Of a stretch of 46,550 nt of DNA, positions 1 through 46,550 are shown piece after piece; position 1 is the first letter of the stretch; every line of letters begins with the position of its first letter. This DNA comes from Nitrososphaerota archaeon (lineage in GTDB: Archaea; Thermoproteota; Nitrososphaeria; Nitrososphaerales; Nitrosopumilaceae). The notes under the pieces are model-generated. The model had not been told where the DNA came from. It ran no database searches and saw nothing but the letters and a program-made list of their open reading frames with translations. The stretch lies in contig JABDDN010000012.1 of the NCBI GenBank assembly GCA_013287585.1, positions 1 through 46,550 on the forward strand, in the 5' to 3' direction. Both the position numbers and the translations under genes were made by a program.

Positions 1-527
1 TCTGGAGAAACTATAGTCAATCCATCTGGTTTTTTAAAATTTGAGGCAATTTTTGCTACAAGCTTGTTTGATGATACTCCTATGGTGCAGGAAAGCTTTG
101 ATGACTTTCTAACTGCATTTTTTAATTGTTGTGCAAAATGTGATGCCTTGTCAAAATTTCCTTCTGTTCTTGTCGATACATCAAGATACGCCTCATCTCT
201 TCCTACATATTCAAAAATATCGGCAAATTCTTTTATTGTATCCATGGCCTTTTGTGAGATTTCTGCATAATATTCAAAATCAGTAGGCAGAAAAACAGCA
301 TCATGTACTTTTTCTAATTTTTTCTTGGCAAATTTTATCGGCATGCCAGATTTTACTCCATAGTTTCTTGCAATGTAATTGGCAGTTGCTATTGCGCCGC
401 TATCTCCACCACGGTCAGAAAAAACACAAACTGCTACTGGTTTTGTTTTTAGATCTGGATTTCGTAATTCTTCACACTGTGCAAAAAAATAATCAAAATC
501 TATGTGAAATATGATGCGTTTTTCCAT
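1..527 (-). CDS. dinB: DNA polymerase IV (Y-family, DinB/Dpo4-like), 3' part outside window
   Basis: Translesion DNA polymerase of the Y family, which copies past damaged bases. About 175 N-terminal residues are visible and the reading frame runs off the left edge. The N-terminus reads MEKRIIFHIDFDYFFAQCEE, containing the first catalytic acidic residues. The second catalytic motif appears as GRDEAYLD and the following finger/thumb stretch as GVSSNKLVAKIAS then KPDGLT, all typical of DinB/Dpo4. The ATG at 525-527 has an A/T box around 551-560 on its upstream side, at the distance expected for a leaderless transcript. Divergent from the small gene at 604. The family assignment is firm; the C-terminal little-finger domain and sliding-clamp peptide cannot be seen. 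Confidence 0.93.
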   Translation of the reverse strand, partial: MEKRIIFHIDFDYFFAQCEELRNPDLKTKPVAVCVFSDRGGDSGAIATANYIARNYGVKSGMPIKFAKKKLEKVHDAVFLPTDFEYYAEISQKAMDTIKEFADIFEYVGRDEAYLDVSTRTEGNFDKASHFAQQLKNAVRKSSKLSCTIGVSSNKLVAKIASNFKKPDGLTIVSP

Positions 528-603
528 GTTACTTTGAGAAGAAAAATGCTTATTATATTATCGAAACCAACTGTCTAAATATCTTCAAGAAATTAGACCA
601 TAC

Positions 604-852
604 GTGGATTATCCTGTTATCGCAGAATCTGAGGGTGTTAAAATTAAACCTGAATTAATGGAAATTGAAAAGCTGTATTATTGTGTATTTCAAGACAAGG
701 TGTTGCTTTTTTTTAAAGATCAAGGTGAATTGCTAAATTGTTATGAAATTGAAGAAAAAGAAATTGTTGATGCTGTAAAAAACTCCTCCTCTGCTGAAGA
801 TATTGAAAACCTTCTTCAGAAATTTATAGATAAAGAGAATCTTAACCATTAA
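604..852 (+). CDS. conserved-looking small hypothetical protein
   Basis: An 82-residue acidic protein with GTG start and no recognised domain. It is rich in Glu, Lys and Leu, has no signal peptide or membrane segment, and its second half (DAVKNSSSAEDIENLLQKF) looks like two amphipathic helices. An A/T box (TAAATATC, about 575-582) is centred 26 bp before the GTG, which supports this start. It sits between dinB (divergent) and alba (same strand, 25 bp downstream); alba has its own A/T box overlapping this gene's stop. Function unknown. Confidence 0.7.
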   Translation: MDYPVIAESEGVKIKPELMEIEKLYYCVFQDKVLLFFKDQGELLNCYEIEEKEIVDAVKNSSSAEDIENLLQKFIDKENLNH

Positions 853-877
853 ATAAAACACTACGTGAGATGCGTTT

Positions 878-1156
878 GTGAGCCGTATTCCAAACATCAT
901 ATTCATTGGGAAAAAGCCAATTCCTACTTATGTTAATGCTACACTCACACAACTATCTGTAGAACCAGTTGTGACTATCAAAGCGCGTGGAAAGAGCATA
1001 GTCACAGCTGTAGATGTATCCCAAATGATAGTAAAAAGACTAAACGCAGTAGGTTACAAGGTTAGTGGTGTAAGGATATTTTCAGAAAGAATGACCTCGC
1101 TAGATGGTAAAGAAAGAAATGTATCCACAATTGAAATCGATGTTGCTCGCCCTTAA
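878..1156 (+). CDS. alba: Alba DNA/RNA-binding chromatin protein
   Basis: Archaeal chromatin protein of the Alba (Sso10b) family, a dimer that coats DNA and also binds RNA. The 92 residues cover the whole fold: the N-terminal strand with IFIGKKPIPTYVNA, where the Lys pair is the nucleic-acid-binding and acetylation/methylation region of the family, the helix SIVTAVDVSQMIVKRL, and the basic hairpin near FSERMTSLDGKERNVSTIE. The GTG at 878 is chosen because an ATG just upstream (870) hits a stop after three codons, and an A/T box (TTAAATAAA, about 849-857) lies 26 bp upstream. It is followed after 4 bp by a small membrane protein gene. Confidence 0.95.
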   Translation: MSRIPNIIFIGKKPIPTYVNATLTQLSVEPVVTIKARGKSIVTAVDVSQMIVKRLNAVGYKVSGVRIFSERMTSLDGKERNVSTIEIDVARP

Positions 1157-1160
1157 AAAC

Positions 1161-1400
1161 ATGGTAAGTACTTTTGTAAAACGCGCAACAATTATTGGAT
1201 TGGCAGGAATTACAGCAATTATAATTCTATATGTTGTATATGTTTCAAATACCTGTCCAATAAAACAAATTAATGTTTTAAATGACATGAAAAAATATGA
1301 CACAACAAAGAACCCAGAGCTTTGTAATGATATTAACAACAGAATAATTCAACTAAATAACCAATGTGGGATAGTAATGGAAATTCTTGATTGCGGTTAA
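1161..1400 (+). CDS. small single-pass membrane protein, unknown function
   Basis: A 79-residue protein with one N-terminal hydrophobic helix (roughly residues 10-30, ATIIGLAGITAIIILYVVYV) followed by a short soluble tail with three Cys (in NTCPIK, ELCND, NQCGI) plus a C-terminal DCG. The frame stays open further upstream, but that would overlap alba by over 50 bp; the ATG at 1161, four bases after the alba stop, is the sensible start and suggests co-transcription with alba. The tail probably faces outside and could form disulfides. It overlaps the convergent LysE gene by the four bases TTAA. No family recognised. Confidence 0.6.
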   Translation: MVSTFVKRATIIGLAGITAIIILYVVYVSNTCPIKQINVLNDMKKYDTTKNPELCNDINNRIIQLNNQCGIVMEILDCG

Positions 1401-2014
1401 TGTATTATTTGTAAAAGGAAAACAATCCCAAAGTATACTAAAACACCGCTAATTGCAATCATGAAAATGCTATATTTTTTGTTAGAAATTATCTTCTTGC
1501 CCTTTGATGATAAAAAAGCAACTGAACAAATCCATACATAATCCATCCATATGTGAAACGCAAACATGATGCCAATTCCTATAAATGAATAAAGAATTAT
1601 TGCATCTGTGATTAGTTTGAATCCAATGGTAAACCACCATATGAGAAAAAATGGATTTAATCCACTAAGAATTATTCCAGCAAGAAATGGACCATGTTTT
1701 CCTTCAAAAATAGTTGATGGTTTTTTGATAGTTGACTTTATTTGAATTCCTGCAAAAACAAAAAGGCTTAGTGCACCAAGAATAGATGTAATTTCTCTAA
1801 ACTGTGGTATTGTAGTAAGTGATATGGCACCAATTCCAAGCAGAACTACAAGTGGTAACTCAACAACGGTATGGCCATATGCCATTTTTAGTCCTGTTTT
1901 AATTCCACCTTTTAGGCCGTATGCAACATTGGCTGCAAAAAGTGGTCCTGGTGACATTACTCCTGATAATGAAATCGTGATTACTATGATGGCAAATTCT
2001 ACAAGTGTTACCAT
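1397..2014 (-). CDS. LysE/RhtB-family amino-acid exporter
   Basis: Integral membrane transporter of the LysE superfamily, which exports amino acids or related small molecules. The 205 residues match the usual family length (about 200-210). The family motif near the N-terminus is visible as SLSGVMSPGPLFAANVAYGL, followed by about five further hydrophobic segments. Pairs such as NPFFLIWW are typical of the fourth or fifth helix. An A/T box at about 2036-2043 supports the ATG at 2012-2014. The substrate cannot be inferred. It is separated by 32 bp from the PAC2 pair upstream on the same strand and has its own A/T box. Confidence 0.85.
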   Translation of the reverse strand: MVTLVEFAIIVITISLSGVMSPGPLFAANVAYGLKGGIKTGLKMAYGHTVVELPLVVLLGIGAISLTTIPQFREITSILGALSLFVFAGIQIKSTIKKPSTIFEGKHGPFLAGIILSGLNPFFLIWWFTIGFKLITDAIILYSFIGIGIMFAFHIWMDYVWICSVAFLSSKGKKIISNKKYSIFMIAISGVLVYFGIVFLLQIIH

Positions 2015-2046
2015 TTCAAATTAGAGATTGATTTTTGATTTAAGTA

Positions 2047-2295
2047 TTAATATGAGAATATCTTTGACATCTGATCTGTCTTTTCATTTAAAAAATCAAG
2101 AACCTCTTTTACATTGTTATGGTAAAAGAATTCCTCATTACTTTGGGATGATATGTTTACGCAGTATCGTTTTGCTGATCTATTAATGAAAATAATGTTT
2201 GTTCTATTTTCTATTCTAATTCCTTCATCAAGATCAAGGGTTTGAAGGAGTTTTTCAAGTTGATTTTTTGATATCTCTCTTTCTTGGTATGTCAT
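2047..2295 (-). CDS. small hypothetical protein coupled to PAC2 gene
   Basis: An 82-residue charged soluble protein without recognised domain, signal peptide or membrane segment. Its start overlaps the stop of the PAC2-family gene by four bases (ATGA), so the two are very likely translated from one transcript. The sequence has an N-terminal helix (EISKNQLEKLLQTL) and a strand-rich middle (RIENRTNIIFINR). Function unknown; the coupling suggests work connected with the PAC2 protein. Confidence 0.7.
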   Translation of the reverse strand: MTYQEREISKNQLEKLLQTLDLDEGIRIENRTNIIFINRSAKRYCVNISSQSNEEFFYHNNVKEVLDFLNEKTDQMSKIFSY

Positions 2296-3005
2296 CCGTA
2301 CATTGATTCCCTGATTGGAGCTGTTTCTTCCTCAGTTTGCTTGAGACTTTGTTCTATTATCTCTGCCTCATGTAAAAGTGTGGGCAAATCGCAAGATGTC
2401 CCCGGTACTAGTTTAGATAATGCCATACAGATTTTAGCACCAGATCTAAAATCAGGTCCTGGATCTTGACCTTTAACTAAAAGCACAATTACGTTAGTTT
2501 TTGATAATACTCCTTCATTTAATAAAACTCCTGGAATTCCAGGAATTGTGCCATTTTGCAAAATTGGTATGTTGGCATCACTTAGTTTCTTTTTAGCTTC
2601 TACTGTGCTGGCTATTCCCATGATATCTGGACCCTCACTCTCAGCTTTGATTAAGGAACTACTTAGGATTAGAGAGCACTTGTGTTGATTTGCCCAATTT
2701 AACATTGCTCTTGCCAGTTCTCTGTGTAGAGATTCATGTGGTGTTAGATATGATAAGAAAACTGCTACCTTTAGTGTGTTATTTACAAATATTCGTGCAG
2801 GAAAATTAGGATTTCCGTCTTTAATTATGCTTATTGGCATAAAAAGTTCTGAATCTATTACACCTGCTAATTCAAAATCAATAGTACTTGTCAAAGATTC
2901 TGTTGCAATTGCATTTGCTAATCCTGCATATGGAAAACCATCTATCAGATATCCGCCCTCTATGTTGATTGGTTTGATTTCTCTTATTGTGATCTCAGAG
3001 GCCAA
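2292..3005 (-). CDS. PAC2-family protein (proteasome-assembly-chaperone-like)
   Basis: Member of the archaeal PAC2 / COG2047 family, related to eukaryotic proteasome assembly chaperone 2. The 237 residues show the family's opening (GGYLIDGFPYAGLANAIATE), the central Rossmann-like region (LILSSSLIKAESEG), and the late motif GPDFRSGAKICMALSKLVPG with surrounding PGIPGVLLNEG. Family members are often found as oligomers and their role in archaea is unsettled. An A/T box lies about 26 bp upstream (around 3029-3037). It is divergent from the DUF3494 surface protein gene across a 245 bp gap. Family confident, function not. Confidence 0.88.
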   Translation of the reverse strand: MASEITIREIKPINIEGGYLIDGFPYAGLANAIATESLTSTIDFELAGVIDSELFMPISIIKDGNPNFPARIFVNNTLKVAVFLSYLTPHESLHRELARAMLNWANQHKCSLILSSSLIKAESEGPDIMGIASTVEAKKKLSDANIPILQNGTIPGIPGVLLNEGVLSKTNVIVLLVKGQDPGPDFRSGAKICMALSKLVPGTSCDLPTLLHEAEIIEQSLKQTEEETAPIRESMYG

Positions 3006-3250
3006 TATCTTGACTATCTACTAACATCCTTTTAAATCATGGATATCGTTTTATTTACATTAACGGAAAATCCGTAGTCTTTTAGGAATTTTACGAGTGT
3101 TCGTGTGACAATTAAGTGTCATAATATCTTTTTAGAATCACTCTCTTTCAAATATTAGCTGACAGATAGTACATGATGATGACAAACTTGTATGTGAAAC
3201 GTACACAAATGTAAGCGCGGCTTAATAGCTATACTGACAATCAATTAACA
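3006..3250. promoter_or_regulatory. divergent promoter region with short inverted repeats
   Basis: Gap between the PAC2 gene and the surface-protein gene. It holds ACGGA-AAA-TCCGT (3063-3075), TGACA-ATTAAG-TGTCA (3106-3121) and a weaker TGTATGT...ACGTACA pair near 3190-3204. The box CTTAATAG (3221-3228) is 26 bp before the ATG at 3251 and is the likely TATA element of the surface-protein gene. The inverted repeats are short, so an operator role is only a suggestion. Confidence 0.4.
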
Positions 3251-6200
3251 ATGTCAAGAAATAACATTAAAAATTATTTTATAATGTCTGTGCTGATACT
3301 TTCAACTTTAAGCATGGCATCAAACCACGCTTTTGCAGCATCTTCACCAAGCCTTGGAACAGCTAACACCTTTGGGGTATTGGCTGCCACGACGGTAACC
3401 AATACTGGTGGAACTGTCATTACAGGAAATCTTGGTCTTAGCCCAGGTACCTCAGTTACTGGTTTTCCTCCAGGTGCTGTAAACGGAGCAACTTACACTT
3501 CTGATTCATCATCAGCAGCTCAGGCTCGTACTGATGCCAATGCTGCATATGGTGCTCTATCAAGCGCAGTATGCACAACCACCTACGGACCTATTACAGA
3601 CATAGGTGGACAAACACTCACACCAGGAGTCTATTGTTTTCCTACATCAGCTGCTATAACTGGAACACTTACTCTTAGTGGCAGCGGAGTTTACATCTTC
3701 AAAATGGGAAGTACACTTGTCACGGCAGCAGGCCCTGGCGCTAGTAATGTAGCCCTAACCAATGGCGCCTCAGCCTCAAACGTCTTTTGGGCGGTAGCTA
3801 GTTCTGCAACTCTTGGAACATATTCTAACTTTAAAGGAACCATAATTGCTCTCACATCAATCACATCAACTACCGGTGCAACAGTAGACGGCAGATTGCT
3901 TGCACTAAATGGTGCAGTTACATTAGACACCAACCGCATTACAGTAGGTACTGGAATGGCAGATACAGGCCACAATGATAAAGGTAAACATGGTACAGGC
4001 CCAAAGTTAATGTCAGATGCAATTTCAGGTAATTTTGCTATCCTTGCTAGTACCTATACCAATACATCACCAGGAACTTCTATTGCAGGAGACTTGGGAT
4101 ACACTACAGGACCAGCAGTAGCACCTACAGTTAATGGTATTATTCACGTAGCTGATGGTGCATATTCACAAGCAGGAACTGCACAAAACTCTGCAACATC
4201 TGCAGCTCAACAAGCATGTACAACTAATCTTGGCACTACAGTTGATCTATCAACAGTACAAGGCGGAGTATACACACCTGGTGTCTATTGTACCACAGGT
4301 GCTGCATCAATTGGTGCAGGAGGAATCACACTTTCAGGCAACGGCAATTACATTTTCAAAATTGACGGCGCACTTACCACAGTATCAGGTTCTGCTGTTA
4401 ACCTAAACGGTGCACAAGCTTCTAGCGTATCTTGGGTACCAACTGGCGCAACAACACTTGGAGCAAGCAGTAGTTTTGCAGGAACCATACTTGATGCATC
4501 AGGTGTTACAATAAGCAGTGGTGTAAGTATGACAGGTAGAGTCTTGGCATTTGGAGGAACAGTCTCTACAGCTTCTGATACAATTACAGTTCCATCATAT
4601 GCAATGTCAGATGCAATTTCAGGATGTACATTTACATTTCCAACTGGAGCAATTGATCTAGGATCTAATGTCTACTATGGAGCAAAGGTCTATCCATCTG
4701 GAGTATACTGTATCAACGGTGCAGCAAACATCGGTTCAGGCCCAATCACACTTTCAGGCAACGGAGCTCACATATTCAAGATTAACGGCGCACTAGGTCA
4801 AGCAGCAAACACTGATGTCATACTATCTAACGGTGCACTAGCTTCCGGCGTAATCTGGATGCCAACTGGTGCTACAACAATTGGAGCAAACAGTCATCTA
4901 ATAGGAACTGTAAATGGTGCACCAATTACAATCGGTGCCAATTCTGATATCAACGGTATGGGTCCAGCAAAGTTAATGTCAGATGCAATTTCAGGATGTA
5001 CATTTACATTTCCAACTGGAGCAATTGATCTAGGATCTAATGTCTACTATGGAGCAAAGGTCTATCCATCTGGAGTATACTGTATCAACGGTGCAGCAAA
5101 CATCGGTTCAGGCCCAATCACACTTTCAGGCAACGGAGCTCACATATTCAAGATTAACGGCGCACTAGGTCAAGCAGCAAACACTGATGTCATACTATCT
5201 AACGGTGCACTAGCTTCCGGCGTAATCTGGATGCCAACTGGTGCTACAACAATTGGAGCAAACAGTCATCTAATAGGAACTGTAAATGGTGCACCAATTA
5301 CAATCGGTGCCAATTCTGATATCAACGGTATGGGTCCAATAAAGGTAATGTCAGATGCAATTACAAACAATTCCCAATGCACATTTTCATTTCCAACTGG
5401 AGCAATTGATCTAGGATCTAATGTCTACTATGGAGCAAAGGTCTATCCATCTGGAGTATACTGTATTGATGGTGCAGCAAACATCGGTTCAGGCCCAATC
5501 ACACTTTCAGGCAACGGTGCCCACATATTCAAGATTAACGGTGCACTAGGCCAAGCAGCAAACACCGATGTCATATTATCTAACGGTGCACTAAGTTCAA
5601 GTGTAATCTGGGCACCAACTGGTGCTACAACAATTGGAGCAAACAGTCATCTAATAGGAACTGTAACAGGTGCACCAATTACAATCGGTGCCAATTCTGA
5701 TATCAACGGTATGGGTCCAGCAAAGTTAATGTCAGATGCAATTTCAGGATGTACATTTACATTTCCAACTGGAGCAATTGATCTAGGATCTAATGTCTAC
5801 TATGGAGCAAAGGTCTATCCATCTGGAGTATACTGTATCAACGGTGCAGCAAACATCGGTTCAGGCCCAATCACACTTTCAGGCAACGGAGCTCACATAT
5901 TCAAGATTAACGGCGCACTAGGTCAAGCAGCAAACACTGATGTCATACTATCTAACGGTGCACTAGCTTCCGGCGTAATCTGGATGCCAACTGGTGCTAC
6001 AACAATTGGAGCAAACAGTCATCTAATAGGAACAGTAACAGGTGCACCAATTACAATCGGTGCAAATTCTGATATCAACGGTATGGGCCCAGCAAAAGTA
6101 ATGGCAGATACACTTACAGTTCCATCATATGCAATATCAGATAAAATTACAGCAGCTCCAGAGTTTGGCACTGTTGCTACCTTGATCTTAATAGTAGCAA

Positions 6201-6259
6201 TTGTATCCGTAATTGCAGTTTCTGCAAGAACAAGACTACACATAATGCCAAAATACTAG
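3251..6259 (+). CDS. multi-unit DUF3494 (ice-binding-like) surface protein with PEFG C-terminal sorting tail
   Basis: A 1002-residue secreted protein. Residues 1-30 form a signal peptide ending AFAA. Residues about 33-232 and 255-450 are two complete DUF3494 domains, the fold of many ice-binding proteins and microbial adhesins, recognisable by TANTFGVLAATTVTNTG, TPGVYCF and VYIFKMGSTL in the first copy. Residues 452-950 are four tandem copies of a 124-127-residue unit holding only the C-terminal half of the domain (YPSGVYCINGAANIGSG, HIFKINGALGQAAN). Residues 970-1002 start PEFGTVATL, then a hydrophobic helix and ARTR, the tripartite tail of archaeosortase substrates (PEF/PEFG-CTERM). It is probably anchored outside the cell as an adhesin or S-layer-associated protein; ice binding is untested. 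Start supported by the A/T box at 3221-3228. Confidence 0.9.
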   Translation: MSRNNIKNYFIMSVLILSTLSMASNHAFAASSPSLGTANTFGVLAATTVTNTGGTVITGNLGLSPGTSVTGFPPGAVNGATYTSDSSSAAQARTDANAAYGALSSAVCTTTYGPITDIGGQTLTPGVYCFPTSAAITGTLTLSGSGVYIFKMGSTLVTAAGPGASNVALTNGASASNVFWAVASSATLGTYSNFKGTIIALTSITSTTGATVDGRLLALNGAVTLDTNRITVGTGMADTGHNDKGKHGTGPKLMSDAISGNFAILASTYTNTSPGTSIAGDLGYTTGPAVAPTVNGIIHVADGAYSQAGTAQNSATSAAQQACTTNLGTTVDLSTVQGGVYTPGVYCTTGAASIGAGGITLSGNGNYIFKIDGALTTVSGSAVNLNGAQASSVSWVPTGATTLGASSSFAGTILDASGVTISSGVSMTGRVLAFGGTVSTASDTITVPSYAMSDAISGCTFTFPTGAIDLGSNVYYGAKVYPSGVYCINGAANIGSGPITLSGNGAHIFKINGALGQAANTDVILSNGALASGVIWMPTGATTIGANSHLIGTVNGAPITIGANSDINGMGPAKLMSDAISGCTFTFPTGAIDLGSNVYYGAKVYPSGVYCINGAANIGSGPITLSGNGAHIFKINGALGQAANTDVILSNGALASGVIWMPTGATTIGANSHLIGTVNGAPITIGANSDINGMGPIKVMSDAITNNSQCTFSFPTGAIDLGSNVYYGAKVYPSGVYCIDGAANIGSGPITLSGNGAHIFKINGALGQAANTDVILSNGALSSSVIWAPTGATTIGANSHLIGTVTGAPITIGANSDINGMGPAKLMSDAISGCTFTFPTGAIDLGSNVYYGAKVYPSGVYCINGAANIGSGPITLSGNGAHIFKINGALGQAANTDVILSNGALASGVIWMPTGATTIGANSHLIGTVTGAPITIGANSDINGMGPAKVMADTLTVPSYAISDKITAAPEFGTVATLILIVAIVSVIAVSARTRLHIMPKY
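4604..6100 (+). repeat. four in-frame tandem repeats of about 372 bp inside the DUF3494 gene
   Basis: Units start at 4604, 4976, 5348 and 5729 and the last ends at 6100; lengths are 372, 372, 381 and 372 bp. Units 1 and 2 differ by only a few bases near their 3' ends, and unit 4 is almost the same. Unit 3 is more diverged and has three extra codons (TNNSQ in place of SG). Every unit begins with ATGTCAGATGCAAT and ends in a Met-Gly-Pro linker. The near-identity suggests recent duplication or ongoing homogenisation, and makes the region prone to copy-number change or assembly collapse. Confidence 0.95.
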
Positions 6260-6536
6260 AGAGACAGAAATTATCATTTTGAGATATTTTGATTGATTAA
6301 ATTTCTAAGTGTTCTAGTAATCCTTGTATTGTCTATGTTATCTCCATACCAATTGTAATAGTGGATAAAAATGCAGGTCAAAAACCATCTGACTCTAACC
6401 TATGATTCAGAAGTTGTAACTATGTTTTAGCTGGATTGTAATTATTTATAATTAATTTAGACATTTCAGACAGAATCTAATCTGTTAAAAGGATAGTTTT
6501 ATAATGCTTTTATTTGGTTAAAATGAACCCTTTTTT

Positions 6537-6782
6537 GTGGAAACCTTATACATACTCCTAAACTGTGATCTTGGTTCAGAAGTAGATATCATAAATGAGT
6601 TAATGAAAATTCCAGAAGTAAAGGAAGTACGAGGCACATATGGCGTTTATGACATATTTGTCAAGCTACAAGGCGATTCAGGTGCAACTTTAGAAAATAT
6701 CATAACCCACAAGATTAGAAGAATAACAAAAATTCGTTCCACGGTAACCTTGACTCCAATTCTTACACAAGGTGGACGATAG
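6537..6782 (+). CDS. stand-alone Lrp/AsnC-type ligand-binding (RAM) domain protein
   Basis: An 81-residue protein made only of the C-terminal effector-binding domain of Lrp/AsnC regulators (RAM/SMA type), with no helix-turn-helix. It has the beta-alpha-beta-beta-alpha-beta pattern, with the family-style stretch IPEVKEVRGTYGVYDIFVKL and the closing strand RSTVTLTPIL. Such domains usually oligomerise and bind amino acids. The GTG start is 26 bp after a TTTTATTT box (about 6508-6515). The CysRS-like gene follows after 8 bp, so the domain may sense the amino acid handled by that operon. This last point is inference. Confidence 0.82.
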   Translation: METLYILLNCDLGSEVDIINELMKIPEVKEVRGTYGVYDIFVKLQGDSGATLENIITHKIRRITKIRSTVTLTPILTQGGR

Positions 6783-6790
6783 GTCCAAAA

Positions 6791-7951
6791 ATGCTAAAGT
6801 TATTCAATTCCTTTTCTTTAAAGAAAGAAGATTTTGAGCCATTTGATAAACCAGATGTAAAAATATTCATTTGCGGTCCTACTCTGTATGACTATACTCA
6901 TCTGGGGCATGCAAGAATTTTTCTTACATATGATTTACTATGTAGATACCTACAAGCTAGAGGATTCAAGACGGATGTTCTTGTAAACATGACTGACATT
7001 AATCAAAGTGTCTTTAACAAAGCTATAGCACAATCTGCTGATTATAGATCTTTAACACGATTTTATTCTGATCAATTTGTAAAAGACCTAAAACTGTTAA
7101 ACATAATCACAATAACAAGGCTTGCACATGTTTCAGATTATGTAGAAAACATAACTAAACATATTTCATTTTTTATGAAAAACAAGAGTGCGTATTCTGC
7201 AAACGGAAATATCTATTTTGACACAAAAACCATATCAGATTATGGAATAATTTCCAAACAATCACGACAACAACTAAACTTACATAGGATGGATATAGGG
7301 CCAAATAAAAAAAACCAGGAAGATATACTACTTTGGAATTGCTCAGAAGATTTTGGATTTTCATGGAAAGGAAATTTTGGAGACGGAGTTCCATGGTGGC
7401 ACATCCAAGACACAACAGTTGCCTTTGAAAATTTTGGCACTCATTATGATATTCATGGAGGCGCCAAAGAACTTGCATATCCTCATCATGAGGCACATTT
7501 TGCACAATACAAAGCGCTAACTGGTCTAGAAAATCCGGTAAAACTCTGGATGCATGTCGGTCTTGTGTTATCCAACGGTGAAAAGATGTCAAAATCACTT
7601 GGTAACATGGTTCTTTCACGTGAATTAGTTGAGAAATATGGCCAGAATCTATTACGTATTTACATTTTTTCTACACATTATAGAGACGAAATCAATTACA
7701 ATGAAAACGATCTCTGTAGCAAAAAACCACTGCTTGAAAAAATTTACAACACTAAAAACAAAACTTCTGACAGTACATCACAGATTATTTCTGATTTAAT
7801 AAATGAATTTTTTGTTTCTTTTGAAGATGATTTTGATTCTTCACATGCACTTGATATAGTAGATAAAATTTGTACATTGGTTTTGAAAGATGAGAGCATA
7901 ACTCTACAAGATTTTGAAAAACTTACAGGCGTATTGGGTTTGTCTGTATGA
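6791..7951 (+). CDS. truncated cysteinyl-tRNA-synthetase-like amino-acid ligase
   Basis: Class I aminoacyl-tRNA-synthetase fold closest to CysRS. Visible: C28 in FICGPTLYDYTHLGHAR with the HIGH-type motif HLGH at 37-40, the WWHIQD region, IHGGAKELAYPHHEAHFAQ, and KMSKS at 265-269. Only 117 residues follow KMSKS, against roughly 190 in E. coli CysRS, so the anticodon-binding end is missing; MshC of mycothiol synthesis is shortened in a similar way. By alignment to E. coli CysRS zinc ligands C28/C209/H234/E238, this protein has C28, D207, H232 and H236: two ligands are changed. In CysRS the zinc holds the cysteine thiol, so the substrate may not be cysteine. It lies 8 bp after the RAM gene and overlaps the GNAT gene by ATGA. 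It could instead be an unusual CysRS if no other exists in the genome. Confidence 0.8.
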   Translation: MLKLFNSFSLKKEDFEPFDKPDVKIFICGPTLYDYTHLGHARIFLTYDLLCRYLQARGFKTDVLVNMTDINQSVFNKAIAQSADYRSLTRFYSDQFVKDLKLLNIITITRLAHVSDYVENITKHISFFMKNKSAYSANGNIYFDTKTISDYGIISKQSRQQLNLHRMDIGPNKKNQEDILLWNCSEDFGFSWKGNFGDGVPWWHIQDTTVAFENFGTHYDIHGGAKELAYPHHEAHFAQYKALTGLENPVKLWMHVGLVLSNGEKMSKSLGNMVLSRELVEKYGQNLLRIYIFSTHYRDEINYNENDLCSKKPLLEKIYNTKNKTSDSTSQIISDLINEFFVSFEDDFDSSHALDIVDKICTLVLKDESITLQDFEKLTGVLGLSV

Positions 7952-8655
7952 TTGATAAAATAGAATCAAATGATCTAGGATTTACAGCAATCTGGAGCAA
8001 CACCACTCAATTAGACTGTGGCACATTGTTTATGAACACAAATCTTCCAGACGATTTGTTCTTTGACAAGCTTACAAACATAACCTGTTTGAGTGAAAAG
8101 ATGATTAATGAGACACTAGATATTTTTCATCAAAATCACATGCGCCCTTTTGTTTATACGCTAAATAATCCATCTCTTGAAGAATTTCTTCTACAAAAAA
8201 ATTTTAAATTTTATGATATACAACATGTTTTAAAAAAACGAACTATTTCAGATAGTGAAACTTTGCATGTACATTACATAGAAAAAAAAGACTCGCTTCT
8301 ATGGGCTGAGGTTTTTTGTAAATCATACGATTGTTATGATTGGATTGACAAAGTAAACAACATTGTAAAAAACTCTATCTCACAGGTAGAATATCTGGTA
8401 GATGCAGAGCATAATGCGTCATGTGTAGCGTTATATGAAAAAAATTCAATCTTGGGGTTGTATTGTCTAGGGACTCTGCCTGAAAAAAGGAAAAAAGGCC
8501 TTGCTAAATTATTAATTAATCATGCATTAAATAAAGTAAAAATAAAAAACTTGGATTTTCTTATGCTAGAAACATATCAGGGAGACGATCTTCTAGGTTT
8601 CTATTCAAAATTAGGTTTTGAGAAATTGTACGAAAAAAAAATTTACACTATTTGA
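7948..8655 (+). CDS. double-GNAT-type N-acetyltransferase
   Basis: A 235-residue protein with two GNAT-like halves. The C-terminal half carries the acetyl-CoA-binding motif A (GLYCLGTLPEKRKKGLAKLL, with R181-x-x-G184-x-A186) and the GNAT end motif GFYSKLGFEK (217-226). The N-terminal half (about 10-97) looks like a degenerate GNAT ending in LLQKNFKFYD, without the pyrophosphate loop. Two-GNAT architecture with one dead half is known for MshD among others. The start overlaps the CysRS-like stop as ATGA, so translation is coupled. The likely role is to acetylate the product of the upstream ligase, which is inference. The 3' end overlaps the convergent deoxyhypusine synthase gene by 8 bp. Confidence 0.82.
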   Translation: MIDKIESNDLGFTAIWSNTTQLDCGTLFMNTNLPDDLFFDKLTNITCLSEKMINETLDIFHQNHMRPFVYTLNNPSLEEFLLQKNFKFYDIQHVLKKRTISDSETLHVHYIEKKDSLLWAEVFCKSYDCYDWIDKVNNIVKNSISQVEYLVDAEHNASCVALYEKNSILGLYCLGTLPEKRKKGLAKLLINHALNKVKIKNLDFLMLETYQGDDLLGFYSKLGFEKLYEKKIYTI

Positions 8656-9586
8656 GCTTTGAAAGTAAGGCTGAATAAAGAAATGGCAATATGGTAGTAG
8701 CCTCTGCATTGATAGTAGTTTGCATTGCTTTTTGTGTAACCTTGCCCCACGAGATTGCTTCTCTTACCAGTGCTCCACTTGAGCTGCCATCAAATTCATG
8801 TGCAGTAGTAATGTAGACTGCATAATCTAGACCATCTCTGTATTGATTCCACCACAAAGTATGATGTTTTGATATGCCTCCACCAATCATAAGTGCACCA
8901 GATTTTTCTGCCTTGAATATTAATCCTGATAAAAGATCTCCATCTGCAGCTACGTTGAGTTTAAAGTCACTGTGTTTTTGAGTAAAAAGCCAAATTTGAC
9001 TGCCTACTGCACCATCAATTATTCCAGGAACTACTACTGGTATGTTATTTTTGTATGCCCAATACAAGAATGATCCCTCTCCTAGATTTTCTCCTATCAT
9101 TTTTGTTATGTCTGACGTAGACATTTCCTTCTTACCATCTTTGTATGCTTTTTCTAAAAACGCTTGCATCTTTTCCTCAATTATTGGACCGTAGCTTTCC
9201 ATTGGAACTAGCACATTTCCTAATCTGTGAATGTGTTGATCTGCAAGTTCATTATCGTCAAGTGTAAATGCGCCTTCTAAATAATTTGAAAAATATCTGG
9301 CAATATCATGATCTAAAGCACCGCATGTAGTAATCACTACATCAAACATTTTATTTTTTATCATATCTGTAATTATCCCACGAAGACCTGTTGATGTTAT
9401 TGCTGCAACAAATGATAGGAATTTCAAACATTTTTTATCTGAAATCATGGTATACAAAATATCCAATCCCTCTACTAGATTTCTTGATTCAAATCCTCCA
9501 GCCTTTGACATCTCATCAAAAATATTTTGTATGGTACTGTCTTTTTTTATTGAAATGTCCTTGACTGGTCTACCAGGTTTTATCAC
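8648..9586 (-). CDS. dys: deoxyhypusine synthase
   Basis: Transfers the aminobutyl group of spermidine to a lysine of translation factor aIF5A, the first step of hypusine formation, with NAD as cofactor. The 312 residues match archaeal enzymes. Visible: TSTGLRG (65-71) and TTCGALDHDIAR (86-97) for NAD binding, HRLGN (120-124), the substrate region NIPVVVPGIIDGAVGSQ, and the catalytic lysine K240 in GGGISKHHT. A clean TATA-like box (TTATAAAA, 9608-9615) lies 26 bp upstream of the ATG at 9584-9586. It is divergent from ino1. The polyamine need links functionally to pdaD at 28340. Confidence 0.95.
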   Translation of the reverse strand: MIKPGRPVKDISIKKDSTIQNIFDEMSKAGGFESRNLVEGLDILYTMISDKKCLKFLSFVAAITSTGLRGIITDMIKNKMFDVVITTCGALDHDIARYFSNYLEGAFTLDDNELADQHIHRLGNVLVPMESYGPIIEEKMQAFLEKAYKDGKKEMSTSDITKMIGENLGEGSFLYWAYKNNIPVVVPGIIDGAVGSQIWLFTQKHSDFKLNVAADGDLLSGLIFKAEKSGALMIGGGISKHHTLWWNQYRDGLDYAVYITTAHEFDGSSSGALVREAISWGKVTQKAMQTTINAEATTILPFLYSALLSKLK

Positions 9587-9607
9587 AAATGTCGGATCAG
9601 AATTGGG

Positions 9608-9615
9608 TTATAAAA
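9608..9615 (-). promoter_or_regulatory. TATA box of dys
   Basis: TTATAAAA (same sense read from the minus strand as TTTTATAA), centred about 26 bp before the dys start codon, the spacing for a leaderless archaeal transcript. It is one of the clearest examples in the window of the pattern used for start choice. Confidence 0.6.
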
Positions 9616-9693
9616 TCTTCTGCACGTAAGATCATTACATGATAAACACAAGTAATTAATATGATAGAATAATTTGCGTAGATACGAGACAAT

Positions 9694-10761
9694 TTGGGGA
9701 AAAAAATTCGTATAGCAATTGCAGGTGTTGGAAATTGTGCCTCTGCCCTAATACAAGGCGCATATTATTATTCTAAAAATCCTCAAGATACAATAGGTCT
9801 TACCGCGTATGATATTGCAGGTTATGAGCCTGGTGATATTGAAGTTGTTGCAGCGTTTGATGTTGCTGACACCAAAGTAGGAAAGGATGTATCTGAAGCA
9901 ATCTATGCTAGACCAAACAACACCATTACAGTAGCTGACGTTCCTCGCATGAATATTCCAGTGCAGAAAGGTCCTACAATGGATGGAATTGGTCGACACC
10001 TAAGCCAGATTGTTACAGTCTCAAAAGAGCCAGATGTTGATGTCAAAAAAGTCTTGCGTGATACAGGGGCTGAAATGCTTGTCAACTATTTGCCTGTGGG
10101 AAGTACCCAAGCTGTGAGATATTATGCCACTCAGGCACTTGAATCTGGAATTGGCTTTCTAAATGCAATTCCCGTGTTTATTGCATCTGAACCAAAGTGG
10201 CAACAAGCATTTGCAGAAAAAAAACTGCCTTTGGCAGGTGATGACGTTATGAGCCAACTTGGAGCTACTGTAGTTCATAAGACACTGGTAAAACTTTTCG
10301 TAGATAGAGGCGTGCTAATTGATGGAACGTATCAGCTTAACATTGGAGGAGACATGGACTTTTACAATATGCTTGATGAGGAAAGACTTGAGGATAAGAG
10401 AATAAGCAAAACAAGTGCTGTAAAAGCAATGGCTGATTATGATATTCCTATGAGAATAGGTCCTAGTGACTATGTTGATTTTATTGATAATGAAAAAATT
10501 TGTTACATAAATATAGAAGGAAAATATTTTGGAAAAATTCCAATCAAACTTGATTTGAAACTCAAAGTCATTGATGCATACAACAGCGCTGGTATAATGA
10601 TTGATGCAATTAGAGGACTAAAAATTGCTCTTGATAGAAAGCTTACGGGCCCAATGACTAGCATCTCATCGTATTGCTTTAAACACCCTCCAATACAGAT
10701 GCCATACACAGAGGCAAAAACTGCATTTAGAGAATTTGTTGAAGGAAAACGAGACAGATAA
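9694..10761 (+). CDS. ino1: myo-inositol-1-phosphate synthase (archaeal/actinobacterial type)
   Basis: Converts glucose-6-phosphate to L-myo-inositol 1-phosphate using NAD. The 355 residues match the short prokaryotic form. Visible: the Rossmann opening IRIAIAGVGNCASALIQG, DIEVVAAFDV, LVNYLPVGSTQAVRYY, the binding region LPLAGDDVMSQLGATVVH, and the catalytic core GTYQLNIGGDMDFYNM followed by the Lys-rich ERLEDKRISKTSAV. The TTG start sits directly before GKKIRIAIAG, and no ATG fits. In archaea the product feeds phosphoinositol lipids; a CDP-alcohol transferase that could use it is at 34514. In actinobacteria it also feeds mycothiol, which matters for the operon at 6537. Confidence 0.95.
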   Translation: MGKKIRIAIAGVGNCASALIQGAYYYSKNPQDTIGLTAYDIAGYEPGDIEVVAAFDVADTKVGKDVSEAIYARPNNTITVADVPRMNIPVQKGPTMDGIGRHLSQIVTVSKEPDVDVKKVLRDTGAEMLVNYLPVGSTQAVRYYATQALESGIGFLNAIPVFIASEPKWQQAFAEKKLPLAGDDVMSQLGATVVHKTLVKLFVDRGVLIDGTYQLNIGGDMDFYNMLDEERLEDKRISKTSAVKAMADYDIPMRIGPSDYVDFIDNEKICYINIEGKYFGKIPIKLDLKLKVIDAYNSAGIMIDAIRGLKIALDRKLTGPMTSISSYCFKHPPIQMPYTEAKTAFREFVEGKRDR

Positions 10762-10896
10762 CTAAGAAAATTCTTACCATTGAAAATGAAATTTTTACTG
10801 CATAAATCAATATTTTTTCATGTGATAATAGTTGTTAGCATAGTCAAGGAAACTTGTCAATATTCTGTTATTTCACATATCTGAGCACCGAGAACA

Positions 10897-13800
10897 TTGG
10901 TACATATTCGTAAGCTAGAGATCTTTGGCTTCAAATCATTTGGTTATAAGAATACGATCATTAACCTTGAACCTGGTCTTGTGGCAATTTCTGGGGCTAA
11001 CGGCTCTGGCAAGAGCAACATACTAGACGCTATATCCTTTGCACTAGGTGAGAATGCTCCAAAAATAATGAGAGTTGACAAATTACGCTCGCTACTTCAT
11101 GATGTTGATGGAAGTCGTCATGGTGCAAAAATAGCACGTGTAAGTTGTCACTTTGATAATACTGACAGGAAGATCCCAGTTGATTCAAACACTGTTACTA
11201 TAACAAGAGAGATGGATGAGGCTGGCGAGAACATTTACTATCTTAATCAAAAAAAGATGCAACGAAACCATGTCCTTGACATATTAGAAGTTGCAAATGC
11301 GGGTATTCACAAATTGAACATAGTTCAACAGGGAACAATTACCAGAATATCAGAATTTAATGCTGAAGAACGACGTAAGATAATTGAGGATATTATTGGT
11401 TTAGCATATTTTGATGAAAAAAAGACTGAAGCGTTAAAACAATTGGATGAGGCAGACAGACGACTAGAAATTGCACTTGCTAGAATGGATGAGATAAAAA
11501 AACGCATAGATGAACTTGAAGAAGAAAGGAATCATCAACTAAGATATGATCTTTTGGAACGGGAACTCAAAAGGTTTCACGCCATCCAAGCCTCTAATAA
11601 ATTAAAAGATATCGAATCTCAAAAAATCTCCAAAGAAAGAAACTTGAATGTAATTCAATCTGAAACAAAAAAACTAGATGAACAGCGTAGTCAACTAAAA
11701 GATGAAATTAAGAAGCTAGAAGAAGAAAAACAAAAATTCATGGAAGAAGTAGATGCCTATAATGTTGCCAAGGCTGCAATAGATTCAGAACTTAGTGCAG
11801 CTATGCATCAGTCAGAGACAGCAAACAGTAAGATTGTAACTAACACCAGACGATTAGGACAAATAGATTTACGTCTTCCTGAAATTGAATCAGAGTTAAG
11901 CAATTTACATGAAAAAAGATCCCAGCTTGAAGTACAGATTCAACAACTAAAAGAATCAATAAACTCAATTAATGAAACCAAAAAAACTGCAAACACAGAT
12001 CTCTCATCTGTTGATTCTGAAATTAGTCATGTATTAAAACAACAATCGCAAGCAGCAACAAACAAACTCAAAGTAGATGAAAGAATAAAAAATATTAAAA
12101 ATTCCCTTCATGATGCAAAACTTTCACTTTCAAAAACAGAACAAGAAAGAAACGATGTTGCAAATAAAATACAACAAAATTCAGCAACAATCAAATCACT
12201 ATTAGTACAAAAGGAAAATCTATTAAATCTTGAACAGAAATTAAAAATAATTCGAGCTGGACATGAAGCAACCATAAAAGAATTAAAATCAAGGCTAGCA
12301 AACATGTCTGAAAGAAAAGCAAAAATTGAAAAAGATGTTGAGGATACGACATTAATTTTAGAAAAAGCAAGTAAAGCAACTGCACAATATGAAGCAAAAA
12401 TTAGAGTTGTCAAAGAAGTCATGCATGAGGATTATTCTATCGCAAAGCTCAAAGAAGATTCTAAAAGATTGGGAATACAAGGTCTTGTTTATGAGATGCT
12501 TTCATGGGACAAACAATTTGAAAGACCAATACTTGCAGTAGGCTCTGATTGGTTAAAGGCACTTGTTGTAAACGACTTTCCTACTTTACTTGGTCTTGCT
12601 GAATTTGCACAAGAAAAGAAACTCCCAAAAATACGTATTATACCGCTAGACGCTATTCCAAATTCAAAAATCTCGTTACCGCAAGAACAAGGGATAGTTG
12701 GTGTGTTATCTGATTACATACAATGTGACGAAAAACTTGTAGCTTTGAAGAATTTTATTTTTGGAAATATTATTCTAGTAAATTCAGACGAATCAGCATA
12801 TGTTCTATCTAAAAAAGGATTTAGAGCAGTAACTGTTGATGGGCAATTCTTTGAAGCAGATGCAAATGCCATAGTAGTTGACATTCACTCGAAAATTTCT
12901 AATCTTACCAAAATCATTCTTCTAAGTACATCTGTTGATGGTTTAGTCCAATCATTAGATCTTTTAAAAAAATTCATTCAAGACAAAAAAACGCAGCTTA
13001 AAAAAATTGAGAGAATAACAAAAAGCCTAGACAATAGGTATAATGCCTCTGATACAGGACTAGCAAACGTTGATCTTAGCTTTACAGATGCTAAAGCGAA
13101 ACTAAAATCAATCTCATCATCGGAAGAACACCTCACATCAAGAATTTTACAGCTTACAAGACATGAAGAAAGTCTGAAAACAAACACGGCAAAACTCGAA
13201 TCCTACATTGCTTCATTGGAAGAACGAGTTTTGATGACCCAAGAAAACTATGCTGAGGAAGAGCAGGCACAAATCGCATCTGCACTTACTGCATTGAATG
13301 AAAGAAAATCTGCATTTCTAAGCACTCTGAACTCCATATCTGCCCAATTCCGAGAACAAACATCTCAGATTACCTTATTAACAAACGAGGAAACTGGGCT
13401 TAAATCAAATACCAGATTACTTTCTCAGGAACAATCTACACTTAATCACGAAAAATATGATCTTGAAGTAGCGTCGCGGTCACTGGTAAAAGAAAAGGAA
13501 AAAGTGGATCTCGTACTAGTATCGTTAAGAGAGAAAGAACAACAACTAATATCAACTGCTGGAACATCGGTTTCCGCACTCAAAGAATATGATTCAAAGC
13601 TAAAGGATTTGTATGATGGCGAAAAAACAGTTACAAAGGAAATTAATAATTTTGAAAGACAGTCCGACTCTTTCTCACGTGATATCGGAGACCTTACTGA
13701 AAATGAAGTTAAGATACGTGATACTCTTTCATCGTTTGGATACCACGAAATCTTGGAAACCTTTGATGTTGATCAAATATTTGCAGCACTAGAATCAGAA

Positions 13801-14421
13801 AGAAAAGGGCTAGGTGGTTCACTTAATACCAAATCTCCAGAACAATACATAGAGATTTCAGATGGATATCGTTCAATGTCCACTCGTAAAAATGAACTTG
13901 AAGAGGAAAGAAATTCCATAGTCAAATTCATTGAAGAAGTTGATAAAAATAAGAGACAAACATTTTTGGAATCATATGACAAAGTAGACAAAGATATTCG
14001 CGAAGTTTTTAATAAAATGACAGGAGGAAACGCTTGGCTTGAAATACAAAATGAAGACGACATATTTGCTTCTGGGCTATCATTTCTTGTACAGTTCCCC
14101 AATAAACAAAAAAGAGAATCTACATCAATTAGTGGTGGTGAAAAAACACTTGCGGCAATAACATTTCTTTTAGCATTACAGACATTAAAACCATCACCAT
14201 TTTATCTACTTGATGAAGTGGATGCCCATCTTGATGCATTAAATACAGAACGACTTGCAAAAATACTTGAAGAACGTGCTAAAGGAAGCCAGATGATTAT
14301 GGTTTCATTAAAGGATTCTACTGTACAAAAAGCAAGTCTAATTTATGGTGTATTCTCAAAGAATGCTGCTTCACAAGTAGTTTCGCACAAGATTTCAAAC
14401 ACGCAACAAGTTGCCAATTAA
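10897..14421 (+). CDS. smc: chromosome segregation protein SMC
   Basis: Chromosome-condensing ATPase of the SMC/condensin family, 1174 residues, standard length. The N-terminal ATPase head has Walker A GANGSGKSN at 33-41. Long coiled coils run roughly 170-510 and 690-1020, with the hinge between about 520 and 665 (starting LGIQGLVYEM). The C-terminal head has the ABC signature SISGGEKTLAAITF near 1079 and the Walker B/D-loop FYLLDEVDAHLDALN near 1105. The TTG start gives MVHIRKLEIFGFKSF, the usual SMC opening. No ScpA/ScpB partner is adjacent. The 3' end overlaps the convergent ABC ATPase gene by TTAA. Confidence 0.97.
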   Translation: MVHIRKLEIFGFKSFGYKNTIINLEPGLVAISGANGSGKSNILDAISFALGENAPKIMRVDKLRSLLHDVDGSRHGAKIARVSCHFDNTDRKIPVDSNTVTITREMDEAGENIYYLNQKKMQRNHVLDILEVANAGIHKLNIVQQGTITRISEFNAEERRKIIEDIIGLAYFDEKKTEALKQLDEADRRLEIALARMDEIKKRIDELEEERNHQLRYDLLERELKRFHAIQASNKLKDIESQKISKERNLNVIQSETKKLDEQRSQLKDEIKKLEEEKQKFMEEVDAYNVAKAAIDSELSAAMHQSETANSKIVTNTRRLGQIDLRLPEIESELSNLHEKRSQLEVQIQQLKESINSINETKKTANTDLSSVDSEISHVLKQQSQAATNKLKVDERIKNIKNSLHDAKLSLSKTEQERNDVANKIQQNSATIKSLLVQKENLLNLEQKLKIIRAGHEATIKELKSRLANMSERKAKIEKDVEDTTLILEKASKATAQYEAKIRVVKEVMHEDYSIAKLKEDSKRLGIQGLVYEMLSWDKQFERPILAVGSDWLKALVVNDFPTLLGLAEFAQEKKLPKIRIIPLDAIPNSKISLPQEQGIVGVLSDYIQCDEKLVALKNFIFGNIILVNSDESAYVLSKKGFRAVTVDGQFFEADANAIVVDIHSKISNLTKIILLSTSVDGLVQSLDLLKKFIQDKKTQLKKIERITKSLDNRYNASDTGLANVDLSFTDAKAKLKSISSSEEHLTSRILQLTRHEESLKTNTAKLESYIASLEERVLMTQENYAEEEQAQIASALTALNERKSAFLSTLNSISAQFREQTSQITLLTNEETGLKSNTRLLSQEQSTLNHEKYDLEVASRSLVKEKEKVDLVLVSLREKEQQLISTAGTSVSALKEYDSKLKDLYDGEKTVTKEINNFERQSDSFSRDIGDLTENEVKIRDTLSSFGYHEILETFDVDQIFAALESERKGLGGSLNTKSPEQYIEISDGYRSMSTRKNELEEERNSIVKFIEEVDKNKRQTFLESYDKVDKDIREVFNKMTGGNAWLEIQNEDDIFASGLSFLVQFPNKQKRESTSISGGEKTLAAITFLLALQTLKPSPFYLLDEVDAHLDALNTERLAKILEERAKGSQMIMVSLKDSTVQKASLIYGVFSKNAASQVVSHKISNTQQVAN

Positions 14422-15380
14422 TTTATTTTTACAAAACATGCAGCAAGTCTATCTTTCTCTACTTGGTCAAGCGGAGGCTCATCTTTGCATTTTTCAATGG
14501 CATAAGGACATCTTGAACGAAATCGACAACCTTCATAGACGTCAATATCTATAGGTTCATTGATTCTAATTTTTTTATCTTGGTAAAGATTGTCTGGATT
14601 GGGTTCTGATATGGCATCTATGAGTGCCTGTGTGTATGGGTGTCTTGGATGAAAAAGTACATCATTAATTGGTCCTAATTCTACAATTTTTCCAAGATAC
14701 ATGATGGCAATTCTTTGCCCTAGATAACGTGCTGTGGATAAATCATGTGTGATGTAAATATATGAAATTCCATGTTTTTCCTGAATCTCTCTCATCAACT
14801 CTAGAATTTCAGCTCTTACGGAAACATCTAGCATTGATACTGGTTCGTCTGCAATGATTACCTTTGGCTTTGTAACTAGGGCTCTTGCAAGAACTATTCT
14901 TTGTCTTTGACCTCCGGAAAGCATATGCGGATATTTTTCATAAATTGTCTCAGCAGGTTCAAGTCTAACTTCATGAAGTACATCTAATACAATTTTCTTT
15001 CTTTCTAATGTGGTTCCTATTTTATGAATTTGTAGTGGTTCCATAACGATGTCAGAAACCTTCATCCTCGGGTTTATAGCTGCATAAGGATCCTGGTATA
15101 TTATTTGACACTGCTTTCTCAGCTTGTCTAGATTTCTACTTTCTTTAGTAACCTCTACACCGTCAAAAAAGATTGTACCAGAATCTGGTTCTATTGCTCT
15201 AAGGATTAGTCTAGAGATGGTAGTTTTACCTGATCCTGATTCTCCTGCTAAAACGAGGACTTCACCTTTTTTTAAAGAAAAGGATATTCCATCAACAGCC
15301 TTGACTATTTTTGAAGAAGAAAAAATTCCTTTATTTGTAAAGTACTTGGTTAGGTTTTGTACTGAAAGGATCTCTTCCAA
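14418..15380 (-). CDS. dipeptide/oligopeptide ABC transporter ATPase (DppF/OppF type)
   Basis: Cytoplasmic ATPase of a peptide/nickel-type ABC importer, 320 residues. Visible: Walker A GESGSGKTT, Q-loop YQDPYAAINPRM, signature LSGGQRQRI, Walker B VIIADEPVSMLD, the switch His in ITHD, and the C-terminal oligopeptide-specific extension starting near HPRHPYTQALI with the Cys cluster GCRFRSRCPYAIEKCKDEPP and a final C. An A/T box lies at about 15401-15408. The usual DppABC permease and binding-protein genes are absent here. The DppD-type partner (16480) is upstream on the same strand but separated by a divergent secreted-protein gene, and this gene has its own promoter. Confidence 0.93.
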   Translation of the reverse strand: MEEILSVQNLTKYFTNKGIFSSSKIVKAVDGISFSLKKGEVLVLAGESGSGKTTISRLILRAIEPDSGTIFFDGVEVTKESRNLDKLRKQCQIIYQDPYAAINPRMKVSDIVMEPLQIHKIGTTLERKKIVLDVLHEVRLEPAETIYEKYPHMLSGGQRQRIVLARALVTKPKVIIADEPVSMLDVSVRAEILELMREIQEKHGISYIYITHDLSTARYLGQRIAIMYLGKIVELGPINDVLFHPRHPYTQALIDAISEPNPDNLYQDKKIRINEPIDIDVYEGCRFRSRCPYAIEKCKDEPPLDQVEKDRLAACFVKIN

Positions 15381-15444
15381 TGCGATACTAAGAAATTCGA
15401 ATTATATCAAGCGATCATTATCATCAAAATCTCATTATCGCAAG

Positions 15445-15454
15445 GTTTTAAAAC
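15445..15454 (+). promoter_or_regulatory. TATA box deciding the start of the secreted repeat protein
   Basis: GTTTTAAAAC is centred near 15449, which is 26 bp before the GTG at 15476 but only 14 bp before the upstream ATG at 15464. In a genome where leaderless spacing is near constant this favours the GTG start. Confidence 0.5.
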
Positions 15455-15475
15455 CCATGAAATATGATAGAATTC

Positions 15476-16393
15476 GTGCAAAAAAAGATACTAGCCGGTT
15501 TAATGATTATTGTAATGTTTGGATTTAGCGGTCAATACCTTGTCAATTTGGCTTTAGCTGATGATAGCCAAAGTACCATTCAACAGAATGCAGCTATTGG
15601 TGCCGCAAGGGCATTACAGAAATATTCTCATACACATATCGCACCATTAGATCAAAGTACTAACTATGCTGGCTCAATAAGTACTTCAACTGATGAAAAT
15701 GTGTTGGTTGACAGAAATGTAAACATCGCAAACGGTCAAATATATTCACAAGCAAAGGGCATGACAATCTTTAGCGAGATTCATGTTTTAGGCTTAGACA
15801 AATTTTCTACAGGTTATGCAGGTCTGACAAGCACTTCTACTGATGAGACAGTGCACATGGATAGAAATACTCAGATTGCACTGTCAATGGCACAAATGGA
15901 CAAAAACAATTACAAAATAGCACTAGCATTAGCAAGTTTAAGTCCGCACTATGTTGGCATAGGTCAAGTTACAACAACTGATGAGACTGCACGCGACAGA
16001 AATGTAATGATACAACAAGGAATAGCAATATTGGAACAACAAAATACTGATTTGGCAGCTCAATTGGCAAGTTTGACTACAAATTATGCTGGCTCAACAA
16101 GTGTTTCAACTGATGAGAATGGAAGAGATAGACAAGCATATATTGTAAAAACTTTGGCAGATTCTGAAGCAAGAGCAATAGCATTACTTGATGAAATGAA
16201 TGTAGTATCTGGACCACACTATGTTGGCTTAGATCAAGTTACAACAACTGATGAGAATGCCAGAGACAGGAACACAATGATTGCACAAGGCATGGATGCA
16301 GTAAATCAAAAATTAGTAGGCTGTTATGATGCTGCACATCCATCAACATGTAATATCGGTACCGGTGCAAATTACACACAATACGCACCATAG
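15476..16393 (+). CDS. secreted five-repeat protein of unknown function
   Basis: A 305-residue exported protein, not matched to any family I know. The signal peptide is QKKILAGLMIIVMFGFSG up to about LALA-DD (residue 27). The mature part holds five copies of a motif of the form Y-A/V-G-x(3)-S/T-T-D-E-x(1-4)-D-R-N at about 64-81, 114-131, 159-176, 204-220 and 249-266, with a 45-50-residue period and helical, Ala/Leu/Gln-rich spacers. Copies 3 and 5 (YVG...QVTTTDE) form one subtype, copies 1, 2 and 4 (YAG...STDE) another. The C-terminus has two Cys. Start GTG 15476 is preferred over ATG 15464 (four residues longer) because of the TATA spacing. It lies between two peptide-transporter ATPase genes, on the opposite strand. 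Confidence 0.75.
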   Translation: MQKKILAGLMIIVMFGFSGQYLVNLALADDSQSTIQQNAAIGAARALQKYSHTHIAPLDQSTNYAGSISTSTDENVLVDRNVNIANGQIYSQAKGMTIFSEIHVLGLDKFSTGYAGLTSTSTDETVHMDRNTQIALSMAQMDKNNYKIALALASLSPHYVGIGQVTTTDETARDRNVMIQQGIAILEQQNTDLAAQLASLTTNYAGSTSVSTDENGRDRQAYIVKTLADSEARAIALLDEMNVVSGPHYVGLDQVTTTDENARDRNTMIAQGMDAVNQKLVGCYDAAHPSTCNIGTGANYTQYAP

Positions 16394-16479
16394 TGATTTT
16401 TTAAAACGATTTAATAATTTTAACAATTAAAAACTACGTTTTGTTATTAGAGGTTGCTGAAACAAATATTCCTAGAAAA

Positions 16480-17415
16480 TTATTCGTAGAGCCAGCACAA
16501 AACATATCCTGAATCTGTTTTAATTTTAGGTGGTTCCTTTTTACATTTTTCCATTACATGTGGACATCTTTCATAAAATCTGCATCCTTCAGAAGGATTT
16601 ATCAAACTAGGAGGATTTCCACGGATGAATTTTGGTTTCTTATTTTCTTTTAGTGATGGTATAGATTCAAGGAGGCCTTGTGTGTACGGGTGCTTTGGAT
16701 TTTTGTAAATCTCTGATGAATTGCCAAACTCTACCATCTTGCCACCATACATTACCCCAATTTTTTCAGCAATTTCAGATATTATTGCCAAGTCATGTGT
16801 AATTAACATAATACTCATTCCATTTTTTTTCAGTTTTTTGAGTAGATTGATAATCTGTGCTTGTACAAGCACATCTAATGCAGTTGTTGGTTCATCAGCA
16901 ATTACAAATTTTGGATTTAAAAGAAGCGCCATTGCAATAACAATCCTTTGTTTCATACCTCCGCTAAGCTCATGAGGAAATTTTTTCAATACCGAATCAT
17001 TGAGACCAACAGAAACTACAATTTCAGAAGCTTTCGCACTAAAGTCCCCTTCATAGTTGTGCTGTTTTAAAATTTCATGTAATTGTTGTTCTATTGTAAA
17101 TACTGGATCTAGTGAATTCATGGCTCCCTGAAAGATCATGGCAATTTCTTTCCACCGATATTTTTTTGTAAATTCTGATTCTGGTATTTTAATTATGGAT
17201 TTGCCTTCAAATACTATGTCCCCTGAAACTATTATGCCACCTTGAAGTGATCTCATTATGGAAAGTCCAAGGGTACTCTTTCCACACGCGCTTTCGCCAG
17301 CAATTCCAATAGATTCACCATTTTCTAAAAAGAAACTTACGTCATCTACTGCATGAACAATTCCTGCTTGTGTATTGTATTGTGTCTTAAGACCAGTTAC
17401 AGAAATGTAATGCAT
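16480..17415 (-). CDS. dipeptide/oligopeptide ABC transporter ATPase (DppD/OppD type)
   Basis: Second ATPase of a peptide-type ABC importer, 311 residues. Visible: Walker A GESACGKST, Q-loop FQGAMNSLDPVFT, signature LSGGMKQRI, Walker B FVIADEPTTALD, switch ITHD, and the C-terminal extension HPYTQGLLESIPSL with the Cys cluster GCRFYERCPHVMEKCKKEPP and a last Cys near the end. This pairs naturally with the DppF-type ATPase at 14418 as a heterodimer. No permease or binding protein is in the window, so the membrane part must be encoded elsewhere. A 19-bp palindrome lies directly upstream of the ATG. Confidence 0.93.
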   Translation of the reverse strand: MHYISVTGLKTQYNTQAGIVHAVDDVSFFLENGESIGIAGESACGKSTLGLSIMRSLQGGIIVSGDIVFEGKSIIKIPESEFTKKYRWKEIAMIFQGAMNSLDPVFTIEQQLHEILKQHNYEGDFSAKASEIVVSVGLNDSVLKKFPHELSGGMKQRIVIAMALLLNPKFVIADEPTTALDVLVQAQIINLLKKLKKNGMSIMLITHDLAIISEIAEKIGVMYGGKMVEFGNSSEIYKNPKHPYTQGLLESIPSLKENKKPKFIRGNPPSLINPSEGCRFYERCPHVMEKCKKEPPKIKTDSGYVLCWLYE

Positions 17416-17422
17416 CGATCAT

Positions 17423-17441
17423 TTTAGATCAATGATCTAAA
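17423..17441. promoter_or_regulatory. 19-bp palindrome at the dppD-type gene promoter
   Basis: TTTAGATCAATGATCTAAA: perfect 9-bp arms around a single central base. It starts 8 bp before the ATG at 17413-17415 and overlaps the place where the TATA box should be (about 17441). This geometry suits a repressor site that blocks TBP/TFB binding. The binding protein is unknown. Confidence 0.55.
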
Positions 17442-17898
17442 TGTGGGTTTTGGAAGAAGGGTTAGAACTAAAGGAACACAAGATAACGTTTAACCAGATA
17501 ACAAAAAGAAATGCTCTATTGGAGTAATGAAAGTCAAGATATGAAAAAAATGTAGTTAGGAACGATTTATAATGAAATTAAATGGTCTAAAATGGTCGAA
17601 TTTTAAATTTTGACTAGGCTATTACGAGTCTTGTTTCATTAATCGTATTTTATAGAATAAAATCCAAGATATGATCTGGGAAAAATTATAGCTTTCAATA
17701 ATACCTAGTTCTGGAAGATGAAAATAGTGTTTCATTTCTGATCGCAACTGTATGATGATGGAAAACTAAGGTTTATCTTCTAGTTTTAGTAAGTTAAAAA
17801 ACCGATTTACTTGAGAACGCCAATTTGTACTTTTGATGCCATGAATGGTCGCGGAATCGAGCTTACAGTAGAGTTCGAGAGAAAATAAGAGTAATCTT
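17442..17898. other. 457-bp AT-rich intergenic region before aspS
   Basis: No gene of normal size on either strand. The right-hand end holds a weak A/T stretch (about 17781-17802) and a 25-codon open frame (17811-17888, described separately) that probably forms part of an aspS leader. No tRNA or terminator-like hairpin was seen. The middle part (17450-17780) contains nothing I can support. Confidence 0.4.
17811..17888 (+). CDS. possible leader mini-ORF or gene relic before aspS
   Basis: A TTG-started 25-codon frame (inner ATG at 17841) ending in TAA 10 bp before the aspS ATG. It reads LRTPICTFDAMNGRG and then a short charged tail. The opening PICTFDA-like stretch reminds me of the N-terminus of archaeal NusA-like KH proteins, so it could be a relic, but this is from memory. 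No A/T box has the usual spacing to aspS itself, while weak A/T boxes near 17785 and 17796 would start a transcript close to this mini-ORF, giving aspS a leader of some 75 nt. Confidence 0.25.
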   Translation: MRTPICTFDAMNGRGIELTVEFERK

Positions 17899-19188
17899 AT
17901 GGATTTCAAAAGAACTCATTACATTGGTCACCTTGAACCTTCGATGATAGGAACAAAGGTGATAGTTGGTGGCTGGATAGAGGACATACGAGAACTTGGC
18001 AAGCTTACATTCTTGACTCTACGCGATGTTACTGGTGTTGCACAAATTGTTCTTGTGGGAAATGAATCATTAGAACAAGCCAAGGGATTGAATAAGCAAA
18101 GTGTAGTTAGGATAACTGGTACTGTTCAACAATCAAAGGCAAGAGATTTCCCATTTGAGATAAAGTCTGAGAAAGTTGACATTTTGACACTAGCTATACA
18201 TCCATTGCCAATAGATCCTATTGGAAGATTAGAGAGTAATATTGACAACCGATTAAACGCAAGAGCGCTTGATCTTCGTAATCAAAAAACTGCGTCTATT
18301 TTTAAATTAAGACACCATGCACTTGCCTCAATTAGAAAAACACTTACAGAAAATCATTTCATCGAAGTAAATACTCCAAAAATAATTGGTAGTGCAAGTG
18401 AAGGAGGCGCAAATCTTTTCTCACTAAAATATTTTGAAAAGCAAGCATATCTTGCTCAAAGTCCGCAACTTTACAAGGAACAACTTACAATAGGTCTAGA
18501 ACGCGTTTTTGAAATTGCGTCTTATTACAGAGCTGAAAAATCACATACTGTACGACACCTTACAGAATTTACTAGTGTAGATATTGAAGCTGCATTTATG
18601 GACTATTATGACGTGATGGATATTTTAGAGCTAGTTGTATCAAATGTGTTTGATTATACAGAAAAAAATTGTACCATAGAACAAAAGACACTTGACATTG
18701 AAATCAAAAAACCTTCTACTCCATTTGAACGCATAACATACAAAAAAGCAATTGAGGAATTATCAAATGATGGAATAAAACTTGAAATCGGCGATGATTT
18801 ACAGGATTCACATTTACGCACGTTAGGAGAAAGACATCCAGGCTTTTACTTTTTAATTGATTGGCCCATGAAACTAAAACCCTTTTACATACATGAAAAA
18901 GACGATGATCCAACTTTGTCTCGCTCATTTGACCTCCAGTACGGATATCTTGAACTCTCTTCAGGCGGTACAAGATTACATGATCCAAAAAAACTACGTT
19001 CAAGACTTGAGGAACAAGGGCTTAATCCTGACCAATTTGCAGATCACCTAAGAGCGTTTGACTGGGGCATGCCGCCTCATTCGGGTTGGGGTCTGGGCCT
19101 TGATAGATTGATGTCTGTTCTTACAAAAATAGATAATGTTAGAGAAGTGGTATTGTATCCGCGTGACCCTGAAAGGCTTTCTCCATAA
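17899..19188 (+). CDS. aspS: aspartyl-tRNA synthetase (archaeal/eukaryal type)
   Basis: Class II synthetase that charges tRNA-Asp (and tRNA-Asn if non-discriminating). The 429 residues match the archaeal form, which lacks the bacterial insertion domain. An N-terminal OB anticodon-binding domain covers about 1-105 (VIVGGWIEDIRELGKLTF). The catalytic core follows with motif 1 around FIEVNTPKI, motif 2 ASYYRAEKSHTVRHLTEFTS (about 207-226), and motif 3 GWGLGLDRLM (about 396-405). The residue used to predict discrimination in the OB domain (Trp or His in studied enzymes) appears to be Glu, so I cannot say whether it also charges tRNA-Asn. Confidence 0.96.
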   Translation: MDFKRTHYIGHLEPSMIGTKVIVGGWIEDIRELGKLTFLTLRDVTGVAQIVLVGNESLEQAKGLNKQSVVRITGTVQQSKARDFPFEIKSEKVDILTLAIHPLPIDPIGRLESNIDNRLNARALDLRNQKTASIFKLRHHALASIRKTLTENHFIEVNTPKIIGSASEGGANLFSLKYFEKQAYLAQSPQLYKEQLTIGLERVFEIASYYRAEKSHTVRHLTEFTSVDIEAAFMDYYDVMDILELVVSNVFDYTEKNCTIEQKTLDIEIKKPSTPFERITYKKAIEELSNDGIKLEIGDDLQDSHLRTLGERHPGFYFLIDWPMKLKPFYIHEKDDDPTLSRSFDLQYGYLELSSGGTRLHDPKKLRSRLEEQGLNPDQFADHLRAFDWGMPPHSGWGLGLDRLMSVLTKIDNVREVVLYPRDPERLSP

Positions 19189-19220
19189 AAAGATAAATCT
19201 TGTTCTAACGAAAATATCGA

Positions 19221-19562
19221 GTGCAACAGTGTGATTTCTGCGGCTCTGAATTTGGAGACCGTAGGTGTTACTTTTGTGAAAAACATTGTTGCACATCGTG
19301 TATGACAGATGACAGAACAAGATGCAAACGTTGTTTTATCACAAAAAGAAAACTTGGTTGGAAAATTTTCAAAAGAAACAAAATCCTTCTTGGGTTTATC
19401 GCATTTGTATGGGCATATACCGTATTTCCAATACCGCTAATTCCTAACATTGACCCAACGTTTTATTGGGTTTCGCTTGGTGTTGCCATTCTGATTATGA
19501 TTCCAGTATGTCTTGCAATGTTTTTTTGGTCACTAGAACCGCCAAAATCAGACCTTAAGTAA
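19221..19562 (+). CDS. Cys-rich zinc-finger-like protein with two membrane helices
   Basis: A 113-residue protein. The first 40 residues contain paired Cys typical of a zinc-binding treble-clef or B-box-like unit: CDFCGSEFGDRRCYFCEKHC followed by CTSC and CKRC. Two hydrophobic helices follow (about 56-75 and 83-103). The finger would face the cytoplasm if the basic stretch between finger and first helix (KRKLGWKIFKRNK) obeys the positive-inside rule. GTG start; an A/T box lies near 19186-19195. It overlaps leuB by 8 bp at the 3' ends. Function unknown. Confidence 0.75.
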   Translation: MQQCDFCGSEFGDRRCYFCEKHCCTSCMTDDRTRCKRCFITKRKLGWKIFKRNKILLGFIAFVWAYTVFPIPLIPNIDPTFYWVSLGVAILIMIPVCLAMFFWSLEPPKSDLK

Positions 19563-20571
19563 TGTTTGAAATTACATGACTAGTAAATTCGCTAGTTGTA
19601 ATGTTGCCGCCAATGTCTTTTGTCTTTAACCCTTTTTGTACTACGCCATATACAGCTGATTCTATTTTTTTTGCTACCATGAAACATTTTTGATCATTAT
19701 TTTTCATTCCTAGCCATTCAAACATCATTTTTGCAGAAAGAATAAACGAGGATGGATTTGCAGCTTGTTTTCCAGCGATATCAAATGCAGCTCCGTGAAC
19801 TGGCTCAAATAATGCAAAATCATCTCCTATGTTTGCAGCAGGAGCCATACCTAAACCTCCAACCACCTGAGCTGCCTCATCAGATAAAATATCTCCAAAC
19901 AAATTGGTCGTAACAATTACATCAAATGCTTCTGGTTGCCTAATGAGGTTCATAGCACACGCATCTACATACATCTGCTCAAAACGTATATCCTGAAAGC
20001 CTTTTGCTATGTCACCACAAGATCTTGCAAAAAGGCCATCTGTTTTTCTCATAACATTGGATTTGTGAACGCATGTGACTTTTCTTTTCTGATTCCGCTG
20101 GCCTGCCATTAAAAATGCGTATTTTGCTATACGTTTTGATGCATCTTCTGAAATTGTACGTAAAGCTACTGCTGTATTTCCAATATCAAACTCCATGCCA
20201 GTGTAAAGGTCCTCAGTATTTTCCCTAACTATGACCAAGTCTATGTTGTCTTTTAGTGCTGGCATGTTAGGGTATGACTTTGCAGGTCTGATGTTTGCAT
20301 AGAGGTTTAACATTCTTCTTAAGACAATGATTACATCTGCGGCACTTTCGCCTACCGGAGCTTTCAAACACGCATTTGATTTTTTAACAGATTCTAAAGT
20401 TGATTCAGGTAACGCTTTTCCTGTTTTCTTTAATGCATTGTCACCAGCTTCAAGTTTTTCTATTTTTATTTTTAAATCAAATTTGTCATTTACTGTTTCT
20501 AAAACTTTGATCACAGACTCCGAAATCTCCGGTCCTATACCATCTCCTGTTATGAGGGCAATTTGATACAT
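19555..20571 (-). CDS. leuB: 3-isopropylmalate dehydrogenase (LeuB/homoisocitrate dehydrogenase family)
   Basis: NAD-dependent beta-decarboxylating dehydrogenase, 338 residues. Visible: LITGDGIGPEI, the substrate Arg region LRRMLNLYANIRPAKSYP, DLVIVRENTEDLY, the catalytic Lys in HKSNVMRKTDGLF, the Asp cluster in NLFGDILSDEAAQV, and the NAD region FEPVHGAAFDIAGK. The residue just before LRR, which separates substrates in the family (Ser in isocitrate, Arg in Thermus homoisocitrate, hydrophobic in isopropylmalate enzymes), is hydrophobic here (VIIVLRR), favouring LeuB. The nearby leuA and ilv genes agree. A bifunctional role in leucine and lysine synthesis remains possible. Upstream A/T box at about 20593-20600. 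Confidence 0.88.
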   Translation of the reverse strand: MYQIALITGDGIGPEISESVIKVLETVNDKFDLKIKIEKLEAGDNALKKTGKALPESTLESVKKSNACLKAPVGESAADVIIVLRRMLNLYANIRPAKSYPNMPALKDNIDLVIVRENTEDLYTGMEFDIGNTAVALRTISEDASKRIAKYAFLMAGQRNQKRKVTCVHKSNVMRKTDGLFARSCGDIAKGFQDIRFEQMYVDACAMNLIRQPEAFDVIVTTNLFGDILSDEAAQVVGGLGMAPAANIGDDFALFEPVHGAAFDIAGKQAANPSSFILSAKMMFEWLGMKNNDQKCFMVAKKIESAVYGVVQKGLKTKDIGGNITTSEFTSHVISNIT

Positions 20572-20658
20572 CAGGTATGACTGTCCTTGCTTGTTAAATA
20601 AAATTATGCTTTCTCTTCGTTCAGATTAAAATTCTATGTTGATGATAAAACACAAAAA

Positions 20659-21273
20659 CTATTGTGAGTAGCTCCAGTACCCCTTTCTTTTTTTACGCTC
20701 TATCTCAATTAGTAATTTTGTCAATAGCAATCCAGCTATAAACCCGCCAACATGTGCCATAAACGCTATTGATATTGACGCAAATGAGCCAACAAACGCA
20801 AATAGAATCTGTATGGCAAGCCAGTAATATCCCCTGATATCTCCAAGTGCAGCAGTAATTCCCATTATGCCTGAAATTGCTCCTGACGCTCCAATCAAAA
20901 CACTTGAACCATTTCCTAAGATGAATGATGCAATAATTCCATGCAGTAATGCTCCTGCAACTCCTGCTGATAAATAAATCAAAAGATATCTTGGTTTGCC
21001 AATTGATCTTTCTGCAAAGCCTCCCAAATAGGCAAGTGCCAAAAGGTTGAATGCAATATGGGCAATATTTGCATGAATGAACATTGATGAAAATAATCTG
21101 ATTATGTTATCTGATAAAGGGTGATTATAACGAAATAAATTATCTGGAACAAATCCATAGTGGGAAATGATTTGGTCTTGCGAATTTGATAAAATACCAT
21201 ATGCAAAAATCAGACCATTTACAATCATCAATAATAGTGTGATAGGAGGGGGACTGGATAGTTTAAGAAACAT
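20659..21273 (-). CDS. rhomboid-family intramembrane serine protease
   Basis: Membrane protease cutting transmembrane segments of other proteins. The 204 residues contain six hydrophobic segments. The catalytic Ser lies in GASGAISGIMG and the catalytic His in AHVGGFIAG of the last helix. The first-loop and helix-2 region shows LFSSMFIHANIAHIAFNLLALAYLG, matching the usual His/Asn environment of the oxyanion hole. It has no extra N-terminal domain. An A/T box lies about 26 bp upstream near 21295-21303. It sits between leuB and leuA on the same strand, with no clear functional link. Substrates unknown. Confidence 0.92.
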   Translation of the reverse strand: MFLKLSSPPPITLLLMIVNGLIFAYGILSNSQDQIISHYGFVPDNLFRYNHPLSDNIIRLFSSMFIHANIAHIAFNLLALAYLGGFAERSIGKPRYLLIYLSAGVAGALLHGIIASFILGNGSSVLIGASGAISGIMGITAALGDIRGYYWLAIQILFAFVGSFASISIAFMAHVGGFIAGLLLTKLLIEIERKKRKGYWSYSQ

Positions 21274-21352
21274 GTTTCTTCAATTATTTGGCTGATAATA
21301 AATTGTATAAAACTTAAAATTTCTAAGGGTATTTTTCAAGCCTGATTTGCGT

Positions 21353-22870
21353 CTATTTTCCCAAGTTTTTTTGCTTTAGAATTTTCTTGAGCATTATTCT
21401 GTTTATGCCATCAATCATTGCTTGTACGCTAGTAATTACAATGTCTTCTCCTACTGATTTTGCTGATGCAAGATTGCCATACGCATCTTCTACCTTTATT
21501 GTTACTTCACAAAGTGCATCGGAACCACCAGCTATGGAATCTAACTTGTAATCTTTAATTCGTACTTTGGCTATCTCGCCAGTTATTTTTTGAATTGCGT
21601 TTATTGATGCATCTACTGGACCTACACCATAATCAGTTCCGATAAAGTCTTTTCCTTCTATGTTTAATTTGACAAATGCATATGGCATGTTGCCCATACC
21701 AGTTGACACAGAAAATCCTGTAAGATGTACTAATCTCTTTAGACCTTGCGTTTGCATAACTTCTCCTGTTATTGAAAGCAATTCTACATCAGTGACATGT
21801 TTTCCCTGGTCTCCGAGTTTTTTTACTCTCTCTAAAATTTCATGAGTCTGTTCCCTTGTTGGTTGAATTCCATATTCTTCAAGCATTGCAGAAACTCCAT
21901 GAGCACCTGCATGTTTTCCTACTTGAAACCATCGTGTCCTGCCTACAAGCTCAGGACTAATTGGCTCATAGGTCAATGGATTACTTAAAACGCCATGGGT
22001 GTGTATTCCGGATTCGTGCCCAAAGGCGTTTTCACCAACTATAGCTTTGTTTGGTTGTACATGAATTCCTACTATGCTGGAGACATATCTTGAGGTCTCA
22101 TAGAGAAGTTTCGTGTTAATATTTGTCTCGTATTTTTTATCAAATTGTAAGCATTGAAGTGCCATTACCAACTCCTCAAGAGATGCATTACCAGCTCGCT
22201 CCCCTATTCCGTTTATTGTGACATGGGCACATTGTGCACCTACTTGTATTGCAGAAATTGCATTTGCAACTGCAAGACCGAAATCATTGTGGCAATGTAC
22301 GCTAATTGGTAGATGTGTTGCTTCAATCGCATCTTTAGTTATCTCTGCAATATATCCTGGCGTGGAATATCCTACCGTATCTGGTATGTCTATTCTATCT
22401 GCACCTGCATTTGCAACTTCTTTGAAAACTTTTTTAAGAAATTCTCTATCGGTTCTTGTTGCATCTTCTGCAGAGAACTCTACTTGCAAACCAAGAGATT
22501 TTCCATATTCTACAGCTTCGATTGCTTTTGCTAATGCTTGATCTCGTGTTAGTTTTAGTTTGTACTTGAGATGTATGTCTGATGTTGCGATAAATGTGTG
22601 GATGTATTTGAGGCCTGCTGTAACTGCGGCATCTATGTCTTTTTTATCCGTCCTTGCTAAACCACATATTTCCGCACGAAAATTTGCATTACATATCAAT
22701 TTGATACCTTGCATTTCTCCATCGGAAATTATTGGAAATCCAGCTTCTATGGCATCAACACCAAGAGCATCTAATTTTTCTGCAATGCCTAGTTTCTGTT
22801 CTGGTGTTAGGGCTACTCCAGGTGTTTGTTCACCATCTCTTAGTGTTGTATCAAAAATTCTAATCTTCAT
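21353..22870 (-). CDS. leuA: 2-isopropylmalate synthase
   Basis: Condenses acetyl-CoA and 2-oxoisovalerate, the first committed step of leucine synthesis. Counting from the ATG at 22868-22870 the protein has 505 residues and opens MKIRIFDTTLRDGEQTPGV, the classic DRE-TIM metallolyase start; the frame stays open 14 codons further but that would overlap ilvN more. Metal ligands appear in HCHNDFGLAVANA. The region AFGHESGIHTHGVL marks the end of the barrel and subdomain. The C-terminal regulatory LeuA domain (from about GKDFIGTDYGVGPVD to VQAMIDGIN) is present, so leucine feedback is likely. The start overlaps the ilvN stop by 11 bp. A related citramalate or homocitrate synthase role is less likely given the neighbours. 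Confidence 0.93.
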   Translation of the reverse strand: MKIRIFDTTLRDGEQTPGVALTPEQKLGIAEKLDALGVDAIEAGFPIISDGEMQGIKLICNANFRAEICGLARTDKKDIDAAVTAGLKYIHTFIATSDIHLKYKLKLTRDQALAKAIEAVEYGKSLGLQVEFSAEDATRTDREFLKKVFKEVANAGADRIDIPDTVGYSTPGYIAEITKDAIEATHLPISVHCHNDFGLAVANAISAIQVGAQCAHVTINGIGERAGNASLEELVMALQCLQFDKKYETNINTKLLYETSRYVSSIVGIHVQPNKAIVGENAFGHESGIHTHGVLSNPLTYEPISPELVGRTRWFQVGKHAGAHGVSAMLEEYGIQPTREQTHEILERVKKLGDQGKHVTDVELLSITGEVMQTQGLKRLVHLTGFSVSTGMGNMPYAFVKLNIEGKDFIGTDYGVGPVDASINAIQKITGEIAKVRIKDYKLDSIAGGSDALCEVTIKVEDAYGNLASAKSVGEDIVITSVQAMIDGINRIMLKKILKQKNLGK

Positions 22871-23351
22871 TGACGCCACCTCTTGGAAGTGCACATATTC
22901 CAGTTCTTGCAATTTCTAAAATTCCATATCCCCGCACTAGATCCTCAAATGCATTAATTCTGTCTGGTGTGGCAGTTATCTCTACTATGATTGATGTCTT
23001 TCTCACATCATGAACTTGGCATTTGAAAGCATTTGCAAGATTCATTATTTCCATGCTGTCTGATGGCTTGCTTACTTTGATCTTCATGAGTACTAGTTCT
23101 CTATATACACTCATCTTCTCTTCTAAGCGTTTTACCTCAACAGTATCGATCAATTTGTCAAGCTGTTTTATTATTTGATTGAGTTGTTTTTCATCAGCAG
23201 ATGTAGTGATTGTCATTCTGGAGAATTCTGGGTTTTCAGTTATACCTACTGAAATGCTATCTATGTTGTAATTTCTTGATCTGAAAAGATTTGTTACTTT
23301 AAACAAGACTCCTGGTTTATTCTCTACTAGTACAGAAATTATGGACCACAT
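22860..23351 (-). CDS. ilvN: acetolactate synthase regulatory (small) subunit
   Basis: Regulatory subunit of acetohydroxyacid synthase, 163 residues, standard length. The N-terminal ACT domain is clear (ISVLVENKPGVLFKVTNLF, then RNYNIDSISVG), and the C-terminal domain ends GYGILEIARTG. It binds valine and activates the large subunit encoded 8 bp upstream. The stop overlaps the leuA start, so ilvB-ilvN-leuA form one translational unit for branched-chain amino acids. Confidence 0.95.
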   Translation of the reverse strand: MWSIISVLVENKPGVLFKVTNLFRSRNYNIDSISVGITENPEFSRMTITTSADEKQLNQIIKQLDKLIDTVEVKRLEEKMSVYRELVLMKIKVSKPSDSMEIMNLANAFKCQVHDVRKTSIIVEITATPDRINAFEDLVRGYGILEIARTGICALPRGGVNED

Positions 23352-23359
23352 GGGAATCC

Positions 23360-25048
23360 CTATGATGGTAGGATCATGTCCTTGAGTGGCGTACCTGGTG
23401 CTACAAATGGTAAAACATCTTCTTGTGGGTCAATTGGTATGTCTATTACAGTTGCAACGTCACTTTTGAGTGCGGTTTGAACAGCTTTACCAACTTCATC
23501 AATCGACTCGGCTCTTATGCCTTGAGCTCCATATGCTTCTGCTAGTTTAACATAGTCTGGACAGTTTTTAAGATCAATCCCAATCATTCTTCGATCGTAA
23601 AATGTTCTCTGCCATTGTGCTACCATTCCAAGTGAAAAGTTGTTCATCAATAAAACAATGACAGGTAAATTATCTAAAACTGATACGGCAAGTGAATTTT
23701 CTGTCATGTTAAAACTACCTTCTCCAGCAATGTCTAATACCGGAACACTTGGTTTTGCTGCCTTTGCACCAATTGCGGCTGGAAATCCCCAACCCATTGT
23801 ACCAAGACCTGTTGAACTAAAGAAAGTACCTGGTTGGATGACATCGAAAAATAATGAAGCCCACATTTGATGTTGACCTACTTCTGTAGTTACAATTGAT
23901 TGATGAGGTAACACTTCTCTTAACTTGCGTAAAATTTTAGCTGCACCAAGTGGATGTGGATGAAGTTTCAAATTTTCTCTATAATAATCCCTTGTTTCAT
24001 TTACTTTCTTTAACCAAGGGTTGTCGCTACCGCGCTTGATTGCTTTTTGAACTAGCATCTTTACCATTATTCTTAATGACGCCTTGATGTCTCCGACTAC
24101 GGCAACAGTTGTTGTTTGATTTTTACCAATCTCTGCTGGATCTACATCCATGTGTATGATTTTTAATCTTTTTTCAAATTCTTCAAATGTTCCAACTGAC
24201 CTATCTGAAAATCTAGAACCTGCTGCAAGGACACAGTCTGCCTCTACCATCATTTTGTTTGCTTCGGCATGTCCATGCATTCCTATTGGACCAAGTGATA
24301 ACGGATGATTTTCTGGAAATGAGCCTTTTCCTTTAAAAGTAGTTACTACAGGTATCATGAGAAGTTCTGCTATTGATTGTAATTCTGCAAAGGCGCCAGA
24401 AATTATTACTCCACCACCTGCAAGAATTATTGGCCTCTCTGCTGAAAGAAGCATGTCTATCGCACGTTCGATTTCTCTGATGTCTGGATCTACCCAAGGA
24501 TGATACCCTCTGACTTTGACCTCGTTTGGAAAATGCATTTCAGCTTCATTTTGTTGTACATCTTTTGGAATATCTATTAAGACAGGACCCGGTCTTCCTG
24601 TTGATGAAATGTAAAATGCTTTTTTTACTACTGTTGGAATTTCAGCTGCATCCATTGGTTGAAAAGCGTATTTGACAATTGGATTTGTAATTCCAATAAT
24701 GTCGCTTTCTTGAAATGCATCTTTACCTATCATCTTTGATGGAACTTGTCCAGTAATTGCAATCATTGGAGCAGAATCAGCTTGTGCTGTTGCAATTCCA
24801 GTTACAATGTTTGTTGCACCAGGACCTGATGTTGCAAAACAGACTCCAGGTCTCCTACTTACTCTCCCAAATCCATCTGCCATGTGTGATGCAGATTGCT
24901 CATGTCTTACCAATATGTGGCGAATGTTGCTTTTGTATAACTCGTCGTAGATTGGCAAGTTTGCACCGCCGGGTAGCCCGAAGGCTAGCTCTACGCCCTC
25001 CTTCTCAAGGGCAACCATTAATGATCTAGCACCTGACATTTTTTCCAT
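23360..25048 (-). CDS. ilvB: acetolactate synthase catalytic (large) subunit
   Basis: Thiamine-diphosphate enzyme forming acetolactate and acetohydroxybutyrate for valine and isoleucine. The 562 residues are standard. The catalytic Glu lies in VRHEQSASHMADGFGR, the FAD/substrate region in FQESDIIGITNPIVKY, and the TPP pocket in EVGQHQMWAS. The Mg/TPP motif, normally GDG followed by N, reads AGEGSFNMTENS with Glu in place of Asp. A GGTGA Shine-Dalgarno-like element 8 bp before the ATG shows that, unlike most genes here, this one is leadered. The 176 bp upstream gap is shared with a divergent NTF2-like gene. Confidence 0.95.
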   Translation of the reverse strand: MEKMSGARSLMVALEKEGVELAFGLPGGANLPIYDELYKSNIRHILVRHEQSASHMADGFGRVSRRPGVCFATSGPGATNIVTGIATAQADSAPMIAITGQVPSKMIGKDAFQESDIIGITNPIVKYAFQPMDAAEIPTVVKKAFYISSTGRPGPVLIDIPKDVQQNEAEMHFPNEVKVRGYHPWVDPDIREIERAIDMLLSAERPIILAGGGVIISGAFAELQSIAELLMIPVVTTFKGKGSFPENHPLSLGPIGMHGHAEANKMMVEADCVLAAGSRFSDRSVGTFEEFEKRLKIIHMDVDPAEIGKNQTTTVAVVGDIKASLRIMVKMLVQKAIKRGSDNPWLKKVNETRDYYRENLKLHPHPLGAAKILRKLREVLPHQSIVTTEVGQHQMWASLFFDVIQPGTFFSSTGLGTMGWGFPAAIGAKAAKPSVPVLDIAGEGSFNMTENSLAVSVLDNLPVIVLLMNNFSLGMVAQWQRTFYDRRMIGIDLKNCPDYVKLAEAYGAQGIRAESIDEVGKAVQTALKSDVATVIDIPIDPQEDVLPFVAPGTPLKDMILPS

Positions 25049-25170
25049 AAATTTTTCACCAGAAACTAAGCTGTGTTCTTACAGCATAAGGTCGACTAGC
25101 AACAGAATACTAGAAATGCTCGCCGATCCTCCTAACTTCATTTCAGTCTATAGAATTTCAACAAGAATAA

Positions 25171-25180
25171 TTTATAAATA
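25171..25180. promoter_or_regulatory. TATA element in the ilvB / NTF2-like divergent gap
   Basis: TTTATAAATA in a 176-bp gap. Read rightwards it would start a transcript near 25201 with a short leader before the NTF2-like gene. Read leftwards it would give ilvB a leader of about 100 nt, in agreement with the GGTGA ribosome-binding site before ilvB. Which direction it serves is not decided by the sequence. Confidence 0.35.
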
Positions 25181-25224
25181 TTGCTAGAAAAATCGACTAA
25201 ATTTGTTAAAAACTACCTAGGTAC

Positions 25225-25734
25225 ATGATAATTATTTCATCATGCATTCACTATCACATGACAAAAAATAATGAATTTGGCATGCTTTTCAAAAAACTTA
25301 AACGCGAAGCTTCTCAAGCAAAGTTGATTTTGTCTGACAGAGAAGAAATACTAGAAATAATCAAGATTTTTTTTGATGCTGGAAAAACAAAAAATCTTGC
25401 ACCACTTGCCGCTATACAACTAAACGATACGCGATTTTCGAGCTATAGTGATGTACCACCATTTGACCTCAAAGATTATGCAACCACAATTGCATTACAA
25501 GAATTAAGGTTTGTTAGCATATCTGATTATGAATACGAAATAATAAATCCTAGAATAGATCTTTTTGAAAACAGCGTAGTAGTTACGTTTCAATTAAGGC
25601 AAACAGGGATGATAGTTGATAACTATAGTTTCAGAGGACAACACATTTCTATGTTAAGTAGAGCAACGTTTGTTTTGATAAAATCAACTAAATGGAAAAT
25701 AGTACACGTGCATCTTTCTAAAATATCAGACTAG
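25225..25734 (+). CDS. NTF2-like / SnoaL-like protein
   Basis: A 169-residue protein with the cone-shaped NTF2/SnoaL fold pattern: an N-terminal helix pair (DREEILEIIKIFFDAGKTKN), a central hydrophobic region, and a last beta pair ending WKIVHVHLSKI, the common closing strand of SnoaL_3/DUF4440 proteins. These domains bind small ligands or act as enzymes; no catalytic residue set is obvious. The true start may be the ATG at 25258 (MTKNNEFG), as the 11 residues before it look unlike the fold. The stop overlaps the convergent aldolase gene by CTAG. Function unknown. Confidence 0.75.
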   Translation: MIIISSCIHYHMTKNNEFGMLFKKLKREASQAKLILSDREEILEIIKIFFDAGKTKNLAPLAAIQLNDTRFSSYSDVPPFDLKDYATTIALQELRFVSISDYEYEIINPRIDLFENSVVVTFQLRQTGMIVDNYSFRGQHISMLSRATFVLIKSTKWKIVHVHLSKISD

Positions 25735-26612
25735 TTTGATTTAGTCTTTTTTGATTTTATAGATTTTGTTTTAGTTTTTGGTTGGGCGGTAGTTGTTTCA
25801 GATGAAGGTTTTGGGTTTTTTTCAATTTCTTTATTTTTGGTAAATATTTCATGTGCTTCTTTGACAGTAACACGTTGATGTACCAGTGCACGAACTGCCT
25901 TTATCATTGGAACTGGATAATCTGATTGCCAGATGTTTCTTCCCATGTCTACTCCAACTGCGCCTGCATGTAGTGCATCATAAGTTAATTGTAATGCATC
26001 AAGCTCAGAATCTAGCTTTGGTCCACCTGCTATTATTACAGGTACTGGGCAACTGTTTACTACTTTTTCAAAGTTTTCACAATAATATGTTTTAACAATA
26101 TGTGCACCAAACTCCGCTGCAATTCTACATGATAATGCAAGATATCTGGCATCACGCTTTTCAAGTTCTTTTCCAACTGCCGTAACTGCAAGAACAGGTA
26201 TGCCATACTCTTCACCCTCGTCTACAAGCTTTCCTAGATTTACAAGTGATTCATGTTCGTATGGAGCCCCTACAAATATTGATAGTGCAAGTGCGGTTGC
26301 GTTAAGCCTTATTGCCTCTTTTACTGAAGTGGTTATCTTTTCATTTGAGAGGTCTTTTCCTATGATGCTAGAACCTCCTGAAACTCTAAGGACTATAGGA
26401 ATAGGATATTTCTCATCAACCGAAGTTCTCAAAATTCCTCGTGTCAACATGAGAGAATCTGCATAAGGTAACAACGGCTGAATTGTTTTACGTGGAACTT
26501 CAAGACGCTCTGTTGGGCCTAAGAAATAACCATGGTCTACTGCTAGCATAACTCCCCGGCCACTATGTGGTCTGATTATGCGTGCGAGCCTGTTTTTTAA
26601 TCCCCAATCCAT
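25731..26612 (-). CDS. LsrF-like class I aldolase/thiolase (FBA/DeoC superfamily)
   Basis: TIM-barrel Schiff-base enzyme close to LsrF and to archaeal class I aldolases and the ADTH synthase of the archaeal aromatic pathway. The 293 residues open DWGLKNRLARIIRP and VMLAVDHGYFLGP, then LTRGILRTSV and VLRVSGGSSI. The Schiff-base Lys is in HIVKTYYCENF, with CPVPVIIAGGPK and GAVGVDMGRNIWQSDYP for phosphate binding. The barrel ends near residue 262; about 30 residues of Lys/Thr/Ser-rich tail follow, which LsrF lacks. It sits 22 bp after a zinc dehydrogenase gene, likely one operon. Substrate uncertain: fructose bisphosphate, aromatic precursor, or another ketose phosphate. Confidence 0.88.
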   Translation of the reverse strand: MDWGLKNRLARIIRPHSGRGVMLAVDHGYFLGPTERLEVPRKTIQPLLPYADSLMLTRGILRTSVDEKYPIPIVLRVSGGSSIIGKDLSNEKITTSVKEAIRLNATALALSIFVGAPYEHESLVNLGKLVDEGEEYGIPVLAVTAVGKELEKRDARYLALSCRIAAEFGAHIVKTYYCENFEKVVNSCPVPVIIAGGPKLDSELDALQLTYDALHAGAVGVDMGRNIWQSDYPVPMIKAVRALVHQRVTVKEAHEIFTKNKEIEKNPKPSSETTTAQPKTKTKSIKSKKTKSN

Positions 26613-26634
26613 GTCTTAATGTTCCAAAAAAACC

Positions 26635-27678
26635 TTAGTTAAGCGTTTCTGAATTTGTTATAATTATTTTCATAGCATCATTTCCTTGATGTGCGTATTC
26701 TAACGCTTTTTTTGATTCCGTAAGATCAAATCTATGTGTTATCAGCTTTTTTACTTGTATGCTGTTATCCTGAATTAATTTGAACGCTGTCATGGTATCA
26801 ATTTCTGACGCAGCATAGCTTGGAATGATTGTTATTTCCTTAGAATATACTTTGCTGACATCGAGTTGAAGTTTAGCATCTTTTGTCGGAACACCAAACA
26901 AAATTATTGTTCCTCCTTTTCTTACAAACTCTATGGCTTGAGTTATTGCACTAAGACTACCTGTTGCAACAATTGCTATGTCGACTCCTCTACTCTGTGT
27001 CTTTGAAAGGATTTTTTCATGGGACATGAGATCTGTTGATTTTATAGATTCAGTTATTTGAAATTTTTTTGCAAAATCCAATCTGAAATCATTCACATCA
27101 AAACAAAAAATTTCATTTAATCCATAAAATTTGCTTAGCATTACATGCATCATTCCAGTAGGACCTGCACCAAAAATTGCAACTGAATCCCCCTTTTTTA
27201 TTTTAATTTTATTCCATGCCCTTATGCAACATGCAAGTGGTTCTATCATTGCAGCTTCCTCAAAACTCATGACATCTGGTATTTTTATGACTCCACCGTG
27301 AGATACATTCCATTCTGGTACAACAAATTCCTCAGCAAGTCCACATGGAAGAAGATTTGTTTCAGAATATTTCTGACACATGGTTTCATTCCCATGTAAA
27401 CAAAAATGACACGAATAACAAGGTACATGGTGGTGAACGAATACTCTGTCCCCTTTTTTGAAATCTTTGACATTTTCTCCTACTTTTACAATTATTCCTG
27501 ATGGTTCATGTCCCAATCTCATTGAGGGCTGACTGTACTGTCCATAGATTTTCTCTAAATCTGAGCCACAGACACCACACGCATGCATCCTGACTGATAT
27601 TTCGCCGCTTTTTACATCTGGTTTTTCTATGGTTCTTATCTCTACATCTGCTGGGCCTTTTACGTATGCTGCTTTCAT
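26635..27678 (-). CDS. zinc-dependent alcohol/polyol dehydrogenase (MDR family)
   Basis: Medium-chain dehydrogenase, 347 residues. The catalytic zinc site is shown by ACGVCGSDL and GHEPSG. The structural zinc loop is four Cys in CYSCHFCLHGNETMC. The Rossmann motif is AIFGAGPTGMMHVML, with the acidic FDVND at the end of the second strand favouring NAD. The sequence looks nearest to sorbitol/threonine dehydrogenase-type members. It lies upstream of and probably co-transcribed with the LsrF-like aldolase, so both may act on one sugar-phosphate route. Substrate unknown. An A/T box is at about 27701-27708. Confidence 0.9.
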   Translation of the reverse strand: MKAAYVKGPADVEIRTIEKPDVKSGEISVRMHACGVCGSDLEKIYGQYSQPSMRLGHEPSGIIVKVGENVKDFKKGDRVFVHHHVPCYSCHFCLHGNETMCQKYSETNLLPCGLAEEFVVPEWNVSHGGVIKIPDVMSFEEAAMIEPLACCIRAWNKIKIKKGDSVAIFGAGPTGMMHVMLSKFYGLNEIFCFDVNDFRLDFAKKFQITESIKSTDLMSHEKILSKTQSRGVDIAIVATGSLSAITQAIEFVRKGGTIILFGVPTKDAKLQLDVSKVYSKEITIIPSYAASEIDTMTAFKLIQDNSIQVKKLITHRFDLTESKKALEYAHQGNDAMKIIITNSETLN

Positions 27679-27786
27679 ATTATATTTCTAAAACACCATG
27701 TCTTAATTTTTATTTGTACTGATTAACTTTCAAAAAGCCTTTCCATATTTTAGATCATTCAATTATAGAATTTTGTATTCCATAAA

Positions 27787-28287
27787 TTGTCCCAAAATAG
27801 TATTAAACCAGATATGAAAATGATATTCATGCAAGAGGGAGATATGGCACCAGACTTTGAACTACAATCTAGTGATGGCAGTGTGGTAAAACTTAGTTAT
27901 TTTAAAGGCAAAAAAAATGTAATTTTATGTTTTTACCCTAAAAACCACTTGTTTGCATGTCCTTCAAAAAAAGTCTTTAAAATGGCTCAAACTATTGTCG
28001 CCGCATATCCTGAGATTGCGGCATTGGACGCTGTATTATTTGCCATATCTGTGGATACAGTTGAGGATCAAAAGAAATTCGTTGAAGAATACAAGATTCC
28101 GTATTTACATTTAAGTGATCCTAAAAAAGAAACTTGTAAAACTTATGCTGGCCTCAATCTGGCTGGTTTGGCTAAACGTTCTACCTTTGTCATAGATAAA
28201 GAAGGAAAAATTGCAAAAATTTTCAGAGAGATTGAGGTTGAATCTCATGGTAAGGAGATTATTGCATCACTGACATCCTTGAAATAA
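27787..28287 (+). CDS. peroxiredoxin (AhpC/Bcp-like) with altered active-site motif
   Basis: Thiol peroxidase fold of 166 residues: GDMAPDFELQSSDG, ILCFYPK, then the peroxidatic Cys C58, and the Arg in KRSTFVID. The usual PxxxT/SxxC active site reads PKNHLFAC: the conserved Thr/Ser is Leu (L55). A possible resolving Cys lies in KKETCKTYAG and another in ILCFY. The TTG start at 27787 has an A/T box near 27760-27768; an inner ATG at 27814 would shorten it by nine residues. It is divergent from the MDR gene. It may use a different reductant or not be a peroxidase. Confidence 0.88.
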   Translation: MSQNSIKPDMKMIFMQEGDMAPDFELQSSDGSVVKLSYFKGKKNVILCFYPKNHLFACPSKKVFKMAQTIVAAYPEIAALDAVLFAISVDTVEDQKKFVEEYKIPYLHLSDPKKETCKTYAGLNLAGLAKRSTFVIDKEGKIAKIFREIEVESHGKEIIASLTSLK

Positions 28288-28339
28288 TTTTCAATATTTC
28301 ATCCATAAATATTTAAAGATCAGTAAATAAAAATGAATA

Positions 28340-28891
28340 GTGCTAGACCTAGTTGCAAAAAAATTATTCCTTACCAGAGGTAAGGGGGTTCACCAAGATA
28401 AACTGACAAGTTTTGAATATGCACTACGAGATGCTGGAATTTCAGGTACAAACCTAGTTTTGATATCTAGTATATTCCCACCAGGTGCAAAGTTGATTTC
28501 TCGTGTAGAGGGGTTAAAATTGATCCGTCCAGGCAGCGTTCAATTTGTAATTTATTCTAGACAACAAAGTAATGAGCCGCATAGGTTGATGGCTGCTTCT
28601 GTTGGAATTGCTGAACCTGCTGACAAAACCAAATATGGCTATCTGTCAGAATATGAATCGTTTGGAGAAACAGAAAAAGAAGCTGGTGATTATGCTGAGG
28701 ATATTGCAGCACAAATGCTTGCATCCTCGCTTGGAGTGAAATTTGATCTTGAAAAAAGCTGGGACGAAAAAAGAAAACAATGGAAAATTTCAGGAGAAAT
28801 TTACAAAACAAGAAATATTACACAAAGCGCTATTGGAGATCCAAAAGGACGTTGGACTACAGTTTTTGCAGCAGCAGTCTTAATTCTCTAG
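28340..28891 (+). CDS. pdaD: pyruvoyl-dependent arginine decarboxylase
   Basis: Makes agmatine from arginine for polyamine synthesis, using a pyruvoyl group formed by self-cleavage. The 183 residues match the archaeal family. The cleavage site Ser-Ser at 43-44 lies in NLVLISSIFPPG, the family motif. The active-site end is RWTTVFAAAVLIL, and the trimer region includes YGYLSEYESFGE with the catalytic Glu candidates. GTG start with the TATA box AATATTTAAA (28309-28318) 26 bp upstream. The product chain leads to spermidine, the donor used by deoxyhypusine synthase at 8648. It abuts the convergent next gene with no gap. Confidence 0.94.
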   Translation: MLDLVAKKLFLTRGKGVHQDKLTSFEYALRDAGISGTNLVLISSIFPPGAKLISRVEGLKLIRPGSVQFVIYSRQQSNEPHRLMAASVGIAEPADKTKYGYLSEYESFGETEKEAGDYAEDIAAQMLASSLGVKFDLEKSWDEKRKQWKISGEIYKTRNITQSAIGDPKGRWTTVFAAAVLIL

Positions 28892-30097
28892 TTATCGCTT
28901 TCTAAGAAATATGTAAATTGCAACGCCTGCAGCTGCAACAATTCCAATTAAGACATATGGTGAATAGTCAGTATTTGTAGGTTTGATTGGGGGAGGACCG
29001 CCATTTATTGGAGTAGGTGTAGTTGAGTTAACTGGGTTTTCAATTCCAGTAGTTCCATTTCCTATGGTTAATGTTAGATCGTTTTTACTAGCTGAGAAAG
29101 TTGTTCCAAAAAGATAAACTGCTGTTATCTGGTTGCCAGAACTTGGGTCAAATAACCATCCTGCTTTTGTAAGATCTGATGGAAGTTTTTGTCCATTTTT
29201 CACTTGAGTTGGAACAAGATTTCCTCCATGACCAGTAATTGCCTGTGGTTGATTTGATAATAACGTGACTTGAAGAATTGAATTTAGAGGGAAAAACCCT
29301 GAATTAAAGTAACTTGATCTATTGAGATTGTCTACTCCGAAAAGATCGAGAGGACTAATTGTAGTTATGGTATTTTTAATTGGAAAACGCTCTGATACTT
29401 GGAGTTGATAAATTGATACATCAGTTCTTGGTATTATGGCAAAAGTTACAGACGAATTAGAATTAGTTGACATTTTTTTTGCAGCGTCCAAAAATCCACC
29501 AGCATCTTTTATTTGTGTAGGTAGTAACATGGAAGCAAAACCATCGAACAAATAATCTGATTTAGAACTTGACATTGTGTATACTATGGAAATTGTCCTG
29601 TTCCCTGAAACTGCACCAGATGTGCCTAACGCATTGCTATACTCTCCTTTTGGATTTATGTAGACGTTATTGAACTCAGAATTCAAGTGAAACGCACTGT
29701 TAATGTCACCTATCAAACTATCTCCTATTACCTTAGACTGTGTCTGAATTTTTGTAATGTTGTATGATTGTATAAGTGATTGATCATTTATGGTTACCAT
29801 GATACATGAATCATATTTTGGAACTCCTTCAACACAAGTCTGTGCATTTGTTATTGTAACAGATGTGACATTGGCGGTATTGCGTATTTTTTGATCAAGT
29901 CCTGCAGGGACACGCATTTCCAATGGACTGGTAGATTCAAGTCCTATGAACGCGGTTGTTTGATTTTGAAATTGTTGATCAACTAGAACCTGGGCTACCT
30001 CATGAAATGATGCAAGTTGAGGTTGTTGTGCATATGCACTAAAAACATTGAAAAGTAAAATTGAAAAAACAAGAGAAAAAATAATTATATGTCTCAA
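28892..30097 (-). CDS. secreted surface protein with C-terminal membrane anchor, unknown function
   Basis: A 401-residue protein with signal peptide (MRHIIIFSLVFSILLFNVFS then AYAQQ), a long Ser/Thr/Asn-rich extracellular part with many N-x-S/T glycosylation sequons, a Pro/Thr-rich stalk (TPTPINGGPPPIKPTN), and a C-terminal helix (YVLIGIVAAAGVAIYIFLRKR split as helix plus basic anchor). Two Cys (CVEG, SCIMV) may pair. No enzyme motif is visible. The layout is that of a cell-surface protein held by a C-terminal helix, without PEF motif. An A/T box (CTTAATAG on the minus strand) lies 26 bp upstream near 30120-30127. Confidence 0.8.
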   Translation of the reverse strand: MRHIIIFSLVFSILLFNVFSAYAQQPQLASFHEVAQVLVDQQFQNQTTAFIGLESTSPLEMRVPAGLDQKIRNTANVTSVTITNAQTCVEGVPKYDSCIMVTINDQSLIQSYNITKIQTQSKVIGDSLIGDINSAFHLNSEFNNVYINPKGEYSNALGTSGAVSGNRTISIVYTMSSSKSDYLFDGFASMLLPTQIKDAGGFLDAAKKMSTNSNSSVTFAIIPRTDVSIYQLQVSERFPIKNTITTISPLDLFGVDNLNRSSYFNSGFFPLNSILQVTLLSNQPQAITGHGGNLVPTQVKNGQKLPSDLTKAGWLFDPSSGNQITAVYLFGTTFSASKNDLTLTIGNGTTGIENPVNSTTPTPINGGPPPIKPTNTDYSPYVLIGIVAAAGVAIYIFLRKR

Positions 30098-30129
30098 TAA
30101 ATGGATCTTTTTAGATCGAACTATTAAGT

Positions 30130-30381
30130 CTACTCTTGCAATTTTTCAATTTTGATTGCAAATCGTTGAAATGGTTCTTCTGAATAATGATCCTTGCATA
30201 CAAGGATGGTTTCCTTTGGGTCAGGTCCACAGTCATAAGTAATCAAATATACTGGATCTTTATTGCAACACCTTGGATATTTCACTTGGCCTTTGTACGT
30301 GCAATAAAATAAAATAGTTTTAGTTAAGCGATCAGGATTCCAATGGTTTAAATGGTAATTTGTGCTCATTCTTGTTGACAT
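30130..30381 (-). CDS. small Cys-rich probable zinc protein
   Basis: An 83-residue protein with Cys/His pairs expected for a zinc knuckle: YPRCCNKDPVY, TYDCGPD and the end motif ILVCKDHYSEEP. The end motif matches TVLCKEHYKEW in the small protein at 33738, so both probably belong to one family. No A/T box has leaderless spacing; pepF lies upstream on the same strand with a GC-rich hairpin between, so this gene may be transcribed with pepF. The start could also be the ATG at 30367-30369 (four residues shorter). Function unknown. Confidence 0.65.
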   Translation of the reverse strand: MSTRMSTNYHLNHWNPDRLTKTILFYCTYKGQVKYPRCCNKDPVYLITYDCGPDPKETILVCKDHYSEEPFQRFAIKIEKLQE

Positions 30382-30404
30382 CGGTTCAAACCGCAGGGGA
30401 ACAT

Positions 30405-30436
30405 GCCTAGCAGCTGGGGGCGCTTGGCTGCTAGGC
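30405..30436 (-). ncRNA. GC-rich stem-loop between pepF and the small zinc-protein gene
   Basis: Perfect 10-bp arms GCCTAGCAGC / GCTGCTAGGC enclose 12 bases (TGGGGGCGCTTG) that can add about four more, partly wobble, pairs around a GGCG loop. It starts 4 bp after the pepF stop. No T-run follows on the minus strand, so it is not a typical terminator. It is strikingly GC-rich for this genome. It may protect or process the pepF mRNA 3' end or act on translation of the next gene. Typed as ncRNA only for want of a better class. Confidence 0.45.
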
Positions 30437-30440
30437 GATT

Positions 30441-32213
30441 TTAATTATCTAGTTTTGAGAGTCTGTTAACTTGATTTTTGATATACTCAAAACCGTCTTG
30501 CCAGAATTTTTCTGATGAAATATCTATGCCATGTTCTTTTAATAGGATTTCTGGTTTCTTTGATCCTCCAGCAGAAAGAATTTTGATATAAGTAGGCGCA
30601 AAGGATCTGCCTTCTTTTTTGTATCTTTGGAAAAACGATAATGCCAACAAATTTCCAAATGAATACGCATAGCAGTAAAACGGAGAGTGATAAAAGTGTG
30701 GAATACAACTCCATTCTACACCGAAATCGCTTGTCATGTTAATTGAATTGGCAAATTGTTCCTTGAGGGTTTTTATGTATTCATTTGAAATGTCTTCTAC
30801 AGTTGCACCTTCACCAATTTTTTTATGTGCTGCGATTTCAAATAATGTGAAAAAGGCTTGTCTTGATATGGTTGAATAAAGATCATCAATATGTTCTGTT
30901 AATATTGATTTTTTCTCTTCATTAGAAACTTTGTTTAGAATCTCATCAAACAATAACATCTCTGAAAACGTTGATGCGGTTTCTGCTAGTGGCAATGGTG
31001 CCTCTGCTACAAAAATTGATTTGTCTGATGCTGCAATGCTGTGTATGGCGTGGCCCAATTCATGAGCTAATGTAAACACATCATTTGATTTGCCTTTGAA
31101 ATTTACAAGAACATATGGTGTTATCTTTGGTGATATGGTGCTACAAAATGCGCCGCTTCTTTTTCCCGGTCTGATAGAAGAATCAACATGGTTTTGTATA
31201 AATATTTTTTTTGCATATTCTGATAATGTTGGACTAAAACTATTTAGTGTCTGTAAAACCATCTTGACTGCCTGATCATACGTGTATGACTTTTGTTTTA
31301 CCTTTAATGTTGGGGCATAGATGTCATAACGTCGAAGTTTTTTCATTCCAAGCATTCTTGCTTTTAGTGTAAAGAATTTTTGAAATACGGGCGCATTATA
31401 CTTGCAAACGGAAAGAAGAGAATTAACTGTCTTGTCATCTGTGTCATTAGAGATATTTCTGACCGATATTGGGGATGCGTATCCTCTGATCTCAACGCTC
31501 TCATCTTTCCAGTTTTGTACTAGATTTTGATATATCTCACCAAGAACCCCTTTTTGTTTATCGTATTGAGACAAGAGGGCTTTGTACGCAACCTCTCTTG
31601 TTTTGGATTTGGGGTTTCTAACAAGTACGCCAAGCTCTTCTCTGTTGTATTTTTTCAACTTTCCATCGATTTTTACTACATACTGGAACGCATTTGTGAT
31701 TTTATCATAGAGTTTGACTAATGCAGTACTACCGGTAACATCTAAAGTATTGATTATTTTTTCTTCAGATTCCGAAAGTGAATATCTAGCTAACAGTCTT
31801 TTGAATCTTAAAAATTCTGATAATTCACCTGATGATTTTATCAGTCTGTTTGCATTTTTTTGATCTAATTGTTTTTTCCACCATTGATCAAAATATAAAG
31901 TACGATTTTCAATCTGAGAACCAAGCTTTGTCATTCTAGTTAGTAATGACGTGGCTTCATCTGATTGAGTATCTGCAGAATATTCTAAAGAAGCATATCC
32001 GCCAACTTTGCTAAACTTTTCAGATATCTCCTCAAGAGAACTGAGGATATGTGCAAACTTTTGAGTAGAAATGTTTGGTTTAAGATAACTTCTCATTTTT
32101 TCAAAATTTCTTATTTTGGTTTCAATTTCTTTAAGCTGTTTTCTAAACGCAGCACTTTTTGGATCGGTTACAAGTTCAGTCAAATTCCAAGATCCCTGTT
32201 TAAATAAAGTCAT
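30441..32213 (-). CDS. pepF: oligoendopeptidase F (M3 metallopeptidase)
   Basis: Cytoplasmic zinc peptidase that trims oligopeptides. The 590 residues match PepF (about 560-600). The zinc motif is HELGH at 384-388 in FTLAHELGHAIHS, and the third ligand region follows as LPLAETASTFSEML. The N-terminal helical cap (ETKIRNFEKMRSYL, SLEEISEKFSKVGGYASL) matches the family. A TATA-like box (CATTAAAATAC, about 32233-32243) lies 26 bp upstream of the ATG. It is a plausible partner to peptide import by the Dpp-type ATPases at 14418/16480, though not linked genetically. Confidence 0.93.
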   Translation of the reverse strand: MTLFKQGSWNLTELVTDPKSAAFRKQLKEIETKIRNFEKMRSYLKPNISTQKFAHILSSLEEISEKFSKVGGYASLEYSADTQSDEATSLLTRMTKLGSQIENRTLYFDQWWKKQLDQKNANRLIKSSGELSEFLRFKRLLARYSLSESEEKIINTLDVTGSTALVKLYDKITNAFQYVVKIDGKLKKYNREELGVLVRNPKSKTREVAYKALLSQYDKQKGVLGEIYQNLVQNWKDESVEIRGYASPISVRNISNDTDDKTVNSLLSVCKYNAPVFQKFFTLKARMLGMKKLRRYDIYAPTLKVKQKSYTYDQAVKMVLQTLNSFSPTLSEYAKKIFIQNHVDSSIRPGKRSGAFCSTISPKITPYVLVNFKGKSNDVFTLAHELGHAIHSIAASDKSIFVAEAPLPLAETASTFSEMLLFDEILNKVSNEEKKSILTEHIDDLYSTISRQAFFTLFEIAAHKKIGEGATVEDISNEYIKTLKEQFANSINMTSDFGVEWSCIPHFYHSPFYCYAYSFGNLLALSFFQRYKKEGRSFAPTYIKILSAGGSKKPEILLKEHGIDISSEKFWQDGFEYIKNQVNRLSKLDN

Positions 32214-32295
32214 TTTATTTCGAAAGGTTTGTTGGCATTAAAATACCATGTGACAATTTTGTAATTAGTATATAAAAAACATGAAAATAGGGAAA

Positions 32296-32742
32296 TTATT
32301 TTGCTGATGTATCAGGTGAGATTATCTTTGGCTGGCTCATTGTTGCTTTGCTGCTTATCTGAGATACTTGCTTGTTGAGCCAATCCCAAAAGTTTTTTTC
32401 AAATTTATGTGCTCGATAAACCTCTGCTGCAGCAACAGCTGCCGCACCTCCCAATGAAACCATGCTTGCAAGAAGTGCAGGAATTGCGATATCTCTGCCC
32501 CATGCTCCTGTTCGAAGAGTTAATTCATAGTTGTTATTTGCACCAGTTACTAGTACCTCGACATCTCTTATGCTGCCAGTTACAGTAGCAAGCTTTCCAC
32601 CTTTGTATGCCTTAATACTCCAATAATTCTCAAACTTGTCCTCATGAATTATCTGAAGACCTAGTTCTTGGAAGTGTTGTTTAGTGGCGTTTATTAGATT
32701 GTCTACATCAACATTGCTTAGGTTGACTCTTTCCTCTTTCAT
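32296..32742 (-). CDS. hypothetical protein with Ala/Gly-rich hydrophobic segment
   Basis: A 148-residue protein without recognised family. Residues 1-80 look like a compact alpha/beta domain (NLINATKQHFQELGLQIIHE, then YWSIKAYKGGKLATVTG). A hydrophobic Ala/Gly stretch follows (about 87-107, AIPALLASMVSLGGAAAVAAA), then an amphipathic helix with FEKNFWDWLNKQV. The hydrophobic part could insert in the membrane. An A/T box (CATATTTAAT, about 32765-32774) supports the ATG at 32740-32742. Confidence 0.7.
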   Translation of the reverse strand: MKEERVNLSNVDVDNLINATKQHFQELGLQIIHEDKFENYWSIKAYKGGKLATVTGSIRDVEVLVTGANNNYELTLRTGAWGRDIAIPALLASMVSLGGAAAVAAAEVYRAHKFEKNFWDWLNKQVSQISSKATMSQPKIISPDTSAK

Positions 32743-32857
32743 TACCTCATTGTTGAATTTTTAACATATTTAATGTTAGTTTAACAAAGTTACTGAACAC
32801 ACATTTTGTTGTAATTTAAAATCCGATAAAGTGAAAAGTACGAAAGCTACGCGGATG

Positions 32858-32865
32858 TTATATAG
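32858..32865 (+). promoter_or_regulatory. TATA box of the 40-residue zinc-finger gene
   Basis: GTTATATAG core centred about 26 bp before the ATG at 32888. This promoter is a main support for calling such a short gene real. Confidence 0.55.
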
Positions 32866-32887
32866 AAAAAACTCATTTAATGAAAGT

Positions 32888-33010
32888 ATGAGTATGATAG
32901 CATGGAAATGTTATAGGTGCAATTTAACCTTCAAACAGGAAACTCATGCAATTATACACAAAGATATTTCAAAACACTCGCCGCGACAAATAGAGTTAGT
33001 TACAGCCTAA
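32888..33010 (+). CDS. 40-residue C2H2-like zinc-finger microprotein
   Basis: MSMIAWKCYRCNLTFKQETH is the N-terminal half; the remainder includes AIIHKDISKHSPRQIELVTA. Cys8 and Cys11 plus His20 and His24 (or His30) form a C-x2-C-x8-H-x3-H arrangement. I recall closely similar tiny proteins in other thaumarchaea, so it is probably conserved, though I cannot check this. A TATA box has exact leaderless spacing. It ends 5 bp before the convergent secreted-protein gene. It may bind nucleic acid or protein; function unknown. Confidence 0.75.
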   Translation: MSMIAWKCYRCNLTFKQETHAIIHKDISKHSPRQIELVTA

Positions 33011-33015
33011 CGGTT

Positions 33016-33636
33016 TCACTGGCCATTGGGTTCAAACATCATCTTTTCTTTCATCATTGCATCCTGACTTAGTGCCCATCCTCTTTTAACAAGTTCATTT
33101 GCAGTAGATGAGCTTACACAAGCTGGCAAGTTATTGGTTGTTTTTAATACTAGTTGAAAATCTGTCTTACAGCTTACATCAAGAGCTCCAATTCCAACAT
33201 TCATTTGTTTTAATGGAGGGGCATGCATCATTTTTATCATAACACACGTGTCAACGCCAGATAAACACATTTTGCTGTCTGACGCCATTCTAGTACCATT
33301 CGTGTCATAAATCGATGATATTCCTGATGTCATTTGAGTTTGTGGTGATGACATGTTTTGAAGTGTATTATTTACATTGGTTGTATTTTGAGACATTGGA
33401 TATACAGGTCCGCCTCCTACCATAACAGTTGTATTTTGGATTTTTGTGTTACTTAGTAGTGGCGGATAGACTTCGCCTGGTGCACAAACATGGTTGCCAC
33501 ATATTTTTTTACAGGGGGTTGACGTGGTGCAAGGTTGATCATTTGTGGAACCTTGTAATGCTGAGGCTGTCATTATACCACTAGCTAGAAAACCTATAGT
33601 CAAAGTCAAGATTAGTAATGATTGAATTAGTTTCAT
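33016..33636 (-). CDS. secreted Cys-containing protein of thaumarchaeal type
   Basis: A 206-residue exported protein. The signal peptide is about residues 1-27 (LLILTLTIGFLASGIMTASA). A Cys cluster follows (CTTSTPCKKICGNHVCAPGE); the GNHVCAPGE form recurs, from memory, in thaumarchaeal secreted proteins. The middle part is Asn/Thr/Met-rich with several glycosylation sequons. The end carries the module CKTDFQLVLKTTNNLPACV then TANELVKRGWAL, again a recurring thaumarchaeal extracellular motif. Probably folded by disulfides outside the cell. Function unknown. An A/T box lies at about 33658-33665. Confidence 0.75.
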   Translation of the reverse strand: MKLIQSLLILTLTIGFLASGIMTASALQGSTNDQPCTTSTPCKKICGNHVCAPGEVYPPLLSNTKIQNTTVMVGGGPVYPMSQNTTNVNNTLQNMSSPQTQMTSGISSIYDTNGTRMASDSKMCLSGVDTCVMIKMMHAPPLKQMNVGIGALDVSCKTDFQLVLKTTNNLPACVSSSTANELVKRGWALSQDAMMKEKMMFEPNGQ

Positions 33637-33737
33637 TATGTGATTTTATGGTCATACTTTAGATAAACCTTGGCCTAAGACCAAAAAACTGGATAAATAT
33701 TACAAAGATTTTTCAGAGCATATTTTAATAAAAAAGA

Positions 33738-33950
33738 CTAGAACCTGTCATATCTGGCTCTTTCTACATCTCTATCTTCTTTCGTTGCTTTTTTCCATTC
33801 CTTGTAATGTTCTTTACACAAAACTGTTTTTTTTGAGCCGCCAGAAATACTGAGGCCAGTTCCTTCTACTTTGGTTGTAGTTAATGATCGAATTCCGTCC
33901 TTATCGCAACCAATAACGTTGCACTTGGCACCCTTTGCAATTATGCCCAT
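33738..33950 (-). CDS. 70-residue probable zinc-binding protein
   Basis: A small basic protein with CNVIGCDKDG near the N-terminus and TVLCKEHYKEW in the middle, giving three Cys and one His for a zinc site. It ends with a charged helix (KEDRDVERARYDRF). The LCKEHY motif is shared with the protein at 30130. A strong TATA element (TTATATATA, about 33970-33978) is 26 bp upstream of the ATG at 33948-33950. Function unknown; the basic character would suit nucleic-acid or ribosome association. Confidence 0.75.
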   Translation of the reverse strand: MGIIAKGAKCNVIGCDKDGIRSLTTTKVEGTGLSISGGSKKTVLCKEHYKEWKKATKEDRDVERARYDRF

Positions 33951-34018
33951 GCATCATCTTGTATTCAATATTATATATACTTGCAAAAATTACGATTTTG
34001 GTTTTATATTTAGAAAGA

Positions 34019-34378
34019 TTACATTCTGCCAGATGTTTCTATGCTTTTCTTATATGCATCAATAAATTCTTGAGCAAACTTGTTTGCATTTCTTTCTGAG
34101 CCACGATGGACTCCAAGCTTTGATCGTATGTGGTGATAATATTCGTGCAACACCACAAAAGGATTAAAGAAGATATCAGAATTTAGTGCATAGATTTTTC
34201 TTTCTTTTGGAATATAAAGAGCATAAACCGTTCTTCTTTTTCCTTTTATGGTTCCAACAACTATCTGTGGAGGGGTAACATGATACAACTCACTCAGTTT
34301 TTCTAATGCCTTCTCAGTTTGTTTTTCAAGAATCATTCTAACGATTTGAACTTTTGTTATGTCATCTAACTCAACCAT
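34019..34378 (-). CDS. minimal ImmA/IrrE-like zinc metallopeptidase
   Basis: A 119-residue protein with HEYYH at 78-82 in FVVLHEYYHHIRSKLG and, ten residues later, GSERNANKFAQEF (93-105), in which E95 and the An-x-FA pattern copy the third-ligand helix of ImmA/IrrE-type peptidases. The N-terminal half is a helix (ILEKQTEKALEKLSELY) followed by strands before the metal helix. It is much shorter than bacterial ImmA with its HTH partner. Some ImmA enzymes cleave repressors; no such regulator is adjacent. No clear leaderless A/T box, so a short leader is possible. The catalytic motif is visible; the target is unknown. Confidence 0.72.
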   Translation of the reverse strand: MVELDDITKVQIVRMILEKQTEKALEKLSELYHVTPPQIVVGTIKGKRRTVYALYIPKERKIYALNSDIFFNPFVVLHEYYHHIRSKLGVHRGSERNANKFAQEFIDAYKKSIETSGRM

Positions 34379-34513
34379 TGTTTGATCTACCTAGTACTTC
34401 TAAGTCTCACCTTTAACTCTCACGTGGTAATATGGTGAGAAAATATTCTTCTACGTAGATTGCGATTGATTTGTTTATAATGGTATAAATTATTGACAAA
34501 TTGTTGATATCCG

Positions 34514-35086
34514 ATGCTTAATAATTTCAGGGAAGGTCTAAAACCTATTCTGCAAAAAATTGGAACAATGTTTGCATCAACAGGTCTGTCTGCAAATTTT
34601 TGGACTGCAATAGGTCTTGTATTTGCATTTGCGTCAGCTGTAATCTATGCTCTGCACTTTGAATATTCTTTTGTAATTGGAGGAATCTTGCTCTTGGTTT
34701 CAGGATTTTTTGATATTGTTGATGGACAGGTTGCAAGAGTTACACAAAAGACATCAAAAAAAGGCGCGTTTTTGGATTCTGTATTTGACAAGATTGCTGA
34801 AGTAGCAATATTTCTTGGAATATTGATTGGCGGATATTCTGAAGGATACGTGGTTCTTTTAGCAATTACACTATCACTTCTTGTGAGTTATACAAGAGCA
34901 AGAGCTGAATCGCTTGGAGTACAGCTTCAAGGAATTGGAATTGGGGAAAGAGCAGAACGACTGTTAGTAATTGCTATTGTTGGAATTGCGGGATTCCTAA
35001 ATTATGCGGTAATAATTGTGGCAATTATAGCAGGAATAACTTTTATTCAAAGAATAATTGCAACATCTAGAAACATTAAAGATTGA
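34514..35086 (+). CDS. CDP-alcohol phosphatidyltransferase, probably archaetidylinositol-phosphate synthase
   Basis: Membrane enzyme joining CDP-archaeol to an alcohol phosphate. The 190 residues have about six helices. The family motif DG-x2-AR-x8-G-x3-D-x3-D is complete: DIVDGQVARVTQKTSKKGAF then LDSVFDK. The late segment GIGIGERAERLLV is typical of archaeal inositol-phosphate-type members. ino1 at 9694 would supply inositol 1-phosphate. A TATA element (GGTATAAAT, about 34482-34490) is 26 bp before the ATG. The 3' end abuts the S26e gene with no gap. Alternatives are archaetidylglycerol- or archaetidylserine-type synthases. Confidence 0.87.
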   Translation: MLNNFREGLKPILQKIGTMFASTGLSANFWTAIGLVFAFASAVIYALHFEYSFVIGGILLLVSGFFDIVDGQVARVTQKTSKKGAFLDSVFDKIAEVAIFLGILIGGYSEGYVVLLAITLSLLVSYTRARAESLGVQLQGIGIGERAERLLVIAIVGIAGFLNYAVIIVAIIAGITFIQRIIATSRNIKD

Positions 35087-35374
35087 TTATCGTAGTCTGC
35101 CGGTATTTCTTCTAGAATCTGCAGATCTAATCTTTAGTATGCCAAAATGAATTGCACATGAAATACAATACCATTTCAATACTGTTGGTGACGCAATGTA
35201 TGCACCCTGAGCTCTTAGCTCTTTTGCAAGTGTGTGTTCAACAAGATTTAATCTGGATGTGACTTTTTTTGCCTTGTCTCGTGGAACTGTAGCGCCACAA
35301 TTTGTACACTGGATACGTCCAGAGGATCCCTTTCCTCCCTTTTGTCGTCCACGACTAGCTCGCTTTAACGGCAT
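35087..35374 (-). CDS. ribosomal protein S26e (eS26)
   Basis: Small-subunit ribosomal protein shared by eukaryotes and some archaea. The ATG at 35372-35374 gives 95 residues opening MPLKRASRGRQKGGKG. The zinc knuckle is IQCTNCGATVPRDKA with the second pair in WYCISCAIHFG. The frame extends 16 codons upstream, but a TATA element (CTTTATATC, 35395-35403) is 26 bp before 35374, which settles the start. The basic N-terminus and the tail RSADSRRNTGRLR suit rRNA contact near the mRNA exit. Confidence 0.95.
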   Translation of the reverse strand: MPLKRASRGRQKGGKGSSGRIQCTNCGATVPRDKAKKVTSRLNLVEHTLAKELRAQGAYIASPTVLKWYCISCAIHFGILKIRSADSRRNTGRLR

Positions 35375-35483
35375 GATTATCCTATTAGTTGCCTCTTTAT
35401 ATCTTGTTATAAAATAGGTCATGTCTCATATGAAAACCAAAAAGAAGGAAAACTTCAACAAATCATAACGCAATCATATAACA

Positions 35484-35597
35484 CTAGTCATATGGATCAT
35501 CACTTTCTTTTGGTTTGTTATAATATTCTCCTAAATGATTCTCATTACAGGTACAAGATCCAAGGGTTTTTTTACAGAACCTACAACGTTCAATCAT
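35484..35597 (-). CDS. 37-residue Cys-rich microprotein
   Basis: MIERCRFCKKTLGSCTCNEN begins the protein, followed by an acidic, Tyr-containing tail ending SDDPYD. Cys5, Cys8, Cys15 and Cys17 form a compact CxxC/CxC zinc-binding pattern. A box reading CTTAATATC on the minus strand (35619-35627) is 26 bp before the ATG, supporting a leaderless gene. It lies between S26e and the PEF-tailed surface gene on the same strand. Function unknown. Confidence 0.6.
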   Translation of the reverse strand: MIERCRFCKKTLGSCTCNENHLGEYYNKPKESDDPYD

Positions 35598-35682
35598 TTC
35601 TCTGATTTAAAAATCCAAGATATTAAGGCATCCTTATGTGTATACAAAACAGAACCACTTTCCAAGTTTAGAATTCTTATTG

Positions 35683-37179
35683 TTAATAAGGCTTCAAGTT
35701 TGTTGTCATCTTTTGCCTGATAACCATATACACTGCTGCTATAACAACAAAGATGATTACCAAGTTAAAGGAAAATGGAAATTCGGGAATTGATGTTGTA
35801 CATCCACCAATTGGAGTGAGGTGAATATTCAAGCCAGTTACAGCAGGTGGTATTGTTACTGGAGGAGTGGTTTGTGACACATATCCTGTTGACGCAGCTG
35901 TTACTTCATATGTACCTGGGATTGCCTCCCATCCAAACATGCCATCCGCTATGGTGGTCTCTGGGTTTATTGCAGGAATAATTGGTGGCGAGTGCGCTGT
36001 TGCTGGGACGAAAACCCCGCCGCCAGAATCTACAAGTAATGTTGTAGTTGCACCTGAAATGGGTAGACCTGTACATGCATTAGATATGGTACCACTTGGA
36101 TCTACGTATATGTCGAAAGTTACTATCGTGGGCGGTGGGGTAGGACATACCGGTGTAAATGTTGTCGTGGCTATTCCATGATGAGGAAGGAAGGGACCAA
36201 AAGTAGCTGTCCACATCGTGGGATCACTAACTTCTTGTGTCATAGCCATACTAACGATACCAAGTTCTGGGGTGTCTGAGAAAGGTCCTATGTCTAGATT
36301 AATTGATGTTGGATTGGTACCACCACAAAGATTTGGACCATTAATTGTAAATGTAGTAGAACTTCCCCAATAAACTATAGGAAGCCCATCAAAAGTAGTT
36401 CCCCTGAGATTGTCTGTGATGCTAACTCCACCGGGCATTGTTGATGTTTGAATCCCAAAACTGACAGTTGCAGAGTCAACTACTATCCCTCCATGCAATG
36501 CTTTGACAACAACTGTGGTTATAGGATTATGAGGAAATGGTATTATTGGAGTAATGGTCCATGCACCACTAGTAGGATCTACTGATGGAGAACCCAACAA
36601 GACAAGACAGTTATCATTACAAGTATCCCAATACACATTAACAGTATTTACAGGATCAGTAAATCCAGTTATTGTTACGGCCCCCGTAGTAAAAATTTCT
36701 CCCTGAGTGGGACTTGTTATAACAGTTTGATGTTTATCACCAAATACTAGATTAACTGATGGTGAGGAACCTGGAGTTATAGGACCAGGTGCTAGAGTTG
36801 TACTGACAAAACCTGATGGTTGAACTTCTGTTACAACATATGGTGGAGTAGTTACTGTTGTATCTGGTATGTGACATACAAAGTTACCATTACTATCAGT
36901 AGTACCAGAACACATTTGGGCACCACAACCAGTGGTTGATCCACTACCACCGCAGCTTGCACTACTATCTTTAACTGTGAATTGCACACCTGCAAGTGGG
37001 GGCTCGCCTGGATCCTGTACACCATTGCCATTAAGGTCGTTGAATTTGAAAATGTTAATGTCAAATGGAACAGGGGTTAAAGTTACACCTTGTGCTGGTG
37101 GAGTAATAATAGAAGCTAAAGAGATTACAAATGCTATTGCCATAATAGATGCGAATACCGGTGCACGCTTACCTACCAA
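35683..37179 (-). CDS. large secreted protein with SdrD B-like domain and PEF-type sorting tail
   Basis: A 498-residue surface protein. The signal peptide ends near PPAQGVTL (residue about 32). Residues 45-140 resemble SdrD/Cna B-type beta-sandwiches (FKFNDLNGNGVQDPGEPPLA, with Asp/Asn calcium-like loop). Residues 155-245 look like an Ig/fibronectin-type unit (ITSPTQGEIFTTGAVTITGF), followed by a longer beta-rich region and a carboxypeptidase-regulatory-like unit (TTIADGMFGWEAIPGTYEV, TAASTGYVSQTTPPVTIPP). The C-terminus is PEFPFSFNLV from residue 465, a hydrophobic helix and a basic end, as in archaeosortase substrates. Probably an adhesin or S-layer-linked protein. A TATA-like box lies at about 37203-37210. 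Confidence 0.85.
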   Translation of the reverse strand: MVGKRAPVFASIMAIAFVISLASIITPPAQGVTLTPVPFDINIFKFNDLNGNGVQDPGEPPLAGVQFTVKDSSASCGGSGSTTGCGAQMCSGTTDSNGNFVCHIPDTTVTTPPYVVTEVQPSGFVSTTLAPGPITPGSSPSVNLVFGDKHQTVITSPTQGEIFTTGAVTITGFTDPVNTVNVYWDTCNDNCLVLLGSPSVDPTSGAWTITPIIPFPHNPITTVVVKALHGGIVVDSATVSFGIQTSTMPGGVSITDNLRGTTFDGLPIVYWGSSTTFTINGPNLCGGTNPTSINLDIGPFSDTPELGIVSMAMTQEVSDPTMWTATFGPFLPHHGIATTTFTPVCPTPPPTIVTFDIYVDPSGTISNACTGLPISGATTTLLVDSGGGVFVPATAHSPPIIPAINPETTIADGMFGWEAIPGTYEVTAASTGYVSQTTPPVTIPPAVTGLNIHLTPIGGCTTSIPEFPFSFNLVIIFVVIAAVYMVIRQKMTTNLKPY

Positions 37180-37360
37180 ACCAACTTGATGTCTTTTTTG
37201 CCTGTATTTATTATGATCCTATAGTGATTTCTTAAATCTGTATACTATAAAAAATAAAACAATATCTTGTAATTTTTGGAACTTTTAATATAATTTTGAG
37301 ATCATGCTTTTTGTTGCCTTCTAAAGTCATAATTAAGGGATGCTGTTAATACATAATCCA

Positions 37361-38326
37361 ATGAAACTTGTTGTTCTAATTCCCGCATACAACGAAGAAG
37401 CAGATATTGAAAAAACGATTCTAAATATTCCAAGAAAAATTTTTGGAATTGACAAAATCGAAGTCGTTGTAGTAAATGATGGTTCCACTGACAAAACAGA
37501 AGAACTTGCTTTTAACGCAGGAGCTGATAAAATCATTTCCCACAAAACTAACATGGGAGTTGGTGCAGCGTTTATGACTGGAATACGAAATGCTATATCA
37601 ATGAATGCAGATATTGTAACCGTTCTTGAAGCGCACTCTCAATTTGATTTCAAACAGATTCCTGATTTAATAAATCCAATACTAAATCGTCAATTTGATG
37701 TAGTCATTGGATCAAGATTCTCAAACGGTCCTCCACAAGACATGCCAAAAATAAAACAAATTGGAAACAAGATTTTTTCAAAATTAATTTCTTTTATGAT
37801 TGGTCAGAAATTTACTGATACACAAACTGGTGTAAGAGCATATTCAAAAGATGCCATTTCAAATATTGCAATAGTTCACGAGTTTACATATACACAAGAA
37901 GTTTTAATTGATCTGAAATTTAAAGGATTTACAATATGTGAAGTGCCAATGAGGGTTTCTTACGATAAAAAAAGAAAATCTCGGGTTGTAAAAAATATTT
38001 TTGATTATTCTTGTAGAGTTATTTCCATTATTATAAGAAGTTTAATTTATCACAGACCAATTCTGGCATTTGGCTTGTTTGGAGTTTTTCTTTGTGCAGT
38101 TGGAATAACAGCTAAATTATTGACAATCTCACATATTCAAGGCGTATCAGTAAGCCTGTCATCAGGATTAATTATTTTAGGCGTAGTTAACTTCATGTTG
38201 GGATTGCTTGCAAGTGTGGTATTTAGGAGACAATCATTTACGGAAAAAGAAGTACGTCATTACCTAAAAGACTCTAAGGATCTTAAAAGACACAGATCTA
38301 TTCCTACAGATGCGGATAATTTTTAA
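37361..38326 (+). CDS. GT2-family glycosyltransferase with two C-terminal membrane helices and altered DxD
   Basis: Dolichol-phosphate-sugar-synthase-like GT-A enzyme. From the ATG at 37361 it has 321 residues, opening MKLVVLIPAYNEEADIEKTI; a longer frame start at 37340 is less likely by TATA spacing. The nucleotide-binding Asp is D40 in VVVVNDGSTD, followed by NMGVGAAFMTG. The metal-binding motif usually written DADxQ reads E90-A-H92-S-Q in VLEAHSQFD, so both acidic residues of DxD are changed to Glu and His. SRFSNG and QTGVRAYSKDA look normal. Two hydrophobic helices follow near 231-252 and 262-290. It heads a glycan cluster with the dehydrogenase and GT-C genes. Confidence 0.88.
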   Translation: MKLVVLIPAYNEEADIEKTILNIPRKIFGIDKIEVVVVNDGSTDKTEELAFNAGADKIISHKTNMGVGAAFMTGIRNAISMNADIVTVLEAHSQFDFKQIPDLINPILNRQFDVVIGSRFSNGPPQDMPKIKQIGNKIFSKLISFMIGQKFTDTQTGVRAYSKDAISNIAIVHEFTYTQEVLIDLKFKGFTICEVPMRVSYDKKRKSRVVKNIFDYSCRVISIIIRSLIYHRPILAFGLFGVFLCAVGITAKLLTISHIQGVSVSLSSGLIILGVVNFMLGLLASVVFRRQSFTEKEVRHYLKDSKDLKRHRSIPTDADNF

Positions 38327-38348
38327 TCATCGCATTTTAAGTTAGATT

Positions 38349-39656
38349 GTGAGGGTTGCCATATTTGGACTTGGAGTGGTTGGTCTTTCTCTCGCGTGTG
38401 TTTTAGGAATTAAGAGATATTCTGTTATTGGAATAGATTCTGATAGAAACAAAGTCTCAAAAATTCGCACAGGCATGTCTCCTTTTTACGAGCCCAAACT
38501 CGATAACATGTTAAGACTAGCCTTGAAAAAGTCACTTGAAATTTCTACAGATTGTAATGTTGCAGTTAAAAAATGTGATTTAATTTTTATAACAGTAGGA
38601 ACACCGCAGTCTGAAAAAGGTAACATCAACTTTGAGCAGTTAAAACGTGTAGCAGAGGAAATTGGCATTGCTCTTTCAAAAACTCACAATAGTCCCACCA
38701 TAATAGTCAAAAGTACTGTCACGCCAAGGGTAACACAAGACATAGTTAAACCAATTTTGGAAAAAAAATCAAATAAGAAAACTGGGACTGGGTTTGGCTT
38801 GTTATTCAATCCGACATTTATCAGGGAAGGCAGTGCCATTGATGACACAATCAAACCGCATGTCAATGTGATCGGAGGTTACGATAGTAAATCAATCAGA
38901 GTACTTGAAAAATTCTGCCATGAACTGTATAAGAAAACCCCAGTGATTATAACAAACTATCAAACAGCAGAATTGATAAAATATGCAAATAATTCATTTT
39001 TGGCTGCAAAACTTGGTCTCATAAACGAGATAGCCAATATCTGTCAGTCCCTTCCTGGTACCAATGTAGATGATGTTGTTAAAGCAATAGGTTTGGATCC
39101 GCGTATTGGTAATCTCTTTTTGAAGGCAGGACCCGGATATGGCGGCTCTTGCCTTCCAAAGGACATTCCAGCTCTTATCTCATTTTCTTCAAGTATTGGC
39201 AAGAATCCGATCATCCTCAAGGCAATACACCGATCTAATACTTTTCAAGTTAAATCTGTCATATCGCTAATAGAGAATGCGATAAAGAAGATAGATGATA
39301 AGAAAATAACTATCTTGGGACTTTCTTTTAAAGAACAAAGTGATGAGATAAGAGAATCAGTCTCGATAAAGTTGATCAATCTTCTTTTGAAAAAAGGTGC
39401 ACGCCTTACCGTGCATGACCCATCGGCAATAGAAAACGTGAGGATGTTATTTGGAAACAAAATACGGTATGCAATATCTATCAAAGATGCCTTAAAGCAA
39501 AGCCAATGTGCAGTGATAATGACACCGTGGAAAGAATATAGTCACATAACAAACAAAGATTTGTGCCTGATGAAAAAGAGAATGATTATTGACACTAGAC
39601 GACTATTAGACGCTCCTAATCTTGATGCTGAATATCACGCTATAGGTATTGGATAG
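38349..39656 (+). CDS. UDP-glucose/GDP-mannose-type sugar dehydrogenase
   Basis: Oxidises a nucleotide sugar to its uronic acid with two NAD. The 435 residues match the family. Visible: Rossmann opening VAIFGLGVVGLSLACVLG, FITVGTPQSEKGNI, NPTFIREGSAIDD, the Lys/Asn region ELIKYANNSFLAAKLGLINE, and the catalytic Cys C268 in GPGYGGSCLPKD. The C-terminal domain has LGLSFKEQSDEIRESVSI. GTG start, with an A/T box (TTTTTAATC, about 38320-38328) 26 bp upstream. The nucleotide sugar is not decided (UDP-Glc, UDP-GlcNAc or UDP-ManNAc). The next gene overlaps it by 8 bp, so uronic acids probably enter a surface glycan. Confidence 0.93.
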   Translation: MRVAIFGLGVVGLSLACVLGIKRYSVIGIDSDRNKVSKIRTGMSPFYEPKLDNMLRLALKKSLEISTDCNVAVKKCDLIFITVGTPQSEKGNINFEQLKRVAEEIGIALSKTHNSPTIIVKSTVTPRVTQDIVKPILEKKSNKKTGTGFGLLFNPTFIREGSAIDDTIKPHVNVIGGYDSKSIRVLEKFCHELYKKTPVIITNYQTAELIKYANNSFLAAKLGLINEIANICQSLPGTNVDDVVKAIGLDPRIGNLFLKAGPGYGGSCLPKDIPALISFSSSIGKNPIILKAIHRSNTFQVKSVISLIENAIKKIDDKKITILGLSFKEQSDEIRESVSIKLINLLLKKGARLTVHDPSAIENVRMLFGNKIRYAISIKDALKQSQCAVIMTPWKEYSHITNKDLCLMKKRMIIDTRRLLDAPNLDAEYHAIGIG

Positions 39657-40896
39657 TGCAGAATACTTGAAAATAGAAAAGTGCAAAATGCAAACAAGTA
39701 TTGTTTCATGGATAGTTTTTCTTGTAACTTTGGTGCTTGTTCTTACTAGTTTAATTTCAGTTGTTTTTCCTGCTCTTCTGTTAAGAACTTTTGGAGGTTT
39801 AGAAGATAATTCAGGTATCAATCCCTATGAGATGGGGATATGGGCGCTTCCGCTTCTGGCAACAAACTTGACACTTCTTGGAATTGTAGTACTATATTTT
39901 AAAAATAAAGTTCCCAAAACAATATCAAAATCAATCAAATTTATTTTTGATTTTGAAGTCTCTGCCAAGATAGCGTTCATAGTTATTGTGGTTATAATTG
40001 GAGCCTATATTGCTTCAAGTATAGGTGAACTTTTCAATGGTAAATTTGATGATGATTATTACCAATTTGTCAAATCATATATTGATAATTATTCAATCAT
40101 GCATCTTAGTAATTGGGGGCTGGGTCATCATCTAACACTTTTTCTATTGTCTTCATCGTTGAAGGTTTTTGGCAACTACAAAGTCATCCCGTATATTTCA
40201 AGCATAGTGTTACTTGTTTTGACCTATATGACTGCAGTTGAGATCTCAAAAAAAAGATTTGCAGGAATTGTGGCAATGGTAATTGTTCTTCAAAGTGGTA
40301 TTTTTTTAATGTATGATACCAGCGTAGCTTATCCAAGTTTCTGGATCTTGTTCTACCTTCTTTCACTGTACCTGATTTACAAAAAGTGGCACCTTTCTCC
40401 ATTGGTATATGTATCATCCATATTATCAAAAGGATTGACAGCTGCATTTCTTCCCATGACTCTATTTTTCATCTATCGTTCTAACATATCAAAACAAAAG
40501 AAACTTCGTCTAGTAACTATCTATTCTGTATTGGCAATAATTGGTACAGTTATTCTCTATATTACTGGTAAAAGCCTGAATACAGAACAGTATCATGCAT
40601 TCAGCTCTCATAGTTTTTGGGCTGGATTTTCTGCAGTTAGCACATCATTGAGACTTGATGGGTTGGTTTTGCTCTTCATATTGCCTCTTACCATAGGACT
40701 TTTTGTCGCCTCAAGGAACGAAGTGAAATGTGCAGACTCAATTTTGTTTTTGATTACGGGATTGTTGTTATCCGCTCCACTTTTACCGGCATTTTCTGAT
40801 CTGGCAAACTTTCCATACAGGTTTGTTGCATTGACAGTCTTCTTTGCATTAGGTGTAAGTGTACTGCTTTCAAAAAAAATTAATGAACCGTCCTAA
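39649..40896 (+). CDS. multi-pass membrane protein, probable GT-C glycosyltransferase
   Basis: A 415-residue protein with about ten hydrophobic helices. The first large outer loop contains NGKFDDDYYQFVKSYIDN, an acidic motif in the position of the catalytic Asp of GT-C (GT39/GT83-like) enzymes, followed by GLGHHLTLFLL. Later segments look like the dolichol-phosphate-sugar-using transferases. The TTG start overlaps the dehydrogenase stop by 8 bp; an inner ATG at 39688 would remove 13 residues. It forms one operon with the dehydrogenase and GT2 genes and likely transfers a lipid-linked sugar outside the membrane. Family call is moderate. Confidence 0.75.
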   Translation: MDSAEYLKIEKCKMQTSIVSWIVFLVTLVLVLTSLISVVFPALLLRTFGGLEDNSGINPYEMGIWALPLLATNLTLLGIVVLYFKNKVPKTISKSIKFIFDFEVSAKIAFIVIVVIIGAYIASSIGELFNGKFDDDYYQFVKSYIDNYSIMHLSNWGLGHHLTLFLLSSSLKVFGNYKVIPYISSIVLLVLTYMTAVEISKKRFAGIVAMVIVLQSGIFLMYDTSVAYPSFWILFYLLSLYLIYKKWHLSPLVYVSSILSKGLTAAFLPMTLFFIYRSNISKQKKLRLVTIYSVLAIIGTVILYITGKSLNTEQYHAFSSHSFWAGFSAVSTSLRLDGLVLLFILPLTIGLFVASRNEVKCADSILFLITGLLLSAPLLPAFSDLANFPYRFVALTVFFALGVSVLLSKKINEPS

Positions 40897-41311
40897 TTAT
40901 TTTCCACGAGAGAGTAAGTGTGTCACCTGGTTGAGCAATAAAACTATTGTGTCTAAACAACATGACACATTTTCCATAGTACACCATACAGTATGTAGCC
41001 ATTTGACCTTGATGGTTTTCAGTGTAGTGTTCTATTTTTTTAAATTCGATCATCTGGAAATTCTTTTCTCCTATTTGTATCACGGTCTTACTATCTATGC
41101 CATCTAGATACTTGTGTACACCTCCTAAATCCATAATGTACATGCGTGTTGGTTCTTCATAAGCTACTAGTTCTCCGGATGAATTACGGACAACTAGTTG
41201 TAAGGATACTTGTGGTAAGCTGGGATCCTCTTTTTCTATTATGGCATTAGAATTTCCAATCAGAAATCCTGAAAACGTAATGATCCCCAAAAGCAGTGTT
41301 GTAGTTTTCAT
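40880..41311 (-). CDS. small secreted protein, unknown function
   Basis: A 143-residue exported protein with signal peptide (MKTTTLLLGIITFSGFLIGN to about SNA) and a beta-rich mature part without membrane anchor. Motifs such as VSLQLVVRNSSGELVAYEEP and the end GDTLTLSWKII suggest an Ig-like or beta-sandwich fold. Two Cys (TYCMVYYGKC) may pair. An A/T box lies at about 41330-41340. Its 3' end overlaps the convergent GT-C gene by 17 bp, the largest such overlap in the window. Confidence 0.72.
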   Translation of the reverse strand: MKTTTLLLGIITFSGFLIGNSNAIIEKEDPSLPQVSLQLVVRNSSGELVAYEEPTRMYIMDLGGVHKYLDGIDSKTVIQIGEKNFQMIEFKKIEHYTENHQGQMATYCMVYYGKCVMLFRHNSFIAQPGDTLTLSWKIIRTVH

Positions 41312-41338
41312 GCTATCTATAGTATCTTTATCTATAAT

Positions 41339-41605
41339 TTAGTCATGTTGATTATTTAGACACTGTTCAATCTTAGGGTTTGTAATAAACAGACGGAAAC
41401 TGTAGTAAGATGAAGAGGGTTTGGGATATATTCTCCATCTATCAAATACTTCTACAGTTCCACAATCAATACCCTAGGAAAATTAAATAAAATTAGCGTA
41501 TTGCTGTTCTGTAACATTAAGTCAATTTTTTGAAGCCAATTTGATTAAGCTTTCAATTTTATTCTTTCCTAGATCTAGCCTGATCCCAATTATCTTTTCT
41601 GCCAT
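41339..41605 (-). pseudogene. possible decayed small gene (in-frame stops)
   Basis: One minus-strand frame reads MAEKIIGIRLDLGKNKIESL...SKN, stop, then NVTEQQYANFI, two more stops, then a clean 43-residue stretch IDCGTVEVFDRWRIYPKPSS...NQHD before its final stop. All parts are in the same frame and look protein-like. A box CTTAAATC (about 41625-41632) is 26 bp before the ATG at 41603-41605. This suggests a former gene of about 88 residues broken by point mutations. No family recognised. The alternative is chance. Confidence 0.35.
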
Positions 41606-41832
41606 GTTCAATTATGATTTTTTGCTTAAATCTTTACGACACACCACATTTTCACGAGTAAACAGGGGGATTCTATTTTTATTGATCATCAATGAACTCG
41701 TTAGCCTTGTAAAATAATGAGATATTATAAACTAGTTATCTTGTTTTTGAACGTGATAGAGTTGTAGTCTCACTTGGAGACACACTATAAAAGATATGCC
41801 ATATTCACGTAATACTAATAAGGTCTATAGAC
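41606..41832. other. intergenic region with inverted repeat next to a TATA box
   Basis: No gene found. GTCTC-ACTTG-GAGAC (41767-41781) lies just upstream of the TATA-like CTATAAAAG (41785-41793) of the small zinc-protein gene at 41833. The inverted repeat may be an operator or occupy the BRE/TFB position. The rest is AT-rich and shows nothing else I can support. Confidence 0.35.
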
Positions 41833-41952
41833 ATGATGAGTCAAGATATACTGTGTCTAAAATCCAAGGATGGAAAACACGAGTGGATTGAAGAAAACAG
41901 ATTTTCTTATAAATGTACAAAATGCGGTACCACGCAAGAAATATTGGATTAA
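41833..41952 (+). CDS. 39-residue zinc-ribbon-like microprotein
   Basis: MMSQDILCLKSKDGKHEWIE begins it; the rest is ENRFSYKCTKCGTTQEILD. The CTKCG knuckle with C8 and H16 could hold one zinc. The WxExxRFxYKCTKCG style recurs, as I remember, in thaumarchaeal microproteins. A good TATA box (41785-41793) lies upstream with a leader of some 20 nt. The second ATG at 41836 is equally possible. Function unknown. Confidence 0.65.
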   Translation: MMSQDILCLKSKDGKHEWIEENRFSYKCTKCGTTQEILD

Positions 41953-42032
41953 ATCTAAGAATAAAAAATTTTAAATTATAAATTGGCGCTTGAAATTTAA
42001 CAAATTTAAGTCAGCGTATTTCTTAATGTATT

Positions 42033-42143
42033 ATGCGTGGCCTATGCCATGTTTGTTTGTCATCAAGTGTTGAACTGTTTATAGAAAAAGGCCAGATATT
42101 GTGTATGGCCTGTTTAGAGAAGAAAAGATCGAAAAAAGACTAA
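42033..42143 (+). CDS. 36-residue two-CxxC zinc microprotein
   Basis: MRGLCHVCLSSSVELFIEKG then QILCMACLEKKRSKKD. Cys5/Cys8 and Cys24/Cys27 form a classic zinc-ribbon pair 16 residues apart, with a basic tail. The box AATTTAAG (42003-42010) has exact leaderless spacing to the ATG. It lies directly before the PfkB kinase gene (start 42170) and is probably co-transcribed with it. Function unknown. Confidence 0.65.
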   Translation: MRGLCHVCLSSSVELFIEKGQILCMACLEKKRSKKD

Positions 42144-42169
42144 ATGGGTACGACTTATCCAAGAAACAG

Positions 42170-43046
42170 ATGAAGATTGGAATATTTTCGCATTGTACTA
42201 TTGATGAAATTTCTAGAGATAGTACTACAGTTGAGACTGCTGGTGGACCAGCTTGTTATTGTGGATTGACTGCTAGGGCTCTCAAATTTGATGTAGAACT
42301 TCACACAAAAAATAGGACCTGATTTTGGATTTCGTGAATATTTAGAAAAAAATAAAATCATTATTCCACAAAACACCCTCTCACAAAATCCTACTACGAG
42401 ATTTTTATTAGAGATTTCTGGAACTGATAGGAACCTGTATTTGAAAACAAAATGTGATGAAATAGAATATGAAAAATCAGACGCGGATGGTTGTATAGTT
42501 AGTCCTGTATTTGATGAGATATCTGAAGAAACACTTGATAAAATAAAAGAAAATTCTGAATTTACATTACTTGATCCACAGGGTTTTCTGCGAAGAGTAG
42601 ATGAAAAAAATAAGATATTTCTTGAACGAACTAGTCTTGATCTCTCAAGAATATCTGCAATCAAAGTAGATCCTGAAGAGGCCTTTTCCCTTACAGGTTT
42701 GACGGAAACTAGCGCAATGTTGGCACTGCAAAAAAAAGGCGCAAAATACATCCTGTATACAAACAAGCGTGAAATTACACTACTTGCACGAGATAGACTA
42801 TACTATTTGACTATTCCAAATATCGAAGTTGGTGATACTACTGGAGTAGGTGATATTTTTTGTGCAACTTTTGCATGTACTTTTCTAAAAGAAAAAGATG
42901 TTTTATGGGCAATTTGTTTTGCTGTAGGAGCTGCACAAGCAGCACTTGAGACAAAAGAAACAGGACTTTCTAAGGTTCCATATCAAGGTGATATCGAAAA
43001 AAATGCCGCATACATGTACAACCAAGTAAAATTCAAGCACATCTAG
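42170..43046 (+). pseudogene. PfkB-family carbohydrate/nucleoside kinase with a frameshift
   Basis: Ribokinase-like kinase split in two frames. The first part, MKIGIFSHCTIDEISRD then TAGGPACYCGLTARALKF, carries the N-terminal substrate region. The second part carries the PfkB signature DTTGVGDIFCATFACTF with the catalytic Asp. The frames would join as HTK-IGPDFGF if the run of six A at 42307-42312 had five. The joined product is about 291 residues, normal for the family. Either a real one-base insertion or a homopolymer sequencing error. The start at 42170 is chosen because the frame upstream of it overlaps the microprotein gene at 42033. Substrate not deducible. Confidence 0.85.
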
Positions 43047-43114
43047 GCTTTTATTGCACAGAAAATTCCATGACTATTTTAACGAATTATTTTGAGGATA
43101 AATCTAGAATTTCT

Positions 43115-43318
43115 TTATTCAGTTCGTAGTTCTTCTTTAATGATTTTAGGTGATGCTGTTTTATTTTTCTGATTAACTGTATCCATTTTTGATTTTGTAT
43201 ATTTTGTGATAGCCCAACTACCTGCTGATACTAACATGAATATTGCAATGAATATGAGCATAATTCCAACAATTCCGGCCGGTGTTATGTTTTCTAATGC
43301 AGTAACTATGTCAGTCAT
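43115..43318 (-). CDS. small single-pass membrane protein
   Basis: A 67-residue protein: short N-terminus (MTDIVTALENITPAG), one hydrophobic helix (about 15-37, IVGIMLIFIAIFMLVSAGSW), then a basic cytoplasmic tail (KYTKSKMDTVNQKNKTASPK). The frame extends 15 codons upstream to 43363, but the box ATTATATAAG (43341-43350) is 26 bp before the ATG at 43316-43318, which settles the shorter start. No family recognised. Confidence 0.65.
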   Translation of the reverse strand: MTDIVTALENITPAGIVGIMLIFIAIFMLVSAGSWAITKYTKSKMDTVNQKNKTASPKIIKEELRTE

Positions 43319-43340
43319 TTTATAGTTTTTACCTATTTCA

Positions 43341-43350
43341 ATTATATAAG
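43341..43350 (-). promoter_or_regulatory. TATA box deciding the start of the small membrane protein
   Basis: ATTATATAAG, centred 26-27 bp before the ATG at 43318. It lies inside the longer open frame that begins at 43363, and so argues against that longer start. Confidence 0.5.
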
Positions 43351-43486
43351 AAAGATCTGCCAAATTTGGTAACCAATGAACAAATAGGATCTATTTTCAC
43401 TCTTTATCGATAAATCGTTTGTTTTACGTTGTATCTAAAGCCATATCAATGATAGTTTATTATTGTACAAAAACCCAATTCACATC

Positions 43487-44479
43487 ATGCGAGTAGCAAT
43501 ATTTAGTCAAGATCAAGAGAGAACAGTAAAATCCGTAAAACTATCACTTGAAAGTCATGGCATAGAATCATTTCTACTTGGTAACAAACAACTTTCAAAA
43601 GATGTTGATTATGTGGTAGTTACTGGCGGCGATAGAGGAGTTAGGAATTATTTTCATCAAGACTTGAGTACTACTGTTCCAGTACTTGGTATAAATGAAT
43701 TTGAATCAAGCGGATATCTTGCACAGCTTGATTTAAAGGAATTTCCTACATTTCTAAATAGATTAAAAAAAACAGATTTTACAATAGAGCACGTTACACG
43801 TCTTGGTGTAAAAATTGACGGCAAAAGTGTTTATCCTGTACTAAATGACGTTGCAATATTTTCATCAAAGAGTGCGACACTGGTTGAACATGTATTACGA
43901 ATAAATGGTGAAGAAGTCTGGCATGACAGTAGCGACGGTGTTATTATAACAACGCCAATTGGTTCATCCGCATATTCAATGTCTGCGGGTGGACCAGCAA
44001 TATTTCAAGATTCCAAAGTTTTTGGAATTGTTTCAGTAAACTCATTAGATATTACAAGAAGGCCACTAATTGTGTCTGATGATAGTTCCATTGAAATTGA
44101 TGACATTTCATCTAGTCTTAGATGTGAAGTAGTCATGGATGGAAAGGATCGCTTCAAAGTAGATCAAATGGTTACATGTACAAAATTTCCAATACCTGCA
44201 AATATAATACGAATGAGGAAGGATTCTACTACTGTATCTGCATTAACAAGAAAGGTAAAGCTTGCAGATGATCTTCTAAACATGCCACCTAGCTCAAAAC
44301 TCTTGTTAAAGACATTAGAGTATGAGGGTTCATTGACTCAAAAAGAATTATCCACCAAAACACTTCTCCCAGATAGAACGGTAAGGCTTGCCTTACGTCA
44401 TCTGCTTGACAAAGGATATGTCAAAAGAAGGGTTTCATTACGAGATACGCGACAAAGAATTTACGAAATTCCAAAATAA
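43487..44479 (+). CDS. NAD-kinase-like domain fused to a C-terminal winged helix-turn-helix
   Basis: From the ATG at 43487 the protein has 330 residues; a TATA box near 43456-43463 supports this over the TTG at 43463. Residues 1-245 follow the NAD kinase fold: GGDR (47-50), GINEFESSGYL (68-78), NDVAIF (120-125), DGVIITTPIGSSAYSMSAGG (150-169), RRPLIV (191-196) and MDGKD (217-221). The ATP/NAD motif GGDGT is replaced by GGDRG, keeping D49. Residues about 268-330 form a MarR/TrmB-like winged helix (SLTQKELSTKTLLPDRTVRL, LLDKGYVKRRV). It may phosphorylate NAD, or may have become a transcription factor sensing NAD(P) or ATP. It abuts pyrG at the 3' end with no gap. Confidence 0.87.
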   Translation: MRVAIFSQDQERTVKSVKLSLESHGIESFLLGNKQLSKDVDYVVVTGGDRGVRNYFHQDLSTTVPVLGINEFESSGYLAQLDLKEFPTFLNRLKKTDFTIEHVTRLGVKIDGKSVYPVLNDVAIFSSKSATLVEHVLRINGEEVWHDSSDGVIITTPIGSSAYSMSAGGPAIFQDSKVFGIVSVNSLDITRRPLIVSDDSSIEIDDISSSLRCEVVMDGKDRFKVDQMVTCTKFPIPANIIRMRKDSTTVSALTRKVKLADDLLNMPPSSKLLLKTLEYEGSLTQKELSTKTLLPDRTVRLALRHLLDKGYVKRRVSLRDTRQRIYEIPK

Positions 44480-46090
44480 TTATGCCTGGGCAGCAGCATT
44501 TACAAAGGCTTCAAACGATGCCTCTGGAAATCCAGGTCTACTGTTAAATTCTGGGTGGAATTGTACACCTAGATAGAATCTATGTGTAGGAATTTCAAGT
44601 ATTTCCATTCGTTTTTTATTATCACTATATCCTGAAAAAGTCATTCCTTTATTGGTAAATGTATCAAGATACTTTTGATTGAATTCGTATCTATGTCTGT
44701 GTCTTTTGAGAATTGTGTTTGATTTGTAAAGTTTGAATGCTAGAGTATTGTCATCCACTTTGATTTCGTTTGAACCAAGTCTTAGTGAACCACCCTTGTT
44801 TTCAATTGTTTTTTGTTCTGGCAAAAGATCAATCACTGGGTTTTCAGTATTTGGAGAAATCTCTGTAGAATTTGCATTATTTAATCCACAAACATAACGA
44901 CCAAAAGCTACTGCCGCAAGTTGGAATCCAAAACAGATTCCAAGATACGGTATGTTTTTCTCTCTTGCATAGTTTGCAGTCTTTATGATTCCTTCAGAAC
45001 CTCTATCACCAAAGCCTCCCGGTACCAGTATGCCTTGGTACGATGAAAGCTTGTCAATATTTCCATTTAATTCTTCAGAATCAATCCAGTCTATCATAAC
45101 ATTTTTTCCAATTTTTGCACCAGCGTGTTTGAGTGCTTGGTTTACACTAACATAACTATCTGCAAGTTTTACATATTTTCCAACCATTGCTATCTTCACA
45201 GATTGATTTATGACCGCAAAAGAATTTACAATTGAATTCCATCTGTCCCAATTTGCCGAAGTATTTACCAAACCAACTTTGCCGAATTTCTTGAAAATAA
45301 TATCAATAATTCCTTGATCATACAGCATCTGTGGAACCATCAAAATAGAGTCTGCGTCATGACATGAAAATACATCTTTAACAGATACGTTTGAGAAAAG
45401 TGATATCTTTTTCTTTGCTGCCATTTCAAGAGGATGTGTGCATCTTACTGCCAATAGATCTGGCTGGATACCAATTCTACGTAGTTCTTGAACGCTATGT
45501 TGAGTAGGTTTTGTTTTTTGTTCTCCTACGACATCAAGTGATGGTGCAAGTGTAACATGTACAAAAACAACATTTTCTGGACCGTCCTCTGATCTCATTT
45601 GTCTTAATGCTTCCAAAAATGGAAGACTTTCAATATCTCCTACTGTTCCACCACATTCTACTACTAGTACGTCCAAATCTTCTTTTTTTGCAATATTTCT
45701 AATTCTTTCTTTTATGGCATCCGTAACATGCGGTATTATCTGCACACATGCACCAAGATATTCCCCTTTTCTTTCTGCTTCTATTACACTCGAATAAATT
45801 TGAGCTGTAGTTATGTTGTGAGACTTTAGTATATTTTGGTTAAGAAATCTTTCATAGTTACCGATATCCATATCGCATTCACCTCCATCTTCAGTCACAA
45901 AGACTTCACCATGTGCAATAGGATTCATGGTTCCAGCATCATAGTTCAGATAGGGATCAATTTTTACACAAGAAACTTTTTGGTTTGAAAGCTGCAATAA
46001 CTTTGCGATCGAAGATGAGACTACGCCCTTTCCAAGGCCAGACATAACACCGCCTGTTACAAAAATATACTTTACAGATTCTACCTGCAT
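44480..46090 (-). CDS. pyrG: CTP synthase
   Basis: Aminates UTP to CTP with glutamine and ATP. From the ATG at 46088-46090 it has 536 residues, opening [20 protein letters not shown], the amidoligase P-loop region; a frame start at 46105 is five residues longer. Visible: [46 protein letters not shown], and [16 protein letters not shown]. The glutamine amidotransferase domain has the nucleophile in [18 protein letters not shown] and the His/Glu pair in VQFHPEF. A complete, ordinary enzyme. A weak A/T stretch lies near 46114-46122. Confidence 0.97.
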
Positions 46091-46375
46091 ATCTATGAAT
46101 AACAAATGCTCTTTTTATTCCTTGTCGTTTTAATTTATGTAAAATTAATAAAAAATCTGAGAGAAAACCGTCCTGTAAGACTCTGACTCTCACAGATCTG
46201 AACCCAAGAATCATTACAATGTGAAATTTCTGAAAGGTTACAGATTTTCAATTAAAGTAAAAGATTCAAAGATTAGCACCGCAGGGATAGGATAATCTTC
46301 TTAAAGTTACCTATTGCAATCAATTTTTGTGCATCGGTATATGATTTTGATATTAAAAGATTATTGGATTGCTAG
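46091..46375. other. intergenic region right of pyrG
   Basis: 285 bp upstream of pyrG, AT-rich. No tRNA, hairpin or coding frame that I can support. The right end contains GATATTAAAAG (46350-46360), a TATA-like box with near-leaderless spacing to the small ORF at 46376. Confidence 0.35.
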
Positions 46376-46456
46376 ATGTCAGAACTAGCACAATACGCGG
46401 TAAACTTGGTGTACAATTTTCCATTTTTCGTACTCATCTTGTTTTTTTTCGTATGA
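46376..46456 (+). CDS. 26-residue hydrophobic mini-ORF
   Basis: MSELAQYAVNLVYNFPFFVL then ILFFFV: a single hydrophobic helix with a short polar N-terminus. A TATA-like box is 23-26 bp upstream. Its stop overlaps the ATG of the following open frame as ATGA, which implies translational coupling. It could be a small membrane peptide or a leader. Evidence is moderate at best. Confidence 0.35.
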   Translation: MSELAQYAVNLVYNFPFFVLILFFFV

Positions 46457-46550
46457 AGAGAACAAACATGCATCATGATAATCTGTCTCGTTCACAGGAC
46501 GCATATCATAGTGGTTATGGTAAAGCATGTCATTTCTATGATTATAATTG
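46453..46550 (+). CDS. partial open frame running off the right edge
   Basis: Begins MKRTNMHHDNLSRSQDAYHS and stays open to the window end (about 32 residues seen), with a His/Tyr-rich composition and one Cys in GKACHFYDYN. It overlaps the stop of the 26-residue hydrophobic ORF by ATGA. Family not recognised; the rest lies outside. Confidence 0.4.
   Translation, partial: MKRTNMHHDNLSRSQDAYHSGYGKACHFYDYN

Follow-up and report, generated by a model that had tools for sequence, protein, structure and literature searches.

A winged-helix protein derived from NAD kinase, a probable regulator of NAD biosynthesis in archaea

Organization of the fused gene

The DNA considered here, hereafter the window, is a stretch of 46,550 nucleotides from a MAG of a Nitrososphaerota archaeon. 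On its + strand, to which all feature coordinates below refer, a gene beginning with an ATG at 43487 and ending with its stop codon at 44479 (43487..44479) encodes a protein of 330 aa in which a NAD kinase (NADK)-like domain is fused to a winged helix. The gene is conserved in 49 order-level relatives. Its reading frame is kept at 40-98% identity in 45 relatives and is therefore not due to chance.

An earlier note, made from the letters of the DNA, had described a NADK fold with a broken GGDG motif followed by a winged helix. This description is borne out by Pfam, by an AlphaFold2 model, by structure matches and by conservation. The NAD_kinase_C domain (PF20143) covers residues 119-228 (43841..44170; E value 1.1e-20, over the Pfam cut-off), and a weak Pfam match to the N-terminal NAD_kinase domain is found at residues 33-95 (5.8e-5; 23.8 bits for a cut-off of 25.5). 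With the NCBIfam NAD(+) kinase equivalog, the best score of the fused protein is 117.6 bits for a cut-off of 326, a value that the control genomes miss too, so that this large shortfall carries little weight. The model (pLDDT 85, pTM 0.77) has its best matches among solved NADKs (7qvs, E 9e-24 with Foldseek; 1suw, TM 0.83 by target length), compared with which it carries an additional C-terminal helical/winged part.

Residues 47-50 (43625..43636) read GGDR, where active NAD kinases have GGDG; the Arg may, as the earlier note supposed, lie in the path of the ATP phosphates. GGDG is one of the three motifs common to all NAD kinases, GGDGT is found in 124 of 127 archaeal enzymes and, in active enzymes, the Asp of GGDG activates the 2'-hydroxyl of NAD (PMC8553519). 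This Asp, D49, is kept in all 49 aligned relatives, as had been claimed for the window's protein. Two other pairs, NE and ND, had also been listed as kept. The ND pair, N120-D121 (43844..43849), corresponds to the NE/D motif of NAD kinases (N in 49/49 relatives; D in 42 and E in 7), whereas the NE pair, at residues 70-71, does not represent that motif. Conserved region II, from D150 to G169 (DGV..TP.GS.AYSMSAGG; 43934..43993), is intact, with the majority of its positions invariant in the 49 relatives, and it is expected to be the NAD(P)-binding segment.

The C-terminal winged helix extends over residues 265-327 (44279..44467). It is defined by a Pfam match to HTH_24 (residues 272-313, 2.5e-5, over the cut-off) and by the model, where helices 268-280, 285-292 and 296-309 are followed by strands 313-316 and 324-327. 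The previous assignment to a MarR/TrmB type stands for the winged helix and not for the family, MarR_2 (24.7 for 27) and TrmB (21.2 for 25.6) being under their curated Pfam cut-offs and the generic HTH_24 alone passing. R297, T298, D320, R322 and Y326, a set which includes recognition-helix and wing residues, are invariant. Searches of the fused protein with Pfam and NCBIfam gave no match to a Nudix, a NMN adenylyltransferase or a RNam kinase domain.

In the window's family, the neighbours are a PfkB-like kinase gene, pyrG and trp genes, from which no functional clue emerges. The PfkB-like gene of the window (42173-43046) shows a frameshift near 42305, in an A-run, and continues in a second frame. 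The copy in the relative L094 is unbroken (291 aa), and the frameshift is probably an assembly or sequencing error.

Distribution, residue 50 and canonical NAD kinases

The fusion is found in 48 of the 61 genomes around the window. A phylum-wide search gave full-length relatives in many families of Thermoproteota. A scan of named genomes retrieved the fusion also in Nitrosopumilus, Nitrosopelagicus, Nitrososphaera and Vulcanisaeta, in a Thorarchaeota MAG, where the motif reads GSDR, and in a Diapherotrites MAG (L298), where GGDGT is retained together with the winged helix. In the 49 aligned order-level relatives, residue 50 is R (24), K (20), G (3) or S (2); in 39 scorable distant members, where the Asp is again invariant, it is R (26), K (6), S (3), G (3) or C (1). 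Altogether, Arg or Lys occupies the position in 76 of 88 members. The conservation of GGDR and of the winged helix, which the earlier note proposed to look for in thaumarchaea, is observed there and across Thermoproteota, the motif being GGD[RK].

In a quick tree of NADKs, from which the residue-50 columns were left out, the fused family forms one clade (SH-aLRT 91), as do canonical NADKs (99) and a third paralogue (100). Far from being peculiar to thaumarchaea, the fusion is thus a single clade across Thermoproteota, joined by the Thorarchaeota MAG and apart from canonical NADKs. The third NADK-like paralogue, seen in several order-level genomes (L077-L084), is about 265-285 aa long, has a DVYLERG motif and GGDG[FIVR], and is placed far from both the canonical and the fused proteins.

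A second NADK, the search for which had also been proposed, does exist. In the window's own assembly, which is 77% complete, a fragment of a canonical NADK is present, truncated where contig C14 ends; all four genomes of the same genus have this enzyme intact, with GGDGT and a length of 276-278 aa. Among distant fusion-bearing genomes, 33 of 34 encode another NADK, separate and shorter. The cell thus does not depend on the fused protein for its NAD kinase, and the situation seen in the earlier note as unfavourable to a regulator, a single NADK in the genome, is not the one found. Since GGDG is lacking and any kinase activity is putative, the fused protein cannot, on its sequence, be filed as a NAD kinase.

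These data bear on a model in which the fused protein would be a bifunctional, NadR-like enzyme regulating itself: it would still phosphorylate NAD, and its winged helix would control the NAD genes. Conservation of the catalytic Asp, of the NE/D motif and of region II is in line with this model, as are the Gly found at residue 50 in a few members and the Diapherotrites protein, which combines GGDGT with a winged helix inside a NAD gene cluster. On the other side, the predominance of Arg/Lys at residue 50, the generality of GGDG among NAD kinases and the nearly constant presence of a separate canonical NADK speak against it, and we consider it improbable. The self-regulating kinase already imagined in the earlier note keeps its value only for the GGDG minority, such as L298, where activity may persist; it does not suit the other members. 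In L298 itself, the fusion (L298:1743-2759) sits among nadC, nadE, nadD and nadB, and may represent a bifunctional kinase-regulator.

Neighbouring nad genes and a palindromic site

Among the neighbours of distant fusions, NadA, NadC and NadX were verified. Full-length nadA, the quinolinate synthase gene, directly adjoins the fusion in 10 of the 15 distant genomes having both, in five families. In L150, L151 and L154-L159, the fusion is divergent from a confirmed NadA gene, which is followed in most cases by NadC and NadX. In L174 and L176, the fusion is located just upstream of nadA, in the same direction. In the Thorarchaeota MAG (L295), nadA is divergent from the fusion, with GGCAACATTTGCC between the two. 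Where nadA is missing, a transporter often adjoins the fusion, either an MFS protein of the aromatic acid/H+ family, an ABC system or an amino-acid permease; such neighbours would fit a control of precursor uptake. The c18 neighbours were suspected to be nicotinamidases, an assignment that was not confirmed, every NCBIfam match being well under its cut-off.

Other features of these regions may be mentioned. In two f27 genomes, NadC and NadX form a single fused protein of 515 aa (L174:1689-3233 and L176:1906-3453; domains confirmed in L174). In another f27 genome (L178:4204-6418), a gene of 425 aa that resembles purB has in common with the fused gene both the intergenic region and a good site. 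In a MAG of the same genus as the window, nadA (L230, G002:C41:47759-48603) is broken into two overlapping matches, with an internal TGA.

The evidence for a regulon, that is nad linkage and operator, comes from relatives. No nadA was found in a search of the window's own genome, which is consistent with the incompleteness of this MAG. In the window's family, the upstream neighbour of nadA is nadX. In these relatives, nadA is preceded by a 13-bp palindrome, GGCAA-N3-TTGCC. With at least 9/10 matching positions, it occurs before nadA in 32 of 40 fusion-bearing genomes, to be compared with a mean of 0.43 and a maximum of 2 in dinucleotide shuffles; a perfect 10/10 palindrome is present in 21 of the 40 and in none of the shuffles. 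Two further genomes, missed by the script, have it as well. A spacer of 3 is clearly the best. In about 30 nadA promoters, the centre of the palindrome is located 52-53 bp upstream of a TATA-like TTTAAAT, although the intervening sequence varies. A genome contains only a few perfect palindromes; in two complete genomes, the one that precedes nadA is the only one.

Often, these promoters also contain a weaker, palindrome-like second site, 30-31 bp from the main one on its downstream side (L189, L218 and L230 are examples), a distance of about three helical turns. About 22 bp then separate it from the TATA box and, by our own count, the single site of L151 has this same position.

Whether the site follows the fused gene was examined with a matrix built from the nadA sites of the window's family and applied to distant loci outside the building set. 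Scores of at least 10 bits were obtained in 8 of 29 promoters divergent from the fused gene and in 0 of 292 other upstream regions (Fisher p=1.7e-9; Mann-Whitney p=6e-10, p-values which overstate the significance because related genomes are not independent). The matches include promoters of nadA, of an MFS transporter, of permeases and of an unrelated gene. This variety of divergent genes indicates that the site goes with the fused gene, whether or not its partner is nadA. Moreover, a site with at least 8/10 positions was found in 8 of 12 distant nadA promoters from genomes with the fusion, versus 1 of 10 from genomes without it. By a simple match count, comparison of the regions upstream of the fused gene with those of all neighbours was not significant; the signal became clear only after divergent neighbours had been separated from controls and the independent matrix used. 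Exceptions are f27 and f38, with a site that is weak, missing or not scorable, even though nadA adjoins the fusion in two f27 members. No clear palindrome was found in the promoter of the window's own fused gene. In L146, L154 and L108, sites are located at -27 from the start of the fused gene itself, which suggests autorepression in these lineages.

It may then be asked whether the fused protein is the factor that recognizes GGCAA-N3-TTGCC. It could be a regulator while the site belongs to another factor, a view to which G012 and G024 lend some weight since both have perfect sites and no detected fused gene; the completeness of the two MAGs is 93% and 77%. This division of roles is nevertheless very unlikely in our opinion, given that the site is mostly absent from genomes without the fusion and that distant lineages keep it in the intergenic region of the fused gene even beside a transporter (L146, L166, L168).

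A further possibility would be a NADK paralogue with an altered phosphoryl donor or substrate, for which the winged helix would serve as an interaction module and the linkage to nadA would be operon-like. Adjacency to nad genes would be equally expected of an enzyme of the NAD pathway and, in phosphofructokinases, the choice of donor is modified by changes at the equivalent position. However, the arrangement is mostly divergent rather than operonic, the site is found both in the intergenic region that is shared and upstream of distant nadA genes, and the recognition-helix and wing residues are invariant. Hence, we give this enzymatic model the least credit, and retain, as the probable reading, binding of the palindrome by the fused protein.

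A putative NAD(P)-sensing regulator

Taken together, these computational results, namely the second NADK, the conservation of GGD[RK] and of the winged helix, the linkage to nadA and the shared palindrome, strongly support the regulator reading of the earlier note. Very probably, the fused protein would be a transcription regulator of the one-component type, derived from a NADK and acting on NAD biosynthesis and uptake; its dead kinase domain would be the sensor, probably of NAD(P). In this domain, the GGDG phosphate-transfer loop would be lost, with the catalytic-site Asp, the NE/D pair and region II kept. Retention of the Asp and of the pocket, with the Gly of the loop replaced by Arg or Lys, suggests that NAD(P) binding persists without catalysis, and the basic residue at position 50 could contact the 2'-phosphate of NADP. 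The kinase domain would thus most likely serve for NAD(P)(H) sensing and for dimerization. A dimer is implied by the palindrome, and NADKs form dimers (PMC8553519). The winged helices of this dimer would bind GGCAA-N3-TTGCC. The main target in the window's family would be nadA; in distant lineages the gene of the regulator is divergent from nadA-nadC-nadX or, in the absence of nadA, from transporters.

The sign of the control may be discussed. Archaeal activators commonly bind upstream of the BRE/TATA elements, and repressors over or downstream of them. Because the sites lie upstream of the TATA box, we lean slightly towards activation of nadA when the cofactor is low, over repression.

Comparison with known systems highlights the specificities of this protein. 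From canonical NADK (PpnK; PF01513/PF20143), which it resembles by its fold, catalytic-site Asp, NE/D motif and region II, it differs by GxD[RK] in place of GGDG, by the added winged helix and by its separate clade. Functionally, the closest system is NrtR, in which a nucleotide enzyme has become the sensor and, joined to a winged helix, controls NAD genes; its scaffold is a Nudix one, unrelated to NADK, and it is named as bacterial (PMC12421817, PMC6800001). NadR of Salmonella and E. coli, which represses nadA, nadB and other genes (PMC12421817), likewise fuses a DNA-binding domain to an enzyme of the NAD pathway, but its HTH is N-terminal and it has NMN adenylyltransferase and RNam kinase domains and no NADK domain. 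NadQ and NiaR also regulate NAD synthesis or salvage genes, on scaffolds that differ from the present one; NadQ is Nudix-like and ATP-responsive and NiaR niacin-responsive (references in PMC12421817). By its predicted scaffold, the fused protein is thus none of NrtR, NadR, NiaR and NadQ. Four types of regulators are listed for the transcription of NAD synthesis genes, all of them repressors and all described from bacteria (PMC12421817). No description of an archaeal NADK-HTH regulator, or of an archaeal regulator of NAD synthesis, was found in the open-access literature searched, and novelty is accordingly provisional.

It is tempting to go further and, tentatively, to imagine a NAD(P) sensor-regulator that would be ancient in archaea, common to Thermoproteota and the Asgard group and issued from a converted NADK. 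Arg or Lys would read the 2'-phosphate of NADP(H), so that the product lodged in the dead active site would set the transcription of nadA, the probable mode being activation from a position upstream of the TATA box. The GGDGT fusions, as in Diapherotrites, would be a preserved bifunctional intermediate. We regard this whole scenario as possible, though the odds are somewhat against it.

NAD is a cofactor needed by every cell. For its control in ammonia-oxidising archaea, in other Thermoproteota and in one Asgard lineage, a concrete candidate is now available, with a gene, a site and a target. Annotation pipelines likely label the fused genes as NAD kinases, which would mislead metabolic models. 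If the proposed function is correct, the fused family would clearly illustrate how a metabolic enzyme can become a transcription factor that controls the pathway it came from.
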